From Endobacter medicaginis (lineage in GTDB: Bacteria; Pseudomonadota; Alphaproteobacteria; Acetobacterales; Acetobacteraceae), in assembly GCF_014192375.1 (NCBI RefSeq), contig NZ_JACHXV010000008.1, positions 1-64,000 of the forward strand: a stretch of DNA of 64,000 nucleotides. The letters are read 5' to 3'. The position numbers and the translations under genes were made by a program. The stretch's first letter is position 1. The number at the start of each line of letters is the position of its first letter. The notes beneath the pieces are model-generated. The model had not been told where the DNA came from, did no database searches, and worked only from the letters and a program-made list of their open reading frames with translations. Below are positions 1 through 64,000 of this stretch, in pieces.

Positions 1-1
1 G

Positions 2-61
2 GCAATCGTTCCCGTGTTCGTCGTCATCGTCCTCACCCCTGAGGCGGAGACCGTCCGCTAA
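2..61 (+). other. Possible C-terminal tail of an upstream coding sequence
   Basis: Frame 2 reads 19 residues, mostly hydrophobic at first (A-I-V-P-V-F-V-V-I-V-L), then T-P-E-A-E-T-V-R and a TAA at 59-61. It would fit the end of a membrane protein that begins before the window, but 19 residues cannot identify a family. It could also be decayed sequence belonging to the dioxygenase gene that follows. Confidence 0.2.
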
Positions 62-65
62 CGGA

Positions 66-716
66 GTGTCTCAAACAACCGTGGGGCGGAGGACCCGGGG
101 CCTGGCGCTGACCGGCAGCGAGACCCCGCCGCTGATCTACGACTACTATGGCTTCCCGGCGCATACCTACAGGCTGACCTACCCCGCCCCCGGCGCGCCG
201 GCGCTCGCCGCGCGGGCTGCCGCCCTGCTGGGCGAGGCCGGGTTCGCGGCCAGCATCGATCCATCCCGGGGGCTCGATCACGGCGCCTTCGTGCCGCTCA
301 AGCTCGCCTTCCCCGAGGCCGATATCCCGCTCGTGGAAATGTCGCTCGACCGGTCGCGCGATCCGCTGCTGCATCTGCGCGCGGGGCAGGCGCTTGCGCC
401 GCTGCGTGACGAAGGCGTCCTCATCATCGGCTCGGGCATGAGCTTCCACAACATGCGCGGCTATGGCGATCCGCGCTCGACGACGCCGTCCGAGGCGTTC
501 GACGCCTGGCTGACCGAGACCGCGACCCTGTCGGGTCCGGAGCGCGCGGAGCGACTCGCCCGCTGGACACAGGCGCCATCCGCACGGTTTGCCCATCCCG
601 AGGAGGAACACCTGCTGCCGCTGATGGTCGCGGCAGGCGCGTCCGAGCAGCCCGGCCAACGGATCTTCCACGATCTCATCCTCGAGACCGCGATCAGCGC
701 ATTTCGTTTCCTGTAA
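66..716 (+). CDS. DODA-type extradiol ring-cleavage dioxygenase (LigB family), N-terminus missing
   Basis: Residues from about 12 onward match the LigB/4,5-DOPA dioxygenase family, which opens catechol-type rings with non-haem iron. Visible blocks are PPLIYDYYGFP, TYPAPGAPALAAR, the His-containing DHGAFVPLK and the SFHN motif after GVLIIGSG. The family's first 45 or so residues, with the metal-ligand HG and SAHW motifs, are absent. The frame stays open upstream to base 3 but encodes low-complexity serine/arginine sequence instead. The GTG at 66 is the first usable start. In the neighbouring frame E-D-P-G (89-100) directly precedes L-A-L-T-G-S-E-T here, so one extra G in the GGGG run at 97-100 may have broken the frame. 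Probably a pseudogene or 5'-truncated remnant. The next gene also acts on phenolic compounds. Confidence 0.7.
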   Translation: MSQTTVGRRTRGLALTGSETPPLIYDYYGFPAHTYRLTYPAPGAPALAARAAALLGEAGFAASIDPSRGLDHGAFVPLKLAFPEADIPLVEMSLDRSRDPLLHLRAGQALAPLRDEGVLIIGSGMSFHNMRGYGDPRSTTPSEAFDAWLTETATLSGPERAERLARWTQAPSARFAHPEEEHLLPLMVAAGASEQPGQRIFHDLILETAISAFRFL

Positions 717-753
717 CCGCCTCGACCCGAGGCTTCAGCAAGGGCTTCATCCC

Positions 754-1275
754 ATGTCGGACCAGCTCAGCCTGCCGAACGACCTGTCGGCATTCGTCGG
801 CCATCACTTCATCTACACCTACGCCAATGGCTGGCGCTACGAGTGGTATGCCCGCAACGAGACGACGTGCGACTACCGCATCCATCAGGGCCTCGTCGGC
901 GGCCGCTGGGTGACGGGCCAGAAGATGTCGCTCGTGCAGCTCTCGCCCGACACCTACAAGGCGGACTGGCATGAGCCGACCGGTACCTGTGTGAGCCTGT
1001 ATTTCGATCTGTCGCGCCGCCTGGTGCATGGCACGATCTTCTTCCCGCAATGGATCGCCGGCGATGGCCAGCATCCCGAAAAGACGATCTGCTATCAGAA
1101 CGACTTCATCGACGACATGCATCGTTTTCGCGACGAGGGTCCAGCCTACCCTTATGTCGTCATCCCCGAATTCGCGAAGATCACCTTCCTCGAGCAGCGC
1201 GGCCGCGACAATGACGAAGTGATCGACCGCGCGCCCGGTCAGCTTCCCGACGGCTATCTCGATCGCACCAATTGA
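754..1275 (+). CDS. padC: Phenolic acid decarboxylase
   Basis: Non-oxidative decarboxylase of hydroxycinnamic acids (ferulate, p-coumarate, caffeate to vinyl phenols), a small cytosolic beta-barrel enzyme that needs no cofactor. The 173 residues are full length for the family and its conserved blocks are in order: FVGHHFIYTYANGWRYEWY near the start, DYRIHQGLVGGRWV, EPTGTCVSLYF, HGTIFFPQWI, EKTICYQNDFID, and PEFAKITFLEQRG with D-N-D-E-V-I near the end. The ATG at 754 lies 37 bp after the dioxygenase remnant, so the two may once have formed an aromatic-acid unit. No regulator of the PadR type is visible nearby. In the family the role is detoxifying plant phenolic acids. Confidence 0.93.
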   Translation: MSDQLSLPNDLSAFVGHHFIYTYANGWRYEWYARNETTCDYRIHQGLVGGRWVTGQKMSLVQLSPDTYKADWHEPTGTCVSLYFDLSRRLVHGTIFFPQWIAGDGQHPEKTICYQNDFIDDMHRFRDEGPAYPYVVIPEFAKITFLEQRGRDNDEVIDRAPGQLPDGYLDRTN

Positions 1276-1637
1276 GGTGCGGCAGCGCGCCGCCGGATCG
1301 CAGGCGTCCCTTAAAGGATGTCATGTTGAAACTGCTGGAATCACAGCAACCAAATCTCAGGCAGGCCGCCAGCAGCCCGACATGCGCCGAGGCATCCGAA
1401 ACATGACGGAAGACCTTCCCCTCAGTTTTGAGGAAAAGTCCGTGCTATCGGGCGTGGAACGCTGACCGTTCCGCGCGTTCGCCTCATAGCTCGCCACCAC
1501 AACCCCAATGGGGGTTCCTCAAAAACCTGAACACCCTCCCCTGCATCCCAATCCAGCGGCACCCTGAGCCTGCTGCGTAAAGATTTGGGCCGCTGTGGGA
1601 TGGAGCGTGTAGGGCTATATAGCAAAACGACTTTCGA
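1276..1637. other. Gene-free stretch
   Basis: I see no convincing gene here. A 62-codon open frame at 1277-1465 has no recognisable protein, no good ribosome binding site and mixed composition. Two short hairpins are visible: AACCCC/GGGGTT at 1501-1516 and a CCTCA/TGAGG pair around 1424-1437. Base composition is lower in GC than the flanks, as expected for non-coding DNA. Confidence 0.5.
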
Positions 1638-1667
1638 AAACCCGTTGATATAACGGGTCTTTTTCTT
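1638..1667 (-). terminator. Bidirectional intrinsic terminator downstream of tRNA-Ser
   Basis: A perfect 7-bp stem ACCCGTT (1640-1646) / AACGGGT (1652-1658) has a 5-nt loop. A T-rich run follows on the plus strand (1659-1668) and four Ts follow on the minus strand. It lies 22 bp beyond the 3' end of tRNA-Ser. The palindrome CTTTCGAAA occurs on both sides (1631-1639 and 1665-1673), which could lengthen the structure. Confidence 0.75.
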
Positions 1668-1679
1668 TCGAAAGTGAAC

Positions 1680-1772
1680 TGGCGGAGGGGATGGGATTCG
1701 AACCCACGGTACGGGTTGACCCCGTACAACGGTTTAGCAAACCGCCGCCTTCAGCCACTCGGCCACCCCTCC
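1680..1772 (-). tRNA. tRNA-Ser (GCU)
   Basis: The reverse complement folds as a class II tRNA. The acceptor is GGAGGGG/CCCCTCC with discriminator G and an encoded CCA at 1680-1682. The D-arm begins TGGCCGAGTGG, the anticodon loop contains TTGCTAA (anticodon GCU), a long variable arm follows, and the T-arm carries GGGTTCGAATCCC. It reads AGC/AGU serine codons. Total length is 93 with CCA. Confidence 0.97.
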
Positions 1773-1847
1773 GCCGAAGAGCGTGCTCATCACACGGCGT
1801 TTGCAGGCGCGTTCTTAATCTGCCGCAGCGCTCGCGTCAAACGCCGC

Positions 1848-3308
1848 TCAGACGTTTTCCGCAAGCGCGCGGACCAACGCCTCATTGACGAGGGCGGGGT
1901 TGCCTTTCCCGGCCATCGCCTTCATCACCTGCCCGACGAAGAAACCGAATAGCTTGTCCTTGCCGCCGCGATATTCCGCCACCTTGTCGCCATTTGCTGC
2001 CAGCACGGTAGCAACGGCCGTGTCGATCGCCCCGGTATCGGTGACCTGTCGCAGGCCTCGCGACGCGACGATCTCGCCCGGCGGCCGGCCGGTTTCGACC
2101 ATGTCCTCGAAGACGTCCTTGGCAATGCGCCCGTTGATCGTCTGGTCGGCGATCAGATCAAGCAAAGCCCCAAGGTCGGCGGCCTTGACCGGACTCGCCT
2201 CGATCCCGACGCCAAGCCGATTCAATGCGGCGAACAACTCACCCGTCACCCAGGCCGCCGCCAGCTTGCCGTTCCGCCCCGCGGCCACGGTCTCGAAATA
2301 GGCCGCATTCGCCTGCTCGGCGACCAGCACCGAAGCGTCGTAGGGCGCAATGCCGAACTGGGCGACGAACCGGTCACGCTTCGCATCCGGCAGTTCAGGC
2401 AGCTCGGCGCGAAGCCCATCCACCCAATCCTTGCTGATCACCAGCGGCTGCAGGTCCGGATCGGGAAAATAGCGATAATCGTGCGCGTCCTCCTTGGTGC
2501 GCAGCGATCGCGTCTCGCCACGCTGCGGGTCGTAGAGCCGCGTCTCCTGATCCACGACGCCGCCATCCTCCCACACCGCGACCTGGCGCGTCGCCTCGAC
2601 CTCGATCGCCTGGCTTACGAACCGGATCGAGTTGACGTTCTTGATCTCGCAGCGCGTCCGATACCCCTCGCCCGCGCGGCGCACCGACACGTTGACGTCG
2701 GCGCGCATCGAGCCTTCCTCCATATTGCCGTCGCAGGTGCCCAGATAGCGCAGAATGGTTCGCAGCTTGCGCAGATAGGCCGCAGCTTCCTGGGGCGAGC
2801 GCATGTCCGGCTCGCTGACGATCTCCATCAGCGCCACCCCGGCGCGATTGAGATCGATCATCGAGCGCGTGGGATCCTGGTCATGCATGGACTTGCCGGC
2901 ATCCTGCTCCAGGTGCAGCCTGGTGATGCCGATCTCGCGCGATTCCATGCCCGGCGCCTCGATCAGGATCTTTCCGGTCCCCACGATCGGCTGCTCGAAC
3001 TGGCTGATCTGATACCCATTCGGCAGATCGGCATAGAAATAGTTCTTCCGATCGAACCGGCTCACCAGATTGATCTGCGCCTCAAGCCCGAGGCCGGTGC
3101 GCACGGCCTGAGCGACGCAGTATTCGTTGATCACCGGAAGCATGCCGGGGAATCCCGCATCGACGAAGCTGACCTGCGTGTTCGGCTCCGCCCCGAACGC
3201 GGTCGCCGCACCCGAGAACAGCTTCGCCTGGCTGACGACCTGGGCGTGCACCTCGAGCCCGACGACGATTTCCCACGGGCCGGTCCGGCCCTCGATCACA
3301 TAGCTCAT
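1848..3308 (-). CDS. gatB: Aspartyl/glutamyl-tRNA amidotransferase subunit B
   Basis: GatB binds and phosphorylates misacylated Glu-tRNA(Gln) and/or Asp-tRNA(Asn) in the cytosolic GatCAB complex, which then amidates it. The 486 residues are normal length. Visible signatures are the N-terminal [10 protein letters not shown], the FSGAATAFG region, [19 protein letters not shown], the metal/ATP-site block [15 protein letters not shown], and the C-terminal YqeY-like tail that includes [12 protein letters not shown] and ends in a [16 protein letters not shown]-type segment. The ATG overlaps the end of gatA by 4 bp (ATGA), so the genes are translationally coupled. Its presence implies that this organism makes Gln-tRNA and/or Asn-tRNA by the indirect route. 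Confidence 0.98.
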
Positions 3309-4786
3309 GCGCCCACTCCCGCGCGCAGCGTCGGCCGCGCCGCAAACCCTGCCGCACGCTCGATCGCCGCCGACACCGCCAGCACCCCCTCCTCGTCCCA
3401 GGGACGCCCGATTACCTGCAATCCGAGCGGCAACCCCTTCGCATCGACCGCTGCCGGCACCGACATCGCCGGCACCCCGGCCATGCTCGCCGGCACAGTG
3501 AAGATGTCGTTGAGATACATCTGCACCGGATCGTCCATCTTCTCGCCGAGCGCGAACGCCGCCGACGGCGCGGTCGGCGTGAGCAGGGCGTCCACCTTCT
3601 CGAAAGCCTCGGTGAAATCCCGCAGGATCAGCGCCCGCACCTTCTGCGCACGCAGGTAGTAGGCGTCATAGTAACCCGACGACAGCACATAGGTGCCGAT
3701 CAGCACCCGCCGCTGCACCTCGGCGCCGAATCCGGCCGCGCGCGTATTCTCGTACAGCTCGTCGAGCGTTGCCCCGGCGACCCGCTCACCGAATCGTACC
3801 CCGTCGTAGCGGGCGAGGTTCGACGAAGCCTCTGCCGGGGCGACGATGTAATAGGTCGCCAGCCCATATTTCGTGTGCGGCAGCGAGACATCGACAATCT
3901 CGCATCCCGCCTCGCGGAGCCAGGCGATGCCGCTCTCCCACATCGCCTCGATCTCCGGCGACAGTCCCTCCGGCCGATATTCCTTCGGGATACCGATCCG
4001 CACACCGCGCAGGCTGCGCGTGCATGCCGAGCGATAATCCGGCACAGCGCGGTCCGCGCTGGTGCTGTCCTTGGGGTCATACCCGGCCATCGCACCCAGC
4101 AGGATCGCGCAGTCCTCGACGCTGCGCGCGAGCGGTCCCGCCTGGTCCAGCGAGCTCGCAAATGCGATCGTCCCCCAGCGGCTGCACCGCCCGTAGGTGG
4201 GCTTGATACCGGCAATGCCGGTGAACGCCGCCGGCTGACGGATCGACCCGCCGGTATCGGTCCCGGTCGCCCCCATCGCCAACCCGGCTGCGACCGCCGC
4301 CGCTGACCCGCCCGACGATCCCCCCGGCACCAGCGACGCGCCATCGCCGCGCGTCCAGGGGCTGACGACCGGTCCGAACGCCGAGGTCGCATTCGACGAC
4401 CCCATCGCGAATTCGTCGAGATTGACCTTGCCGAGGAACACCGCGCCCTCGCGCAGCAGGTTCGCCGTCACCGTGCTCTCGTAGGGCGGGATGAAATTGC
4501 CCAGGATCCGGCTCGCGGCCGTCGTCCGCACACCCTGCGTGCAGAACAGATCCTTGATCGCGAGCGGAATCCCGGTCAGCACCGGCACATCACCGCCGGC
4601 CAGGGCGCCGTCCGCCTGCCGCGCCGCTGCCCGCGCCTGATCCGCGACCACCGTAATATAGGCATTCAGCCGCCCGTTGAGCGCCTCGATCCCGTCGAGA
4701 TGCGCATCCACCAATTCGACCGCGGAGAACTCACGCCGACGCAGCCCCTCGGCCGCACCGGCAATCGACAGATCCGTCAACATCAC
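3305..4786 (-). CDS. gatA: Aspartyl/glutamyl-tRNA amidotransferase subunit A
   Basis: GatA is the amidase-signature glutaminase of GatCAB. It releases ammonia from glutamine and channels it to GatB. The 493 residues carry the Ser-cisSer-Lys triad in context: Lys78 ([10 protein letters not shown]), cis-Ser157 in [12 protein letters not shown], and Ser181 in [12 protein letters not shown], counting from the first Met. The C-terminal part has the family block [15 protein letters not shown] and ends with [17 protein letters not shown]. The first codons are ATG-ATG, so the second Met is equally possible as start. It sits between gatC and gatB with 4-bp overlaps on both sides, one transcript. Confidence 0.98.
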
Positions 4787-5070
4787 TCGACCACCTTCGG
4801 CACGGCAAAAAACGGCCCCTCGCGCCCGGGCGCATTGGCCAGCACCGCCTCCCGATCCCCACCATCGTTCACGACATCGGCGCGCAGATGCAGCGTGGTG
4901 CCGCTCACCGAGGCCAGCGGCGCCAGACCACTGACATCGACCTCGTTGAGTTGCTCCACCCAGCCGACAATTCCGTTCAGTTCGGCCTGCAGCCGCGTCA
5001 CCGCCGCCTCATCGAGCCCGATCCGCGCCAGACGGGCGATCTTCTTTATCGTCGCGGATTCAAGCGACAT
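4783..5070 (-). CDS. gatC: Aspartyl/glutamyl-tRNA amidotransferase subunit C
   Basis: GatC is the small belt subunit that wraps GatA and GatB and stabilises the complex. From the chosen start the protein is 95 residues, typical of the family, opening with [18 protein letters not shown], then [19 protein letters not shown] and a C-terminal [14 protein letters not shown] that packs on GatA. An upstream ATG at 5079 would add three residues (M-L-P). I prefer the internal ATG because family members begin just before the S-L-E-S helix. First gene of the gatCAB operon, and divergent from ruvX across about 150 bp that should hold both promoters. Confidence 0.95.
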
Positions 5071-5224
5071 CGGCAGCACGCTCCCTGCAAGACATATCCA
5101 GCCCCATGCCGGCCCGGCAACACGACCGGCCCGGACCGCCCGGGGCCTGAGCCTTCAGCGGAAACCGGGCGGTCGGATGCATCAAATCTGGTCAGCACGA
5201 CGCCGGCGGACCATAAACGCCGCC

Positions 5225-5689
5225 ATGGCGTTACTCAACATGACCGATCTGCGAGCGGGCCTGGCCCGTGGCCAGCGCCTACTTGGCCTCGACCCCGGCA
5301 GCAAGACCATCGGCCTCGCCCTGTCCGACGCCACCCTGATGCTGGCCTCGCCCTATGATACGCTCCGTCGTGCGAAGCTCTCGGTCAATGCGCGTGAACT
5401 TTCGGCGATCACCACGCGGGAACGGGTAGGGGGTCTGGTCTGCGGCCTGCCGCTGTCGCTCGACGGCACGCTCGGCCCAGCCGCCCAGGCCATCCGCGAC
5501 TGGGCGACCGCGCTGAGCGAGCAGACCGACCTGCCGCTGGCCCTGTGGGACGAACGTCTCTCGTCGAGCGCAGTCAACCGGATGCTGATCAGCGAACTGG
5601 ACATCACCCGCGCCAGACGCGCCGAGATCGTCGATAAAGTGGCGGCCGCCTATATCCTGCAGGCGGCCCTCGACGCGTCAGCGTCGTGA
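5225..5689 (+). CDS. ruvX: YqgF/RuvX family nuclease (putative pre-16S rRNA / Holliday-junction nuclease)
   Basis: An RNase H-fold protein of 154 residues. The catalytic acidic motif is visible as RLLGLDPGSKTIGLALSD, followed by ERVGGLVCGLPLSLDGT, an LALWDERLSSSAVN strand with Asp and Glu, and the terminal DKVAAAYILQAALD helix with the last Asp. The family is linked to pre-16S rRNA 5'-end maturation and, in some species, Holliday-junction processing. The open frame extends much farther upstream, but that part overlaps gatC and gatA antisense, so I start at the ATG at 5225 (5240 is an alternative). The stop lies within the first copy of a repeated palindrome. Confidence 0.93.
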   Translation: MALLNMTDLRAGLARGQRLLGLDPGSKTIGLALSDATLMLASPYDTLRRAKLSVNARELSAITTRERVGGLVCGLPLSLDGTLGPAAQAIRDWATALSEQTDLPLALWDERLSSSAVNRMLISELDITRARRAEIVDKVAAAYILQAALDASAS

Positions 5690-5715
5690 TCGCGCTTGAG
5701 ACGCGTCAGCGTCGT
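5672..5715. repeat. Direct repeat of a 16-bp palindromic unit at the end of ruvX
   Basis: GACGCGTCAGCGTCGT occurs at 5672-5687 and again at 5700-5715, 28 bp apart. Each copy is a small hairpin (GACGC-GTCA-GCGTC). The first copy encodes the last residues of RuvX and runs into its stop codon. The pair lies between two convergent units, ruvX and tRNA-Val, so it may serve as a weak bidirectional terminator, though there is no T run. Confidence 0.6.
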
Positions 5716-5742
5716 AATAGACTGATATGGAAGGAATATGGA

Positions 5743-5817
5743 TGGTGGGCGCGACAGGGTTTGAACCTGTGACCCCTGCCATGTCAAGGCAGTGCTCTAC
5801 CGCTGAGCTACGCGCCC
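5743..5817 (-). tRNA. tRNA-Val (GAC)
   Basis: The reverse complement reads GGGCGCG at the acceptor, GTAGCTCAGCGGTAGAGC for the D-arm, an anticodon loop containing TTGACAT (anticodon GAC), a T-arm with GGTTCAAACC, and ends CGCGCCC-A-CCA with the CCA encoded. Length 75. It shares much of its D-arm and T-arm sequence with the tRNA-Val(CAC) at 9842. Confidence 0.97.
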
Positions 5818-5844
5818 ATCCGACGGTGGGCGGGTTCTAGCGAC

Positions 5845-6705
5845 ATGCGCCCGCTTCCGCAAGACACGATCGCACCCCTCACCGAGGTTCGCCCGCCGCG
5901 GCTGCTCCCGCCTGCCGCTCGGCCGGTGCCGGTCCTGATCACCTCGCCCCATTCCGGTACGGACTACATCCCCGATTTACTGGCTCAGACCCGCCTGCCG
6001 CTCGCCCGGCTGCGCGCCAGCGAGGACAGCCTGGTCGACCAGCTCGTTGCAGGTGCACCACAACTCGGCGCCACCGTGCTGTGCGCCAATATCCCGCGCG
6101 TGTTCTGCGATCTCAACCGCGGCCCATGGGAGCTCGACCCGGCGATGTTCGTCGAGACTCTGCCCGGCTACTGCGACACCGCCAGCCCGAGAATCGGCCA
6201 AGGCTACGGCACCATCGCCCGCTTCGCCGCAGCGGGCGACCACATCTACGGCCATCGGCTGCGATTTTCCGAAGCCCAGCACCGAATCGCCGCCTACTGG
6301 CAACCCTTCCACCATACACTCCGCGTCACGATCGAGTCGTTGCAGGCCCGTTTCGGCGCCTGCCTGCTGCTCGACTGCCACTCGATGCCCCGCTCGCATG
6401 CCACCGACCCCGACCTGGTCTTCGGGGACGCCTTCGGCACCAGTGCCGCTCCCGCCCTGCTGCGGGTCGCCGAAAGCGTGGCCGCCGAAGCCGGCCTGCG
6501 CACGATCCGCAACCAGCCCTACGCCGGCGGCTACATCACGCGTCATTACGGTCGACCCGAGGCCAATATCCACGCCATCCAGATCGAGATTGCCCGGCCG
6601 CTCTACCTGCAGCGCGGCACCTATCAGGCAGGTCGCGGCTTCTCGCGCATCCGTTCCCTGATTGAGGCGCTGGTCGCACGCATGATCGCCGAAATGCGCG
6701 CCTGA
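5845..6705 (+). CDS. N-formylglutamate amidohydrolase family protein
   Basis: Member of the FGase family, zinc amidohydrolases whose named activity is hydrolysis of N-formyl-glutamate to glutamate and formate in histidine breakdown. The 286 residues show VLITSPHSGTDYIP with the first metal-ligand His, SEDSLVDQL, IPRVFCDLNRGPWELDP with the conserved Asp-Leu-Asn-Arg, LLLDCHSMP with a second His, and a late HAIQIEIARPLYL. No other hut genes lie in the window, so the natural substrate is uncertain. Family members outside hut clusters may act on other N-acyl amino acids. The ATG lies only 27 bp from the 5' end of the oppositely oriented tRNA-Val. Confidence 0.85.
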   Translation: MRPLPQDTIAPLTEVRPPRLLPPAARPVPVLITSPHSGTDYIPDLLAQTRLPLARLRASEDSLVDQLVAGAPQLGATVLCANIPRVFCDLNRGPWELDPAMFVETLPGYCDTASPRIGQGYGTIARFAAAGDHIYGHRLRFSEAQHRIAAYWQPFHHTLRVTIESLQARFGACLLLDCHSMPRSHATDPDLVFGDAFGTSAAPALLRVAESVAAEAGLRTIRNQPYAGGYITRHYGRPEANIHAIQIEIARPLYLQRGTYQAGRGFSRIRSLIEALVARMIAEMRA

Positions 6706-6721
6706 GCGCCGCACATACGGC

Positions 6722-6750
6722 AAAAAAAAGCGGCGCCCGAAGGCACCGCC
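6722..6750 (-). terminator. Intrinsic terminator of the small RNA
   Basis: On the minus strand the sequence reads GGCGGTGCC, loop TTCG, GGCGCCGC, then eight Ts (plus-strand A run at 6722-6729). The stem has one mismatch-type pair and a stable UUCG tetraloop. No minus-strand protein gene lies upstream to need it, which supports a dedicated RNA gene. Confidence 0.8.
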
Positions 6751-6798
6751 AAGTTTAGGGAGGAAACGTCCAAGACGGCGTGCAAAGCAGCACCGTCG
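6722..6798 (-). ncRNA. Putative small RNA with anti-Shine-Dalgarno linker
   Basis: The minus strand between two plus-strand genes has all parts of a short transcription unit of about 77 nt. A promoter at 6805-6833 is followed by a first hairpin (6774-6797, GACGG...CCGTC with an inner TGC/GCA pair). Next comes an unpaired linker whose core is TTTCCTCCCTAAACTT (6752-6767), then a strong terminator hairpin and eight Ts. CCTCCC is complementary to ribosome binding sites. This layout, with CCUCC exposed between two stems, is known for several alphaproteobacterial trans-acting sRNAs. I cannot assign an Rfam family from memory with certainty, and no protein frame fits the interval. Confidence 0.7.
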
Positions 6799-6804
6799 AG
6801 AACA

Positions 6805-6833
6805 GATCTAGAGCGGCCTGCCGAAAGCGTCAA
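6805..6833 (-). promoter_or_regulatory. Sigma-70-type promoter for the small RNA
   Basis: On the minus strand, -35 TTGACG (6828-6833) and -10 TAGATC (6805-6810) are separated by exactly 17 bp. A start about 7 nt downstream places the first transcribed base near 6798, just before the first hairpin. Confidence 0.65.
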
Positions 6834-6934
6834 CCGTTTTTTGCACTGCACAAAGAGAAAAAATCACCGACGCACTATCGATGATTGAAAGGCGTTAACC
6901 CGGCGCTAACCCGGATCGGCGATGGTCTCGGACA

Positions 6935-7762
6935 ATGTCCTTCCACCTCGCCCTCCGCGCGGCCCTCGTCGGGCTGCTGTCCGCTCTCCTCATGATCGCA
7001 AACGTCCGCCCGGGTGCTGCGCAGACGGCGACGGGCGGCGCATCCATCCTCTGCCACATGGCCACCGCCGCCGCGGAGCGCAGCAACGGCGTGCCCGATC
7101 AGCTTCTCGACGCCATCAGCCGCGTCGAATCCGGTCGCCTCGATTCCGCGACCGCAACCATGCGTGCCTGGCCATGGACCATCAACGCCCAGGGGATCGG
7201 CCATTTCTATGCCAGCAAGGCGGAGGCGATCGCCGCAGCCCAGCAATTCCGCGCCCAGGGCATCCAGTCGATGGATGTCGGCTGCATGCAGGTCAACCTC
7301 ATGTACCATCCTGATGCCTTCGCCTCTCTCGACCAGGCCTTCGACCCGCAGGCCAACGCTCTGTATGCCGCCCATCTCCTGACCCAGCTCTTCGCCCAGA
7401 CCGGAAGCTGGCCACACGCCGCGGCCGCCTACCATTCGCAGACCCCCGAACTCGGCAACGACTACCAGCGCAAGGTTCTCGAGGCCTGGGCGGAGCCCGA
7501 GGATACGCCGCACGGCAGACCCGCATCTGAGCGCCGCGCCCGAACACCCTCCGCTGCACCTGAACTCTCATCGCAGTTCGCCAGCCTCGGCGCCGGCGTC
7601 GGGCCGGTCCCCCCCAGCGGCGGCCCCCTGCTCGGCGGCATCGGTCGCATCATCCGCAACTCCGGACCCGTTCAGACCCATGTCAGCGGTCAGGGCCTCG
7701 CGGCCTATCGCTCGATGCCGATCGCGATGGTTGCCTTCGCCGGTCAACGCCGCCCCGACTGA
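6935..7762 (+). CDS. Exported lytic transglycosylase (SLT domain) protein
   Basis: A 275-residue protein with an N-terminal signal peptide (hydrophobic residues 9-22, probable cleavage after PGAAQ near 30), so periplasmic. The SLT/lysozyme-like domain spans about 35-190. Glu65 in ISRVESGR is the likely catalytic acid, followed by [27 protein letters not shown] and [15 protein letters not shown], all typical of transglycosylases that cleave peptidoglycan. The C-terminal 80 residues are low complexity and rich in Pro, Ser and Gly, possibly a linker or anchoring tail. It stands alone, with no flagellar or secretion genes beside it, so the structure it serves is unclear. The first ATG after the small-RNA promoter region was chosen. 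Confidence 0.85.
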
Positions 7763-7799
7763 CGGCCCCACGGCACTCGGATCCCATCAGTCCGGCGGG

Positions 7800-7827
7800 T
7801 TGAAAGCCCGTCTGGCCTGCCGCATAT
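7800..7827 (+). promoter_or_regulatory. Heat-shock (sigma-32/RpoH) type promoter of htpG
   Basis: TTGAAA (7800-7805, preceded by G) is followed after 14 bp by CCGCATAT (7820-7827). This matches the RpoH pattern of CTTGAAA, 11-16 bp, CCCCATAT in all but a couple of positions. It lies 56 bp upstream of the htpG ATG, which fits the known heat-shock control of this chaperone. Confidence 0.6.
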
Positions 7828-7883
7828 CGGTCGGCGACCTGCGCCGCGACGGCGCGCGAGAAACCTCTTCCGCAAGGTGCCCG

Positions 7884-9746
<1,863 letters not shown>

Positions 9747-9755
9747 CCTTCCGGC

Positions 9756-9789
9756 AGGGCTGTGCGGTGCAGACACCCCGCACAGCCCT
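9756..9789 (+). terminator. Hairpin terminator after htpG
   Basis: A perfect 12-bp stem AGGGCTGTGCGG (9756-9767) / CCGCACAGCCCT (9778-9789) with a 10-nt loop starts 10 bp after the htpG stop. The T tract that follows is weak (CTCTTGCC). Confidence 0.7.
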
Positions 9790-9841
9790 CTTGCCTCCCC
9801 TCTCCGAATCCCATAGAACCCCGCCACCGAGCCGTTCGGAT

Positions 9842-9916
9842 GGGTGCGTAGCTCAGCGGTAGAGCATCGCCTTCACACGGCGGGGGTCACAGGTTCAATC
9901 CCTGTCGCACCCACCA
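9842..9916 (+). tRNA. tRNA-Val (CAC)
   Basis: The acceptor is GGGTGCG/CGCACCC with discriminator A and encoded CCA. The D-arm is GTAGCTCAGCGGTAGAGC, the anticodon loop TTCACAC (anticodon CAC), and the T-arm carries GGTTCAATCC. Length 75. It reads GUG codons and complements the GAC isoacceptor at 5743. Confidence 0.97.
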
Positions 9917-10043
9917 TCCGACCTCGAAAATCATGCTCCCGACGACACGACACGGCCCTCCAAGGGCGCCGATCAAGGCATCATTGCCGAGTCGGTCCGG
10001 TAAGGAACCAGTGCCGCCGGGAAACCTCAAAAGTCCGCTCGTC

Positions 10044-10292
10044 CTAGGGCGTGTAGGCGACTCCCGAGTGGCGCGCCTCGACCTGGAGCTCGGGCGCGCC
10101 GTGCAGGTCGAGCGGCGTCAGCCGCCCGTCGACCACGTGGCCGCAGATCTTCGCCGCGACAGCCATCGAGACGCTGTCGACCCCGCCCAGCTTCTGCCTG
10201 ATGCAATCCACGTCCGTGCCCTGACGGGCCGCGCAACCGCTCGACGCGGCCACCGCAACGATCGCGAGACCCAGCCTCACACCGCGCCGCAT
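10044..10292 (-). CDS. Small putative lipoprotein
   Basis: An 82-residue protein. The N-terminus is MRR followed by a hydrophobic stretch and the lipobox-like A-S-S-G-C around residue 20, so it is probably exported and lipid-anchored. The mature part is short and holds two more cysteines (D-C-I-R-Q and K-I-C-G-H), which could form a disulfide. No known family recognised. The frame is open upstream, but the signal sequence fixes the ATG at 10292. It lies 17 bp after the 626-residue unknown gene on the same strand and could be co-transcribed with it. Confidence 0.55.
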   Translation of the reverse strand: MRRGVRLGLAIVAVAASSGCAARQGTDVDCIRQKLGGVDSVSMAVAAKICGHVVDGRLTPLDLHGAPELQVEARHSGVAYTP

Positions 10293-10309
10293 GGTCTTCG
10301 CCCCCGCCC

Positions 10310-12190
10310 TTAGAAGCCGAACATGTGATCGAGCGAGAATGCCCCACTCGCATCGCTCAACCCGTGATAGCCGAACAGCCGGCATGTCGTGTCGCGGATC
10401 AGCACATAACCGCCAACCCCCGCCTCGGCGATCCGTCGTGCACCGAAGATCACCTCCGGCTCGACAAGCGCCGAGCCGGAGCAGGCGATCGCGAGTGCCG
10501 CCTCGCCGATCACCGTCCCCGCCGCATCATGCAGGATCAGCGTGGTCTGCGACTGCTCGCGCCACGGTGCCGAGGCCGGGTAGATCAGCACGCAGAAACT
10601 GCGCGTACTCTCGTGGCCGAGCTTGAGGAACAACCGCGTGCTGAGCCCCGGTGGCGGCCCCGAATACGATTGCGGTTCGTCGCGCCAGGTCATCAGCGTG
10701 TTGAAGATATGCGCCCCGAAGCTGGTCTCTGCCGCATGGGGCACGCCGGCATGGCGTTCGTAGCGCACCAGCGCATGCATCCAGCCATCCGCCCCGCCAC
10801 CGTCGCGGAAATCGTAGACCAGCTCCGCATGGCCTGCCGGCGCGCGGAGTTCGGCAAGATCGAGCGCGCAGGCATGCGACCGGGCTAGTCGGCCGAGAAA
10901 GCGCTGGGCGACGAGCTGTCCCTCGCGGTCGAACACATCCACCCGCAGCGGCAGGTCCGCCTGCGTCTCCGCCATCGGCGTCGGCAGCACGATACTGCGA
11001 TAGATCGTCGGATCGAGGACCGGGAACGGCAGCACGAACCCCCGCCCCAGCGAGGCCGGCAATGTGCCGATCGCCGGTTCGGGCCTGAGATCCGCGCGCT
11101 CGACATTCATGTGCGCGATCCGCGTCCGCCCCGCACGCACAACTTCATAGCGTGGCCGCACCACATGCCGCCCACTGCGAACCTCGATCTGCGCCGGCCA
11201 GGCCAGACCCGGCAGCAGCGCCGCCACATCCACCTGCACACTTGCGAACGGCGCGATCTCGGTCCCGATCGCCACCGGCTGCTCCGCTCCCATCCGATCA
11301 AGCGTGATCGCACCCGGCGGAATGGGGGCGGCGTGGCTGTTCTGCACCCACAGCATCACCGTCTCGTCCGGCCGCGGTGCCGGCAGTCCCGCATAGCGGT
11401 CCGACGGCCATGCATTGGCATCGTGCGTCACCGACAGGCTGGGCTCGCCGTCATGGCCATACGTATCGAGCGCGTATTTCACCACATCGTGCCCGGCGAC
11501 GCCGATCGCATGCACGAACAACTGCCCCGCGAACGGCCCCAGCCCGAAGCGCTGCCGGACCTCGCGGCTGTCGATCACGATCCCTGCGGCACCGGGTGCC
11601 ACCTCCTGCTCCCAGCTTGCCAGCGCCTCGCCCGCGCCGTCGAACAGCCGCAGCCACAACCGCACCGACGACGCCCCGTAATCCGACCAGTAATTCGCCG
11701 TCACCAGCCGCGAGGACAACCCGTCGGCATCGCGGAAAAAGGCGAAATTGGTCGCGAAGTTCAGCCTGTCGAGATAGCTCCGCCGGCTGGTCAGCATGCC
11801 GTCCGGCAACCGCGCCTCGTCGAGCGTGACCAGCCGCATCCCCTGCGGCAGCAGCCCCGCTAGCCTGGCAGCGATCCGACCCGAGTCGAACGCCGCCACC
11901 AGCACCGTATTGGCCTGCGACACGCCCAGCTCGACCACCGCCCGGGTCTCGCAGCCCAGACGCGCCACACCCACCTGCTCGACGTCATGGACATAGAGCT
12001 CCGCCGGCCGAGGCAGGGCAGGATGCAGCGCATAGAGCATCGACGCCGCCCCGTCGGGGTCATACACCGCCAGCCGCCCCTCGATCCCCGCACCGAGCCG
12101 CGACAGCGCCTCGGCCGCCAGCGGATGGGCCAGCGCCTTGTAGAGAACGTTGCCGCCGCGCTGCGCGTCGAAGGTCCTGATATCAAGCAT
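10310..12190 (-). CDS. Conserved-looking protein of unknown function, 626 residues
   Basis: I do not recognise this family. The protein is soluble by inspection: no signal peptide and no membrane segment. It begins MLDIRTFDAQRGGNVLYKALAHPLAA with a possible Rossmann-like first third (ELGVSQANTVLVAAFDSGRIAARL, then MRLVTLDEARLP). It continues with many short beta-prone segments (S-V-R-L-W-L-R-L-F-D, F-A-S-V-Q-V-D-V, L-R-V-D-V-F-D-R-E-G) and ends with FGYHGLSDASGAFSLDHMFGF. The middle and C-terminal parts look like stacked beta-sandwich repeats. Downstream lies the small lipoprotein gene and upstream an ELM1-family gene, followed by glycosyltransferases. A role in surface carbohydrate is a guess from context only. 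Codon use is ordinary for the region. Confidence 0.75.
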   Translation of the reverse strand: MLDIRTFDAQRGGNVLYKALAHPLAAEALSRLGAGIEGRLAVYDPDGAASMLYALHPALPRPAELYVHDVEQVGVARLGCETRAVVELGVSQANTVLVAAFDSGRIAARLAGLLPQGMRLVTLDEARLPDGMLTSRRSYLDRLNFATNFAFFRDADGLSSRLVTANYWSDYGASSVRLWLRLFDGAGEALASWEQEVAPGAAGIVIDSREVRQRFGLGPFAGQLFVHAIGVAGHDVVKYALDTYGHDGEPSLSVTHDANAWPSDRYAGLPAPRPDETVMLWVQNSHAAPIPPGAITLDRMGAEQPVAIGTEIAPFASVQVDVAALLPGLAWPAQIEVRSGRHVVRPRYEVVRAGRTRIAHMNVERADLRPEPAIGTLPASLGRGFVLPFPVLDPTIYRSIVLPTPMAETQADLPLRVDVFDREGQLVAQRFLGRLARSHACALDLAELRAPAGHAELVYDFRDGGGADGWMHALVRYERHAGVPHAAETSFGAHIFNTLMTWRDEPQSYSGPPPGLSTRLFLKLGHESTRSFCVLIYPASAPWREQSQTTLILHDAAGTVIGEAALAIACSGSALVEPEVIFGARRIAEAGVGGYVLIRDTTCRLFGYHGLSDASGAFSLDHMFGF

Positions 12191-12208
12191 TCGAAGTCTG
12201 CTTTCCCA

Positions 12209-13141
12209 CTAAACCCGCATCCCCAGCTTCCGCTTCATCTCGGCGGCGATCCAGGGCCCGTCATCGAGCGGCTCCACCGCCCAGTCCTGCATCCGGCCAC
12301 TGAACGGCCGCACCCGTCCGGCGTCAATCAGCCGATCGAGAAACAGTCCGATCCGGCGTGATGTTCCACGCATCGGCGCGACCATTACCGGCCGGTCGGT
12401 CGCCGCCGCCTCCGACACCATCGACACGCTGTCAGCCGTCACCACGAACGCATCCGCAGAGGCCAGCAGCCCCAGATAAGGATTGTCACCCATCCCGTCC
12501 CAGACGAACGCCCCGCGCGGTGCAAGTGCGTCGTTCAGCACCGCACGCTGCGCCGCACCCGTGCGCCGCGAGGCGGTCAGCGCCAGCGAAACCCCGTCGC
12601 GATCCATCATCTGTGCCAACTGCCCGGCCAGGGCGGCCGCGTCAGGCGTATCGAAACGAAAGCGCCCGTTCGCCCCGCCCACCAGCACCGCCACCAGCGG
12701 CCGCCCCAGCGGCGCGAACGCTTCCGACCAGCGGGTCCGCGCCTGCGCCAGCCGCGCCGGCGTGATGCCGTGCAGCGCCGTGCGGCTGACCAGCACGTTC
12801 GCCCCGGTGATCTCGTCATGCGCGTTGACCACCACCAGATCGAATCGCCGCAGATCGAATCGCGGGTTCTGCACCTGCACCAGATGGCGCCCGTCGCGCC
12901 GGCGCAGCGCCGCGCCCACCGCCGCCGCCTTGCCGCCGACCGAGATCGTCAGTGCCGCCCCGTCGACATCCTGCCCGGAGACTGCCGCCAGCGGAGCCGG
13001 CCAGAACCGCGCCGGCAGATGCCGCATCAACCCGCTCGGCACGACATCGACGGTCCGGTGCGCCAGCCCCGCGAGCTCGGCCAGTCCCCAGGCCTGGGCA
13101 CGCAGCCCGGCCAGATTCTCGCTCAGTATCAGGGCATCCAT
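12209..13141 (-). CDS. ELM1/GtrOC1 family protein (DUF1022), GT-B-like fold
   Basis: Matches the mitochondrial-fission ELM1 family, widespread in alphaproteobacteria as a putative glycosyltransferase-like cytosolic protein. Blocks seen are MDALILSENLAGLRAQAWGLAE, TISVGGKAAAVGAALRRR, LVAVLVGGANGRFRFD, LALTASRRTGAAQ, and NPYLGLLASADAFVVTADSVSMVSEA, which resembles the nucleotide-sugar end of GT-B enzymes. The biochemical role in bacteria is not settled. The frame offers starts at 13171 (M-L-H-M-R-P...) and 13141. I chose the latter because the conserved sequence starts there. It lies 18 bp upstream of the unknown 626-residue gene. Confidence 0.82.
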   Translation of the reverse strand: MDALILSENLAGLRAQAWGLAELAGLAHRTVDVVPSGLMRHLPARFWPAPLAAVSGQDVDGAALTISVGGKAAAVGAALRRRDGRHLVQVQNPRFDLRRFDLVVVNAHDEITGANVLVSRTALHGITPARLAQARTRWSEAFAPLGRPLVAVLVGGANGRFRFDTPDAAALAGQLAQMMDRDGVSLALTASRRTGAAQRAVLNDALAPRGAFVWDGMGDNPYLGLLASADAFVVTADSVSMVSEAAATDRPVMVAPMRGTSRRIGLFLDRLIDAGRVRPFSGRMQDWAVEPLDDGPWIAAEMKRKLGMRV

Positions 13142-13447
13142 CGCAAGGCTTGTCGGGCGCATGTGCAGCACCGGTCAAGCGGGCGCTTCGTAGTGCGAAA
13201 CATCGAATTTACTTGACTTTCGGCACCCCAGCCCCGATTTGTGCAGCGCGTCAACGACGCCCTCCCGCCAGGCATTGCCGGACCATCCATCGTCACGAGG
13301 CGTGTCCTCGGCGATCGGTCAGGCGATCGCCCCAGCCGCCGTGACCGGCGCTGCCAGCACAAGAAGGGTATCGCCTGCGCCGGTTCGCGATCCCGCCGAT
13401 CGCCCGACGCGCACTTCCACAAGGTGCGCGCCAGACGAAAGATCACG

Positions 13448-14587
13448 ATGACCAGCTTTTCCGACCTTGGCCTTGCAGCTCCGCTGCTGACCGCGCTTGC
13501 GCGTGAAGGCTACACCACTCCCACACCGATCCAGGCGCAGGCGATCCCGCACGCGATGGCCGGCCGTGACGTGCAGGGCATCGCCCAGACCGGCACCGGC
13601 AAGACCGCGTCCTTCGCCCTGCCGATCCTGCACCGTCTGCTCGCCAACCCGCAGCAGCGGGCGCCCAAGAAGGGCTGCCGCGTGCTGGTGCTTTCGCCGA
13701 CCCGCGAGCTCGCCAGCCAGATCGCCGACAGCTTCCGCGCCTATGGCCGTGATACGCCGATGCGCACCGCGCTGGTGTTCGGCGGCGTGCCGAAAGGCCG
13801 TCAGGTCCGCGCCATGGCGCCCGGTGTCGACGTGCTCGTCGCCACCCCCGGCCGCCTGCTCGACCTGATGAACGAGGGCGAGATCCGCCTTGATGCCACC
13901 GAGATCCTGGTGCTCGACGAGGCCGATCACATGCTCGATCTCGGCTTCATCATTCCGATCCGCAAGATCGCCCAGCATCTGCCCGCCAAGCGTCAGAGCC
14001 TGTTCTTCTCGGCCACGATGCCGAAGGAAATCAGTGCCCTGGCCGGTCAGCTCCTGCATGATCCGGTGCATGTCGCCGTCACGCCCGTCGCCACCACCGC
14101 CGAGCGCATCGAGCAGCGCGTGGTGTTCGTCGATGCCGCCCGCAAGCGCACGCTGCTCGCCTCGGTGCTGCGCCGCAAGGACATGGGCCGCACCCTGGTG
14201 TTCACCCGCACCAAACACGGTGCCGATCGCGTGGTCGAACATCTGGAGAAATCCGGCATCGCCTCGGCCGCCATCCATGGCAACAAGAGCCAGGGTCAGC
14301 GTGACCGCGCGCTCGGCGCCTTCCGCACCGGCGATGTCCGCGTGCTGGTCGCCACCGACATCGCCGCCCGCGGCATCGATGTCGACGGCGTGACGCACGT
14401 GATCAATTTCGACCTGCCCAACATCCCCGAGAGCTATGTCCACCGCATCGGCCGCACCGCGCGCGCCGGCGCCGACGGCATGGCGATCAGCTTCTGCGAT
14501 GCATCCGAACGCGCGTTCCTGCGCAGCATCGAGAAACTGATCCGCGCGCGGGTGCCGGTGCTGGAGCCGGACCAGCTGGCCGCCTGA
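13448..14587 (+). CDS. DEAD-box ATP-dependent RNA helicase (RhlE-like)
   Basis: Compact helicase core of 379 residues, without the basic C-terminal tail common in RhlE proteins. Motifs in order: Q-motif F-S-D-L-G-L...P-T-P-I-Q, Walker A AQTGTGKT, PTRELA, VLDEADHMLDLGF (DEAD), SAT, VFTRTK, T-D-I-A-A-R-G-I-D and HRIGRTARAG. It unwinds RNA in ribosome assembly or decay. The frame is open upstream, but the Q-motif lies just after the ATG at 13448, so that start is taken. About 275 bp separate it from the divergent ELM1 gene, leaving room for a long 5' leader of the kind often seen with cold-responsive helicases. It interrupts an otherwise minus-strand cluster. Confidence 0.95.
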   Translation: MTSFSDLGLAAPLLTALAREGYTTPTPIQAQAIPHAMAGRDVQGIAQTGTGKTASFALPILHRLLANPQQRAPKKGCRVLVLSPTRELASQIADSFRAYGRDTPMRTALVFGGVPKGRQVRAMAPGVDVLVATPGRLLDLMNEGEIRLDATEILVLDEADHMLDLGFIIPIRKIAQHLPAKRQSLFFSATMPKEISALAGQLLHDPVHVAVTPVATTAERIEQRVVFVDAARKRTLLASVLRRKDMGRTLVFTRTKHGADRVVEHLEKSGIASAAIHGNKSQGQRDRALGAFRTGDVRVLVATDIAARGIDVDGVTHVINFDLPNIPESYVHRIGRTARAGADGMAISFCDASERAFLRSIEKLIRARVPVLEPDQLAA

Positions 14588-14596
14588 CCGGCGGGA

Positions 14597-15736
14597 TCAG
14601 TTCCCCGCCCACGAGGCCGTGACCGGGGACGCCTCCCGCCTCGCCCTCGTGGCGACCTGCGGCAGGCTGTGTCCGATCGCGTCCAGCAGCCGGCCCGCCA
14701 GTTCGGGCCAGCCATCCGTGGCGGCAGAGGCGGCCAGCGTGCCGTCAGCGCGCCGCGCCAGCAGCGTCTCGATCCCGGCGGCGATCGCCCCACCTTCGGG
14801 GTGGCAGATGACCGCCATGCCGGGATCGAACTGTTCCGACAGCCCGCCCACATCGGTCGCCACCACCAGTCGTCGTCCGGCCACCGCCATCGCCGCGACC
14901 CCACTCTGGCTGGCTTCGCGATAGGGCAGCACCAACGCGTCCGACCAGCCGATCAGCAAGGGCACCTCGTCCTCCGGCACCCAGCGGTTTTCCACGCTCA
15001 CCCCCGGCAGCCCCGCCAGTGCCTCCAGTTCCGGGCTCGGCGGCCCGCTGCCCACCACGCGCAGTTCGAGATCGCCGCGTGGCCCGAGCGTGCGCATCGC
15101 CTCCAGCAGCAGGTCCAGCCCCTTGTAGGGCAGCAGACGTCCAAAGCTCAGCAGCCGCAGGGGCCCGTCATGTCCGCCCGGCGGCGGCGGCGGCCGGTCG
15201 AACCCCAGCGGCGGCAACCGCTCGACGATCACCGGCCTGGACACGCCCTGCTCGTGCAGCATGCCGGCGATATAGCGGCTGAATGTCACCACCGCATCGC
15301 TGCCGCGGACCAGCAGGCGCTGCAGCGTCATCTGCAGCGGAAAGCCGTCGCCCGGATGCGCCTGGGCGTCATGCACCACCACCACGTTCGCAACCCCGCA
15401 CAGCCGTAACGCCCCCTGCATCACCAGATCGAGCGGACCCGGCATCGCACAGATCGCCAGGTCGCAGCGCAGGCCGCGCAGACGCCGCACCATCGCCAGC
15501 GTCATCGCCGGCGACCCGACCAGCCGCCCGAGATAGCCCGCCTTGCTGCGATAGGTCCGCACCGGCAGCACGCAGCCGGGCGGCAGCTCCGCCGGCAGAT
15601 GTCCCATGATCTCCGCCTCGTGCGACAGTGACAGCACCACCGACACATCCGGCAACCGGGCCAGCCCGCGGGCAAGCTCAACGGCGATACGCGGGCCAGC
15701 CCCGTATCGCCCCCATTGCCAGACCAGGACCTTCAC
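14597..15736 (-). CDS. Glycosyltransferase, GT4 family (GT-B fold)
   Basis: A 379-residue glycosyltransferase. The N-terminal acceptor domain opens M-K-V-L-V-W-Q-W-G-R-Y-G-A-G-P. The C-terminal donor domain has LRLLSFGRLLPYKGLDLLLEAM (typical GT4 phosphate-binding strand and Lys), a G-V-S-V-E-N-R-W-V-P-E-D-E-V-P segment, and PYREASQSGVAAMAVAGRRLVVATDVGG. The second Glu of the usual E-x7-E motif is replaced. No membrane segment, so cytosolic or peripheral. It overlaps the next glycosyltransferase gene by 4 bp, so the two are co-translated and probably act in succession on one glycan. Acceptor and sugar unknown. Confidence 0.9.
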   Translation of the reverse strand: MKVLVWQWGRYGAGPRIAVELARGLARLPDVSVVLSLSHEAEIMGHLPAELPPGCVLPVRTYRSKAGYLGRLVGSPAMTLAMVRRLRGLRCDLAICAMPGPLDLVMQGALRLCGVANVVVVHDAQAHPGDGFPLQMTLQRLLVRGSDAVVTFSRYIAGMLHEQGVSRPVIVERLPPLGFDRPPPPPGGHDGPLRLLSFGRLLPYKGLDLLLEAMRTLGPRGDLELRVVGSGPPSPELEALAGLPGVSVENRWVPEDEVPLLIGWSDALVLPYREASQSGVAAMAVAGRRLVVATDVGGLSEQFDPGMAVICHPEGGAIAAGIETLLARRADGTLAASAATDGWPELAGRLLDAIGHSLPQVATRARREASPVTASWAGN

Positions 15737-16932
15737 GCGGTATTGCTCACTGTCGGCATGATACCGATTCGCGCCGACGCGTCGAGCAGCCCACGCCCGT
15801 CCAGCCGCGCCTGCGCCTGCGCCTGCGCTGCCGCTCCCAGCCTGGCACGAAGCCCGGGATCCTCGGCCAGCATCACCAGCGCCGCCGCGGCCGCCTCGAC
15901 ATCCGCGTCCGCCCAGCAGGCGCCGGGCGCTTCGAACACGCCGCGCGGGTCGCGCGCCGGCACCAGCCGGAAGGGCACCGGAACCCCGCAGGACGCATCG
16001 AGAAAATCCGTCGTCCCCGACCAGTCCGTCGCCACCACCGGCCGGCCCAGCAGCATCGCCTCTGCCGGCACCAGCCCGAACCCCTCGCTGCGATGCAGCG
16101 ACAGCACGATATCGGACGCCAGCGTCATCGCATGCGCATCCGCCCGGCTGCGCAGCACGGTGTCGATCCGGATGTTGTCCGCACCCGCCGCCGCTTCCCG
16201 CAGCCGGGCCAGATCCCCGTCATGCCCCGCCGCATGACCCGCTTTGATGATCAGCAGCCGGTCCGGCCGCGCGCCGAACGCCTGACGGAAGGCGGCAATC
16301 GCCGCCAGCGGGTTCTTGCGCTCGAAGCTGGAGGCGAGGCTGAACGACACCAGCACCACCACCGTCTCCTTCGGCCAGCCCAACGCCGCCCGGCCGAGCG
16401 TGGAGGGCGCTGGCGGCGAAAGTGCCACAGGATGCGGCACCACATCGACCACCCCTCTCGCCCAGGGCGCGAACGCCTCGGCCGCAAAGCGCGACGGACA
16501 CCACAGCCTGTGGATCAGCCGCATGGCATGCCGCCATGAGGGCGGCGGCACCGGCAGTTCGCAGGGAAAGTACCCTACCACCAGCCGTCCGCGCAGCGCG
16601 TCGCGGCGCAGTCCCAGCAGACTCGCCCCGAGCTGCGCCGGATTGAGATTGAGCAACAGCGGCATCGCCGCCGGCAGCCGCTCGCGCACCCGCCGGCCGG
16701 TCGCGATCTCGACGTCGTGATGCGGCAGCCCGAGCGTGTCACATGCAGACGACAACAGGCGCGCGCTCTCGCCGAGGCCGGACGCCTCGGAAAACCCTCC
16801 GCCGATCGCCAGCCCGCCTGCCGGACATGCCGGCGGTCTCCGGTCCGGCTGTGGCGCGAGCCGCGACGTCAGCGCCGCCAATGCTTCCCGCCGCGCGCCC
16901 GCAGGCAGGCTCTGCCACAGGCGGTGCGGCAT
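15733..16932 (-). CDS. Glycosyltransferase, GT4 family
   Basis: A 399-residue glycosyltransferase. Visible parts are GGGFSEASGLGESARLL near residue 45, the GYFPCELPVPPPSW block, WCPSRFAAEAFAPWA, the donor-domain strand VVVLVSFSLASSFERKNPLAAI, and HRSEGFGLVPAEAMLLGRPVVATDWSG with a complete E-x7-E. The open frame runs far upstream across argE antisense, which is not coding. A GTG at 16983 would add 17 residues. I take the ATG at 16932. It is the first gene of a two-gene unit with the GT4 gene downstream, divergent from argE. Confidence 0.88.
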   Translation of the reverse strand: MPHRLWQSLPAGARREALAALTSRLAPQPDRRPPACPAGGLAIGGGFSEASGLGESARLLSSACDTLGLPHHDVEIATGRRVRERLPAAMPLLLNLNPAQLGASLLGLRRDALRGRLVVGYFPCELPVPPPSWRHAMRLIHRLWCPSRFAAEAFAPWARGVVDVVPHPVALSPPAPSTLGRAALGWPKETVVVLVSFSLASSFERKNPLAAIAAFRQAFGARPDRLLIIKAGHAAGHDGDLARLREAAAGADNIRIDTVLRSRADAHAMTLASDIVLSLHRSEGFGLVPAEAMLLGRPVVATDWSGTTDFLDASCGVPVPFRLVPARDPRGVFEAPGACWADADVEAAAAALVMLAEDPGLRARLGAAAQAQAQARLDGRGLLDASARIGIMPTVSNTA

Positions 16933-17025
16933 CGACAGACGATGCGCGGAGGGTGTCGTGGCGGCAGTGGTAGAGATCGTCACGACCGCATGGTTAGCAT
17001 GGCTGCGCACGTATACAGTATCGCC

Positions 17026-18213
17026 ATGCCCGCCCCGCACTCCGCCCCATCCCTCGACGCCCACACCACGCGCGAGATCCTCGACCGGCTGGTCTCGTTC
17101 GATACCACCAGCCGCAACCCCAACCGCGACCTGATCGACTGGATCGCCGCCTGGTTGCTGCAGCGTGGCGTGGAGGCCGAGATCCTCCCCGATGCCGGCG
17201 GCGGCAAGGCCAATCTGCACGCGGTGATCGGCCCGCGCGGCCCGGGCGGCCTCGCGCTCTCCGGCCATGTCGATACCGTCCCGGTCGACGGCCAGGCCTG
17301 GAGCAGCGACCCCTTCACCCTGCGCGAGGCGAACGGCCGGCTGCATGCGCGCGGCGCCGTCGACATGAAGGGCTTCGTCGCTTCCGCCCTTGCCTGCGTG
17401 CCCGACCTGCTCGAGCGGCGCCTGCACCGCCCGGTCCATCTGTTCGTCACCTACGACGAAGAGGTCAATTGCGCCGGCGCCACCGCGCTCGTCGCCCATC
17501 TCGACGCCACCGGCGACAAGCCGGACTGGTGCGTGGTCGGCGAGCCGTCCGGCATGAAGCCGATCGTCGCGCACAAGGGCCGCCTGTCGCTGCGCGTGCG
17601 CGTGCGCGGCAAGGCGGGTCATTCCAGCCAGCCGGAATTCGGCGCCAACGCGATCCATGCCGCCGCCCGTGCCGTCGCTCGCGTCGCCGACGAACAGGAC
17701 CGCCTCGCCCGCGAGGGCGTCCGCGTCGACGGCTTCGACCCGCCCTTTTCCACCACCCATGTCGGCACCATCAGCGGCGGCGCGATCCTCAACATCATTC
17801 CCGAATCGGCCGAATTCGACATGGAATGGCGCACCGTCCCCGGCGACGATGCCCTGGCCGAGCTCACCCGGCTGCAGGACCATGTCGCCCGTCACATCGA
17901 GCCCGCCCTCAAGGCCGGCGGCGGGAGTGGCTTTGTCTACGAGATTCTCAACGAGCTGCCGCCGCTGTCGCTTCCCCCCGGCCACGCGCTCGCCCAGTCG
18001 GTACGCCATGCCAGTGGCCACAATGCCGAGGGCCGCGTCAGCTACGGTACCGAGGCCGGCATCTACCAGAATGCCGGCATCGCCACGATCGTCTGCGGCC
18101 CGGGCCATATCGCCCAGGCCCACCAGCCGGACGAATGGATCGCCGTCAGCGAGCTGGAGGCCTGCGACGTCTTCCTCCGTCGCCTGGTCGACAGCACCGT
18201 CGCCCGCGCCTGA
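17026..18213 (+). CDS. argE: Acetylornithine deacetylase
   Basis: M20 zinc peptidase-family enzyme that removes acetate from N-acetylornithine in arginine synthesis. The 395 residues show LALSGHVDTVPVDGQAW (first metal His and Asp), RGAVDMKGFVA, FVTYDEEVNCAGA with the catalytic Glu pair, VVGEPSGMKPIVAHKG, the dimerisation-lid KAGHSSQPEFGANAI, and GTEAGIYQNAGIATIVCGPGHIAQAHQPDEW at the end, characteristic of ArgE. In-frame ATGs at 16990 and 16999 are alternatives. The stop is followed directly by the next ATG, so it is coupled with the AstE-like gene. Confidence 0.9.
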   Translation: MPAPHSAPSLDAHTTREILDRLVSFDTTSRNPNRDLIDWIAAWLLQRGVEAEILPDAGGGKANLHAVIGPRGPGGLALSGHVDTVPVDGQAWSSDPFTLREANGRLHARGAVDMKGFVASALACVPDLLERRLHRPVHLFVTYDEEVNCAGATALVAHLDATGDKPDWCVVGEPSGMKPIVAHKGRLSLRVRVRGKAGHSSQPEFGANAIHAAARAVARVADEQDRLAREGVRVDGFDPPFSTTHVGTISGGAILNIIPESAEFDMEWRTVPGDDALAELTRLQDHVARHIEPALKAGGGSGFVYEILNELPPLSLPPGHALAQSVRHASGHNAEGRVSYGTEAGIYQNAGIATIVCGPGHIAQAHQPDEWIAVSELEACDVFLRRLVDSTVARA

Positions 18214-19209
18214 ATGCGGGTGGAATGCCGCCAGCTCAACGTCGAACTCGGCGCCCTGCCACGGGAATCGTGGTCGGACGTCGACCTCGTCCCGCCCGAC
18301 CTCTCCCCCTGGCGCTGCGGCAATGCCGACGTGCCCGGCTTCATTACCCTGCGCGGGACCGCGCCGGGTCCGCATCTCGGCGTGGTGTCGCTCATCCACG
18401 GCAATGAGTTCGCCGGCGCGATCGCGCTCGACCGGCTGCTGCGCCAAGGGCTGTCACCCTCGCGCGGCACCCTCACCTTCGGCTTCGCCCATCTCGACGC
18501 GTTCGACCGCTTCGACCCCGCCCGGCCGACCGCATCGCGCTTCATCGACGAGGACCTCAACCGTGTGTGGGATCCCGCGCGCCTCGCCGAAGCCGATGCC
18601 GGGGGCTCGACCGAGCTGAAGCGCGCCGCGGCGATGCTGCCGATGCTGCGGCGCTTCGACCGGCTGCTCGACCTGCATTCGATGCTGTTTGCCTCCGACA
18701 GCCTGATCCTCACCCCCGATGGCGGCGACGGCGCGGAGTTCGCCGGGGCAATCGGGCTCGGCTGTGCCATCGTGTCGGATTTCGGCCATGCGGCGGGCCC
18801 GCGCATGATCGACCACCCGCATTTCCACGGTCCGGCCAGTGCCTGCCTGCTGGAGGCCGGCCCGCACTGGCACCGCGCCAGCGTACGCATCAGCGAGAAC
18901 GCGGTGCTCGGCGCGATGCGCGCCCTCGACATGCTCGACCGACCCGACGATGCGCCTGCCCAACGGCCGCCGCCCTCGCCGCGCGCCCGGGTGATCGTCA
19001 CCATCACCGCGCGCAGCCATGCCTTCGCCTTCCTGCACCCCTATCGTGGCGGCACCATCATCCCGCGCGCCGGCACGCCGATCGCTCGCGATGGCGGCGA
19101 CGAGATCTGCACGCCCTGCGACGACTGCCTGCTGGTGATGCCGACGCCGCACCCGCGACCCGGCCATACCGCGGTCCGCCTCGCAGCCCCCGTGCCGATG
19201 CCCGGCTGA
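18214..19209 (+). CDS. Succinylglutamate desuccinylase/aspartoacylase family protein
   Basis: M14-type zinc deacylase of 331 residues. Metal ligands are visible in LIHGNEFAGAIALD (H-x-x-E) and LLDLHSM, with the substrate Arg motif DEDLNRVWDP between them. The C-terminal half ends in a small beta domain (AFAFLHPYRGGTIIPRAGTPIARDGGDEI). The ATG abuts the argE stop codon with no gap. Family members hydrolyse N-acyl amino acids (succinylglutamate, acetylaspartate). No astA-D genes are present, so the arginine succinyltransferase pathway cannot be inferred. Two deacylases in one unit suggest turnover of an N-acylated amino acid, which is inference. Confidence 0.85.
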   Translation: MRVECRQLNVELGALPRESWSDVDLVPPDLSPWRCGNADVPGFITLRGTAPGPHLGVVSLIHGNEFAGAIALDRLLRQGLSPSRGTLTFGFAHLDAFDRFDPARPTASRFIDEDLNRVWDPARLAEADAGGSTELKRAAAMLPMLRRFDRLLDLHSMLFASDSLILTPDGGDGAEFAGAIGLGCAIVSDFGHAAGPRMIDHPHFHGPASACLLEAGPHWHRASVRISENAVLGAMRALDMLDRPDDAPAQRPPPSPRARVIVTITARSHAFAFLHPYRGGTIIPRAGTPIARDGGDEICTPCDDCLLVMPTPHPRPGHTAVRLAAPVPMPG

Positions 19210-19219
19210 CCGCTGCCCC

Positions 19220-19522
19220 TTATCCGGGCTGGACCTCGCGCGGCGTGCGCAGGGCGAGGGCCAGTGCATGCAGCCCGCCCGCGAATTCCGCCGCCAGCGC
19301 CTCATGCACCAGCCGCGATCGCGCCACCCGGCCCAGCCCCTCGAAGACGGGGCTGACCACCTCGACGGTATAATGTGTCTGCCCGCCCTCGCGCGCACCG
19401 GCATGCCCTGCATGGCGGGCGCTGTCGTCGCTGATCCGCAGATGCCCGACCGGGTCCAGCCGTGCCCTCAGCACCGCCTCGATCCGTGCCGCCCGATCAT
19501 CCTCGCCTCGTGCTGCATTCAT
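19220..19522 (-). CDS. BolA family protein
   Basis: A 100-residue BolA-like protein with a KH-type fold. The block ARIEAVLRARLDPVGHLRISDDSARHAGH carries the conserved His, then THYTVEVVSPVFEGLGRVARSRLVHEALAAEF. BolA proteins pair with monothiol glutaredoxins and bind Fe-S clusters, with roles in iron sensing and morphology. The frame is open to 19600, but the family start corresponds to the ATG at 19522. It is divergent from the J-domain gene with about 60 bp between. BolA next to a J-domain gene and cobS/cobT is a recurring alphaproteobacterial arrangement. Confidence 0.93.
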   Translation of the reverse strand: MNAARGEDDRAARIEAVLRARLDPVGHLRISDDSARHAGHAGAREGGQTHYTVEVVSPVFEGLGRVARSRLVHEALAAEFAGGLHALALALRTPREVQPG

Positions 19523-19583
19523 ATCCGCAAATCTCCCCGATCCCCTTGCCACCGCCGATTGCGGACGCACATAACTGGACCCG

Positions 19584-20213
19584 ATGAGCATCAATTCCAC
19601 CCACGCGAAGACGGCGGCAAGACGTCCCCGCGCCTACGCGCCGGATCCGGACGCGCCGGACCGGGCCTGCGACATCCCCGGCTGCCCGTGCGCGGCCGGT
19701 TATCGCGCGCCCAAATCACGTGACAAGCTGTCCGACTATTTCTGGTTCTGCCTCGATCACGTGCGGGCCTACAACGCGAGCTGGGATTTCTACCGCGGCA
19801 TGTCGCCCGGCCAGATCGAGGCCCATCTGCGGGCCGACACCTCGTGGGGCCGGCCGAGCTGGAAACTCGGGTCGCTCGGCAGCACGCATGGTCTCGAGGA
19901 CGAGCGCATCGCCGATCCGCTCGGCATCCTCGGCGCCGGCCGCCTGCGACGCGACCGCCGCGGGCAGACCGAGCCGGAGGGCCGCCCGCCCGAGCTGCGC
20001 GAACCGCTGGCCGAGCTCGGCCTCGGCTGGCCACTGTCGCTCGACGAGCTCAAGGCCCGCTACAAGGACCTCGCCCGGCGCCATCACCCCGACGCCAATG
20101 GCGGCGATCGCGCCTCCGAGGAGCGCTTCAAGCTGATCAACGTCGCCTATGACCGGGTGCTCTCGCATCTCAACCGGAACTCTCACCCCGAACCGGCCGC
20201 TCACACGGTCTGA
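19584..20213 (+). CDS. J-domain (DnaJ-like) protein with C-terminal J domain
   Basis: A 209-residue protein whose C-terminal 65 residues form a J domain: [26 protein letters not shown] with the essential HPD, then [15 protein letters not shown]. The N-terminal two thirds are not DnaJ-like. They hold a cysteine cluster, CDIPGCPC around residue 30, and [20 protein letters not shown], which could bind zinc. It probably stimulates an Hsp70 toward a special client. It precedes cobS and cobT on the same strand with 43 bp to cobS, so co-transcription is likely. Its position may link it to cobaltochelatase assembly, but that is inference. Confidence 0.9.
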
Positions 20214-20256
20214 CCATGCCCATACGGCCAGAAGATCGAAGGACATCTCGCCCGTC

Positions 20257-21282
20257 ATGAATGAAATCGCCGCCCTCGACGCGGGCATCGAACACGCCAC
20301 CGACCCCGACTATCCGTCGATCGAGACGCTGTCCGCGCCCGACCTGATGGTCAGCGCGCGCGAGGTGTTCGGCATCGACAGCGACCTGAGGGTGCCGGCC
20401 TTCTCGATCCGCACCGAGCACGTGCCGCCGGTCGACACCGCCTACCGGTTCGACCGCGAGACCACGCTCGCCATCCTCGCCGGCTTCGCCTTCAACCGCC
20501 GCGTCATGGTCCAGGGCTATCACGGCACCGGAAAGTCGAGCCATATCGAGCAGGTCGCGGCCCGGCTGAACTGGCCGTGTATCCGCATCAACCTCGACAG
20601 CCACATCAGCCGCATCGACCTGATCGGCAAGGATGCGATCGTGCTCAAGGACGGTCAGCAGGTCACCGAGTTCCGCGAGGGGCTGCTGCCTTGGGCGCTC
20701 CAGCACCCCGTCGCCCTGGTGTTCGACGAATACGATGCCGGCCGCCCCGACGTTATGTTCGTCATCCAGCGCGTGCTCGAGGTCGAGGGCCGCCTGACCC
20801 TGCTCGACCAGAACCGCGTCATCCATCCCAACCCGTATTTCCGCCTGTTCGCCACCGCCAACACGGTCGGACTGGGCGACACCACCGGCCTGTATCACGG
20901 CACCCAGCAGATCAATCAGGGCCAGATGGACCGCTGGAGCATCGTCTCCACGCTGAACTACCTGCCGCACGGCGAGGAGGTGGCCATCGTCGCCGCCAAG
21001 ATGGGCGACGCCCTGCCCCGCAAGACCATCGAGAGCATGGTGGCACTGGCCGACCTCACGCGCTCGGGCTTCATCAACGGTGATATCTCCACCGTGATGT
21101 CGCCGCGCACGGTCATCACCTGGGCCGAGAACGCCCGCATCTTCGGCGATATCGGCTTCGCCTTCCGCCTCACCTTCCTCAACAAGTGCGACGAGGCGGA
21201 ACGCTCGACCGTCGCCGAATATTACCAGCGCTGCTTCAACGCCACCGTGCCCACCGGCACGCTGGCCAGCCGCGCCGGCTGA
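20257..21282 (+). CDS. cobS: Cobaltochelatase subunit CobS
   Basis: AAA+ ATPase subunit of the aerobic cobaltochelatase CobN-CobS-CobT, which inserts cobalt into hydrogenobyrinate a,c-diamide. The 341 residues have Walker [16 protein letters not shown] near residue 90, Walker [17 protein letters not shown] near 155, sensor region [20 protein letters not shown], and [15 protein letters not shown] in the lid. The frame is open to 20149, overlapping the J-domain gene, but the ATG at 20257 gives the family-like N-terminus. cobT follows after 14 bp. CobN is not in the window. Confidence 0.95.
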
Positions 21283-21296
21283 CCACCGCCTTCGTC

Positions 21297-23129
21297 ATGT
21301 CAGCCAGCGACGACCGCCACGAGGATTTCAAGCGCGCCACCAGCAACGTGCTGCGGGCGATGGCGCACGACCCCGACGTGCAGGTCGCCTTCCAGGCCGG
21401 CAACCAGAATCTCTCCGGCCAGACCTCCGGCAAGCGCGTGCGCCTGCCGGTGCCCAGCCGCACCCTGCCCGAGCCCGAGATGGCGCGGCTGCGGGGGGCG
21501 GCCGACGCCGCCGCCCTGCGCCAACTCCATCACGACGCTACCACCCATGCCGCCCGCCGTCCGCTCGGCACCGAGGGCGGCGAGATCTACGACGCGCTCG
21601 AGCAGGCCCGCATCGAGATCTGGGGGGCGCGCCACATGAGCGGTGTGGCTTCCAATCTCGACGCCCGCCTCGCCCATGAATGCGAGACCCAGGGCCTCGA
21701 CCGCATGACTGCCCCCGAGCAGCTCGCCCTGCCGAAGGCGCTCGCCCTGCTCGCCCGCGAACGCCTTTCCGGCCGGCCGCTGCCGAAACCGACCGAACGG
21801 GTGATGGAGGGCTGGCGCGACAAGCTGCATGTCGAAGGCCTTGCCGCGCTCGACGACATGGCCGCCCATCTCGGCAATCAAGCCGAGTTCAGCCGCGCCG
21901 CCCGTCGTCTGCTGGCCTCCTATGGGTTCACCGAAGCCGAGGCCGAGCAGCCCGACGACGACAGCACCGAGGACAGCGAGTCCGAACAGGAAGAAGATCA
22001 AGCCGAAGGCGAGACCCCGCAATCTGCCCCCGAAGCACCCAGCGAATCGGTTCCGATGGGCGGCGTCGAACCCGAATCGGCCGAAGCCGCCTCTGCCGGC
22101 GACGAGTCTGACGACGAACAGGACGGTGACAGTTCCGCCGAGGGCGAGGATCGTCCCGGCGGCCCGCAACCGCCGCGCCGGACGCGCGAGGAGATCGATC
22201 CCGGCCTCTACCGCGCCTACACCACCGCCTATGACGAGACGGTGGCGGCCGAGGATCTGTGCGATCCCGACGAGCTCAACCGCCTGCGCCAGCAGCTCGA
22301 CCAGCAGCTCGCGCATCTGCATTCGGTGGTCTCCCGGCTTGGCAACCGCCTGCAACGCAAGCTCCTCGCCCAGCAGACCCGGGCCTGGGAGTTCGATCTC
22401 GAGGAAGGCACGCTGGATGCCGCCCGCCTCGCCCGCGTGGTCGCCAATCCGACCCTGTCGCTGTCGTTCAAGCGCGAGCGCGACACCGAATTCCGCGACA
22501 CCGTCGTCACCCTGCTGATCGACAATTCCGGCTCGATGCGTGGCCGCCCGATCGCGGTCGCCGCCACCTGCGGCGACATCATGGCCCGCACGCTCGAGCG
22601 ATGCGGGGTCAAGGTGGAGGTGCTCGGCTTCACCACCCGTGCGTGGAAGGGCGGTGCGAGCCGCGAGCGCTGGATCGCCGACGGCAAGCCGCGCAATCCC
22701 GGCCGGCTCAACGACCTGCGCCACATCATCTACAAATCCGCCGATGCTCCGTGGCGCCGCGCACGACGCAATCTCGGCCTGATGCTGCGCGAGGGGCTGC
22801 TGAAGGAGAACATCGACGGCGAGGCCCTGCAATGGGCCTATTCGCGCCTGCTGATGCGCCCCGAGGCGCGGCGCATCCTGATGGTGATCTCCGACGGCGC
22901 GCCGGTCGACGACAGCACGCTGTCGGTCAATTCCGGCGCCTATCTCGAGACGCACCTGCGCGAGGTGATCCGCCAGATCGAGGGCCGCGGCCGTGTCGAG
23001 CTGATCGCCATCGGCATCGGCCACGACGTCACCCGCTACTATCGACGCGCAGTGACCATCGTCGATGCCGAGGAGCTCGGCGGCACCATGATGCAGAAGC
23101 TCACGGAACTGTTCACCGAACAGGGCTGA
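21297..23129 (+). CDS. cobT: Cobaltochelatase subunit CobT
   Basis: Partner of CobS, 610 residues. The N-terminal helical part runs to about 215. A long acidic linker rich in Asp, Glu and Ser spans roughly 218-295. The C-terminal von Willebrand A domain has the metal-ion site motif [12 protein letters not shown] near residue 408, followed by [12 protein letters not shown] and [15 protein letters not shown]. This three-part build is diagnostic. The start is the ATG at 21297; the open frame extends upstream over cobS. A perfect 10-bp hairpin straddles its stop codon. With cobS it is the motor of aerobic B12 synthesis. Confidence 0.96.
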
Positions 23130-23145
23130 CATTCCGTCAGCCCTG
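23121..23145 (+). terminator. Hairpin over the cobT stop codon
   Basis: CAGGGCTGAC (23121-23130) and GTCAGCCCTG (23136-23145) form a perfect 10-bp stem with loop ATTCC. The cobT TGA lies inside the stem. There is no T run, so it may act as a weak terminator or as 3' end protection. Confidence 0.55.
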
Positions 23146-23292
23146 GCCTTGGCACCGCCCCGGCAGCGACGTTAGGCTCGGACTGGGCGAAGAGCCGCCG
23201 GATCGCCCAATCGAGACGCGATCGCGACGTATTTTCGTCAAGCTTCGCAGGTAGGACCAATCCAACACCACCCGGGACTCGGGAGATTTCGC

Positions 23293-24210
23293 GTGTCCGA
23301 ACCATCCACCTTCTTTGCCGGCTTTGCCGAGACGACGCTCGACCTGCCGCGCGGCGCCATCCACCTTCGCTTCGGTGGCACGGGCGAACCGGTGCTGCTG
23401 CTGCACGGCAATCCGCAGACCCATGCCATGTGGCACAAGGTCGCGCCAGCGCTCGCAGCCTGCGCCGCCGTGGTCGCCCCCGACCTGCCGGGCTATGGCG
23501 GCAGCTTTCATCCCGATCCTGTCGCCGATCCTGCCTCGTGCTCGCGCCGCGCCATCGCCGCGACCATGGCGGATGTGATGAGCGCGCTCGGCCATGAACG
23601 CTTCGCCGTGGTCGGCCATGACCGCGGCGGGCTGATCGGCGCACGTCTCGCGCTGGACTTCCCCGAGCGCGTCACCCGCCTCGCCCTGCTCGACGTGGTG
23701 CCCGATCTCGACCATTTCGAGCGCAACGACATGTCGCATGCGCTCGCCTTCAACTACTTCACCTGGTTTGCGCAGCCGCATCCCAAGCCGGAGGCGCTGG
23801 TCAGCAAGGCGCCGGATTCCTGGTTCGGCGGCGACGATGCCAACCCCGATGTCTTCTCGCCCGAGGCAGTCGCCGATTACCGGGCCGGCCTCGCCCAGCG
23901 CGACGCCGCCGCTCGCATGGCGCGCGAGGTCACCGCCGGAGCCCCGTTCGATCTGGCCGCCCTGCGCGAGGATCGCATGCTCGGCCGCAGGCTGGCCTGC
24001 CCGGTCGAGGTGATCTGGGGCCAGCGCGGCCAGATCGGCGGCTGGTATGATCCCGGCGCGCTGTGGAGCGAACATGCCACCCGACCGGCCGCGAGCCATG
24101 GCATCGAGGCGGGACATTTCCTTGCCGAGGAGGCTCCGGCGGAGGTCGTGGCACTGTTGACGAAGTTTCTGACAGCGGAACAAAGCCGGGCCACAACCCT
24201 GTCCATTTGA
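23293..24210 (+). CDS. Alpha/beta hydrolase, haloacetate dehalogenase-like
   Basis: A 305-residue alpha/beta hydrolase. The oxyanion region is VLLLHGNPQTHAMWHKV, the strand APDLPGYGGS follows, and the nucleophile elbow is VVGHDRGG, placing Asp rather than Ser as nucleophile, as in fluoroacetate dehalogenases and epoxide hydrolases. The cap carries FTWFAQPHPKPEAL, and the late HFLAEEAP gives the catalytic His. HDRG favours the haloacetate dehalogenase branch over epoxide hydrolase (HDWG), but the natural substrate is unknown. The start is GTG at 23293 preceded by a purine-rich CGGGAG. It lies alone between cobT and a small unknown gene. Confidence 0.85.
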   Translation: MSEPSTFFAGFAETTLDLPRGAIHLRFGGTGEPVLLLHGNPQTHAMWHKVAPALAACAAVVAPDLPGYGGSFHPDPVADPASCSRRAIAATMADVMSALGHERFAVVGHDRGGLIGARLALDFPERVTRLALLDVVPDLDHFERNDMSHALAFNYFTWFAQPHPKPEALVSKAPDSWFGGDDANPDVFSPEAVADYRAGLAQRDAAARMAREVTAGAPFDLAALREDRMLGRRLACPVEVIWGQRGQIGGWYDPGALWSEHATRPAASHGIEAGHFLAEEAPAEVVALLTKFLTAEQSRATTLSI

Positions 24211-24300
24211 TATAGACTGCGAGTCGCATCGCCACTTTGCGCCAGCTCGCACGATCCGTTCGATTTGAGCCCACCCTTCACCCGAGACAGGACCGCCTCA

Positions 24301-24639
24301 ATGGATACGAGTTCCACGTCGATCGTCGTCTATCGCGACGGCAAGCTGTCGATGGTCGAGGCGCCATCGTGGTGGGAACAGGACGAGTGGTTCAGCAACT
24401 CCCCGACCGTGACCTCGCTCGAGGTTGGCCCGATCAAGGCCGGGCTGGTCGGACGCCGCGCGCCGGAAGGCTACACGGTCTGCCTGACCGGCAACGATTC
24501 GCAGATGGACGTGCGCATGCTGTGGTGCCCGACCGAAGCCGACTACATCGAGTTCCTCTGCGGTCCGGGCGGCAATTTCGTCTCCGTCTGCGCCCAGATC
24601 CTCGGCGCCGACCCGCTCAAGCGCGGCAGCTGGAGCTGA
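24301..24639 (+). CDS. Small protein of unknown function, 112 residues
   Basis: Not recognised. The protein is soluble by inspection and begins MDTSSTSIVVYRDGKLSMVE, with several aromatic residues early on (S-W-W-E-Q-D-E-W-F) and three cysteines spaced through the second half (Y-T-V-C-L, M-L-W-C-P, E-F-L-C-G). An upstream in-frame start at 24265 would add 12 residues, but the ATG at 24301 looks better placed. It stands apart from its neighbours, convergent with the nitroreductase gene, with 20 bp between the ends. Composition is like the surroundings, which argues for a real gene. Confidence 0.6.
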   Translation: MDTSSTSIVVYRDGKLSMVEAPSWWEQDEWFSNSPTVTSLEVGPIKAGLVGRRAPEGYTVCLTGNDSQMDVRMLWCPTEADYIEFLCGPGGNFVSVCAQILGADPLKRGSWS

Positions 24640-24659
24640 CGCGCCGCAGCGCGCCGATG

Positions 24660-25241
24660 TCAGTCTGAAAGACCACCCGCCGGCGCGCGATGCGGCGGCC
24701 AGTGCCTGACGAACGGGTCGAGTTCCGGTCGCGGCGGCGCGCGGAAACCGTCTTCCGGCGTGCCCACGAAGAGCACCCCGAACAGACGCTCCGGCGGCTC
24801 GAATCCCACCCCGGCGGCGATCGCCGGGTCGGCAGTATAGGCACCGGTGATCCACACCCCGCCGAAGCCTTCGGCATGCAGCGCATTGAGCAGGTTCATC
24901 GCCCCCGCCGCGACCGACATCACCTGCTCGATTTCGGGGATCTTGTGATTGGAGAGGATCCGTCCGCCGATCAGGATCGCCATCGGCGCGCGCAGTGCCT
25001 TCGCCCGCGTGCGGTCGAGCTCGGCACCCCGCGCCTCGGGATCGCGCGCCGCATGCGCCCGCACGGCGAGGGTGGCGAAATCCTCCATCCCCGGCCCGTC
25101 GATCACCACCCAGCGCCAGGGCCGCAGCTTGCCGTGATCGGGCGCGCGCAGCCCGGTCGAGAGGATGCGGGCCAGAACCTGTCCGCGCGGCGCCGGCTCC
25201 ACCAGTTCGGTGGCCGATGCCCGCGACATCAGCGTCTCCAT
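24660..25241 (-). CDS. Nitroreductase family protein (YdjA-like)
   Basis: A minimal FMN-dependent nitroreductase of 193 residues. Family blocks are ILSTGLRAPDHGKLRPWRWVVIDG, KALRAPMAILIGG, a central IPEIEQVMSVAAGAMNLLNALHAEGFGGVWITGA, and LFGVLFVGTPED. YdjA-type members are the smallest of the family and lack the extended dimer arms. The substrate is unknown (nitroaromatics or quinones are typical in vitro). The open frame extends upstream across the aminotransferase gene antisense. The conserved start region fits the ATG at 25241, or 25229 four residues later. It lies 23 bp downstream of the aminotransferase gene and may be its operon partner. Confidence 0.85.
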   Translation of the reverse strand: METLMSRASATELVEPAPRGQVLARILSTGLRAPDHGKLRPWRWVVIDGPGMEDFATLAVRAHAARDPEARGAELDRTRAKALRAPMAILIGGRILSNHKIPEIEQVMSVAAGAMNLLNALHAEGFGGVWITGAYTADPAIAAGVGFEPPERLFGVLFVGTPEDGFRAPPRPELDPFVRHWPPHRAPAGGLSD

Positions 25242-25264
25242 CGTCTCCGACAATCCAGCCCCTC

Positions 25265-26479
25265 CTAATCCAGTTCTGCGCAGAACCGCGCCATCCGCGC
25301 ACAGGCCTCGTCCAGCACCTCGTCCGCTGCGGCCGTGCTCAGACGCAGATACGGGCTGGCGCCGAATGCCACCCCCGGCACCACCGCCACATGCGCCTCG
25401 TCGAGCAGAGCTTCGGCGAAGGCGGTGTCGCTGTCGAGCAGCCGCCCGCCGGCGCTGCGCCGCCCGAGACAGCCCGCGATTGAAGGGAAGGCATAGAATG
25501 CGCCCTGGGGCATCGCGCAGGTGATGCCCTGCATCGCCCGCAACGCCGTCACCACCCGGTCGCGCCGGGCGCGATAGACCGCGCGCATCTCCCTCACCCG
25601 CTGCTGCGGCCCGTCGAGCGCGGCGGCGGCCGCCATCTGCGCCGGACCCGACACGCCCGAGGTGGTGTGCCCCTGCATCTTGGCCATCGCCCGCACCAGC
25701 CGCGCCGGCCCGCCGGCAAACCCGACCCGCCAGCCAGTCATCGCATAGGCCTTCGACACACCGTTCAGCGTCAGCACCCGATCCCGCAGCCCCGGGCACA
25801 GCGCGGCGATCGAGGCGTGCTCGGCGGGCGCGAACACCAGATGCTCGTAGATCTCGTCCGACAGCACCCAGACGTGTGGGTGCGCCTCGAGCACCTGCCC
25901 GATCGCGCGCAGCAGATCGGGGGAAAACACCGCACCGGACGGGTTGGACGGTGAATTGAGCACCACCCAGCGTGTCCGCGGCGTGATCGCAGCCGCCAGC
26001 CCTTCCGGACGCAGCGCGAAATCCTCCGCCTCGGCGCAGTCGACCGGCACCACCGTCGCCCCGAACAACTGCGCCGTCAGCGCATAGCTCACCCAGTAGG
26101 GCGCTGGGATCACCACCTCGTCTCCCGGCTCGAGCGTGGCGGCGAAGGCGTTGTACAGGAGTTGTTTGCCGCCATGGCCGATGGCGATCTGGCCGACGTC
26201 GAACCGCAGCCCGTTATCGCGCTCGAACTTGCGCGCGATCGCCGCGCGCAGAGCTGGATAGCCGTCGATCGGCGGGTATTTCGTCAGCCCCTCGCGTGCC
26301 GCACGATGCGCCGCCTCCAGCGCATGCTCGGGCATGGCGAAATCCGGCTCGCCGATCGACAGCGACAACACGTCCACCCCGACGGCGCGCAGTGCACGCG
26401 CTTTCCCGGTGATCGCGATCGTTGCCGAGGCCGGCAGCGCCTCCAGCCGTGCGGCCAGAGGCGGCCCATCCAACGCCAT
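25265..26479 (-). CDS. Pyridoxal-phosphate aminotransferase, aspartate aminotransferase type (copy 2)
   Basis: Class I/II fold-type I aminotransferase, 404 residues. Seen are LSLSIGEPDFAMPEHA, the YPPIDGYPALRAAIA substrate loop, the PLP contacts VVLNSPSNPSG, VLSDEIYEHLVF and the Schiff-base Lys in NGVSKAYAMTGWRVGF, then the C-terminal ACARMARFCAELD. It is a paralogue of the adjacent gene, with which it shares most motif blocks, and lies 8 bp downstream of it in the same direction. The chief expected reaction is transamination between aspartate and 2-oxoglutarate, but the divergence of this copy allows other substrates such as prephenate or aromatic amino acids. Confidence 0.9.
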   Translation of the reverse strand: MALDGPPLAARLEALPASATIAITGKARALRAVGVDVLSLSIGEPDFAMPEHALEAAHRAAREGLTKYPPIDGYPALRAAIARKFERDNGLRFDVGQIAIGHGGKQLLYNAFAATLEPGDEVVIPAPYWVSYALTAQLFGATVVPVDCAEAEDFALRPEGLAAAITPRTRWVVLNSPSNPSGAVFSPDLLRAIGQVLEAHPHVWVLSDEIYEHLVFAPAEHASIAALCPGLRDRVLTLNGVSKAYAMTGWRVGFAGGPARLVRAMAKMQGHTTSGVSGPAQMAAAAALDGPQQRVREMRAVYRARRDRVVTALRAMQGITCAMPQGAFYAFPSIAGCLGRRSAGGRLLDSDTAFAEALLDEAHVAVVPGVAFGASPYLRLSTAAADEVLDEACARMARFCAELD

Positions 26480-26487
26480 CGCCGTGG

Positions 26488-27693
26488 TCAGTCCGTCATC
26501 CCGGCACAGAATTCGGTGATCCGCCGACAGGCCTCGCGCAGGCTCTCGGTATCGGTCGCATAGCTGACCCGGAAATGGCCCGGGAACATGAACGCCGAGC
26601 CATGCACGGCCGCCACCCCCTGCTCGTCGAGCAGCGCGGTGACGAACGCCGCGTCGTCGACGATCTTCGTGCCTCCCGCGCTGGTCCTGCCCAGGCAGCC
26701 GCGCATCGACGGATAGACGTAGAACGCCCCTTCCGGCTTGTGGCAGCGCAGCCCCTCGGCGGCGTTCAGCAACTCCACCACAAGGTCGCGCCGCGCCTGA
26801 TACGCCTCGACCATCACCTCGATGCAGTCCTGTGGCCCGGCCAGGGCCGCAACCGCGGCCGCCTGGCTGATCGAGGAGGTGTTGGAGGTGGACTGGCTCT
26901 GCAGCTTGTCCATCGCCTTGATCAGAACCTTTGGCGCGCCGGCGAACCCGATGCGCCAGCCGGTCATCGCATAGGCCTTCGAGCAGCCGTTCATCGTCAC
27001 CGTGCGCTCGCGCAGACGCGGTTCCACCTGGGCGATGGTGGCGGGCTTGAACCCGTCATAGACCAGCTTGTCATAGATATCGTCGGTGAAGATCCACACA
27101 TCCGGATGCCGCAGCAGCACATCGCAGATCGGCCGCAGCTCCTCGGCGGAATAGGCCGCACCCGTGGGGTTGTTGGGGCTGTTGAGGAAGAACCACTTGG
27201 TCTTCGGCGTGATCGCCGCTTCCAGATCGGCGGCGGTCAGCTTGAAGCCGTTGTTCTCGGCGCATGGCACGATCACCGGCGTGCCGTCGGCGAGTGCTAC
27301 GATATCGGGGTAGCTCACCCAGCACGGCGACGGGATGATCGCCTCGTCGCCAGGGTTCAGGGTCGCGACCATCGCGTTGTAGATCACCTGCTTGCCGCCG
27401 GTGGAGACGATGATCTCGTCGGGCGCGTAATCGAGCCCGGAATCGGCCTTGAACCGCGCGGCAATGGCCTTTCTGAGTGCCAGCGTGCCGCCGACATCGG
27501 TGTATTTGGTCTGGCCCGCCTCGATCGCCTCGATGGCGGCGCGCTTGACGTGATCGGGAGTGTCGAAATCCGGCTCGCCAGCCGACAGGCTGATGATGTC
27601 GCGTCCCTCGGCCTTGAGCTGACGCGCGCGGGTCGAGATCGCGATCGTCTGGCTGGGGCTCACCTTGTCGAGGCGCGCGGCGATCAGGTCCAT
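26488..27693 (-). CDS. Aspartate aminotransferase (copy 1)
   Basis: PLP aminotransferase of 401 residues, the upstream member of a tandem pair. Motifs include ISLSAGEPDFDTPDHVK, TKYTDVGGTLALRKAIA, FLNSPNNPTGAAYSAEEL (PLP Asn), FTDDIYDKLVYDGF and NGCSKAYAMTGWRIGFAG with the cofactor Lys. The early Ser-Gly-Glu-Pro-type loop and the D-V-G-G-T substrate loop match the alphaproteobacterial AspC/AatA group, which often also accept prephenate. Cytosolic. About 95 bp separate it from gluQRS upstream, enough for its own promoter. The downstream paralogue and the nitroreductase could share its transcript. Confidence 0.93.
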   Translation of the reverse strand: MDLIAARLDKVSPSQTIAISTRARQLKAEGRDIISLSAGEPDFDTPDHVKRAAIEAIEAGQTKYTDVGGTLALRKAIAARFKADSGLDYAPDEIIVSTGGKQVIYNAMVATLNPGDEAIIPSPCWVSYPDIVALADGTPVIVPCAENNGFKLTAADLEAAITPKTKWFFLNSPNNPTGAAYSAEELRPICDVLLRHPDVWIFTDDIYDKLVYDGFKPATIAQVEPRLRERTVTMNGCSKAYAMTGWRIGFAGAPKVLIKAMDKLQSQSTSNTSSISQAAAVAALAGPQDCIEVMVEAYQARRDLVVELLNAAEGLRCHKPEGAFYVYPSMRGCLGRTSAGGTKIVDDAAFVTALLDEQGVAAVHGSAFMFPGHFRVSYATDTESLREACRRITEFCAGMTD

Positions 27694-27788
27694 GGGCTGT
27701 CGAACTCCATCCGTTCAGCCCCGAAAGCGCCGGGGCGGCGCACCGTAGAGCAAGCCGGGAACGAAAAGAACTCGCCGGCGGGCAAAAA

Positions 27789-28670
27789 TCACGCAGCGCT
27801 CCCCTGCGCTGCCAGAAGATCGGCCCGTGCCATCAGCGCCTCGGCCGACCACCCTGCGGCCCACAACGCCCGCAAGGCCTGCGCCCCGTCGCGCTTCGCC
27901 AGCCGCCGCCCGTCCGCCTCCCGCAGCAACGGATGGTGGTGATAGACCGGCGCCGCCCACCCCATCAGCGCCTGCAGGACGCGGTGGATATCCGTCACCG
28001 CACGCAGATCCTCGCCGCGCGTCACCAGGCTGACGCCCTGGAGCGCATCGTCATGCGTCACGCACAGATGGTAGCTCGCCGGCACCTCTCGCCGGGCCAG
28101 CACCACATCGCCGAACGCAACCGGATCGCACCGCACCGTGCCACCTTCCAGCGTGTGATAGACCAGCGTCCCGGTGCGTGCCGTCGCCGCCCGCATGTCC
28201 AGCCGCCAGGCATGCTCCACCCCCGCGGCGATGCGCTCGGCACGTTCCGACATCGACAGTCCCCGGCAGGTGCCGGGATAGACCAGCGCCCCGTCCGGCG
28301 CATGCGGCGCCGCCCCCGACTGCGCCACCTCGCGGGCGATCGCCGCCCGGGTGCAGAAGCAGGGATACACCAGCTCCTCGCCGCGCAGCCGGTCCAGCAC
28401 GGCGCGATAGTCGTCGAAATGCGCCGATTGCCGCCGCACCTCGCGCGCCGACACGATCCCGAGCCAGTCGAGGTCCTCGATCGCGGCTGTCGCATACTCC
28501 GCCCGGCAGCGCGTCGCATCGATATCCTCCAGCCGCAACAGGAACCGCCCACCCGAGTCGCGGGCCAGCCTGAACGCCACCAGCGCCGAGGCAAGATGCC
28601 CCAGATGCAGAAAACCGGTCGGGCTGGGAGCGAAACGGGTCGTCCAGCCCTCGTCTGGGGGCAAAATCAT
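27789..28670 (-). CDS. gluQRS: Glutamyl-Q tRNA(Asp) synthetase
   Basis: A truncated glutamyl-tRNA synthetase homologue of 293 residues that attaches glutamate to the queuosine base of tRNA(Asp) instead of to a 3' end. The catalytic core has TRFAPSPTGFLHLGHLASAL (HIGH-type HLGH), LRLEDIDATRC, and RRLAKRDGA in place of KMSKS. The anticodon-binding domain of true GluRS is missing, as expected. Cysteines in YPCFCTR and YPGTCRG match the family's zinc site. The gene is single, divergent from the HNH gene across about 165 bp. Confidence 0.95.
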   Translation of the reverse strand: MILPPDEGWTTRFAPSPTGFLHLGHLASALVAFRLARDSGGRFLLRLEDIDATRCRAEYATAAIEDLDWLGIVSAREVRRQSAHFDDYRAVLDRLRGEELVYPCFCTRAAIAREVAQSGAAPHAPDGALVYPGTCRGLSMSERAERIAAGVEHAWRLDMRAATARTGTLVYHTLEGGTVRCDPVAFGDVVLARREVPASYHLCVTHDDALQGVSLVTRGEDLRAVTDIHRVLQALMGWAAPVYHHHPLLREADGRRLAKRDGAQALRALWAAGWSAEALMARADLLAAQGSAA

Positions 28671-28837
28671 CGGTTTATCTTACAGCGCGATGACATCGGT
28701 TGCGCACGGCTTGCGTAAGTGGCCTCGTCCGATACAGTGACATCGCTAAGGGATTTCCGACGTCGCACCGGTCCACGAGCGCAGGTCAGAGCAACGCCCG
28801 CCGGTCCGGACGATGTGTTCCGAAAGGAAACGCAGCC

Positions 28838-29398
28838 TTGCAAGAAGGCAGTCCACACTACCCTGCTCTGGTGCTCAATGCGGATTTTCGTCCGCTATCG
28901 TATTTTCCGTTGTCGTTGTGGTCCTGGCAGGACGCGATCAAGGCGGTGTTCCTCGACCGCGTCTCGGTGCTCAGCGAGTATGACCGCGAGGTCCGCTCAC
29001 CCAGCCACCGCATCCGCCTGCCCAGCGTGATCGCACTCAAGGACTTCATCCCCGCCGCCCGCCGCCCGGCCTTCACCCGCTTCAACGTATTCCTGCGCGA
29101 CAATTTCTCCTGCCAGTACTGCATGGACCGGCTGCCCACCCAGGAACTCACCTTCGACCACGTCATCCCCCGCTGTCGGGGTGGCCGCACCACCTGGGAA
29201 AACGTCGTCACTGCCTGCGGCACCTGCAACCTGCTCAAGGGGTCCCGCCTGCCGCAGGAATGCCGGATGATACCGCGCCTGACCCCAGCCCAGCCCAGCA
29301 CCTGGCAGCTGCAGGAGAACGGCCGCGCCTTCCCGCCGAACTACCTCCACGAGAGCTGGCGCGACTACCTCTACTGGGACATCGAACTGGAAAGCTGA
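28838..29398 (+). CDS. HNH endonuclease
   Basis: A 186-residue HNH protein. The N-terminal domain has YPALVLNADFRPLSYFPLS and WQDAIKAVFLDRVSVL. The nuclease domain has the zinc ligands SCQYC and TACGTCN and the ββα core LTFDHVIPRCRGG...TWENVV with the catalytic His and Asn. This broadly distributed alphaproteobacterial type is chromosomal and not obviously restriction-linked; its target is unknown. I place the start at TTG 28838 because AAAGGA sits about 10 bp before it and because the homology to family members begins right there. The frame is open farther upstream to 28700 but with unconvincing sequence. Its 3' end overlaps the convergent LysR gene by 28 bp. Confidence 0.88.
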   Translation: MQEGSPHYPALVLNADFRPLSYFPLSLWSWQDAIKAVFLDRVSVLSEYDREVRSPSHRIRLPSVIALKDFIPAARRPAFTRFNVFLRDNFSCQYCMDRLPTQELTFDHVIPRCRGGRTTWENVVTACGTCNLLKGSRLPQECRMIPRLTPAQPSTWQLQENGRAFPPNYLHESWRDYLYWDIELES

Positions 29399-30267
29399 AC
29401 CTCGCCCAGCGAAGCGGCAAAAGCCTCCGCCGCCCGCGTGCGGTAGCGCTCGCGATGCCGCAGCATGTGAAAGCGACGCGCCGGCAGCTCGAAATCCACG
29501 CTGGCGACCAGCCCGGCCGCGAGTGCCGCGGCGGCGACATGTTCCGACAGCGCCGCAACCCCGTCCCCCGCCTGCACCGCGCTCAGCACCGCCTCGTTCG
29601 ACGGCAGCACCATCCGCACCTGCGGCGCGCCCCCCGCCCGGCGCAGCGCCGCCTCCAGGCTGGAGCGCGTCCCTGACCCGGCCTCGCGCATGATCCACGG
29701 CGCCTCCAGCAGCGCCCGGGCTGCCACGCGTGGCAGCCCTGCCCACGGATGGGACGGATGCGTCAGCACGACCAGCCGGTCCTCCCCCACCACGACCTGT
29801 TCGATCAGCTCGTGCCCGACCTCGCCTTCGACGAAGCCGAGCTCGCACGCCCCGTCGATCACCGCACGGGCCACCTCCTCGCTGTTCGAGACCGCCACCG
29901 TCAGTTCCACGGCCGGATGGGCCTCGCGAAACCGCACCAGCCGCCCGGGCAGCCAGTAGCCGACGATGGTCTGGCTGGCCCGGATCGCCAGCCGACCGCG
30001 CCGCAGCCCGGCCAGATCGTCCAGCACCGCCTCGGCCTGTCCCGCCCGCGCCAGCACCGCCTGCGCCTCGCCCAGGAACACCCGCCCGGTCTCGTTGAGC
30101 ACGATCCCGCGCCCGATCCGGTCGAAAAGCCGGATCGCGTGACGTTCCTCAAGGGCCGCCAGTGCGTTGCTGACCGCCGACTGGGTCATATTGAGCGCCT
30201 GTGCGGTCTCGGTGACATGCTCCCGCGCGGCGATTGCCACGAAAATGCGCAATTGCTCCAGCGTCAT
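29371..30267 (-). CDS. LysR-family transcriptional regulator
   Basis: A 298-residue LysR protein. The N-terminal winged helix-turn-helix is MTLEQLRIFVAIAAREHVTETAQALNMTQSAVSNALAALE in two pieces, with the effector domain from about residue 90 (GRLAIRASQTIVGYWLPGRL). The closest named relatives are CysB/YeiE-like regulators found beside yeiH genes. It is divergently transcribed from yeiH with under 100 bp between, so it very probably controls that transporter and itself. An upstream start at 30297 would place the protein start inside the operator, so I use the ATG at 30267. Confidence 0.92.
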   Translation of the reverse strand: MTLEQLRIFVAIAAREHVTETAQALNMTQSAVSNALAALEERHAIRLFDRIGRGIVLNETGRVFLGEAQAVLARAGQAEAVLDDLAGLRRGRLAIRASQTIVGYWLPGRLVRFREAHPAVELTVAVSNSEEVARAVIDGACELGFVEGEVGHELIEQVVVGEDRLVVLTHPSHPWAGLPRVAARALLEAPWIMREAGSGTRSSLEAALRRAGGAPQVRMVLPSNEAVLSAVQAGDGVAALSEHVAAAALAAGLVASVDFELPARRFHMLRHRERYRTRAAEAFAASLGEVQLSSSMSQ

Positions 30268-30275
30268 CCGATCAA

Positions 30276-30293
30276 TCCGAAATCCGGATCGGA
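30276..30293. promoter_or_regulatory. Candidate LysR operator
   Basis: Inverted repeat TCCGA (30276-30280) / TCGGA (30289-30293) with 8 bp between, in the gap between the divergent LysR and YeiH genes, just upstream of the LysR ATG. The inner AATCCGGA is itself nearly symmetric. Typical of LysR sites in place and size, but unproven. Confidence 0.45.
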
Positions 30294-30365
30294 ACAAGCA
30301 TTATTATCCGTTGGAACGCAAGTCCGCCGGTCGTCATCCTCGGCCCTGTTTCAACGAGGTGCTTC

Positions 30366-31412
30366 ATGGCCGTCGCCGAGCCCACCACCGCAATGCCGAG
30401 CGCCCTGGCCCACCTCCTGCCCGGCCTCGCCCTGTGTGGGGCGGTTACCGGCACGGCACAGGCGCTTGTCATGGCCGAGCGCCGCCTGTTCGGCGCGGTC
30501 TGGCTCGAAGGGCTGGTGCTGGCAATCGTGGTCGGCGCCATGGTGCGCACCTGCTGGACGCCCGGCGAGCGTTTCCGTCCGGGCATCGCGTTCAGCGCCA
30601 GGCTGCTGCTGGAGATCGCGGTGATGCTGCTCGGCGCCTCGGTCAGTGCCGCCGCGCTGCTCGCCGCCGGCCCCGCCTTGCTGGGCGGCATCGCTGCAGT
30701 GGTGCTGGCCGCCATCGCCTGCGCCTACGGCATCGGTCGTCTGTTCGGCCTGCCGCACCGCATGGCCATCCTGGTCGCCTGCGGCAACTCGATCTGCGGC
30801 AATTCGGCGATCGCCGCTATCGCCCCGGTGATCGGCGCCGGCGGCGAGGAGGTCGCCGCCTCGATCTCGTTCACCGCCCTGTTCGGCGTGGCGCTGGTAC
30901 TCGCCCTGCCGCTTTCGGTGCCACTGCTGCATCTCAGTAGCCTGCAATACGGCGCCTTCGCCGGGCTGACGGTCTATGCGGTCCCACAGGTGCTCGCCGC
31001 CACCGCCCCGGTCGGACCCGTGGCGGTGCAACTCGGCACGCTGGTCAAACTGATGCGGGTGCTGATGCTCGGCCCGGTGGTGCTTGGCCTCACCTTGCTC
31101 ACCCGTCGCGAGATACCCGACACACAAGCGCCCGGCCGGCTGCCCCTACACCGGCTGGTGCCGTGGTTCATCCTCGGCTTCCTCGGCCTCGCCGCCCTGC
31201 GCTCCCTCGACCTGATCCCCACCGCCGCCCTGCACCCGGCCGCCGAGGCCGCCAGCCTGCTGACCGTGGTCTCGATGGCCGCCCTGGGCCTCGAGACCGA
31301 CATCCGTAGCGCCGCCCGGGCCGGTCTGCCCGTCACCGCGGTGGTGATGCTCTCCCTGCTGGCCCTGGGCGCGATCAGCCTCGGCCTGATCCGCCTGCTC
31401 GGCCTGGGCTGA
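30366..31412 (+). CDS. YeiH/UPF0324 family putative sulfate exporter
   Basis: An integral inner-membrane protein of 348 residues with about ten hydrophobic helices. Conserved features are LLLEIAVMLLGASVSAAALLA, the CGNSICGNSAIAAIAPVIGA block that marks the family, TVYAVPQVLAATAP, and the last FLGLAALRSLDLIP with MAALGLETDIRS. The family is described as putative sulfate exporters from context with sulfur metabolism; transport has not been shown for most members. The ATG at 30366 gives a short cytosolic start before the first helix. The divergent LysR gene is its likely regulator. Confidence 0.88.
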   Translation: MAVAEPTTAMPSALAHLLPGLALCGAVTGTAQALVMAERRLFGAVWLEGLVLAIVVGAMVRTCWTPGERFRPGIAFSARLLLEIAVMLLGASVSAAALLAAGPALLGGIAAVVLAAIACAYGIGRLFGLPHRMAILVACGNSICGNSAIAAIAPVIGAGGEEVAASISFTALFGVALVLALPLSVPLLHLSSLQYGAFAGLTVYAVPQVLAATAPVGPVAVQLGTLVKLMRVLMLGPVVLGLTLLTRREIPDTQAPGRLPLHRLVPWFILGFLGLAALRSLDLIPTAALHPAAEAASLLTVVSMAALGLETDIRSAARAGLPVTAVVMLSLLALGAISLGLIRLLGLG

Positions 31413-31451
31413 AGAAGAACGACCGGTTTGTGATTGGCTTCCCCCATTTAT

Positions 31452-31466
31452 GTTCACTATATGTTC
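31452..31466 (+). promoter_or_regulatory. LexA (SOS) box of the imuA-imuB-dnaE2 operon
   Basis: GTTC (31452-31455), 7 bp, GTTC (31463-31466), an exact match to the direct-repeat LexA site of alphaproteobacteria, GTTC-N7-GTTC. It lies just upstream of imuA, as expected for damage-induced mutasome genes. Confidence 0.85.
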
Positions 31467-31469
31467 CGA

Positions 31470-32321
31470 ATGCCTGTCGCAGTCTCCGCCCCTTTCGACA
31501 ATGCCAAGCCTGCTGCCCCACCCTCGCAAAAGCTGATATCATCTCTCGAAACAACTCCACAAAATATTGATTTTATAAGGAAAATAACTTTACTCTCGGA
31601 AGATCGTGCCTTCTGCGCGCGCCGTTCCGCATCCATCGACCTGCTGATTTTCGGTATTCCCGTCATCGATGCCCATCTCGGTGGCGGCCTCTCGCCGTGC
31701 GCCCTGCACGAGTTCGCCGCCCGGCCCGGCGACAGCGAACACCTCGCCTGCACGACACGCCTGCTGGTCACCCTGCTGGCCATCAACCGCCATCTGCGCG
31801 GGCCGGTCTTATGGGCCTGCAGCCGCGCCGATCTCTACCCGCCCGGTCTCGCCATCGCCGGTTTCGATCCCGCCCGGCTGATCGTCGCCGAGATGGCCGA
31901 CGCCCATATCCCCGCGGTGATGGAGGAAGCGCTCCGCCATCGGGGTCTCGCCGCGGTGATCGGCGAGACCCGGCGCAACCCGGGCCTGACCCTGTCGCGC
32001 CGCCTGCATCTCGCCGCGCAGACCGCCGGCCGCCCGGCCCTGCTGCTGCGCCGCTTCGGCACAGATGACACGCCCTCCGCCGCCACCACCCGCTGGCGCA
32101 TCGGCCCTGCCGTTTCCCCGCCGCCCTCCGACCGGCTGGCCGCCCTCTGGCTCGACCCGCCCCGCCTGCATCTCGACCTCATCCGCTGCCGTGGCGGCAT
32201 GCCCGCCTCCTGGACCCTGACCTGCCATGACGACATCCCGCATCCTCTCTCTGTGGCTGCCCCACTGGCCGACCGACCGCCTGCGCCGCGCCCTGCGACG
32301 CAGTTCCGGCGGCTTGCCTGA
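31470..32321 (+). CDS. imuA: ImuA, RecA-like mutasome protein
   Basis: A 283-residue RecA/SulA-related protein that works with ImuB and DnaE2 in error-prone lesion bypass. The recognisable part starts at FGIPVIDAHLGGGLSPCALHEFAA (the equivalent of the RecA Walker region, here without a complete P-loop), then LWACSRADLYPPGLAIAGFD and AALWLDPPRLHLDLIRCRGG. The open frame reaches back to 31434, but the LexA box covers the upstream ATG at 31461, so I start at 31470. Codons 10-50 are unusually A+T-rich for this genome. The 3' end overlaps imuB by 95 bp in another frame. Confidence 0.85.
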   Translation: MPVAVSAPFDNAKPAAPPSQKLISSLETTPQNIDFIRKITLLSEDRAFCARRSASIDLLIFGIPVIDAHLGGGLSPCALHEFAARPGDSEHLACTTRLLVTLLAINRHLRGPVLWACSRADLYPPGLAIAGFDPARLIVAEMADAHIPAVMEEALRHRGLAAVIGETRRNPGLTLSRRLHLAAQTAGRPALLLRRFGTDDTPSAATTRWRIGPAVSPPPSDRLAALWLDPPRLHLDLIRCRGGMPASWTLTCHDDIPHPLSVAAPLADRPPAPRPATQFRRLA

Positions 32322-33801
32322 CCGCCCGGTCCTAATCACTGCGCATCGCATTGGCAGCCGCCGCCTGATCGCCGCAACCTGCCCGCGCGCCGCTGCCCTC
32401 GGCCTGCATCCCGGTCTCTCCGTCACCGAGGCCCAGGCCCGCCATCCCGGCCTCGCCATCACCGAGGCCGATCCCGAAGCCGACAGACACGCCTTGCTGG
32501 GCCTCGCCCGCTGGTGTCTCGGGCTCACCCCCGGCGTCGCCCTCACACCCGTCGAGAACGGCTCCAACGATGCCTGCGCCGACGGGCTCTGGCTCGATGC
32601 GTCCGGTTGCGCCCCGCTCTACGCACCCGACCAGCCCGCCGCCGAGGACCGCCTGCGCCGCACCCTGCTCGCCCGCCTCGCCCGTCTCGGCATCGCCGCC
32701 CGCGCCGCCATCGCCGACACGCCGGGGGCCGCCCACGCGCTCGCCCGCCACGGCGCCCCCGGCCAGACCGATCCCCTGCCCCTGCCCGTCGCCGCCCTGC
32801 GTCTCGATGCCACCACCTGCGACCGGCTCGACCGGCTCGGCCTGTCGCGGATCGGCGATCTCGCCACCCTGCCCCGCGCCCCGCTCGAGCGCCGCTTCGG
32901 CCGCAACCGCCTCGCTGCGGGGCGTACCGTGCTGCTGCGTCTCGACCAGTTGCTCGGCCGGGTGCGCGAGCCGCTGCCCTGGCTGCCGCCGCCCGGACGG
33001 ATCGCCGCCCGCCTGCATGTCTTCGACCCGCTGGTCACCGCAGAAGGGCTTGCCCGCGCCATCGACGCTCTCGCCACCGACATCGCCACCCGGCTGCGTG
33101 CGGCCGGTGAGGGCGCGCTGGGCCTCGAGCTGCGCCTCGAACGCTGCGACAACACCACCCAGACGCGCCGCCTCGGCCTCGCCGCCCCGAACGCCGACGC
33201 CGCCCATCTGGCGAAGCTGTTCACAACCAGGCTCGACGAGCTCGACCCGGGCGAAGGCGTCGAGACCCTTTGCCTGACCGTTTGCCGCCGCGCCCGCCGT
33301 GCGGCGCATCAGCACGCCGTCCTCATGGCCGATACCAGCCAGGAGGCCCATCCGGATCCGATCTGCGACCTGATCGACACCCTCTCCCACCGTCCCGGTC
33401 TGCACGCGCTGTGGCGACCGCGGTTGCGCGAGAGCGACGTGCCGGAACGCGCCTTCCAGCGCCTGCCTGCTCACATGCCGATCCCCGCTTCCCCTGCCCG
33501 CGCCTGGCCGCGCCCGACCCGCCTGATCGATCCACCGTGTCCGGTGCAGGCGATCGCCGAACTGCCCGATGCCGCCCCCGCCCAATTCGTCTGGCAAGGC
33601 CGTCGCCACCGCATCCGCTGCGCCGACGGACCGGAACGCATCGCCGGCGAATGGTGGCAGCGCGACGGCGAGCGTCGTGCGGTACGCGACTATTTTCGCG
33701 TCGAGGATACCGACGGACACCGCTTCTGGCTGTTCCGGCGGGGCGACGGCCAGCTCTGCGAGACCGGCGACCTGCGCTGGTTCCTGCACGGCATCTTCTG
33801 A
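32227..33801 (+). CDS. imuB: ImuB, Y-family polymerase-like protein
   Basis: A 524-residue Y-family polymerase homologue. Palm and finger regions are recognisable ([41 protein letters not shown]), and the helix-hairpin-helix [21 protein letters not shown] follows. The N-terminal Asp-x-Asp catalytic pair of active Y polymerases is absent, in line with ImuB being an inactive adaptor that links the clamp, ImuA and DnaE2. The C-terminal part carries an [18 protein letters not shown] segment. It overlaps imuA by 95 bp, and its TGA shares a base with the dnaE2 ATG. Confidence 0.93.
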
Positions 33802-36800
33802 TGAGCCCGTCGCCTCCCGGCCCGGAACGAGGCTATGTCGAGCTCCAGGTTACCTCGTGCTATTCCTTCCTGCGCAGCGGCAGCCGCATCGAGGACTATG
33901 CCGCCCAGGCCGCCGCCTACGGCTACACGGCAATGGCGATCACCGACCGCAACAGCCTCGCCGGCATCGTGCGCGCCCATCAGCGTTTCCGCGAGGCCGG
34001 CGCCCAGAACGGCACGTCGCTGCGCTTGATCGTCGGCTGCCGTCTGGATCTGACCGATTTCGCCTCGATCCTGGTCTATCCGACCGATCTCGACGCCTAC
34101 AGCCGCCTGTGCCGACTGCTGTCGCGGGGCAAGTCGCGTGGCGGCAAGGGGCGCTGCACGCTCGGCATCGACGACCTCGCCGCCCATCGCGAGGGGCTGC
34201 TCGGCATCCTGCTGCCGCCCGACGACCATCCCGCCACCCTGTCGGCGGAGTTTCTCGCCCGGCTCGACCGCTTCGCCGGTCTGTTCGGTAACGACGGACA
34301 GCTCTCGCTGAGCCTGCGCCGCCGTCCCGACGACATCCGCCGCCTTGCTCGCCTGTCCGAAGCCGCCACGGCAGCCGGCATCGGCACGGTCGCGACCGGC
34401 GACGTGCTGTACCACGCCCCCGAGCGTCGCATCCTGTTCGACGTCGTCACCTGCATCCGCGAGGGCTGCACGATCGACGCGGCCGGCTTCCGACGCGAGG
34501 CCTCCGTCGACCGCCATCTGCGCCCGCCCGCGGAAATGCAGCGTCTGCTGCGGCATTTTCCGGAAAGCTGCGCTACGACCACGGCCATCGCCGAACGCTG
34601 CACCTTCAGCGTCACCGAACTGCACTACAATTACCCCGACGAGCTCGAAGGCAACGGCCTGACGGCCCAGCAGACACTGGCACGCCACATCGCAGACAAG
34701 CTCTCCTGGCGTTATCCCGGGGGGGCCACCGACAAAATCCACACCCAGCTTGCCCACGAGCTCGATCTGATCGGCAGGCTCGACTATGCGCCCTATTTCC
34801 TTACCGTGCATTCCATCGTCAACGCGGCGCGCAAGATGGGCATCCTCTGCCAGGGCCGCGGCTCGGCGGCGAACTCGCTGGTCTGCTACGTGCTCGGCAT
34901 CACCAGTGTCGATCCGATCGACAACGAGCTGCTGTTCGAGCGCTTCATCTCCGCCGACCGACGCGAGCCGCCCGATATCGACGTCGATTTCGAGCATGAG
35001 CGCCGCGAGGAGGTGATCCAGTGGATCTACAAACATTATGGCCGCGATCGCGCCGCGCTGTGTGCCACCGTGGTCGAATACGGTGCACGTGGCGCGTTGC
35101 GCGAGGTCGGCAAGGTGATGGGCCTGAGTGAGGACGTCACCGCAGCACTCGCCCGTCAGATCTGGGGCGGTGAAGGCGTGCTGACCACCGAGGATGCAGA
35201 GAAACTCGGCCTCAACCCCGATGACCGCCGCCTGCGCCTGACCCTCGAACTGGCCGGCCAGCTGATGGGTTTCCCCCGCCATCTCAGCCAGCACCCCGGC
35301 GGCTTCGTGCTCACCCGTGACCGTCTCGACCATCTGGTTCCGATCGAGCCGGCGACGATGGCTGATCGGCAGGTGATCGAATGGGACAAGGACGATATCG
35401 ACGAGCTCGGTTTCATGAAGGTCGACGTCCTCGGCCTCGGCATGCTCGGCTGCCTGCGCCGCGCCTTCAACCTTCTCAAACAACACCGGGACATGGACTG
35501 GGACCTTTGCGATATTCCGGCCGACGATCCCGACACCTACGAGATGATCCGCCGCGCCGACACGATCGGCACTTTCCAGATCGAAAGCCGCGCACAGATG
35601 TCGATGCTGCCGCGACTGAAGCCCCGCAAGCTCTACGATCTCGTCATCCAGGTGGCCATCGTCCGCCCCGGTCCGATCCAGGGCGACATGGTGCATCCCT
35701 ATCTGCGCCGCCGCGAAGGCCTCGAAGTGCCCGACTATCCCGACGAGCGCCTGCGTGGCGTGCTCGGCAAGACACTCGGCGTGCCGCTGTTCCAGGAGCA
35801 GGCGATGCGTGTCGCCGTGGTCTGCGCCGGTTTCACACCTAACGAGGCCGACCAACTCCGCCGCTCGATGGCCACCTTCAAGCGCACCGGTGGCGTCAAC
35901 GCCTTCGAGACGAAGCTGATCGACGGCATGATGCGCCGCGGCTACAGCGAGACCTTCGCCCGGCGCCTGTTCGACCAGATCAAGGGCTTCGGCTCCTACG
36001 GTTTTCCCGAGAGCCACGCAGCCTCGTTCGCGATCCTCGCCTATGCCTCCTCATGGATGAAATGCCGCCATCCCGACATCTTCTGCGCCGCCCTGCTCAA
36101 CGCGCAGCCGATGGGCTTCTACGCCCCTGCCCAGATCGTGCGCGACGCGCGCGATCACGGCGTGCCCATCCGCCCGGTCTGCATCAATGCCAGCGACTGG
36201 GACTGCACGCTGGAGCCCGATGACGGCGACCGCCTTGCCGTGCGCCTCGGGCTGCGCATGGCGCGCGGCCTGTCTCAGGCCCACGCCGCACGGCTCGTCG
36301 AGCAGCGCCACACGCCCTATCCCGACATCCCCGCGCTCTGGCGTCGCGCATCAATCCCGATCGCCGCCCTGCAATCCCTCGCCGAAGCCGACGCCTTCCG
36401 CAGCCTCGGCCTCGACCGCCGCGCCGCCCTCTGGCGCATCGACGGGCTCGGCAGCGCGGCCGAAACCACCTCGCTGCCGCTGTTCGCCGCCATCGAGACA
36501 CCCGAACCCGCCGTCAGCCTCGCCCCGATGTGCCAGGGCAGCGAGGTGGTCGAGGACTATCGCAGCACCGGCCTCAGCCTGCGCCGCCATCCAGTGAGTT
36601 TCCTGCGCGCGGAACTCGACCATCGCCGCGTCCTGCCCTGTGCGCGACTGACCGAGACACGCGACGGCGCGCGCGTCAGCGTCGCCGGCATCGTGCTGAT
36701 GCGCCAGCGCCCGGGCTCGGCGAAGGGGGTGCTGTTCATGACGCTGGAGGACGAGACCGGCATCGCCAACCTCGTCATCTGGCCCGATCGCTTCGAGCGT

Positions 36801-37034
36801 CAGCGCCCGCTAATCCTCTCGGCCCGTATGATCCTCTGCCACGGCAGGCTGCAACGCGAGGGGCACGTGATCCATGTGGTCAGCGACCGGCTGGAAGACA
36901 GCTCCGCCCTGCTGCGCTCGGTCGGTGCGCACGACGATCTCGCCATCCGCCACGGCCGCGGCGACGGCGCCACCCATCCGGCGACCCGAGACCCGCGCGA
37001 CAGTATCCGCGTCCCAACCCGGGATTTTCGTTAA
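33801..37034 (+). CDS. dnaE2: Error-prone DNA polymerase DnaE2
   Basis: C-family polymerase subunit of 1077 residues used for damage-induced mutagenesis. The PHP domain opens [22 protein letters not shown]. The palm has [17 protein letters not shown] and the catalytic acids in [13 protein letters not shown] around residue 395. [15 protein letters not shown] and [15 protein letters not shown] mark the fingers, and a C-terminal OB-fold ([18 protein letters not shown]) completes it. The frame is open upstream over imuB. The ATG at 33801 overlaps the imuB stop (TGATG), so translation is coupled. The gene ends with a 4-bp convergent overlap with the MarR gene. Confidence 0.97.
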
Positions 37035-37495
37035 CCCTCGGACGGCCCGCTGATCGCATCGGCGAATTTCCGCATCAGCCGCACCAGCTCGTCAAGCTCT
37101 CCACTCTCCCACGACCCGAAGATGCCACGCCCGATCCGCTCGCGCGCCGCATCGAGCCGATCGGTCATTGCCCGGCCGGCCATAGTCACCACCGCCTCGC
37201 GCACCCGCCGGTCGGCCGCATTCGCCCGCCGCGCCACCAGCCCGAGCTCGTCGAGCTTCGTCACCTGCCGGCTGACGGTGGTGTAGTCGCGCCCCACCCG
37301 GTCGGCGAGCTCGACCACCCCGATCGGCCCCAGCCGTCCGATCAGCACCAGCAACGGAAACAATGCCCGATCCAGCCGGATGCCGGCCTCCCGGATCATC
37401 AAATCGTCGCGTTGCGGCCGGTTCATCACCGCCATGATGTCGAGCAGCGCAGCATGCAGCACGGCGAGCTGCGCCGATATGTGTGCATTATGCAC
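37031..37495 (-). CDS. MarR-family transcriptional regulator
   Basis: A winged-helix regulator of about 154 residues. The DNA-binding part is seen in [33 protein letters not shown] and the wing [13 protein letters not shown], with dimerisation helices at both ends. The start is uncertain. I use GTG at 37495, which falls within one palindrome; ATG at 37543 would start within the second palindrome and add 16 residues. It is divergent from the broken oxidoreductase gene, and two operator-like palindromes lie in between, so autoregulation and control of that gene are likely. The signal molecule is unknown. Confidence 0.85.
37483..37495. promoter_or_regulatory. MarR operator candidate 1
   Basis: Perfect palindrome GTGCAT-T-ATGCAC at the 5' end of the MarR gene, covering the proposed GTG start codon. 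With its left context (ATATGTGTGCAT) it resembles the second site at 37524. Confidence 0.5.
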
Positions 37496-37523
37496 GTTTT
37501 TCCTTGACGTCACATCGCCTCCG

Positions 37524-37546
37524 TATATGTGTATTTTGCACATATA
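37524..37546. promoter_or_regulatory. MarR operator candidate 2
   Basis: Perfect 8-bp inverted repeat TATATGTG / CACATATA with 7 bp between, in the A+T-rich gap between the divergent MarR and oxidoreductase genes. Size and symmetry suit a MarR dimer. Confidence 0.65.
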
Positions 37547-37571
37547 GAGCCGATACACGGAGATCGCCACC

Positions 37572-38519
37572 ATGAAGGCCGCCATCGTCACCGGCGCCAG
37601 CCGCGCGCCGGTCCTTGCCTAGTTCGCCGATCCCGCCCCGCAGGATGGCGGGCACCTCATCACCGTCACCGCTGCCGCACTCAGCCAGATCACCCGAAGC
37701 CGTGCCTCCGGCAGCCATTACAGCGACACCGCGAGCTTTCCCTTCGTCGTCGGCATCGACGGCGTCGGTCGGCTGGACGACGGCGCCCGGGTCTATTTCG
37801 TCAAACCCTCCGCCCCGCATGGCGGCATGGCCGAACGCACCATTGTCCCCGCCGCCCGGTGCGTCGCCCTGCCCGACGATCTCGACGACATCACCGCCGC
37901 AGCGATCGCCAATCCCGGCATGTCGTCCTGGGCCGCACTGACAGAACGCGCCCGCATCAGGCCGGGCGAAAGCGTGTTGATCAACGGCGCGACCGGCACC
38001 TCCGGCCGCCTCGCCGTGCAGATCGCCCGCCATCTCGGCGCCGGCCGGATCATCGCCACCGGCCGCAATCCCGCCGCCCTGGGCGCGCTCGGCGCCGACG
38101 CGACCATCCTGCTGTCCGATGACGACGCCGCGCTCGACAACGCATTTGGCGCCCAGATCGAGGACGGCATCGACATCGTCCTCGACTACCTATGGGGGCG
38201 CAGTGCGACGCGCCTGCTCGCCACCGCCGCGCGGACGCTTGTCGATGGCCGGCGCCTCCGCTTCGTCCAGATCGGTTCGGTCAGCGGGGGCGAGATCGCC
38301 TTGCCTGCCGCCGTGCTCCGTGCCGCGGCCATCGAGATGCTCGGCAGCGGCCTCGGCAGCGTCCCGTTCGACCGTCTGATCTCGGTCATCGGCGAACTGC
38401 TGCGGGCCAGCACGCCGGCGGGACTCTCGATCGCCACCCGCATCCTGCCGCTGTCGGAGATCGCCCATGCCTGGTCGGCGACCGACGATCACCGGCGCAT
38501 CGTGCTCACCCCCGGTTGA
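37572..38519 (+). pseudogene. Quinone-oxidoreductase-like MDR family gene interrupted by an amber codon
   Basis: The frame from ATG 37572 encodes a 315-codon protein of the medium-chain dehydrogenase/reductase (QOR-like, zinc-free) family, apart from TAG at codon 17 (37620-37622). Before it stands M-K-A-A-I-V-T-G-A-S-R-A-P-V-L-A. After it, still in frame, come F-A-D-P-A-P, the F-P-F-V-V-G-I-D-G-V-G block, the nucleotide site VLINGATGTSGRLAVQIARHLGAGRIIATGRN, DIVLDYLWG and a normal C-terminus. A G-to-T change in a GAG codon would explain it. No other lesion is visible. A downstream start at 37827 would lose the catalytic-domain half. The divergent MarR gene is its likely regulator. Confidence 0.8.
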
Positions 38520-38562
38520 GGCCGCTGCGGCAAGGCGGCAGAGGATATAACGCCAGCATAGT

Positions 38563-38577
38563 TGCGAACGTCTCGCA
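38563..38577. promoter_or_regulatory. Inverted repeat upstream of the TonB-dependent receptor
   Basis: TGCGA-ACGTC-TCGCA, a 5-bp perfect inverted repeat 66 bp before the receptor start. Receptor genes of this kind are usually under iron control, so a Fur-type or other metal-regulator site is possible; the sequence is not a textbook Fur box. Confidence 0.35.
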
Positions 38578-38642
38578 TTCTCAGCTATTCGGCATCCCGC
38601 GAGCCCCGAGACCGCTGCGTTCATGTTCCAGGAAAACCATCC

Positions 38643-40811
38643 GTGCCCCGTCTGCGCCCTTACCTGTCCACCCTGCTTGCCGCCGCCACCCTCTGCCCCT
38701 CGCTGATGGCCCGAGCCCAGCCGCAGGTTCAGGCTCAGCCACAGAAATCGTCCCACGAGCAGATCGTCGTCACTGCCCAGCGTCGCAACCGCATGGAGGT
38801 CACACAGGGCGGCCAGCTCGGCGCGCTCGGCACCAAACGCGGTCTCGACGTGCCGTTCAACATCCGCAGCTACAATGCGAGCCTGATCCTCAACCAGCAG
38901 TCGCAGACCCTCGGCGAGGTGCTGGAGAACGACCCCTCCGTGCGCACCACCTACGGCTACGGCAATTTCTCCGAGCTGTTCGTCATCCGAGGCTTCCCGG
39001 TCTATGGCGACGACGTCTCGATCGACGGGCTCTACGGCATCACCCCGCGCCAGCTCGTCTCGCCGCAGCTCTACGAGAGCGTGCAGGTACTCAACGGCGC
39101 CTCCGCCTTCCTCAACGGCGCTGCTCCCGGCGGTACCGCGATCGGCGGCAACATCAACCTGATCTTCAAGAAGGCCACCGATGCGCCGATCAGCCGGCTC
39201 ACCGGCGACTACACCAGCCGCGGCCAGGGCGGCGGCAGCATCGATTTCTCCCGCCGCTTCGGGCCCGACAACCAATTCGGCGCCCGCATCAACGTCGCCG
39301 GCCTGTCCGGCCAGACCCCAGTCGATCACGAGACGCATCATTCGGTCGCCGTCGGCGGCGCCTTCGACTGGCGCTCGCGCGACCGCCGCACCCGTGTGAC
39401 CCTCGACATCGCCTACCAGAACCAGGGCGTGGACTGGGGCCGCCCCGCGATCTTCCTCGCCACCGGGCTGAAATCCGTCCCCCGCCCGCCCTCGCCATCG
39501 ACCAATTTCGGCCAGCCCTGGACCTTCACCGAGCTAAACTACATCTTCGGCAAGCTCAGAATCGAGCACGATTTCTCCGACAACGTCATGGGCTACCTCG
39601 ATTTCGGCGGCCTCGGCGCAAATGAGCGCGGCAACTATTCCACGCTCACCGTCACCAACCCGGCCACGGGAGCGGCCACCAATGGCAATCTCTACGTGCC
39701 TTTCGTGCAGACCAACGAAAGCACACGCGGTGGCCTGCGCATCCATGCGCGCACCGGACCGGTGAAGCACGAGGTCAATCTCGGCGGATCGTCGATCTGG
39801 TCGGAGACCGACACCGCCTACGCGCTGTCGCTGAAGGGGCCGATCGCGTCAAACCTCTATACGCCGATCTACGCGCCCAGGCCGACGCAGAGCTTCATCG
39901 GAGGCGACATCGTCGACCCGCGCAAGAACCGCGATCTTCTCTATTACAGCCTGTTCTTCTCCGACACGGCTTCGTTTTTCGGCGACCGCGTCGGCCTCAC
40001 CGGCGGGTTCCGCTACCAGAACATCCTCAACAACAGCTTCGGCTATGCGCTGGCCGGACCCAAGACCACATACAACCGCGACGCCATCACCCCGGTGGTT
40101 GGCGTCGTCGTACATGTCACCCGTCATGCCTCGGTCTATTTCAACCGCATCGAGGGCCTCTCGCCCGGACCGAACGCGACGGGCGCAGTCGTCAATGCCG
40201 GCCAGATCTTCCCGCCGTACAAGACCACCCAGTACGAAGCCGGCGCCAAATACGACATCGGCACGTTCGGCGCCTCGCTCGCCTTCTACACCCTGTCGCA
40301 GCCGAACGCGTTGACCCAGCCGCTCGGCACCACCGGACAGTCGATCTTCACCGTCGACGGCAGGCAGCGCAACCAGGGCATCGAACTCAACGTCAACGGC
40401 CAGATCCTCCGCGGCCTGCGCTTCAACGGAGGTGAGACCGTCATCGACGCCGACCTCAAGCGAACCGCGGGTGGGCTGTACGACGGCAACCGCGCCGTCG
40501 GCGTGCCGGGCTACACGATCAACGGCAATCTCGAATACGACCTGCCCTTCATCGAGGGCGCCACACTGGTCGGCCGCGTCGTGCAGACCGGCCATCAGTG
40601 GGCCAATCAGGCCAACACGCAGCGTCTGCCCGCCTGGACCCGCTTCGATCTCGGCACGCGCTACACGTTCCTCGCCGCCCATCATCCGCTGACCGTCCGT
40701 TTCGGTGTCGACAACATCGCCAACCGCCGTTACTGGGCGTCCTCGTTCGGCGGCTATCTGCTCGAAGGCGCACCGCGGACCTACAAGCTGTCGTTGACTG
40801 CGGATTTCTGA
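38643..40811 (+). CDS. TonB-dependent outer-membrane receptor, siderophore type
   Basis: A 722-residue outer-membrane receptor. The start is GTG 38643 with AGGA about 10 bp before it. It gives a signal peptide (LRPYLSTLLAAATLCPSLMARAQ, read in two parts) with cleavage near residue 22. The TonB-box-like E-Q-I-V-V-T-A follows, then the plug domain (TLGEVLENDPSVRTTYGYG, LFVIRGFPVYGDDVSIDGLYG, AFLNGAAPGGTAIGG), then a 22-strand-type barrel ending in G-A-P-R-T-Y-K-L-S-L-T-A-D-F with terminal Phe. The plug pattern suits ferric-siderophore receptors, but the ligand cannot be read. No TonB, ExbB or siderophore genes lie nearby. A strong terminator follows. Confidence 0.9.
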   Translation: MPRLRPYLSTLLAAATLCPSLMARAQPQVQAQPQKSSHEQIVVTAQRRNRMEVTQGGQLGALGTKRGLDVPFNIRSYNASLILNQQSQTLGEVLENDPSVRTTYGYGNFSELFVIRGFPVYGDDVSIDGLYGITPRQLVSPQLYESVQVLNGASAFLNGAAPGGTAIGGNINLIFKKATDAPISRLTGDYTSRGQGGGSIDFSRRFGPDNQFGARINVAGLSGQTPVDHETHHSVAVGGAFDWRSRDRRTRVTLDIAYQNQGVDWGRPAIFLATGLKSVPRPPSPSTNFGQPWTFTELNYIFGKLRIEHDFSDNVMGYLDFGGLGANERGNYSTLTVTNPATGAATNGNLYVPFVQTNESTRGGLRIHARTGPVKHEVNLGGSSIWSETDTAYALSLKGPIASNLYTPIYAPRPTQSFIGGDIVDPRKNRDLLYYSLFFSDTASFFGDRVGLTGGFRYQNILNNSFGYALAGPKTTYNRDAITPVVGVVVHVTRHASVYFNRIEGLSPGPNATGAVVNAGQIFPPYKTTQYEAGAKYDIGTFGASLAFYTLSQPNALTQPLGTTGQSIFTVDGRQRNQGIELNVNGQILRGLRFNGGETVIDADLKRTAGGLYDGNRAVGVPGYTINGNLEYDLPFIEGATLVGRVVQTGHQWANQANTQRLPAWTRFDLGTRYTFLAAHHPLTVRFGVDNIANRRYWASSFGGYLLEGAPRTYKLSLTADF

Positions 40812-40844
40812 CGTCTTCGTCCCGGATCTGACTCACAGTTTCCC

Positions 40845-40879
40845 AGGGCCATCGCGATCTCGTCGCGACGGCCCTTTTT
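40845..40879 (+). terminator. Intrinsic terminator after the TonB-dependent receptor
   Basis: AGGGCC (40845-40850), inner CGCGA/TCGCG stem, GGCCCT (40870-40875), then a run of Ts (to 40879). A textbook rho-independent terminator 34 bp after the receptor stop. Confidence 0.9.
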
Positions 40880-40895
40880 GCATACGGAAAAGCCA

Positions 40896-40937
40896 TCTGC
40901 ACAAATAATATGCAGAGAAAACTGACTAAACAGTCAG
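40896..40937. repeat. Two inverted repeats in the upstream region of the nitrate operon
   Basis: TCTGCA-N9-TGCAGA (40896-40916) and CTGACT-AAAC-AGTCAG (40922-40937) lie in a notably A+T-rich stretch about 240-280 bp before the transporter gene. The second resembles operators of TetR-type repressors. They may belong to the promoter of the nitrate operon; no dedicated regulator is adjacent. The rest of the gap to 41029 shows no gene. Confidence 0.5.
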
Positions 40938-41029
40938 AATCATCTATTTGTCGGAAATATGTGCAGTGGTGTCGAATTTTCTTTGAAATCGGCATGGCCT
41001 TTTGCCTAGATTGAGCCCGCGATAGTCAG

Positions 41030-41106
41030 ATCGGGCAACGGCGGCCGATGCTGAGACACGGGGGCCTCCCCTGATCCAGATCATCCCACGGGCCAAGGAC
41101 GGCCCG
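41030..41106 (+). promoter_or_regulatory. Candidate ANTAR-protein (NasT) target leader of the nitrate assimilation operon
   Basis: Two hairpins with six-base loops that carry A at position 1 and G at position 4, the hallmark of RNA bound by ANTAR regulators. The first is 41030-41049, stem ATCGGGC/GGCCGAT with one G-G mismatch and loop AACGGC. The second is 41089-41106, perfect stem CGGGCC/GGCCCG with loop AAGGAC. A GGGG/CCCC hairpin lies in the 39-nt spacer. A further stem GATGACC (41124-41130) / GGTCATC (41156-41162) precedes the transporter ATG, without a T run. nasT and nasS are in the same gene cluster, which supports the call. The long spacer is unusual. Confidence 0.5.
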
Positions 41107-41174
41107 CGCTGCCCGACAAGGGCGATGACCCGCCAACACGGCCACGCGCCCTGCCGGTCATCCGGATCACGCCG

Positions 41175-42392
41175 ATGAACAGAGCTTTCTTCAAGGCCGG
41201 GCATCCGCCCACCCTGCTCGCCTCGTTCCTGTATTTCGACCTGTCGTTCATGATCTGGGTGCTGCTCGGCCCGCTGGGGATCTCGATCTCCAGGGACCTG
41301 CATCTCGATCCGGCCCAGAAGGGCCTGCTGGTCGGCACCCCGGTGCTCGCCGGCGCGTTCCTGCGCGTCGTCTGCGGCACGCTGGTCGATCGCTTCGGCC
41401 CGAAGAAGGTCGCCATCGCCTGCCAACTCATCGTGATCGCCGGTCTCGCCGTCACCTGGCTTGCCGCCCCGCACAGCCTCGCCCCGCTGTTCGGCCTCGC
41501 CCTCGTGCTCGGCCTCGCCGGCGCCTCCTTCGCCATCGCCCTGCCGATGGCCTCGGCCTGGTATCCGCCCGAGTACCAGGGCACCGCGCTCGGCATCGCC
41601 GGCGCGGGCAACTCCGGCACCGCGCTCGCCGCCCTGTTCGCACCCGCCCTGGCGATGAAATATGGCTGGCTGAACGTGATCGGCCTGGCCACCATCCCGA
41701 TGACGCTGGTGCTGATCCTGTTCGTCCTGATCGCCAGGGAGGCGCCCAACCGCCGCCCGCGCCAGTCGCTGGCCGCCTTCCTGCCGCTGCTCAAGCAGCT
41801 CGACTGCTGGCGCCTGATGTTCTTCTACATGGTCACCTTCGGCGGCTTCGTCGGCCTGGCCTCGTTCCTGACCATCTATTTCAACGACCAGTACGGCCTG
41901 AACCCCAAGACCGCCGGCTTCTGCACCGCCGCGGTGGTGTTCGCCGGCTCGTTCGTGCGCCCCTTCGGCGGCGCCCTCGCCGACCGCATCGGCGGCCTGC
42001 GCGCGCTGACCATCGTCTATGTCTGCGCCGCCGCGATTTTCGGCGTCATCTCCACCGGCCTGCCGACCATCGAGCTCGCACTCGGCGCCTTCGTGCTCGG
42101 CATGCTGTTCCTCGGCATGGGCAACGGCGCGGTGTTCCAGCTCGTGCCGAACCGCTTCCCGGCCCAGGTCGGTGCGATGACCGGCCTGGTCGGCATGGCC
42201 GGCGGCATCGGCGGCTTCTACCTGCCGACCTCGCTCGGCCTGGTTCGCAAGTATCTCGGCTCCTACAACATGGGCTTCCTCGCCTATGCCGGGCTCGCCG
42301 TGATCGCCCTGCTGGTGGTGCTGAGCTGCCGCCGCAGCTGGAAGACCACCCATGCCGCAGCCCCGGCCGACGCCGTGGCCCAGGCCGCCTGA
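41175..42392 (+). CDS. Nitrate/nitrite transporter, MFS NarK/NasA family
   Basis: A 405-residue major-facilitator protein with twelve hydrophobic helices. The family motifs are present: an early MIWVLLGPLGISISRDL, GTLVDRFGPKKVAIACQL between helices 2 and 3, and the nitrate-signature GLAGASFAIALPMASAWYPPEYQGTALGIAGAGNSGTA (read in pieces), with a second signature near GMGNGAVFQLVPNRFP. Helix residues of this kind bind nitrate in NarK. As first gene of an assimilation operon its job is nitrate and possibly nitrite uptake across the inner membrane. A structured leader precedes the ATG at 41175, and nirB follows after 47 bp. Confidence 0.93.
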   Translation: MNRAFFKAGHPPTLLASFLYFDLSFMIWVLLGPLGISISRDLHLDPAQKGLLVGTPVLAGAFLRVVCGTLVDRFGPKKVAIACQLIVIAGLAVTWLAAPHSLAPLFGLALVLGLAGASFAIALPMASAWYPPEYQGTALGIAGAGNSGTALAALFAPALAMKYGWLNVIGLATIPMTLVLILFVLIAREAPNRRPRQSLAAFLPLLKQLDCWRLMFFYMVTFGGFVGLASFLTIYFNDQYGLNPKTAGFCTAAVVFAGSFVRPFGGALADRIGGLRALTIVYVCAAAIFGVISTGLPTIELALGAFVLGMLFLGMGNGAVFQLVPNRFPAQVGAMTGLVGMAGGIGGFYLPTSLGLVRKYLGSYNMGFLAYAGLAVIALLVVLSCRRSWKTTHAAAPADAVAQAA

Positions 42393-42439
42393 ACTCCAAA
42401 GCCTCTCCCGTCAGAAACAACGCAGTCGGAACCAAGCTG

Positions 42440-45313
42440 ATGCGCAAAGACAACATCGTCATCATCGGCAACGGCATGGTCGGCCATTACTGCGCCGAAC
42501 AGCTCGTCACCCAGGGCCTGCACGAGACCCACCAAGTGCATGTCTTCGGTGGCGAGACCCACCATGCCTATGACCGCGTGCATCTGACGGAGTACATGGT
42601 CGGGCAGAGTGCCGCGGCCCTCCGCCTGCACAAGGAGGACTTCCACGACAACCATGGCCTGACGCTGCATCTCGGCGCGATGGTGCGGCGCATCGACCGT
42701 GCGGCGAAGGAGATCGTCACCGATACCGGTGCCTTCCCCTACGACAAGCTGGTGATCGCCACGGGCTCGTTCCCGTTCGTGCCGCCGGTGCCGGGCAATT
42801 CCGGCACCGCGGGTCTCGTCTACCGCACGCTCGACGATCTCGACATCATCCGTGCCGCCGCGGTCGGCGCCAGCCACGGCGTGGTGATCGGCGGCGGCCT
42901 GCTCGGGCTGGAAGCCGCCAACGCGATCAAGGCGCTCGGCCTCGATGTCGCGGTGGTCGAGTTCGCCCCGCGCCTGATGCCGGTGCAGCTCGACGATGGC
43001 GGTGGTGCGGCCCTGCGCCACCGTATCGAGCAGCTCGGCCTGACCGTGCTGACCGCACATGCGACCAAGGAAATCGTCGCCGGCGACAGCAAGCGCCACA
43101 AGCTGGTGTTCGCCGATGGCAGCGAACTCGAGACGGACATGGTGGTGTTCTCCGCCGGTATCCGCCCGCAGGACGCGCTCGCCCGGGAGGCTGGCCTCGC
43201 ATTGGGTGCGCGTGGCGGCATCGCGGTCGACGACCACTGCCGCACCTCCGATCCTGACATCTTCGCCATCGGCGAATGCGCCGCCTGGAACGACCGCATC
43301 TTCGGCCTCGTCGCCCCCGGCTACACCATGGCCCGCACTGCGGCCGCGGTGATCGGCGGCGAGGATGCCGCCTTCACCGGTGCGGACATGTCCACCAAGC
43401 TCAAGCTGCTCGGTGTCGATGTGGGCTCGATCGGCGATGCGCATGGCGCCGAGCCCGGCTCGAAGAGCTACCGCTTCATCGGCGAGGGCGAAGGCGCCTA
43501 TCGCCGCCTGGTGCTCTCCCCCGATGGCAGTCGTGTGACCGGTGCGATCCTGGTCGGTGACAATTCCTATTACGACACCATCCTGCAATTCGTGCAGAAC
43601 GCCATCAAGCCGCCCGCCGACCCGGCCGCCCTCATCCTGCCCAAGGGCGAGGGCGCGGTGCTGCTTGGCTCGGATGCGCTGCCCGATACCGCCACCATCT
43701 GCTCTTGCCACAACGTCTCCAAAGGCGCGGTGTGCTCGGCGATCGAGGCAGGCTGTGGCGATCTCGCCAGTCTGAAGGCCTCCACCAAGGCCTCGACGGG
43801 CTGCGGCGGCTGTGCCGCCCTGCTCAAGAGCGTGTTCGAGAGCGAGCTGACCGCGCGCGGCATCGTGGTCGATCGCAGCATCTGCGAACATTTCAGCCAC
43901 ACCCGGCAGGAACTCTATTCGCTGGTGCGCGTGCACGACATCCACTCCTTCGAGGAGCTGATGGCGCAACATGGCAATGGCGGCCTGGGTTGCGACATCT
44001 GCAAGCCAGCCGTCGCCTCGATCCTGGCGTCCGCATGGAACAAGCCGATCATGGATCGCGCCTATGTGCCGTTGCAGGACACCAACGACACCTTCATGGC
44101 CAACATGCAGAAGAACGGCACCTATTCGGTGATGCCGCGCATCGCCGGCGGCGAGGTCAGCCCCGACAAGCTGATCGTGCTCGGCCAGGTGGCGAAGAAA
44201 TACGGCCTCTACACCAAGATCACCGGCGGCCAGCGCGTCGACCTGTTCGGCGCCCAGCTTCACCAGCTCCCCGACATCTGGGCCGAACTGCTCGCAGCCG
44301 GCTTCGAGACCGGCCATGCCTATGGCAAGTCCACCCGCACGGTGAAATCCTGCGTCGGCTCGACCTGGTGCCGTTACGGCGTGCAGGATTCCGTCAGCAA
44401 GGCGCTCGATCTGGAGCATCGCTACAAGGGCCTGCGCGCACCGCACAAACTCAAATACGCGGTGTCCGGCTGCACCCGCGAATGCGCCGAGGCGCAGAGC
44501 AAGGATGTCGGCGTGATCGCCACCGAGAATGGCTGGAACCTCTATGTCTGCGGCAATGGCGGCATGAAGCCGCGCCACGCCGAGCTGTTCGCCACCGACC
44601 TCGATGACGCGACCCTGATCCGCTACATCGACCGCTTCCTGATGTTCTACATCCGCACCGCCGACCGGCTGCAGCGCACCTCGGTGTGGCGCGACAATCT
44701 CGAAGGCGGGCTCGACTATCTCCGCGACGTCATCATCAACGACAGCCTCGGCATCGCCGCCGAGCTGGAAGCGCAGATGCAGGCCGTGGTCGACACCTAT
44801 GAATGCGAATGGGCCAACGCGCTGACCGATGCCGAGAAGCTCAAGCGCTTCCGCACCTTCGTCAACGACAGCCGTCCCGATCCGAACGTGCGCGTCGTGC
44901 CAGAGCGCGATCAGGTCAAGGCGGCCGACAACCTCACCGAGGCCGCTCCTCTCGACAGCGGCCCGCACGATTGGACCTCGCTGTGCACCGAGGCCGATCT
45001 GGTGGCCAATTCCGGCGTCGTCGCCTGGCACAACGGCGCGCAGGTGGCGCTGTTCTGGGTGCCCGATCGCGGTCGGGTCTATGCGATCGACAACCACGAC
45101 CCGTTCTCCAACGCCAACGTGCTCGGGCGCGGCATTCTCGGTGACCTCAAGGGCCATGTCGTGGTCGCTTCCCCGCTCTACAAGCAGCATTTCCGCCTCG
45201 AGGACGGCATCTGCCTCGAGGACGAAAGCAAGCGCGTGGCGGTGTGGGATGCGCGGCTCGAGGGCGGGCGCGTCGAGATCCGCGCCAAGGTGCCAGAGCT
45301 GGTTCCGGCCTGA
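42440..45313 (+). CDS. nirB: Assimilatory nitrite reductase, NirB-NirD fusion
   Basis: Cytosolic NAD(P)H-dependent siroheme nitrite reductase, nitrite to ammonium. In its 957 residues NirB is followed by its small subunit. FAD/NAD domain: [13 protein letters not shown] at 7 and [20 protein letters not shown] near 155. BFD-type [2Fe-2S] domain: [11 protein letters not shown] near 420 with STGCGGC. Siroheme/[4Fe-4S] ligands: C-x5-C (CVGSTWC near 638) and C-x3-C (CTREC near 678). NirB normally ends near 835. Here residues from about 843 ([11 protein letters not shown]) form a Rieske-like NirD domain: [37 protein letters not shown]. As in NirD generally, the Rieske Cys/His ligands are lacking. 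The nitrate reductase gene follows after 11 bp. Confidence 0.95.
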
Positions 45314-45324
45314 ACCCGCGACAG

Positions 45325-48300
45325 GTGGACACGCGCACCGAAATCCGCTCCTCCTGCCCCTATTGCGGGGTCGGCTGCGGCATCATCATGGAGGTCGAGG
45401 GCGACCGGATCACCCGCATCAAGGGTGATCCGGACCACCCGACCAACCGTGGGCGCCTGTGCACCAAGGGCAGTTCCTGCGACAAGCCGCTCACCGCGCC
45501 TCAGCGCCTCGCCAGCGCGATGGCGCGCCCGTCGCGTGACGCGGAGGCGACGGCGGTCGAACTCGACACCGCCATCGCCTCGGTCGCGTCGCGGCTGAAA
45601 TCGATCGTCGCCGAACACGGACCGGACTCGGTCTCGCTCTACGTCTCGGGTCAGATGTCGATCGAGGCGCAGTATCTCGCCAACAAGCTCGCCAAGGGTT
45701 ACCTGCGCACCCAGCATATCGAAAGCAACTCGCGCCTGTGCATGGCCAGCGCGGGGGCCGGCTACAAGACCTCGCTGGGGGCCGACGCGCCGCCCGGCTC
45801 CTACGAGGATTTCGATCTCACCGACCTGTTCTTCGTCATCGGCGCGAACATGGCGGACTGCCACCCGATCCTGTTCCTGCGCCTGCTGGATCGCAAGCGC
45901 GACGGGCGCGCGAAGCTGATCGTCGTCGATCCGCGCCGCACTGCGACCGCCGACAAGGCCGACCTGTTCCTCCAGATCCGCCCCGGCACCGATCTCGCCC
46001 TGCTCAACGGCATCCTGCATCTGCTCGTGGTGTCGAAAGCCAATTCGGCGATCGACGCCGATTTCATCGCCGCCCACACCACCGGCTGGGAGGCGATGGA
46101 GCCGTTCCTCGCCGACTACACGCCCGAGCGTGTCGCCGACATCACCGGCATCCCCGAGGCCGATATCCGCCAGGCCGCCGCCTGGATCGCCGAGCACCCG
46201 CGCTGGATGACGCTTTGGACGATGGGCCTCAACCAGTCCGTCTCCGGCACCTGGCACACCAACGCGATCTGCAACCTGCACCTCGCCACCGGCGCGATCT
46301 GCAAGCCCGGCACCGGCCCGTTCTCGCTCACCGGCCAGCCCAACGCGATGGGCGGCCGCGAGATGGGCTATATGGGCCCCGGCCTGCCCGGTCAGCGCAG
46401 CGCGCTGGTGCCCGAGGATCGCGCGTTCGCCGAAGCGCGCTGGAACCTGCCCCCCGGCACCATCCGCGCCGAGCCCGGCATGGGCACCATTGCGATGTTC
46501 GAGGCGATGGCCCGCGGCGAGATCCGCGCCTGCTGGATCATCTGCACCAACCCGGTCGCCTCGATGCCCAACCGCGACACCGTTATCGACGGCCTGCACG
46601 CCGCCGAGCTGGTCGTGGTGCAGGATGCCTTCGCAGATGCCGAGACGGCAGCCTATGCCGACGTACTGCTGCCCGGCGCACTCTGGGCCGAGGGCGACGG
46701 CGTGCAGGTCAATTCCGACCGCACCATGACGCTCACCGCCCGCGCCGTACCGCCCCCGGGTGCGGCCCTGCCCGACTGGCAGCTCATCGCGCGCGTCGCC
46801 TGCGCGATGGGTTTCGAGAGCGCCTTCACCTATGCAGACAGCGCCGAGGTGTTCGACGAGCTGTGCAGTTTCGCCAATCCCGCCACCGGCTACGACATCC
46901 GTGGCGCCAGCCATGCCCGCCTGCGCCGCGAGGGCCCCGTGCAATGGCCCTCGCCGCCCGGCGACACCGCCCCTCGCCATCCGATCCGTTATGTCGAGAG
47001 CGGCGCCCCGCATTTTCCCAAGCCCGACGGCCGCGCCGCCTTCCTGCCGCGCCCGTTCCTGCCGCGCGACGAGGAACCCACCGAGACCTACCCGTTCCTG
47101 CTGTCCACCGGGCGCCTCCAGCACCAGTGGCACACGCTGACCAAGACCGAGCGCGTCGCCTCGCTCAACCGCCTCAACCCCGGCCCGGCGATCGAGATCC
47201 ACCCCGAGGACGCCGCCCCGCTCGGCATCGCCGAGAACGATCTCGTCGCCATCGCCTCGCCGCGCGGCACCGCCGAACTCCCGGCGCACATCACCGATCG
47301 CGTCGCCCCCGGCACCTGCTTCGCGCCGTTCCATTGGAGTGATCGTTTCGGCCCCAAAAAGGCCCTCAACGCGCTCACCAACGACGCCACCGACCCGATC
47401 TCGCTGCAACCGGGTGTGAAGCTCTGCGCCGTCTCGCTCGCCCGGATCGCGCCACCTCCCGCCGCCTTCGTCCCCGACGCCCATTCCGCGGAAACCATGC
47501 TCGACCTCACCGCCGCCCGCCCCGCCTTCACCGGCGATGCCGCGACCTGGACCGCGGGCTTCCTCGCCGCCCTGCGCCTCTCGCCGCCCGAGGGCCTGCT
47601 GCCCGACATCCCCGCCAGCGCGCCGCTCGACCGCGCTCAGCGCCTCTATCTCGACGGGCTGCTGGCCGGGCTCTACGCCCGCCGCCCGGCCGAGACGGCC
47701 ACCACCGCCGCTGCGGTCCCGGCCGCACCCGCCTGGCGCATCTTCTTCGCCTCGCAGACCGGCCGCGCCGAGGAGATGGCGACCGCGCTCCAGGCCACGC
47801 TCGCCCAGTCCGGCCAGCCGGCCAGCCTCGCCGGACTCGACCTCTGCACCATGGCCGAACTGACGGGCACCGTGCTGTTCATCGCCTCCACCTTCGGCGA
47901 CGGCGACGCGCCCGACCATGCGGCGGGCTTCTGGACCGAGCTTTCGGCGCGCGCCGAGCCGCTCACCGGGCTGCGCTATGCCGTGCTCGCACTGGGCGAT
48001 CCGAGCTACCGCAATTTCTGCGGCTTCGGCCGTGCCCTGGACGCGCGTCTCGAGGCCCTCGGCGCCACCCGCATCACCCCGCGCATCGACTGCCCGCCCG
48101 AGATCGAGACCATCCCCGCCGACTGGCGCACCGGTCTCGCCCCCGCCGCCTCCGTTCCGGCCACCGTCGCCGAACCTGCGCCCGCGAAATCCAGTCGTGC
48201 CAACCCGGCCACCGCGACGCTGATCGTCAACCGACGCCTGACCCCCGAAGGCAGCGCGCGCGACACTCGCCAGATCGGTTTCGACCTCTCGGCCACCGAC

Positions 48301-49224
48301 ATCACCTACCAACCCGGCAGCGCGCTCGGCGTCTGGCCGAACAACATCCGTCCGCATGTCGATGCCGCCCTGCGCGCCTTCGGCCTCTCAGAACGTGCCG
48401 AGATCGGCGATGGCGAGGGCGGCACCGGCCCGGCCCGCGACCTGCTCACCCGGCGCTTCGATCTCTGCCGGCCCTCGCGCGCCCTGCTCGAACGGCTCGG
48501 CCGCAACGAACCGGCGTACCTGCCCGACCTGCTGCGCGACGTCTCGATCCCGCTCGCCCCCGAGGAGGTCGCCCCTCTGCTCCGCCGCCAGCAGCCGCGC
48601 CTGTATTCCATCGCCTCCTCCGAGCGCGCCATCGGCCGCGCCGTCCACCTCACCGTTGGGGTGAACTCCGAGCCGCATCCCGGCCTGTGTTCGCATTTCC
48701 TCGCCAGCTGCACGCCCGGCATGGAAATCCGCGTCTTCCTTCAGCCGTCGCGCTATTTCGCGCTTCCCGAGGATGACGACACCCCGGTCATCATGATCGG
48801 GCCAGGCACCGGCATCGCCCCGTTCCGCGGCTTCCTGCAGGAGCGTGCGGCGCGCGGTGCGAAGGGACGCAACTGGCTGTTCTTCGGCGAGCGCAATGCC
48901 GAGGGCGGCTTCTACTACCGCGACGAGCTCGAATCCTGGCAGGCCAGCGGGCTGCTTACCCGGCTTGATACCGCCTTCTCGCGCGACCAGATGCAGCGCC
49001 TCTACGTCCAGCACCGCATGCGCCAGGCGGGCGCGGAGCTGTTCGACTGGCTGCAAGCCGGTGCCGCGGTCTATGTCTGTGGCGATGCCGAACGCATGGC
49101 CCGCGATGTCGATGCGGCCCTGCGCGAGGTGGTGGGCAAGCACGGCCATATGGAGACGGATGCGGCGGATGCGTATGTCGACGGGCTGGTGCGCGCCAAG
49201 CGCTATCTCCGCGATGTGTACTGA
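45325..49224 (+). CDS. Bifunctional assimilatory nitrate reductase / CysJ-type diflavin reductase fusion
   Basis: A 1299-residue fusion. Residues 1 to about 790 are a Mo-bisMGD nitrate reductase of NasA/NasC type: [4Fe-4S] ligands Cys11, Cys14, Cys18 and Cys46, then [20 protein letters not shown] (molybdenum Cys), [31 protein letters not shown] and [14 protein letters not shown]. From about 805 come a flavodoxin-like FMN domain ([26 protein letters not shown]), an FAD domain ([16 protein letters not shown]) and an NADPH domain ([28 protein letters not shown]) ending D-V-Y, as in CysJ. NADPH can therefore feed electrons to nitrate inside one chain. The frame is open back into nirB. GTG at 45325 fits the start just before the first cluster motif, without a strong ribosome site. 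Confidence 0.93.
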
Positions 49225-49263
49225 CCCTGCTGCGCGCCCCGATGAGCGGATGACTGCCCACCG

Positions 49264-49845
49264 ATGAAAGTTCTTCTGGCCGACGAGAACCGTCGGCGCG
49301 TCCAGGCCCTGTTCGAGGTACTGCATGCCGACCCCGCCCTCACCGTCTTCCGGCTCGAATCCGGCATGGCTCTCATCGAGGCCGTGAGCCTGCACGCGCC
49401 CGACGTGGTGCTGGTCGACATCGCGCGCCCCGACCGCGACGCCCTCGACAGCGTGCGCGCGCTCGCCTCCACCTCGCAGGCCAGTCCGATCGCCCTGCTG
49501 GTCGACGAGGATGATCCCGAGCTGATGGAAGCCGCCTTCGAGGCCGGAGTCTGCTCCTACAACGTGCTCACCACGCCGCTCACCGACGCCAAGCCCCTGC
49601 TGCGTGCCGCGATCGCGCTCTATGCGCGTTTCCGGCGCACCGAGGAGGAGCTGCGCCGTGCCCAGCAGCTTCTCGCCGACCGCATGGCACTGGACCGCGC
49701 CAAGCGCCTGCTGATGCAGACCGACCGGCTCGACGAGGCGCAGGCGCACCGTCTTCTGCAACGACGCGCGATGCGCGAGCAGCGCCGCCTTCCCGACATC
49801 GCGCGCGACATCCTCCGCGCACACGACAAGGATACCGCACGATGA
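49264..49845 (+). CDS. nasT: NasT-like ANTAR response regulator
   Basis: A 193-residue protein with an N-terminal receiver-like domain (MKVLLADENRRRVQALF, acidic residues at 7-8 and Asp52 in VVLVDIARPD) and a C-terminal ANTAR domain (DRMALDRAKRLLMQTDRLDEAQAHRLLQRRAMREQR). The receiver lacks the usual Lys near residue 100 (S-Y-N-V-L there), so it is probably not switched by phosphorylation. Known NasT proteins are held by NasS and freed when nitrate binds NasS, then bind a leader RNA and prevent termination. The stop overlaps nasS by 4 bp. The leader candidate is at 41030. Confidence 0.93.
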   Translation: MKVLLADENRRRVQALFEVLHADPALTVFRLESGMALIEAVSLHAPDVVLVDIARPDRDALDSVRALASTSQASPIALLVDEDDPELMEAAFEAGVCSYNVLTTPLTDAKPLLRAAIALYARFRRTEEELRRAQQLLADRMALDRAKRLLMQTDRLDEAQAHRLLQRRAMREQRRLPDIARDILRAHDKDTAR

Positions 49846-50789
49846 GCGATGATGCCGCCCGCAGCCTGCGTATCGGCCTGCTCCAGCTCGCCGACAGCGC
49901 CCCGGTGATGGTTGCCCGTGCCTTTGGCCTGTTCGCCCGTCACGGCATCGCCGCCGAGATCGCGGTCGAGCCTTCCTGGGCCAATCTCGCCGACAAGCTG
50001 ACCTGGGGCATGCTCGACGCGGCGGTGATGTTCGCACCGCTCGCCATCATAACAGCCACGGGCGCGCGCGGCCGCGCGGTGCCGCTGCATCTCGCCCAGC
50101 CGCTCAGCCGTGGCGGCAACATGATCGTGCTGCGCGGCGAACGCAGCGCCTCGTTCGCCGCCTGGGCCCGCGGGCTCGGCCGCCTGCCGCGCATCGCCGT
50201 GGTGCATATCCACTCAACCCACCATCTGATCCTGCGCCGCTTCCTCGCCACCCAGGGCGTCGAGCCCGAGAACGGGATCGAGCTGCTGGTGATGCCGCCC
50301 GTGAACATCGTCGAGGCGCTGGAGGCCGGCGAGATCGACGGATTTTGCGCCGGTGCACCCTGGGGGGCGGAAGCGATCGGGCGCAGCCTCGGCTTCGAGA
50401 TCGCCGGCTCGCGTCATCTCGTGCCCGGCCATCTCGAAAAGAGCCTGTTCGTCGCCGCCTCCTGGCTCGACGCAGACCCGAGCCGGCTCGCCCGGCTGGG
50501 CCACGCACTGCGCGAGGCGCGCGCCCTGTGCGCCGACCCGGCCAACCACAACGACATCGCCGCCCTGCTCACCGCGCCGATCGCCGAGGGCGGGCTCGGC
50601 CTGCCGCTCGGCGCCACCGCGAGCGCGTTCGCGGCCGATCTCCAGAGCGGCGAGCGCCTTGATTTCCGCCCCGTCGAACCCGTCACCGTGCAGGACCTCG
50701 CCTGGCAGCTTTCCGACATGCGCCGGCTCGGCTGGATGGCGGACGACGCCCTCCCGTTCGCCCTGATCGAACCGGCCCCGCTGCCATGA
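49842..50789 (+). CDS. nasS: NasS-like nitrate sensor
   Basis: A 315-residue protein related to the nitrate-binding NrtA/NasF periplasmic proteins but without any signal peptide (starts MSDDAARSLRIGLLQLADSAP), so cytosolic, as is typical of NasS. Family blocks: VMVARAFGLFARHGI, NLADKLTWGMLDAAVMFAPLA, RGGNMIVLRG, IDGFCAGAPWGAEAI and HLEKSLFVAASWL. It should bind nitrate or nitrite and control NasT by sequestration. It overlaps nasT by 4 bp and cysG by 4 bp. The tight coupling suits a one-to-one NasS/NasT complex. Confidence 0.93.
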   Translation: MSDDAARSLRIGLLQLADSAPVMVARAFGLFARHGIAAEIAVEPSWANLADKLTWGMLDAAVMFAPLAIITATGARGRAVPLHLAQPLSRGGNMIVLRGERSASFAAWARGLGRLPRIAVVHIHSTHHLILRRFLATQGVEPENGIELLVMPPVNIVEALEAGEIDGFCAGAPWGAEAIGRSLGFEIAGSRHLVPGHLEKSLFVAASWLDADPSRLARLGHALREARALCADPANHNDIAALLTAPIAEGGLGLPLGATASAFAADLQSGERLDFRPVEPVTVQDLAWQLSDMRRLGWMADDALPFALIEPAPLP

Positions 50790-52222
50790 GCGCGCCCCTG
50801 CCGAGCCCCGATCCGGGATGGTTTCCGATGATGCTGCGCCTCGCCGGCGCGCGCTGCCTGGTGGTCGGTGGCGGCGAGATCGCGATCAACAAGCTTCGCC
50901 TGCTGCTGGCGCATGAGGCCGCGATCGAGATCGTCGCCCGTGAGCTCGATCCCGAAATTCAGGGCTGGGTCGATGCCGGACGCCTGCGCGTCGTCGGTAA
51001 CGAAGCCGACGACGCGACCCTGCGCCGAGTCATGCCCGGCTGCCGCCTGGTCTATGTCGCGACCGACGAACGCGCCACCAACCGCGCGGCGGCGGCGCTC
51101 GCGCGCGCGTTCAACATTCCCGTCTGCGCCGTCGACGACCCCGACCCCTCCACCTTCATCACCCCCGCCCAGGTGCATCGCGGCGCGGTGCGCATCGCGA
51201 TTTCCACCGGCGGCGCGGCGCCGGTACTGGCGCGCCGCCTGCGCGAGCGCGTCGAATCCGCCATCCCGGCGGGCCTGGGCAACCTGTCGCTGTTCATGCA
51301 GCGCGAACGGGCCCGCGTCGGCGAGCTGTGCCCCGACACCCAGCGCCGTCGCTGGGTCTGGGAGGCCTTCATCGACGGCCCCGGGGGGGCTGCCGCCTCC
51401 GATGGCGATCTCGCCACCGCCCGGGAGATCCTCGACGACCTGCTGCGCGGCATCGAGGTGCGCGGCGAGGTCTGGCTGATCGGCGCCGGCCCCGGCGACC
51501 CGGACCTGCTGACCCTGCGCGCGCTTCAGCTGATGCAGAACGCCGACGCCGTGCTCTACGACCAGCTCGTCCCGGCGGCGATCCTCGACCGCGTGCGTCG
51601 CGACGCCGAGCGTCTGTTCGTCGGCAAGCAGCGCTCGCGCCATTCCGTCCCGCAGGACCAGATCAATGCCGAGCTGGTCCGCCGGGCCCGCGCCGGCCAG
51701 CGCGTGGTGCGGCTCAAGGGCGGCGATCCGTTCATCTTCGGCCGTGGCGGGGAGGAAATCGAGGCGCTGCTCGCCGACCGCATCCCCTTCAAGGTGGTCC
51801 CCGGCATCACCGCCGCCTCGGGCTGTGCGGCCTATGGCGGCATCCCGCTCACCCATCGCGACTGCGCGCAGTCCTGCATGTTCGTCACCGGCCATGCCCG
51901 CGCCGACGGTGTGCTGGACCTGCCCTGGAGCGCGATGGCGGCGCGTAGCCAGACGGTGGTGATCTACATGGGTGTCGGCGCGATGCGGATGCTGTGCGAC
52001 CAGCTCGTCGCCCACGGCCTCGCCGCCGACTGGCCGGCCGCGATCGTTGAACGCGGCACCCGCCCCGACCAGCGCGTGCTCACCGGCACGCTCACCACCC
52101 TGCCCGAACTCGCCGAAGCCCATGGTGTCGCCAGCCCCGCCTTGGTCATCGTTGGCGAGGTCGTGCGCCACCGCGTCATCTCACCGGATGCGCGGATCCT
52201 CGACGCCCAGGCGGTGACCTGA
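50786..52222 (+). CDS. cysG: Siroheme synthase CysG
   Basis: A trifunctional enzyme of 478 residues. The N-terminal precorrin-2 dehydrogenase/ferrochelatase module has PMMLRLAGARCLVVGGGEIAINKL and YVATDERATNRAAAALA. The C-terminal uroporphyrinogen-III methyltransferase has VWLIGAGPGDPDLLTLRALQLM, VVRLKGGDPFIFGRGGEEIEAL, PGITAASGCAAYGGIPLTHR and VVIYMGVGAMRML. It makes siroheme, the cofactor required by the nitrite reductase in this operon. It overlaps nasS by 4 bp and is the last gene of the nitrate cluster. The next gene is convergent, 20 bp away. Confidence 0.96.
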   Translation: MSAPLPSPDPGWFPMMLRLAGARCLVVGGGEIAINKLRLLLAHEAAIEIVARELDPEIQGWVDAGRLRVVGNEADDATLRRVMPGCRLVYVATDERATNRAAAALARAFNIPVCAVDDPDPSTFITPAQVHRGAVRIAISTGGAAPVLARRLRERVESAIPAGLGNLSLFMQRERARVGELCPDTQRRRWVWEAFIDGPGGAAASDGDLATAREILDDLLRGIEVRGEVWLIGAGPGDPDLLTLRALQLMQNADAVLYDQLVPAAILDRVRRDAERLFVGKQRSRHSVPQDQINAELVRRARAGQRVVRLKGGDPFIFGRGGEEIEALLADRIPFKVVPGITAASGCAAYGGIPLTHRDCAQSCMFVTGHARADGVLDLPWSAMAARSQTVVIYMGVGAMRMLCDQLVAHGLAADWPAAIVERGTRPDQRVLTGTLTTLPELAEAHGVASPALVIVGEVVRHRVISPDARILDAQAVT

Positions 52223-52242
52223 CCCGTCCAGCACCCTGGCGC

Positions 52243-52608
52243 CTATGAGGCAAAGCGCGCGAGCTGGTCGCGCACCCGGCGCTCATTGAGCGGCTTGGGC
52301 AGGAACACCGCCCGGGCCGGGATGCGTTCGAGCGCGGGGACGCGGCCGCCGCTGGTGACGATGATCTCGATCGGCGGCCAGCGGTCGCGGACCAGGGCGG
52401 CCAGCCGCAGCCCGTCCATCGAGCCCGGCATGTCGATATCGGCCAGCACGATGCGGATGTCGGTCCGCCGTTCGAGGATCGCCACCGCCTGATCGGCGTC
52501 CGCGGCTTCCACCGCCTGATAGCCTGCCTCCTCGACGATCGCGATCAGCCCCATGCGCTGCACGGGCTCGTCCTCGACGACCAGCACGATCGCTCCGAAC
52601 TGTCTCAT
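52243..52608 (-). CDS. Stand-alone response-regulator receiver protein
   Basis: A single-domain CheY-like receiver of 121 residues: VLVVEDEPVQRMGL (acidic pocket, Glu12-Asp13), phosphoacceptor Asp57 in VLADIDMPGSMDGL, EIIVTSGG with Thr/Ser, and Lys in AVFLPKPLN. No output domain. It overlaps the histidine kinase gene upstream by 4 bp, so the two form a cognate pair. Stand-alone receivers paired with HWE-type kinases are common in alphaproteobacteria, where such pairs often feed general stress or light/redox signalling. The target of this one is unknown. Confidence 0.93.
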   Translation of the reverse strand: MRQFGAIVLVVEDEPVQRMGLIAIVEEAGYQAVEAADADQAVAILERRTDIRIVLADIDMPGSMDGLRLAALVRDRWPPIEIIVTSGGRVPALERIPARAVFLPKPLNERRVRDQLARFAS

Positions 52609-54365
52609 CCCTCGATCTCCGCAAGCTCGGCGCGAAACGAGGCGTGCAGCCCCGACGGCGCCCAGTCCAGGGTCGTCCCGCCCTTGCCGAGCAGCCCCAT
52701 CGAGACCAGCCGGGAGCCGAACCCCCGCCCGCGCGGCGCCGACACCGCCGGACCGCCGCGCTCCACCCAGTCCAGCACCAACTCGTCGCCCTCGCTCTCC
52801 CGCCGCCAGCCCAGATCGACCTCGCCCCCGGCCTGTGACAGCGCACCGTGCTTGAGCGCATTGGTCGCCAGTTCATGCAACAGCAGCGCCGTCGGCATCG
52901 CCGCCCTCGCCCCCAGCCGCACCGCCGGCCCGCTCAGATGGCAGCATGGCAGCAGGCCGAGATTGTCGAGCACGCCGCGCGCCAGTTCCTCGAGGTCGGT
53001 CGCGTGCCAGCTGCTCCGGTGCAGCAGATCGTGCGAGCACGCCAGCGCCTGCAGGCGCTCGTCGAACCGGGCCAGCTCGTCGGGCGGCAGTGTCCGGCGC
53101 AAGGTCATGGTGGCGATCGACTGCACCATCGCCAGGGTGTTCTTCAGCCGGTGGGCGATCTCGCCATTGACGATCGCCTGCCGCTCCTCGGCCGCCTTGC
53201 GCTCGCGAAAATCGCGGATCACCGTGCCGTAGCCAATCAGCCGCCCGCCGGAATCGCGCACCGGGAACATCGTCGACAGGACCGGAATCGGCTCGCCGGT
53301 GACGAAATGCCGCAGGAGCCGTTCGCCGCTCCAGCTGCCGTCGCGGCGTACCGCCGGGATGATCACCTCCTCGAACTCGGCGCGCTGTTCGGGCGTGCAG
53401 AAATCGCCCATGCGCACGCTGGTGACCGCAGTCGCGTCCAGACCCACCAGCCGGCAGCCGGCCGGGTTGAGAAAGAACACCCTGCCATTGACCCGCGCCA
53501 TTCCGATGAAGTCCGAGCTGTTCTCGATCAGCCGCGCGTAGTACCCGGTCGTCTCTTCGCTCTCGCGCAGGGCGGTGATGTCGCGCGATACCGACAGGAT
53601 GCGTTCCACCTGGCCATCCGCGCCGGCGATCGGACTGACGGCGACATGCCACCAGCGCAGACGTCCTGCCATCGTGGCCGCCTCGCCGATGAAACCGGCA
53701 GAACGCCCCTCGCGCGCCGCCGCGATCGCCGCCAGGGCGTCGGCCTGGCCGCTGCCCTGCCAGAAATCCGGCCACGGACAGCCGGCAATGGCGTTGAAAT
53801 CGCTGACCTCCATCACCCGCTGCCCGCCCTCGCTCATGAAGGTCAGCGCGCCCGTCAGATCCAGGACCTTGATGCAGTCGGTCGAGCTCGCCAGCACGCT
53901 GGTCAGGAAGGCGCTGCGCTCGGCGAGCTGGGCGCGGTCGCGACCCTGCTCGGCCAGCATGGCATCCAGACGAAGCAGTGTCGCCCGCAAGGCGGCGACA
54001 ATCCAGACCAGTCCCGAGGCGGTCAGCACGAAGACGCCAGCAGCGATCCATCGTGCCGTCGTCGGCGCCCAGGACTGGGCCGGGTCGCCACCCGCCAACG
54101 CGACGGCAACCGCCGACAGACCGATCGCCACTGAAGCGGGGATGGTGCCGAGCAGCAGGGCGATCAGCACCACCAGGCCAAGCAGCACAAACCAGGGTGC
54201 CTCGGTGGCAAACAGCGCCCAGAACAGAGCTGCGATCGCGCTGACGGGCAGCACCGCCATCAGCACCGACAGCCCCATCCCGAAGCGCGGCCGCATCACG
54301 GCGGCAGCGATCCGGGCTTCACGCGGCAGGGGATCGTCCGGGCCGAGCCCCCGCACCGCCTTCAT
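52605..54365 (-). CDS. Membrane histidine kinase, HWE/HisKA_2 type, with two PAS domains
   Basis: A 586-residue sensor kinase. Hydrophobic segments at about 28-55, 58-92 and 108-125 suggest three to five membrane helices with little periplasmic sequence. Two PAS-like modules follow, one starting SAFLTSVLASSTDCIKVLDLTG near 150 and one YARLIENSSDFIGMARVNG near 280. The phosphoacceptor helix is EIAHRLKNTLAMVQSIATMTLR with His near 404. The ATPase domain shows LLHELATNALKHGALS and a late GRGFGSRLVSMGLLGKGG. The H-R-L-K-N core and a truncated ATPase lid are typical of HWE kinases. The downstream receiver gene overlaps by 4 bp. What it senses cannot be told from sequence. Confidence 0.92.
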   Translation of the reverse strand: MKAVRGLGPDDPLPREARIAAAVMRPRFGMGLSVLMAVLPVSAIAALFWALFATEAPWFVLLGLVVLIALLLGTIPASVAIGLSAVAVALAGGDPAQSWAPTTARWIAAGVFVLTASGLVWIVAALRATLLRLDAMLAEQGRDRAQLAERSAFLTSVLASSTDCIKVLDLTGALTFMSEGGQRVMEVSDFNAIAGCPWPDFWQGSGQADALAAIAAAREGRSAGFIGEAATMAGRLRWWHVAVSPIAGADGQVERILSVSRDITALRESEETTGYYARLIENSSDFIGMARVNGRVFFLNPAGCRLVGLDATAVTSVRMGDFCTPEQRAEFEEVIIPAVRRDGSWSGERLLRHFVTGEPIPVLSTMFPVRDSGGRLIGYGTVIRDFRERKAAEERQAIVNGEIAHRLKNTLAMVQSIATMTLRRTLPPDELARFDERLQALACSHDLLHRSSWHATDLEELARGVLDNLGLLPCCHLSGPAVRLGARAAMPTALLLHELATNALKHGALSQAGGEVDLGWRRESEGDELVLDWVERGGPAVSAPRGRGFGSRLVSMGLLGKGGTTLDWAPSGLHASFRAELAEIEG

Positions 54366-54385
54366 GTCGCGCCTCCAGCCGCCGG

Positions 54386-54760
54386 TCAGACGTGGAAGCT
54401 CTCGCCGCAGCCGCAGCGACCCTTCTCGTTGGGGTTGTTGAAGACGAACCCTTCGGCGAACTGCCTGGTCTCGTAATCCATTACCGTGCCGATCAGGAAC
54501 AGCGTCGCCTTTCGGTCGACCAGAACGGTGAGGCCGTGATCGCGCACCGTCTCGTCGCCGGGGCCGGCCGCGTCGACCCAGTTCATGTCGTAGGACAGGC
54601 CCGAGCAGCCCTTGGTGCTCAGCGAGATGCGCAGCAGGCGTCCCTGCTGGCCACCTTCGTAAAGCTCGCGCAGCCGCTCGGCGGCCGCGTCCGACAGGCG
54701 CATCAGCGGCGGCAGCTCCCGCTTCGGCTTGTCGGCGACGATATCGGTCTGCATTCCCAT
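54386..54760 (-). CDS. sufA: SufA, A-type Fe-S carrier
   Basis: A HesB/IscA-type carrier of 124 residues, last gene of the SUF operon. The three cluster-binding cysteines are in STKGCSGLSYDM and KGRCGCGESFHV. The core LRISLSTKGC and NPNEKGRCGCG are textbook. It accepts Fe-S clusters from SufBCD and passes them to target enzymes. An ATG at 54754, two codons later, is an alternative start. It follows sufT by only 4 bp. Confidence 0.95.
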   Translation of the reverse strand: MGMQTDIVADKPKRELPPLMRLSDAAAERLRELYEGGQQGRLLRISLSTKGCSGLSYDMNWVDAAGPGDETVRDHGLTVLVDRKATLFLIGTVMDYETRQFAEGFVFNNPNEKGRCGCGESFHV

Positions 54761-54764
54761 CCCC

Positions 54765-55154
54765 TCAGAACATGTTCAGCGCGAGCCGCGCCTCATCGCT
54801 CATCCGCGACGGGTCCCAAGGCGGATCCCACACGGTATCGACGGTAACGTCGCTCACCCCGCCGACCTTCATCACCGCGTCGCGGACCATGATCGGCAGT
54901 TCCTGCGCGCTCGGGCAGTTCGGCGCGGTCAGAGTCATCTCCACCTTGACCAGGCCGGAATCGTGCAGCTCGATCGCGTAGATCAGCCCGAGCTCATAGA
55001 TATTGACCGGGATTTCCGGGTCATAGACCGTCGCGATCGCGCCGATCACCCCATCTTCCGTCACCTCGGGCGCGGTCTCGCCGTCCGGCGTCCAGCGCCC
55101 CACTGCGGGTGCGGTCTCCGCTTGCGTCACATCCGTCATCGACCCGTCACTCAC
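54765..55154 (-). CDS. sufT: SufT, DUF59/MIP18 family Fe-S maturation factor
   Basis: A 129-residue protein of the SufT/DUF59 family: DGVIGAIATVYDPEIPVNIYELGLIY, LTAPNCPSAQELPIMV with the single conserved Cys, and TVDTVWDPPWDPSRMSDEAR at the end. The family acts in Fe-S cluster delivery. The first codon is GTG at 55154, overlapping the sufU stop as GTGA; an ATG at 55139 would cut five residues. Its position between sufU and sufA is the usual alphaproteobacterial one. Confidence 0.93.
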   Translation of the reverse strand: MSDGSMTDVTQAETAPAVGRWTPDGETAPEVTEDGVIGAIATVYDPEIPVNIYELGLIYAIELHDSGLVKVEMTLTAPNCPSAQELPIMVRDAVMKVGGVSDVTVDTVWDPPWDPSRMSDEARLALNMF

Positions 55155-55581
55155 CCAGCCCTCGCAGCTTGCTCATAGGCCTGATACGGCAGCATCGCGC
55201 AACGATGCCGCGCCCGATACTCGGCCACCCCGGCGAACACGCCGAGCAGCATCCCCGCATCGCCCTGTCGTCCTGCCGGGGCGACGCCACTTTCAAGCAC
55301 CCCGCACGCTTCTTCCCATAAGGTCGCGAGGCGATCCTCATTCAAGCCCGCCGCCAGCCCGGCGATCAGATCGGCCGAGGCCTGGCAGATCGCGCAGCCC
55401 TCGGTCTCGTGCCGCGCGGCGACGACGCGCCCGTCCTGCCGTTTCAGCCAGAACCGCACCGAATCACCGCAGCTGCGGTTCTCGGCCACACCCGTCACGC
55501 CGCCCGCGATGCGCCCGGCATGCAGCGGTGCGCGCGCCCGGGCAAGCACCCAGTCCTGATACAGGGTCGTCGCGTCGGTGC

Positions 55582-55585
<4 letters not shown>
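55151..55585 (-). CDS. sufU: SufU-like scaffold/sulfurtransferase protein
   Basis: A NifU-N/IscU-like protein of 144 residues with the SufU features: cysteines in NRSCGDSVRFW, EGCAICQASADLI and RHRCAML, arranged as the zinc and sulfur-accepting site of SufU. SufU takes sulfur from SufS rather than serving as cluster scaffold. The start is GTG 55585, whose GTGA overlaps the stop of sufS; the longer open frame upstream overlaps sufS and is not used. The stop in turn overlaps the sufT GTG. Such chained overlaps suggest strict stoichiometry in the operon. Confidence 0.9.
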
Positions 55586-56822
<1,237 letters not shown>

Positions 56823-56826
<4 letters not shown>

Positions 56827-58091
56827 GCCTGCGCCCACCACGCGTCCACCACCCGCTCCAGCACGCCACGCGAGGCCTCCGCCTCCACCAGCGACAACAC
56901 ATCGGCGAGGAACGCCCGCACCAGCAGCGCCTCCGCCTCTGCGGCAGGCACGCCGCGACTGCGCATGTAGAAGAGCTGCTCCTCGTCGAGCGCGCCGATG
57001 GTCACGCCATGGCTGCACTTGACGTCGTCGGCGTAGATCTCGAGCTCGGGACGCGCATCCATCTCGGCCGAATCCGACAGCAGCAGCGCCTGGTTGAGCT
57101 GGTAGCCGTCGGTCTTCTGGGCCTCGCGCGCGACATGGATGCGGCCGGAGAAAACGCCCCGCGCGCGGCCGTCGAGCACGGTCTTGACCGTCTGCAGCGA
57201 GCGCGTGTCGAAGGCGAGATGCGCGATCTCGCTGGTCAGGTCCAGCACCTGCCCGTCGCGACGCCCGAGCTGGGCGGCGTTGACATGGGCGATCGCCGCC
57301 TCGCCCTCGAGACGGGCACGCACCTCATGCCGGGCGGTGGTGCCGCCAAGCGCCAGGCAGAACCCTTCGTAGCGCGCCCGCGCCTGCAACACCGGCCGCA
57401 CCGTCGCGAAAGACAGCGCCTCGTCGGCCGCATTCTGGATGCGGACATGGGTCAGCGCCGAATCCTCGGCGAGCGTGATGTCGAACACCGAATTGTGCAG
57501 ATAGGCGTCCTCGCCGAGATCGATCTCGAGCAATTCCAGCGACGCGCCCTCGGCCAGCGACAGGCTGTGGCGCGGGTGTGCCGCCGCAGCGCCGCCCAGG
57601 GCGACATGCACCAGCAGCATCCGCCCGGCCGCCACCCCGGCCTCGACCGACAGTGACACGCCGCCACGGGTCAGCATCGCATTGAGGGCGAGCAGCGCGC
57701 CCTCACCCGGCTCGTCGGCATCCTCGACGAGGGTGGTCGCAACCTCGGCCGACGGCACCGAGAGGCCCGCGGACACCAGCCCGTCCACCACCACCACCCG
57801 CGCGACATCCGCGAGACCCTGCGCGGCGAGAAACGGATGCAGGATCGCGCCGGCGCGGGCCTCGGCCTGCGCACCCTGCGCGCCAGGTGCGATGAAGCGC
57901 GCCAGGGCCGCGAGATCCGTGTAGCGGAACGCCTCGCTGCGCCGGGTCGGGATACCGTGCTCGGCGAGGAAGCCGCGCGCCGCCTCGCGCACCGGTGCGG
58001 CGCCGAGCGCCTCCCGCTGCGCATCGAACGCGGCGATCAGCGCGCCGGCATCGCTGCCCAAGCGCGGCGTGATGCGACGATCATGGCTCAT
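56823..58091 (-). CDS. sufD: SufD, Fe-S scaffold complex subunit
   Basis: Subunit of the SufBC2D scaffold, 422 residues, beta-helix type. The N-terminal REAARGFLAEHGIPTRRSEAFRYTDL is characteristic. The C-terminal core domain shows VFSGRIHVAREAQKTDGYQLNQALLLSDSAEMDARPELEIYADDVKCSHG in family order, with the conserved His of C-S-H-G. SufD pairs with SufB and has no enzymatic activity of its own. The ATG overlaps the sufC stop by 4 bp. The sequence is more divergent than SufB, as usual. Confidence 0.96.
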
Positions 58092-58846
58092 GCCGCCTCC
58101 TGGATCAGCGCGCTGTAGCCCTCGCGCTCGATCTCGCGGGCCAGCTGCGCATCGCCGCTGCGGATGATGCGGCCCTTGCTCATCACATGCACCCGGTCCG
58201 GCACCAGGATCTCCAGCAGGCGCTGGTGGTGGGTGATGACCAGGGCGGAGAAATCCGGCGCGCGCAGCGCACGCACGCCCTCGGCGACGATCCTGAGCGC
58301 GTCGACGTCGAGCCCGCTGTCGGTCTCGTCGAGAATGGCCAGGCTCGGCTTGAGAAGCGCCATCTGCAACACCTCGTTGCGCTTCTTCTCGCCACCGGAG
58401 AAACCGACATTGACCGCCCGCTTGAGCATGTCGTCGGGCATCGACAGCCGCTTCCCCGCCTCGCGCGCCAGCTTGAGGAACGCCACCGCGTCGATCTCGT
58501 CCTGCCCGCGGGCCCGGCGCTGCGCATTGAGTGCGGTGCGCAGGAAATTGGCATTATTGACGCCAGGCAGCTCCACCGGCGCCTGGAAGGCGAGAAAGAT
58601 CCCCGCCGCCGCCCGCGCCTCGGGCTCCATCTCCAGCAGATCCGCCTCGCCATAGGTCGCCGAGCCGCCGGTGACCTCGTAATCGGCGCGGCCGGCCAGC
58701 ACATAGGACAGCGTCGACTTGCCCGAGCCGTTCGGCCCCATCACGGCATGGATCTCGCCGGGCGGCACTACAAGATCGATGCCGCGCAGGATCGGGGTGT
58801 CGCCGATCGCGGCCTTCAGTCCGCTGACGGTGAGGATGTGGCTCAT
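58088..58846 (-). CDS. sufC: SufC, Fe-S assembly ATPase
   Basis: ABC-type ATPase of 252 residues. Walker [10 protein letters not shown] near 38-46. Q-loop region: [13 protein letters not shown]. Signature: [13 protein letters not shown]. Walker [19 protein letters not shown]. SufC drives conformational change in SufBC2D during cluster assembly; it is cytosolic and not a transporter. The start overlaps the sufB stop and the stop overlaps the sufD start, both by 4 bp. Confidence 0.97.
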
Positions 58847-60333
58847 CCAACGCTTCCTTCGAGAGAGATGGCGAGGAGCTTCTGCGCCTCGACGGCAAAT
58901 TCCATCGGCAGTTCCTTCAGCACGTCACGGCAGAAGCCATTGACGATCAGACCCACCGCGTCTTCCTGGGACAGACCGCGCGAGCGGCAGTAGAACAACT
59001 GGTCGTCGGCGATCTTCGAGGTGGTCGCCTCGTGCTCGACCCGTGCGCGTCGGTTGCGATTCTCGACATAGGGCACCGTATGCGCGCCGCACTGGTCGCC
59101 GATCAGAAGGCTGTCGCACTGGGTGAAGTTCCGCGCGCCCTCCGCCTTCGGCAGGATGCGCACCAGGCCGCGATAGGTGCTGTCGGAGCGACCGGCGCTG
59201 ATCGTCTTGGCGACGATGGTGCTGCTGGTGCCGGCGCCGATATGGATCATCTTGGTGCCGGTATCGGCCTGCTGGCGGTTGTTGGTCACCGCCACCGAAT
59301 AGAACTCGCCCACGCTGCCGTCGCCCTGCAGGATGCAGGAGGGATATTTCCAGGTGATCGCAGACCCGGTCTCGACCTGCGTCCAGCTGATCTTCGCCCG
59401 CGCGCCGCGGCATGCGCCGCGCTTGGTGACGAAATTGTAGATGCCGCCGCGACCTTCGGAATCGCCGGGATACCAGTTCTGCACGGTGGAGTACTTGATG
59501 GTGGCGTCATCCATCGCCACCAGCTCGACCACCGCGGCATGGAGCTGGTTCTCGTCGCGCTGCGGCGCGGTGCATCCCTCCAGATAGCTGACCGAGGCAC
59601 GTTCCTCGGCGATAATCAGCGTGCGCTCGAACTGGCCCGTGTTGCGGGCATTGATGCGGAAATAGGTCGACAGCTCCATCGGACAACGCACGCCCTTCGG
59701 CACGAACACGAAGCTGCCGTCGGTGAACACCGCCGAATTCAGTGCGGCAAAGAAATTGTCGCCGGCCGGCACCACCGAGCCGAGATAGCGCTGCACCAGC
59801 TCGGGATGCTCGCGCACCGCGTCCGAGATCGGGCAGAAGATCACGCCCGCCTCGGCCAGCGTCTTCTTGAAGGTGGTGGCCACGGAAACGCTGTCGAACA
59901 CCGCGTCCACCGCGACCGGCAGGCGCGCCTCGACATCTTCCGCACCCTCGACGCCCGCGAGGATCGCCTGCTCCCTGATCGGGATGCCGAGCTTTTCATA
60001 AGTACGCAGCAGTTCCGGATCGACCTCGTCGAGCGATTTCGGCCCGGGCTTGCGCTTCGGCGCGGCATAGTAATGCGCGTCCTGATAGTCGATCGGCGGG
60101 TAGCCGAGCTTGGCCCAGTGCGGCTCTTCCATCGCCTGCCACTGCGCGAACGCTTTCAGCCGCCAGTCCAGCAGCCAGCCGGGCTCGCCCTTGCGCTCGG
60201 AAATCAGCCGCACGGTGGCCTCGTCGAGCCCTTTCGGCGCGACATCCATCTCGATATCGGTCTCGAAGCCCCATTTGTAGCCCGACTGTGTCGCGGCTCC
60301 GACGGCTTCGATGGTTTCGATCGTGGCAGCCAT
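58843..60333 (-). CDS. sufB: SufB, Fe-S scaffold subunit
   Basis: Main scaffold of the SUF complex, 496 residues, full length. Blocks: [112 protein letters not shown] with a conserved Cys, then [32 protein letters not shown]. It starts at ATG 60333, 3 bp after the regulator gene stop, so it is the second gene of the operon. Clusters form at the SufB-SufD interface. Confidence 0.97.
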
Positions 60334-60336
60334 ATC

Positions 60337-60885
60337 CTACTCCGCGGAGTTCAGCGCCGCTTCACGCGGCACGGTATCGAGCGCCGCCTCACGCGACACG
60401 GTATCGAGCGCCGCCTCACGCGGCGACGCAGCTCTCATCGGCGGCCGCTCCGAACAGCAGCCCGGGCCCCGAAGCTCGGCGAGAGAGATCGCCCTCAGCG
60501 CCGAACGGACCGCCTCGTTGACCGGTTCCCAGCGTCCGCGGACGTCGCAGCGCCCATACGCCTCGCAGCCACCTGTCCCTTCGATGCAGGTGATCAGCGC
60601 GATCGGCCCGTCGAGGGCCGAAATCACCTCGTCGAGCGCGATGTCCTCCAGCGGACGTGACAACCGATACCCGCCCCGCGCCCCGCGCGCCGAGGTCACG
60701 AACCCGGAGCCGGCCAGCGTCTTGAGGACCTTGGCCACCGTCGGCTCCGGAATCCCGGTCAGCGCGGCGAGATGCGGCGCTGTCGCCATGCAGGCGCCCT
60801 GCTCCCCGCCACCCTCGCGCTGGCAACGATCGAGCCTGATCAGAACGGCGACCGCATAATCGGTCAGTTTCGACAGCCTCAGCAC
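60337..60885 (-). CDS. Rrf2-family SUF operon regulator with repeat tail
   Basis: An Rrf2/IscR-like regulator of 182 residues, first gene of the suf operon. The helix-turn-helix has LRLSKLTDYAVAVLIRLD, HLAALTGIPEPTVAKVLKTLAGSGFV and ARGARGGYRLSRP. Cysteines in TCIEGTGGCEAYGRCDVRG are placed as the [2Fe-2S] ligands of IscR-type sensors, so it likely reads Fe-S status. Beyond residue 150 the tail is unusual: a G-C-C-S pair, then three copies of a unit of nine residues, (P/S)-R-E-A-A-L-D-T-V, encoded by a 27-bp DNA repeat. The start is GTG 60885 with GGGAG upstream; the longer frame begins with TTG at 60906. sufB follows after 3 bp. Confidence 0.92.
   Translation of the reverse strand: MLRLSKLTDYAVAVLIRLDRCQREGGGEQGACMATAPHLAALTGIPEPTVAKVLKTLAGSGFVTSARGARGGYRLSRPLEDIALDEVISALDGPIALITCIEGTGGCEAYGRCDVRGRWEPVNEAVRSALRAISLAELRGPGCCSERPPMRAASPREAALDTVSREAALDTVPREAALNSAE
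60354..60423. repeat. Tandem 27-bp repeat within the SUF regulator gene
   Basis: Units start at 60354, 60381 and 60408 (last one partial, 16 bp). They differ at two or three bases and begin GCGCCGC(C/T)TCACGCG. As the repeat length is a multiple of three the frame is kept, and it encodes the repeated R-E-A-A-L-D-T-V at the protein's C-terminus. Confidence 0.85.
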
Positions 60886-60917
60886 CGCACCGCTCCCGAT
60901 CACCAATCCTTCATTGC

Positions 60918-60932
60918 GGACCTCATCGGTCC
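60918..60932. promoter_or_regulatory. Candidate operator of the suf operon
   Basis: Perfect inverted repeat GGACC-TCATC-GGTCC, about 35 bp before the start of the regulator gene. A minus-strand TTGACG at 60964-60969 would be its -35 element, with CATCTG 17 bp on as a poor -10. Position suits autoregulation by the Rrf2 protein. Confidence 0.45.
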
Positions 60933-61065
60933 TGATTGGTCAGATGCGACGTCCGGCCCTCAGCGTCAAGCCAAAACCGCCCCCGCCCGGCATGGCGGAC
61001 CTGTCGCCCGCGCAAGACGCGCCGATCATTCGGCCTCACCTGTCACCGTCACAGCTTCCACCGCC

Positions 61066-62379
61066 CTAAAGAGCACCGCCGAGCCAGATCAGCGCGCCAT
61101 TGATCGCCAGACCGGCCAGGAAGCCGAACACGGTGCCGTTGATGCGGATGAACTGCAGATCGCTGCCGACCCTCACTTCCAGCCGTTCGGCCAGGGTGTC
61201 GGCATCCCAGCCCTCGATCACCCGCGCGATGAATTCCGAGACCTGAACCTGTATCCTCGGCAGCGTCGCACCGAGCGCCGCCGCCACCGCCGCATCGACC
61301 CGTCCACGCAGCCCTGAATCCGTCTCCAGCATGCTCGACAGACGCTCCAGCGCCTGATGCGTCGCCCCGGCGATCCATGGCGCCGGGCTCTCGGCATCCG
61401 CCGCCACCGTCTGACGCAGCCGGACCCAGATCCCCTGCAACCAGTCCTGCATCGCCGGATGCGCCAGCATGCCGGAGAACGCCACCCCGATCTGCGCGGC
61501 CCGCTCAGGGTCGGTCTCGATGCGGTCGATCTCGCCGCGCATCCATTGCGTCACCGCCCCTCGCAGCTCCGAGCCCTCCGGGTCGAGCCGGTCAATCTCT
61601 TCCGACAGCGCCGCCAGCACGCGGCTCGCGACTGCGCTTCCCAACGCCCAGCCGACCAGCCGCCCGCCCTGTTCGCGCACCCGGCCCTCGACGAACTCGC
61701 GCAAGACCGGCTCGCGCTCGCGCAGCAGGCGCCTGGCCTGGGCAATCAGCGAGGTCATCACCGCCTGGTGACGGTCGCTTTCGAGTGTCGCGCGCAGCAT
61801 CCGCCCCAGCACCGGCCCGGCCGCCCGCCCGCCGAGCGCCTGACGCAGCGCCGAGGCCAGCAGCGCCGGTCCCCGCCCGTCCTCCATGCCTTCGAGCAGC
61901 CGCGGCAGCAGCCGCGCCGCACCGCGTTCGAGCGAGGCGGCGACCGGCGGATCGCGCAGGGTGCGCGCCAGCAGCCCCGCCACGTCCAGCCGTGACAGCG
62001 CCGCCGAGAGCTCAGCCGCGGTCAGCAGCCGGTGGCCGACGAATCGCCCGAGTGCCGCGCCCAGCCGTGCCTTCTGCGCCGGAATGATCGCCGTATGAGG
62101 AATCGGTAGGCCGAGCGGGCGGCGGAACAGCGCCGTCACCGCAAACCAGTCTGCGAGGCCGCCCACCAGCCCGGCCGTCGCACTGCCCGCCAGCATCTGC
62201 CATATCGCGCGCCCTGGCGGCGTTGCGGCATGATGCGCCGCCCAGCTCGCCGCCAGCACGCCCAGCGCCATCGCCGCGAGCAGCCCGCCGGCGAAGGCAC
62301 GGAACTGCCGCAGCCGCCGCGCCAGACGCGCCTCTTCCTCGGCGGCCGCATCGACGCCGCCGGACGCATGTTCAGTCAT
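61066..62379 (-). CDS. DUF445 family membrane protein
   Basis: A 437-residue protein of the DUF445/YjiN family. Hydrophobic helices are at about 28-48 and near residue 75. A third is at the very C-terminus (TVFGFLAGLAINGALIWLGG). The long middle is helical and soluble. Family blocks: GLVGGLADWFAVTALFRRPLGLPIPHTAIIPAQK, LGRFVGHRLLTAAELSAAL and DLQFIRINGTVFGFLAGL. The function of the family is unknown; it is common and inner-membrane bound. It is transcribed away from the PEP carboxylase-like gene with about 150 bp between, and its end faces the suf regulator promoter. Confidence 0.9.
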   Translation of the reverse strand: MTEHASGGVDAAAEEEARLARRLRQFRAFAGGLLAAMALGVLAASWAAHHAATPPGRAIWQMLAGSATAGLVGGLADWFAVTALFRRPLGLPIPHTAIIPAQKARLGAALGRFVGHRLLTAAELSAALSRLDVAGLLARTLRDPPVAASLERGAARLLPRLLEGMEDGRGPALLASALRQALGGRAAGPVLGRMLRATLESDRHQAVMTSLIAQARRLLREREPVLREFVEGRVREQGGRLVGWALGSAVASRVLAALSEEIDRLDPEGSELRGAVTQWMRGEIDRIETDPERAAQIGVAFSGMLAHPAMQDWLQGIWVRLRQTVAADAESPAPWIAGATHQALERLSSMLETDSGLRGRVDAAVAAALGATLPRIQVQVSEFIARVIEGWDADTLAERLEVRVGSDLQFIRINGTVFGFLAGLAINGALIWLGGAL

Positions 62380-62528
62380 CGGCCCGGCTTAGCACGGCAC
62401 CCCACCGGGCCCCAAAGGATCACCCGGACCTCGCGGCATTTGCCGCGATGCACCCAGACGGCGGTTGCAGCCACGCGCCGGAAATGAAACCTTCTCGTCC
62501 GTCGCATCCACCCGCAGCAAGGCAGCCC

Positions 62529-64000
62529 ATGTCCGAGACAGTCGAGACCGTCGAGACCCATGCTGCGGAGCCTGCGCCCGCCGCGCCGTCGCTCGCGTCG
62601 CTCGACACGCTGCGGACCGTCGCCGCCCGGATCCTCGAGCGCCGCGCCCGCGACCCGTTCGCGAACCCGGTGATGGCCATCGCCATGCGCCTGTCGCGTC
62701 AGCTCGACGACGGCACCATCACCTTCGCCGATATCGCCGGTCTGATCCGCACCCTGCGCGACGAGGCGCTGATCGCCCGCGCCGGACGGCTGCGCCGCTA
62801 TGTCGGACTCGACAACCCGGTCCCGGTCGAGGCGCGCTTCGAGGAGCTGGCCGCCCGGCTGGTTCGCCCCGACCCGCAGGACAGCCCGGTGCCGTTCGCG
62901 CAGTTCCGCCGCGCCGTCGAGCGGGCGCGCTTCAGCGCCGTGTTCACCGCCCACCCGACCTTCGCGGTGAAGCCCGAAGTGTATGCCGCCATTGCCGCCA
63001 TCGCCGACACTCCCGGCACCGCCCTGCCGCCGATCGACAGCCACCGCCCCTCGCCACCGACGCTCGACGACGAGTTCATCTGGGCCACCGCGGCAATGAG
63101 CCGCGGCCGCGACGCGATCGATCGGCTCAACCGCGCCATGATCGCCGCCGCCGCCGACTGCTGGCCGCAGAGCTGGCGCTCGGTCCTGCCCTGCCCGATC
63201 ACGCTGAGCTCGTGGGTCGGCTATGACACCGACGGACGCACCGATATCGGCTGGTCCGACACGATCCGCCTGCGGCTGCGGATGAAGTCGCTCCAGCTCT
63301 CCCGTCTGCGCACGCAGCTCGACACGCTCGACGACACCGCCACCGCCGCGCTGCGCACCCGGCTCGACACCGCGCTCGACACCGTCGCCGCCCAGATCGC
63401 CGCCTGCCCGTCGAACCCGACCCCGGAACAATCCGCGGACTTCGCCCGGGCGCTGATCGGCGGCGCATCGGATGCGATCCGCAACCCCGACGACCTGGCC
63501 GCCGATTTCAACGCCGCAATGGACGCGTTGCCGCCGGCCGGGCAGATCTCGCTCGCCACCTTCCGGGCGGGTCTCGTTGGCCACGGCATGGGTCTCGCGC
63601 ACACCCAGGTGCGGCTGAACGCCACCCAGCTCCACAATGTGGTGCGCCAGCGCCTCGGCCTGACCGACAGCCCCGAGCATCCCGCCCGTCGTCGCGCGCT
63701 GCTGGCGGCGATCAACGAGCATCTCGACACCACCGTCGCGGTGCCGGTCGATATCGGTGCCATCCTCGTCGAACAGACCTCGGCGGCGCGGCTGATGATG
63801 ACGGTCGCCCAGATCGCCAAGCATATCGACACTGCCAGCCCGGTCCGCTTCCTGATCGCCGAGACCGAGGGCGGCTACACGCTGCTCGCGGCCCTCTGGC
63901 TCGCCACCCTGTTCGGCATCGCCGATCGCATCGAGATCAGCCCGCTGTTCGAGACGGCGGATGCGCTCGAACGTGGCGCGCAGGTGATCGAGGAGGCGCT
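62529..64000 (+). CDS. Phosphoenolpyruvate carboxylase-like protein (partial, runs off the window)
   Basis: Open from ATG 62529 to the last base, at least 490 codons; the C-terminal half, including the rest of the active site, is outside. VFTAHPTF at about 138-145 carries the catalytic-His motif T-A-H-P-T of PEP carboxylase, at the same residue number as in E. coli. SWVGYDTDGRTDIGW takes the place of the usual G-G-D-R-D-G-N-P, and FLIAETEGGYTLLAALWLATLFGI leads to ISPLFETADAL, which corresponds to the V-P-L-F-E-T-I block. It is clearly a divergent branch of the family, and some loops usually conserved are changed. It may still make oxaloacetate from PEP and bicarbonate, or do something else. 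GGCAG precedes the ATG. Confidence 0.75.
   Translation, partial: MSETVETVETHAAEPAPAAPSLASLDTLRTVAARILERRARDPFANPVMAIAMRLSRQLDDGTITFADIAGLIRTLRDEALIARAGRLRRYVGLDNPVPVEARFEELAARLVRPDPQDSPVPFAQFRRAVERARFSAVFTAHPTFAVKPEVYAAIAAIADTPGTALPPIDSHRPSPPTLDDEFIWATAAMSRGRDAIDRLNRAMIAAAADCWPQSWRSVLPCPITLSSWVGYDTDGRTDIGWSDTIRLRLRMKSLQLSRLRTQLDTLDDTATAALRTRLDTALDTVAAQIAACPSNPTPEQSADFARALIGGASDAIRNPDDLAADFNAAMDALPPAGQISLATFRAGLVGHGMGLAHTQVRLNATQLHNVVRQRLGLTDSPEHPARRRALLAAINEHLDTTVAVPVDIGAILVEQTSAARLMMTVAQIAKHIDTASPVRFLIAETEGGYTLLAALWLATLFGIADRIEISPLFETADALERGAQVIEEA

Follow-up and report, generated by a model that had tools for sequence, protein, structure and literature searches.

To which family does the small RNA (sRNA) gene on the minus strand between positions 6722 and 6833 belong, what might its RNA act upon, and what controls its promoter? 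These questions arose from a preliminary description of the window (the whole stretch of 64,000 nt analysed here), which proposed a trans-acting RNA with an anti-Shine-Dalgarno linker and left its family to be settled by a covariance search against Rfam.

The small RNA gene and its family

The cmscan search identified RF00519 (suhB/MmgR, alpha-R8), which matches positions 6715-6786 of the minus strand over model positions 1-77. Its score of 49.2 bits exceeds the gathering score of 41 (E = 4.3e-07 across the window), and the family question is thereby answered. Other Rfam sRNAs stayed far below their gathering thresholds in a lax scan (sbrA: 20.9 of 45 bits; Atu_C3: 19.9 of 100; ncS025: 18 of 46; Atu_C7: 16.4 of 45). 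Among the control genomes the model matches Caulobacter, a known holder of the family. It also responds in Thermus composti, outside the Alphaproteobacteria; one or the other of these two exceeds the cut-off, and the Thermus match is likely due to chance or contamination. As alpha-R8 genes do in most species (PMC12559287), the copy in the window adjoins a gene for N-formylglutamate amidohydrolase (FGase), here convergent (5845..6705, plus strand; PF05013, 232.5 bits), while a divergent SLT-domain, lytic-transglycosylase-like gene lies on the other side (6935..7762, plus strand; PF01464, 35.7 bits). The family, its usual locus and the anti-Shine-Dalgarno 10-mer have already been published, and novelty of the sRNA itself is not supported.

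The predicted transcript of about 76 nt (6722..6797, minus strand) rests on the RF00519 match and, for its 5' end, on promoter spacing: a -35 box TTGACG with 5 of 6 consensus positions (6828..6833) and a weak -10 box TAGATC with only 3 of 6 (6805..6810) are separated by 17 bp, which places the start near 6797. The promoter-consensus scan did not list this TTGACG/TAGATC pair. A 5' hairpin is predicted by folding at 6774..6797, followed by the core TCTTGGACGTTTCCTCCCTAAACT (6752..6775), near-invariant in an alignment of 50 homologues, and by the intrinsic terminator at 6722..6750, supported by a terminator scan and by covariation, with a 9-pair stem and UUCG loop (6750-6729) and a run of eight T (6729-6722), at which the minus-strand RNA would end. 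The spacing, hairpin, UUCG cap and T run are all present as first described. The linker between the two hairpins, CUUGGACGUUUCCUCCCUAAACU, holds CCTCCC, and within it the 10-mer UUUCCUCCCU (TTTCCTCCCT in DNA; 6757..6766) equals the core given in PMC12559287 and is the presumed pairing seed. This linker had been called unpaired; CCTCCC does lie inside the 10-mer, which is predicted to be mostly but not fully so (mean unpaired probability 0.72 in the window and 0.77 across 51 sequences). Nor is the minus strand strictly empty otherwise, as had been stated, since a mechanical open reading frame (ORF) of 75 aa spans 6624-6851. Folding of 6715-6840 gives z = -2.34 (2 of 200 shuffles as good) and of the sRNA alone z = -4.55 (against 60 shuffles); terminator-like sites are common by themselves, with 2 found against 1.0 expected in 2.2 kb.

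For comparison we used FGase loci, the best 80 of 313 confirmed ones, mostly titled as Acetobacteraceae, Rhodospirillales or genera belonging there, so that the bacterium of the window is itself most likely a member of the Acetobacteraceae. The complement of the 10-mer, AGGGAGGAAA, occurs within 700 nt downstream of FGase in 50 of the 80, which may be a lower bound because in three of the other 30 (L037, L040, L042) GGGAGGA lies farther off, beside the transglycosylase gene. Two of the loci come from records with non-proteobacterial titles, L107 from one named Nostoc sp. (NZ_JAIVFV010000206.1) and L036 from one named Terriglobia, although both resemble the loci of Acetobacteraceae. L107 also carries the sRNA 10-mer and two dyads of the kind described below; both assemblies are likely contaminated. 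The alignment has 50 distinct rows, window included, from loci selected by the exact 10-mer, the invariance of which thus holds by construction. Its flanks, TCTTGGACG and AAACT, are invariant or nearly so. The two stems had been expected to covary, and the alignment does not contradict this. In the terminator covariation is clear: 98.9% of the helix cells are paired, 7 of 9 pairs show two-sided changes among the 50 homologues, and the covariation score was reached by none of 500 shuffles. The 5' stem cannot be aligned pair by pair; since its sequence differs between lineages, what is conserved seems to be the inverted repeat and not the letters. In all 50 sequences the 38 nt in front of TTGGACG have a better fold than the mean of their own shuffles (mean z -2.68; z <= -2 in 36). 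In the window this stretch is unremarkable, with z = -1.23 and 10.5% of shuffles doing as well. The homologues are related, so that conservation and the site counts given below are not independent observations.

The genome (G000; 3.63 Mb in 61 contigs, rated 100% complete) contains two alpha-R8 copies. The second (G000:C4:81122-81205, minus strand; L002 1501-1584) scores 37.4 bits, under the gathering score, and has the exact 10-mer; it adjoins an ORF that reads like a prolyl-tRNA synthetase. Elsewhere, with E <= 0.001 as the limit, RF00519 has matches in 39 of 60 relatives and in 107 of 190 genomes of the class. The strong 5' hairpin of the window sRNA stands upstream of CUUGG, whereas the GG of the Rfam consensus is part of a short hairpin, which would contain one non-standard pair here (RF00519 alignment). 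An exposed anti-Shine-Dalgarno motif like that of the window sRNA is presumably carried by NfeR1 (alpha-r14) as well.

Among the characterized relatives, MmgR of Sinorhizobium meliloti resembles the window sRNA in the RF00519 score above the cut-off, in length (77 nt there; PMC8401924) and in the anti-Shine-Dalgarno 10-mer. SisA-D of Caulobacter crescentus share UUUCCUCCCU and the arrangement of an FGase-linked copy with at least one paralogue; however, four alpha-R8 copies are present there and two here, one of them below the gathering score. NfeR1 is assigned to the alpha-r14 family (PMC7143759). Exposed anti-Shine-Dalgarno motifs also characterize SmelA075 and SmelA099 (PMC3927594), but there the motif is CCUCCUCCC and sits in three or four hairpin loops, whereas the window sRNA has a single linker.

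A PhaR-operator-like dyad at the promoter

A feature absent from the preliminary description is the dyad TTGTGCAGTGCAAAA (6839..6853, minus strand), 5 bp upstream of the -35 box, which resembles a PhaR operator by both a matrix and a consensus pattern. Directly upstream of it, at 6862-6886 of the minus strand, a hairpin with a T-rich tail resembles a second terminator and may insulate the sRNA promoter. The link between PhaR (AniA) and mmgR is known in S. meliloti (PMC12542648; reviews PMC8401924 and PMC7143759), where PhaR binds the mmgR site CAATTGTGCACCGCAGCATTA in EMSA (PMC12542648); PMC6520949 refers to this link as a precedent in the case of Methylorubrum. A PhaR-type dyad at the promoter is a further likeness to mmgR, with the difference that it lies upstream of the -35 box here and at 13 from the start site in S. 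meliloti. Among the matches listed, none describes a PhaR-type operator at an alpha-R8 gene of any genus other than Sinorhizobium, although the conserved dyad of Ceizel-Borella 2018, as relayed by the review PMC8401924, may already cover relatives. For SisA-D, PMC12559287 reports no conserved upstream motif, whereas the FGase-linked copies analysed here share the PhaR-like dyad.

The symmetric 15-bp matrix was built from ten S. meliloti PhaR sites of Table 3 in PMC12542648, mmgR being excluded; the sites (eleven with mmgR) were our own choice from the table, other sites of which, some of them on efficiently bound fragments, were omitted. The dyad in the window scores 24.3 bits and is the sole site of at least 12 bits within the 64 kb. 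With at most two mismatches, the consensus pattern occurs at five places in the 3.6 Mb genome against three for a reversed control, so PhaR-like sites are not strongly enriched genome-wide. Only two places have one mismatch, the dyad 6839-6853 and L119 1501-1515 (G000:C8:94874-94888). Next to the latter, the ORF lists show divergent frames resembling those of a sugar kinase and an ABC-transporter permease; this site is possibly a PhaR target outside the metabolism of PHB. At the four consensus places other than the dyad (L119-L122), the adjoining ORFs in the ORF lists have no evident tie to PHB. The genome does encode PhaR, as a protein with PF07879 and PF05233, so that the regulator and a YGCRNYGCR dyad at the sRNA promoter are both present; autoregulation of phaR was considered and rejected, as the 14 kb around the gene contain no site of at least 12 bits.

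The dyad is a regular companion of FGase-linked copies (49 loci and the window; L077 was left out for its short upstream DNA): 50 of 50 have a site of at least 11.2 bits and 44 one of at least 15. The same loci furnished 2541 random control segments, of which 12 have at least 11.5 bits and 5 at least 15; dinucleotide shuffles reach 10 bits in 4.9% and 15 bits in 0.6% of cases, and none of 200 column-permuted matrices reached the observed count of copies. A second site of at least 12 bits, which the window lacks, is found in 23 of the 50, often over the start, as is the case for mmgR in S. meliloti. Of 29 FGase loci that lack the sRNA nearby, none has a site of 15 bits within 400 nt (L065, too short, was omitted). 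Five other-family loci among the 30 of the relatives search (L003, L004, L007, L011 and L022) scored from -1.3 to 14.3 bits. For the second copy in the genome, L002, the best upstream site has 9.0 bits, which we take as no operator; the two alpha-R8 copies are thus probably under different control.

Across the class we picked 40 copies, one per genome, each the best listed match. Sites of at least 15, 12 and 10 bits occur in 13, 20 and 27 of them (half, 20 of 40, remaining under 12 bits) against 0, 0 and 1 of the 40 downstream control stretches, and the consensus core YGCRNYGCR is found in 31 of 40 copies against 8 of 40 controls. Sites are rarer where the regulator was not found: with 20 further loci, again picked by us at one per genome and leaving out the sRNA-bearing genomes without PhaR G099, G120 and G124, sites of at least 10 bits occur at 2 of 16 loci from genomes in which PhaR (PF07879) was not found and at 39 of 58 with PhaR (p = 0.0001). 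At seven of those 16 no core is recognisable, and these loci are possibly not true copies; without them, and with a recognisable core required throughout, the counts are 2 of 9 against 38 of 57 (p = 0.016). Restriction to the exact core gives 2 of 7 against 38 of 57, which is not significant (p = 0.063). The two exceptions are L024 (G033, 82% complete) and L168 (G102, 100% complete). At the level of whole genomes, the 60 relatives comprise 36 with both sRNA and PhaR, 18 with neither, 3 with the sRNA only and 3 with PhaR only, and the 190 class genomes 90, 64, 17 and 19, respectively; this co-occurrence is suggestive, being expressed in raw counts that ignore ancestry and genome size.

Mode of action and alternative explanations

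The idea of a trans-acting RNA that covers ribosome-binding sites likely holds, by analogy with Caulobacter SisA of the same family, the 10-mer of which pairs with a 5' UTR, regulation being abolished by the C40G change; SisA represses several mRNAs, with pairing near the start codon, and its interaction with CrfA is Hfq-dependent (PMC12559287). As the genome has an hfq gene, the window sRNA may act alike: together with Hfq, UUUCCUCCCU would pair with G/A-rich ribosome-binding sites and lower the translation of several mRNAs. Apart from the two sRNA genes, AGGGAGGAAA is found without mismatch at three places in the genome, and at every one of them a frame-opening ATG follows 2 to 5 nt later: at L113, a GNAT-like gene (PF14542), at L116, an ORF without a Pfam match, and at L117, another such ORF in a phage-tail-like cluster. 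The start codons are our reading, as the mechanical ORF lists begin farther upstream. We regard all three as candidate targets, proposed from sequence, while noting that strong Shine-Dalgarno sites would look alike. Phasins were rejected as targets, since the genome has no Phasin_2. As for the promoter, its layout suggests that PhaR probably binds the dyad just upstream of the -35 box and sets the transcription of the sRNA, most likely as a repressor, the role reported for it at S. meliloti mmgR. Altogether, we consider it highly probable that this is an FGase-linked alpha-R8 sRNA that silences ribosome-binding sites and has a PhaR-controlled promoter.

Three other explanations have to be weighed against this one. 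The level or action of the sRNA might be set mainly by a partner RNA rather than by PhaR, given that the sponge CrfA inactivates Caulobacter SisA through the same 10-mer (PMC12559287); yet elsewhere in this genome the 10-mer has three exact complements, each just before a start codon and none in an evident sRNA (exact matches only), and we deem such control improbable. Little short of that in probability, and likewise improbable, is the proposal that the dyad 6839-6853 serves the divergent transglycosylase gene and leaves the sRNA outside PhaR control. Its location between two divergent transcription units would be in keeping with such a role, and a relative of the gene lies inside the fetched stretch at 28 of the 50 homologous loci with the sRNA. 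However, a dyad of at least 15 bits is found at 17 of the 21 loci in which the gene was not found as well as at 26 of the 28 with it, so that it does not simply follow the transglycosylase gene. Seven transglycosylase loci have no sRNA within 700 nt of FGase; three of these have no dyad, three combine a dyad with GGGAGGA, and L033 has a dyad without a recognised core.

That the sequence is a relic, family-like but no longer transcribed, is the least credible of the three and in our opinion very improbable; the weak -10 box would fit such decay, but neither the spacing nor the stems, the core or the terminator shows damage, and all are conserved among relatives.

PhaR without a detected PHB synthase

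In S. meliloti the effects of MmgR concern phasins and PHB, deletion of the MmgR core reportedly raising the levels of both (review PMC8401924), whereas the genome analysed here, rated 100% complete, matches neither a PHB synthase nor Phasin_2: at E <= 0.001 it yielded no candidate for PhaC_N (PF07167), no match to the class III synthase (TIGR01836) and none to Phasin_2 (PF09361). The synthase and the Phasin_2 phasins that an MmgR-like control of PHB would need were not detected, although a synthase too divergent for the models, or a gap in the assembly, is possible. Of the 36 genomes in which the sRNA and PhaR occur together, 5 lack a PhaC_N match (G000, G003, G026, G042 and G044); G000 and G044 are rated 100% complete and the others 90-93%. 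The sRNA-PhaR pair can thus occur without detected PHB synthesis. We speculate, quite tentatively and with more doubt than conviction, that the association of PhaR with the alpha-R8 sRNA is an old regulatory unit of the Alphaproteobacteria and has outlived PHB storage, a unit in which PhaR reads another signal, or serves as a standing repressor, and acts through the sRNA.

What this analysis adds to the published family is a conserved PhaR-like operator, predicted from sequence, that persists without a detected PHB synthase. With it, an observation on PhaR and mmgR made in one species, S. meliloti, becomes a testable prediction for much of the class, and a genome that has the regulator, the dyad and the sRNA but lacks a detected PHB synthase is well suited to finding out what PhaR senses in the absence of granules.
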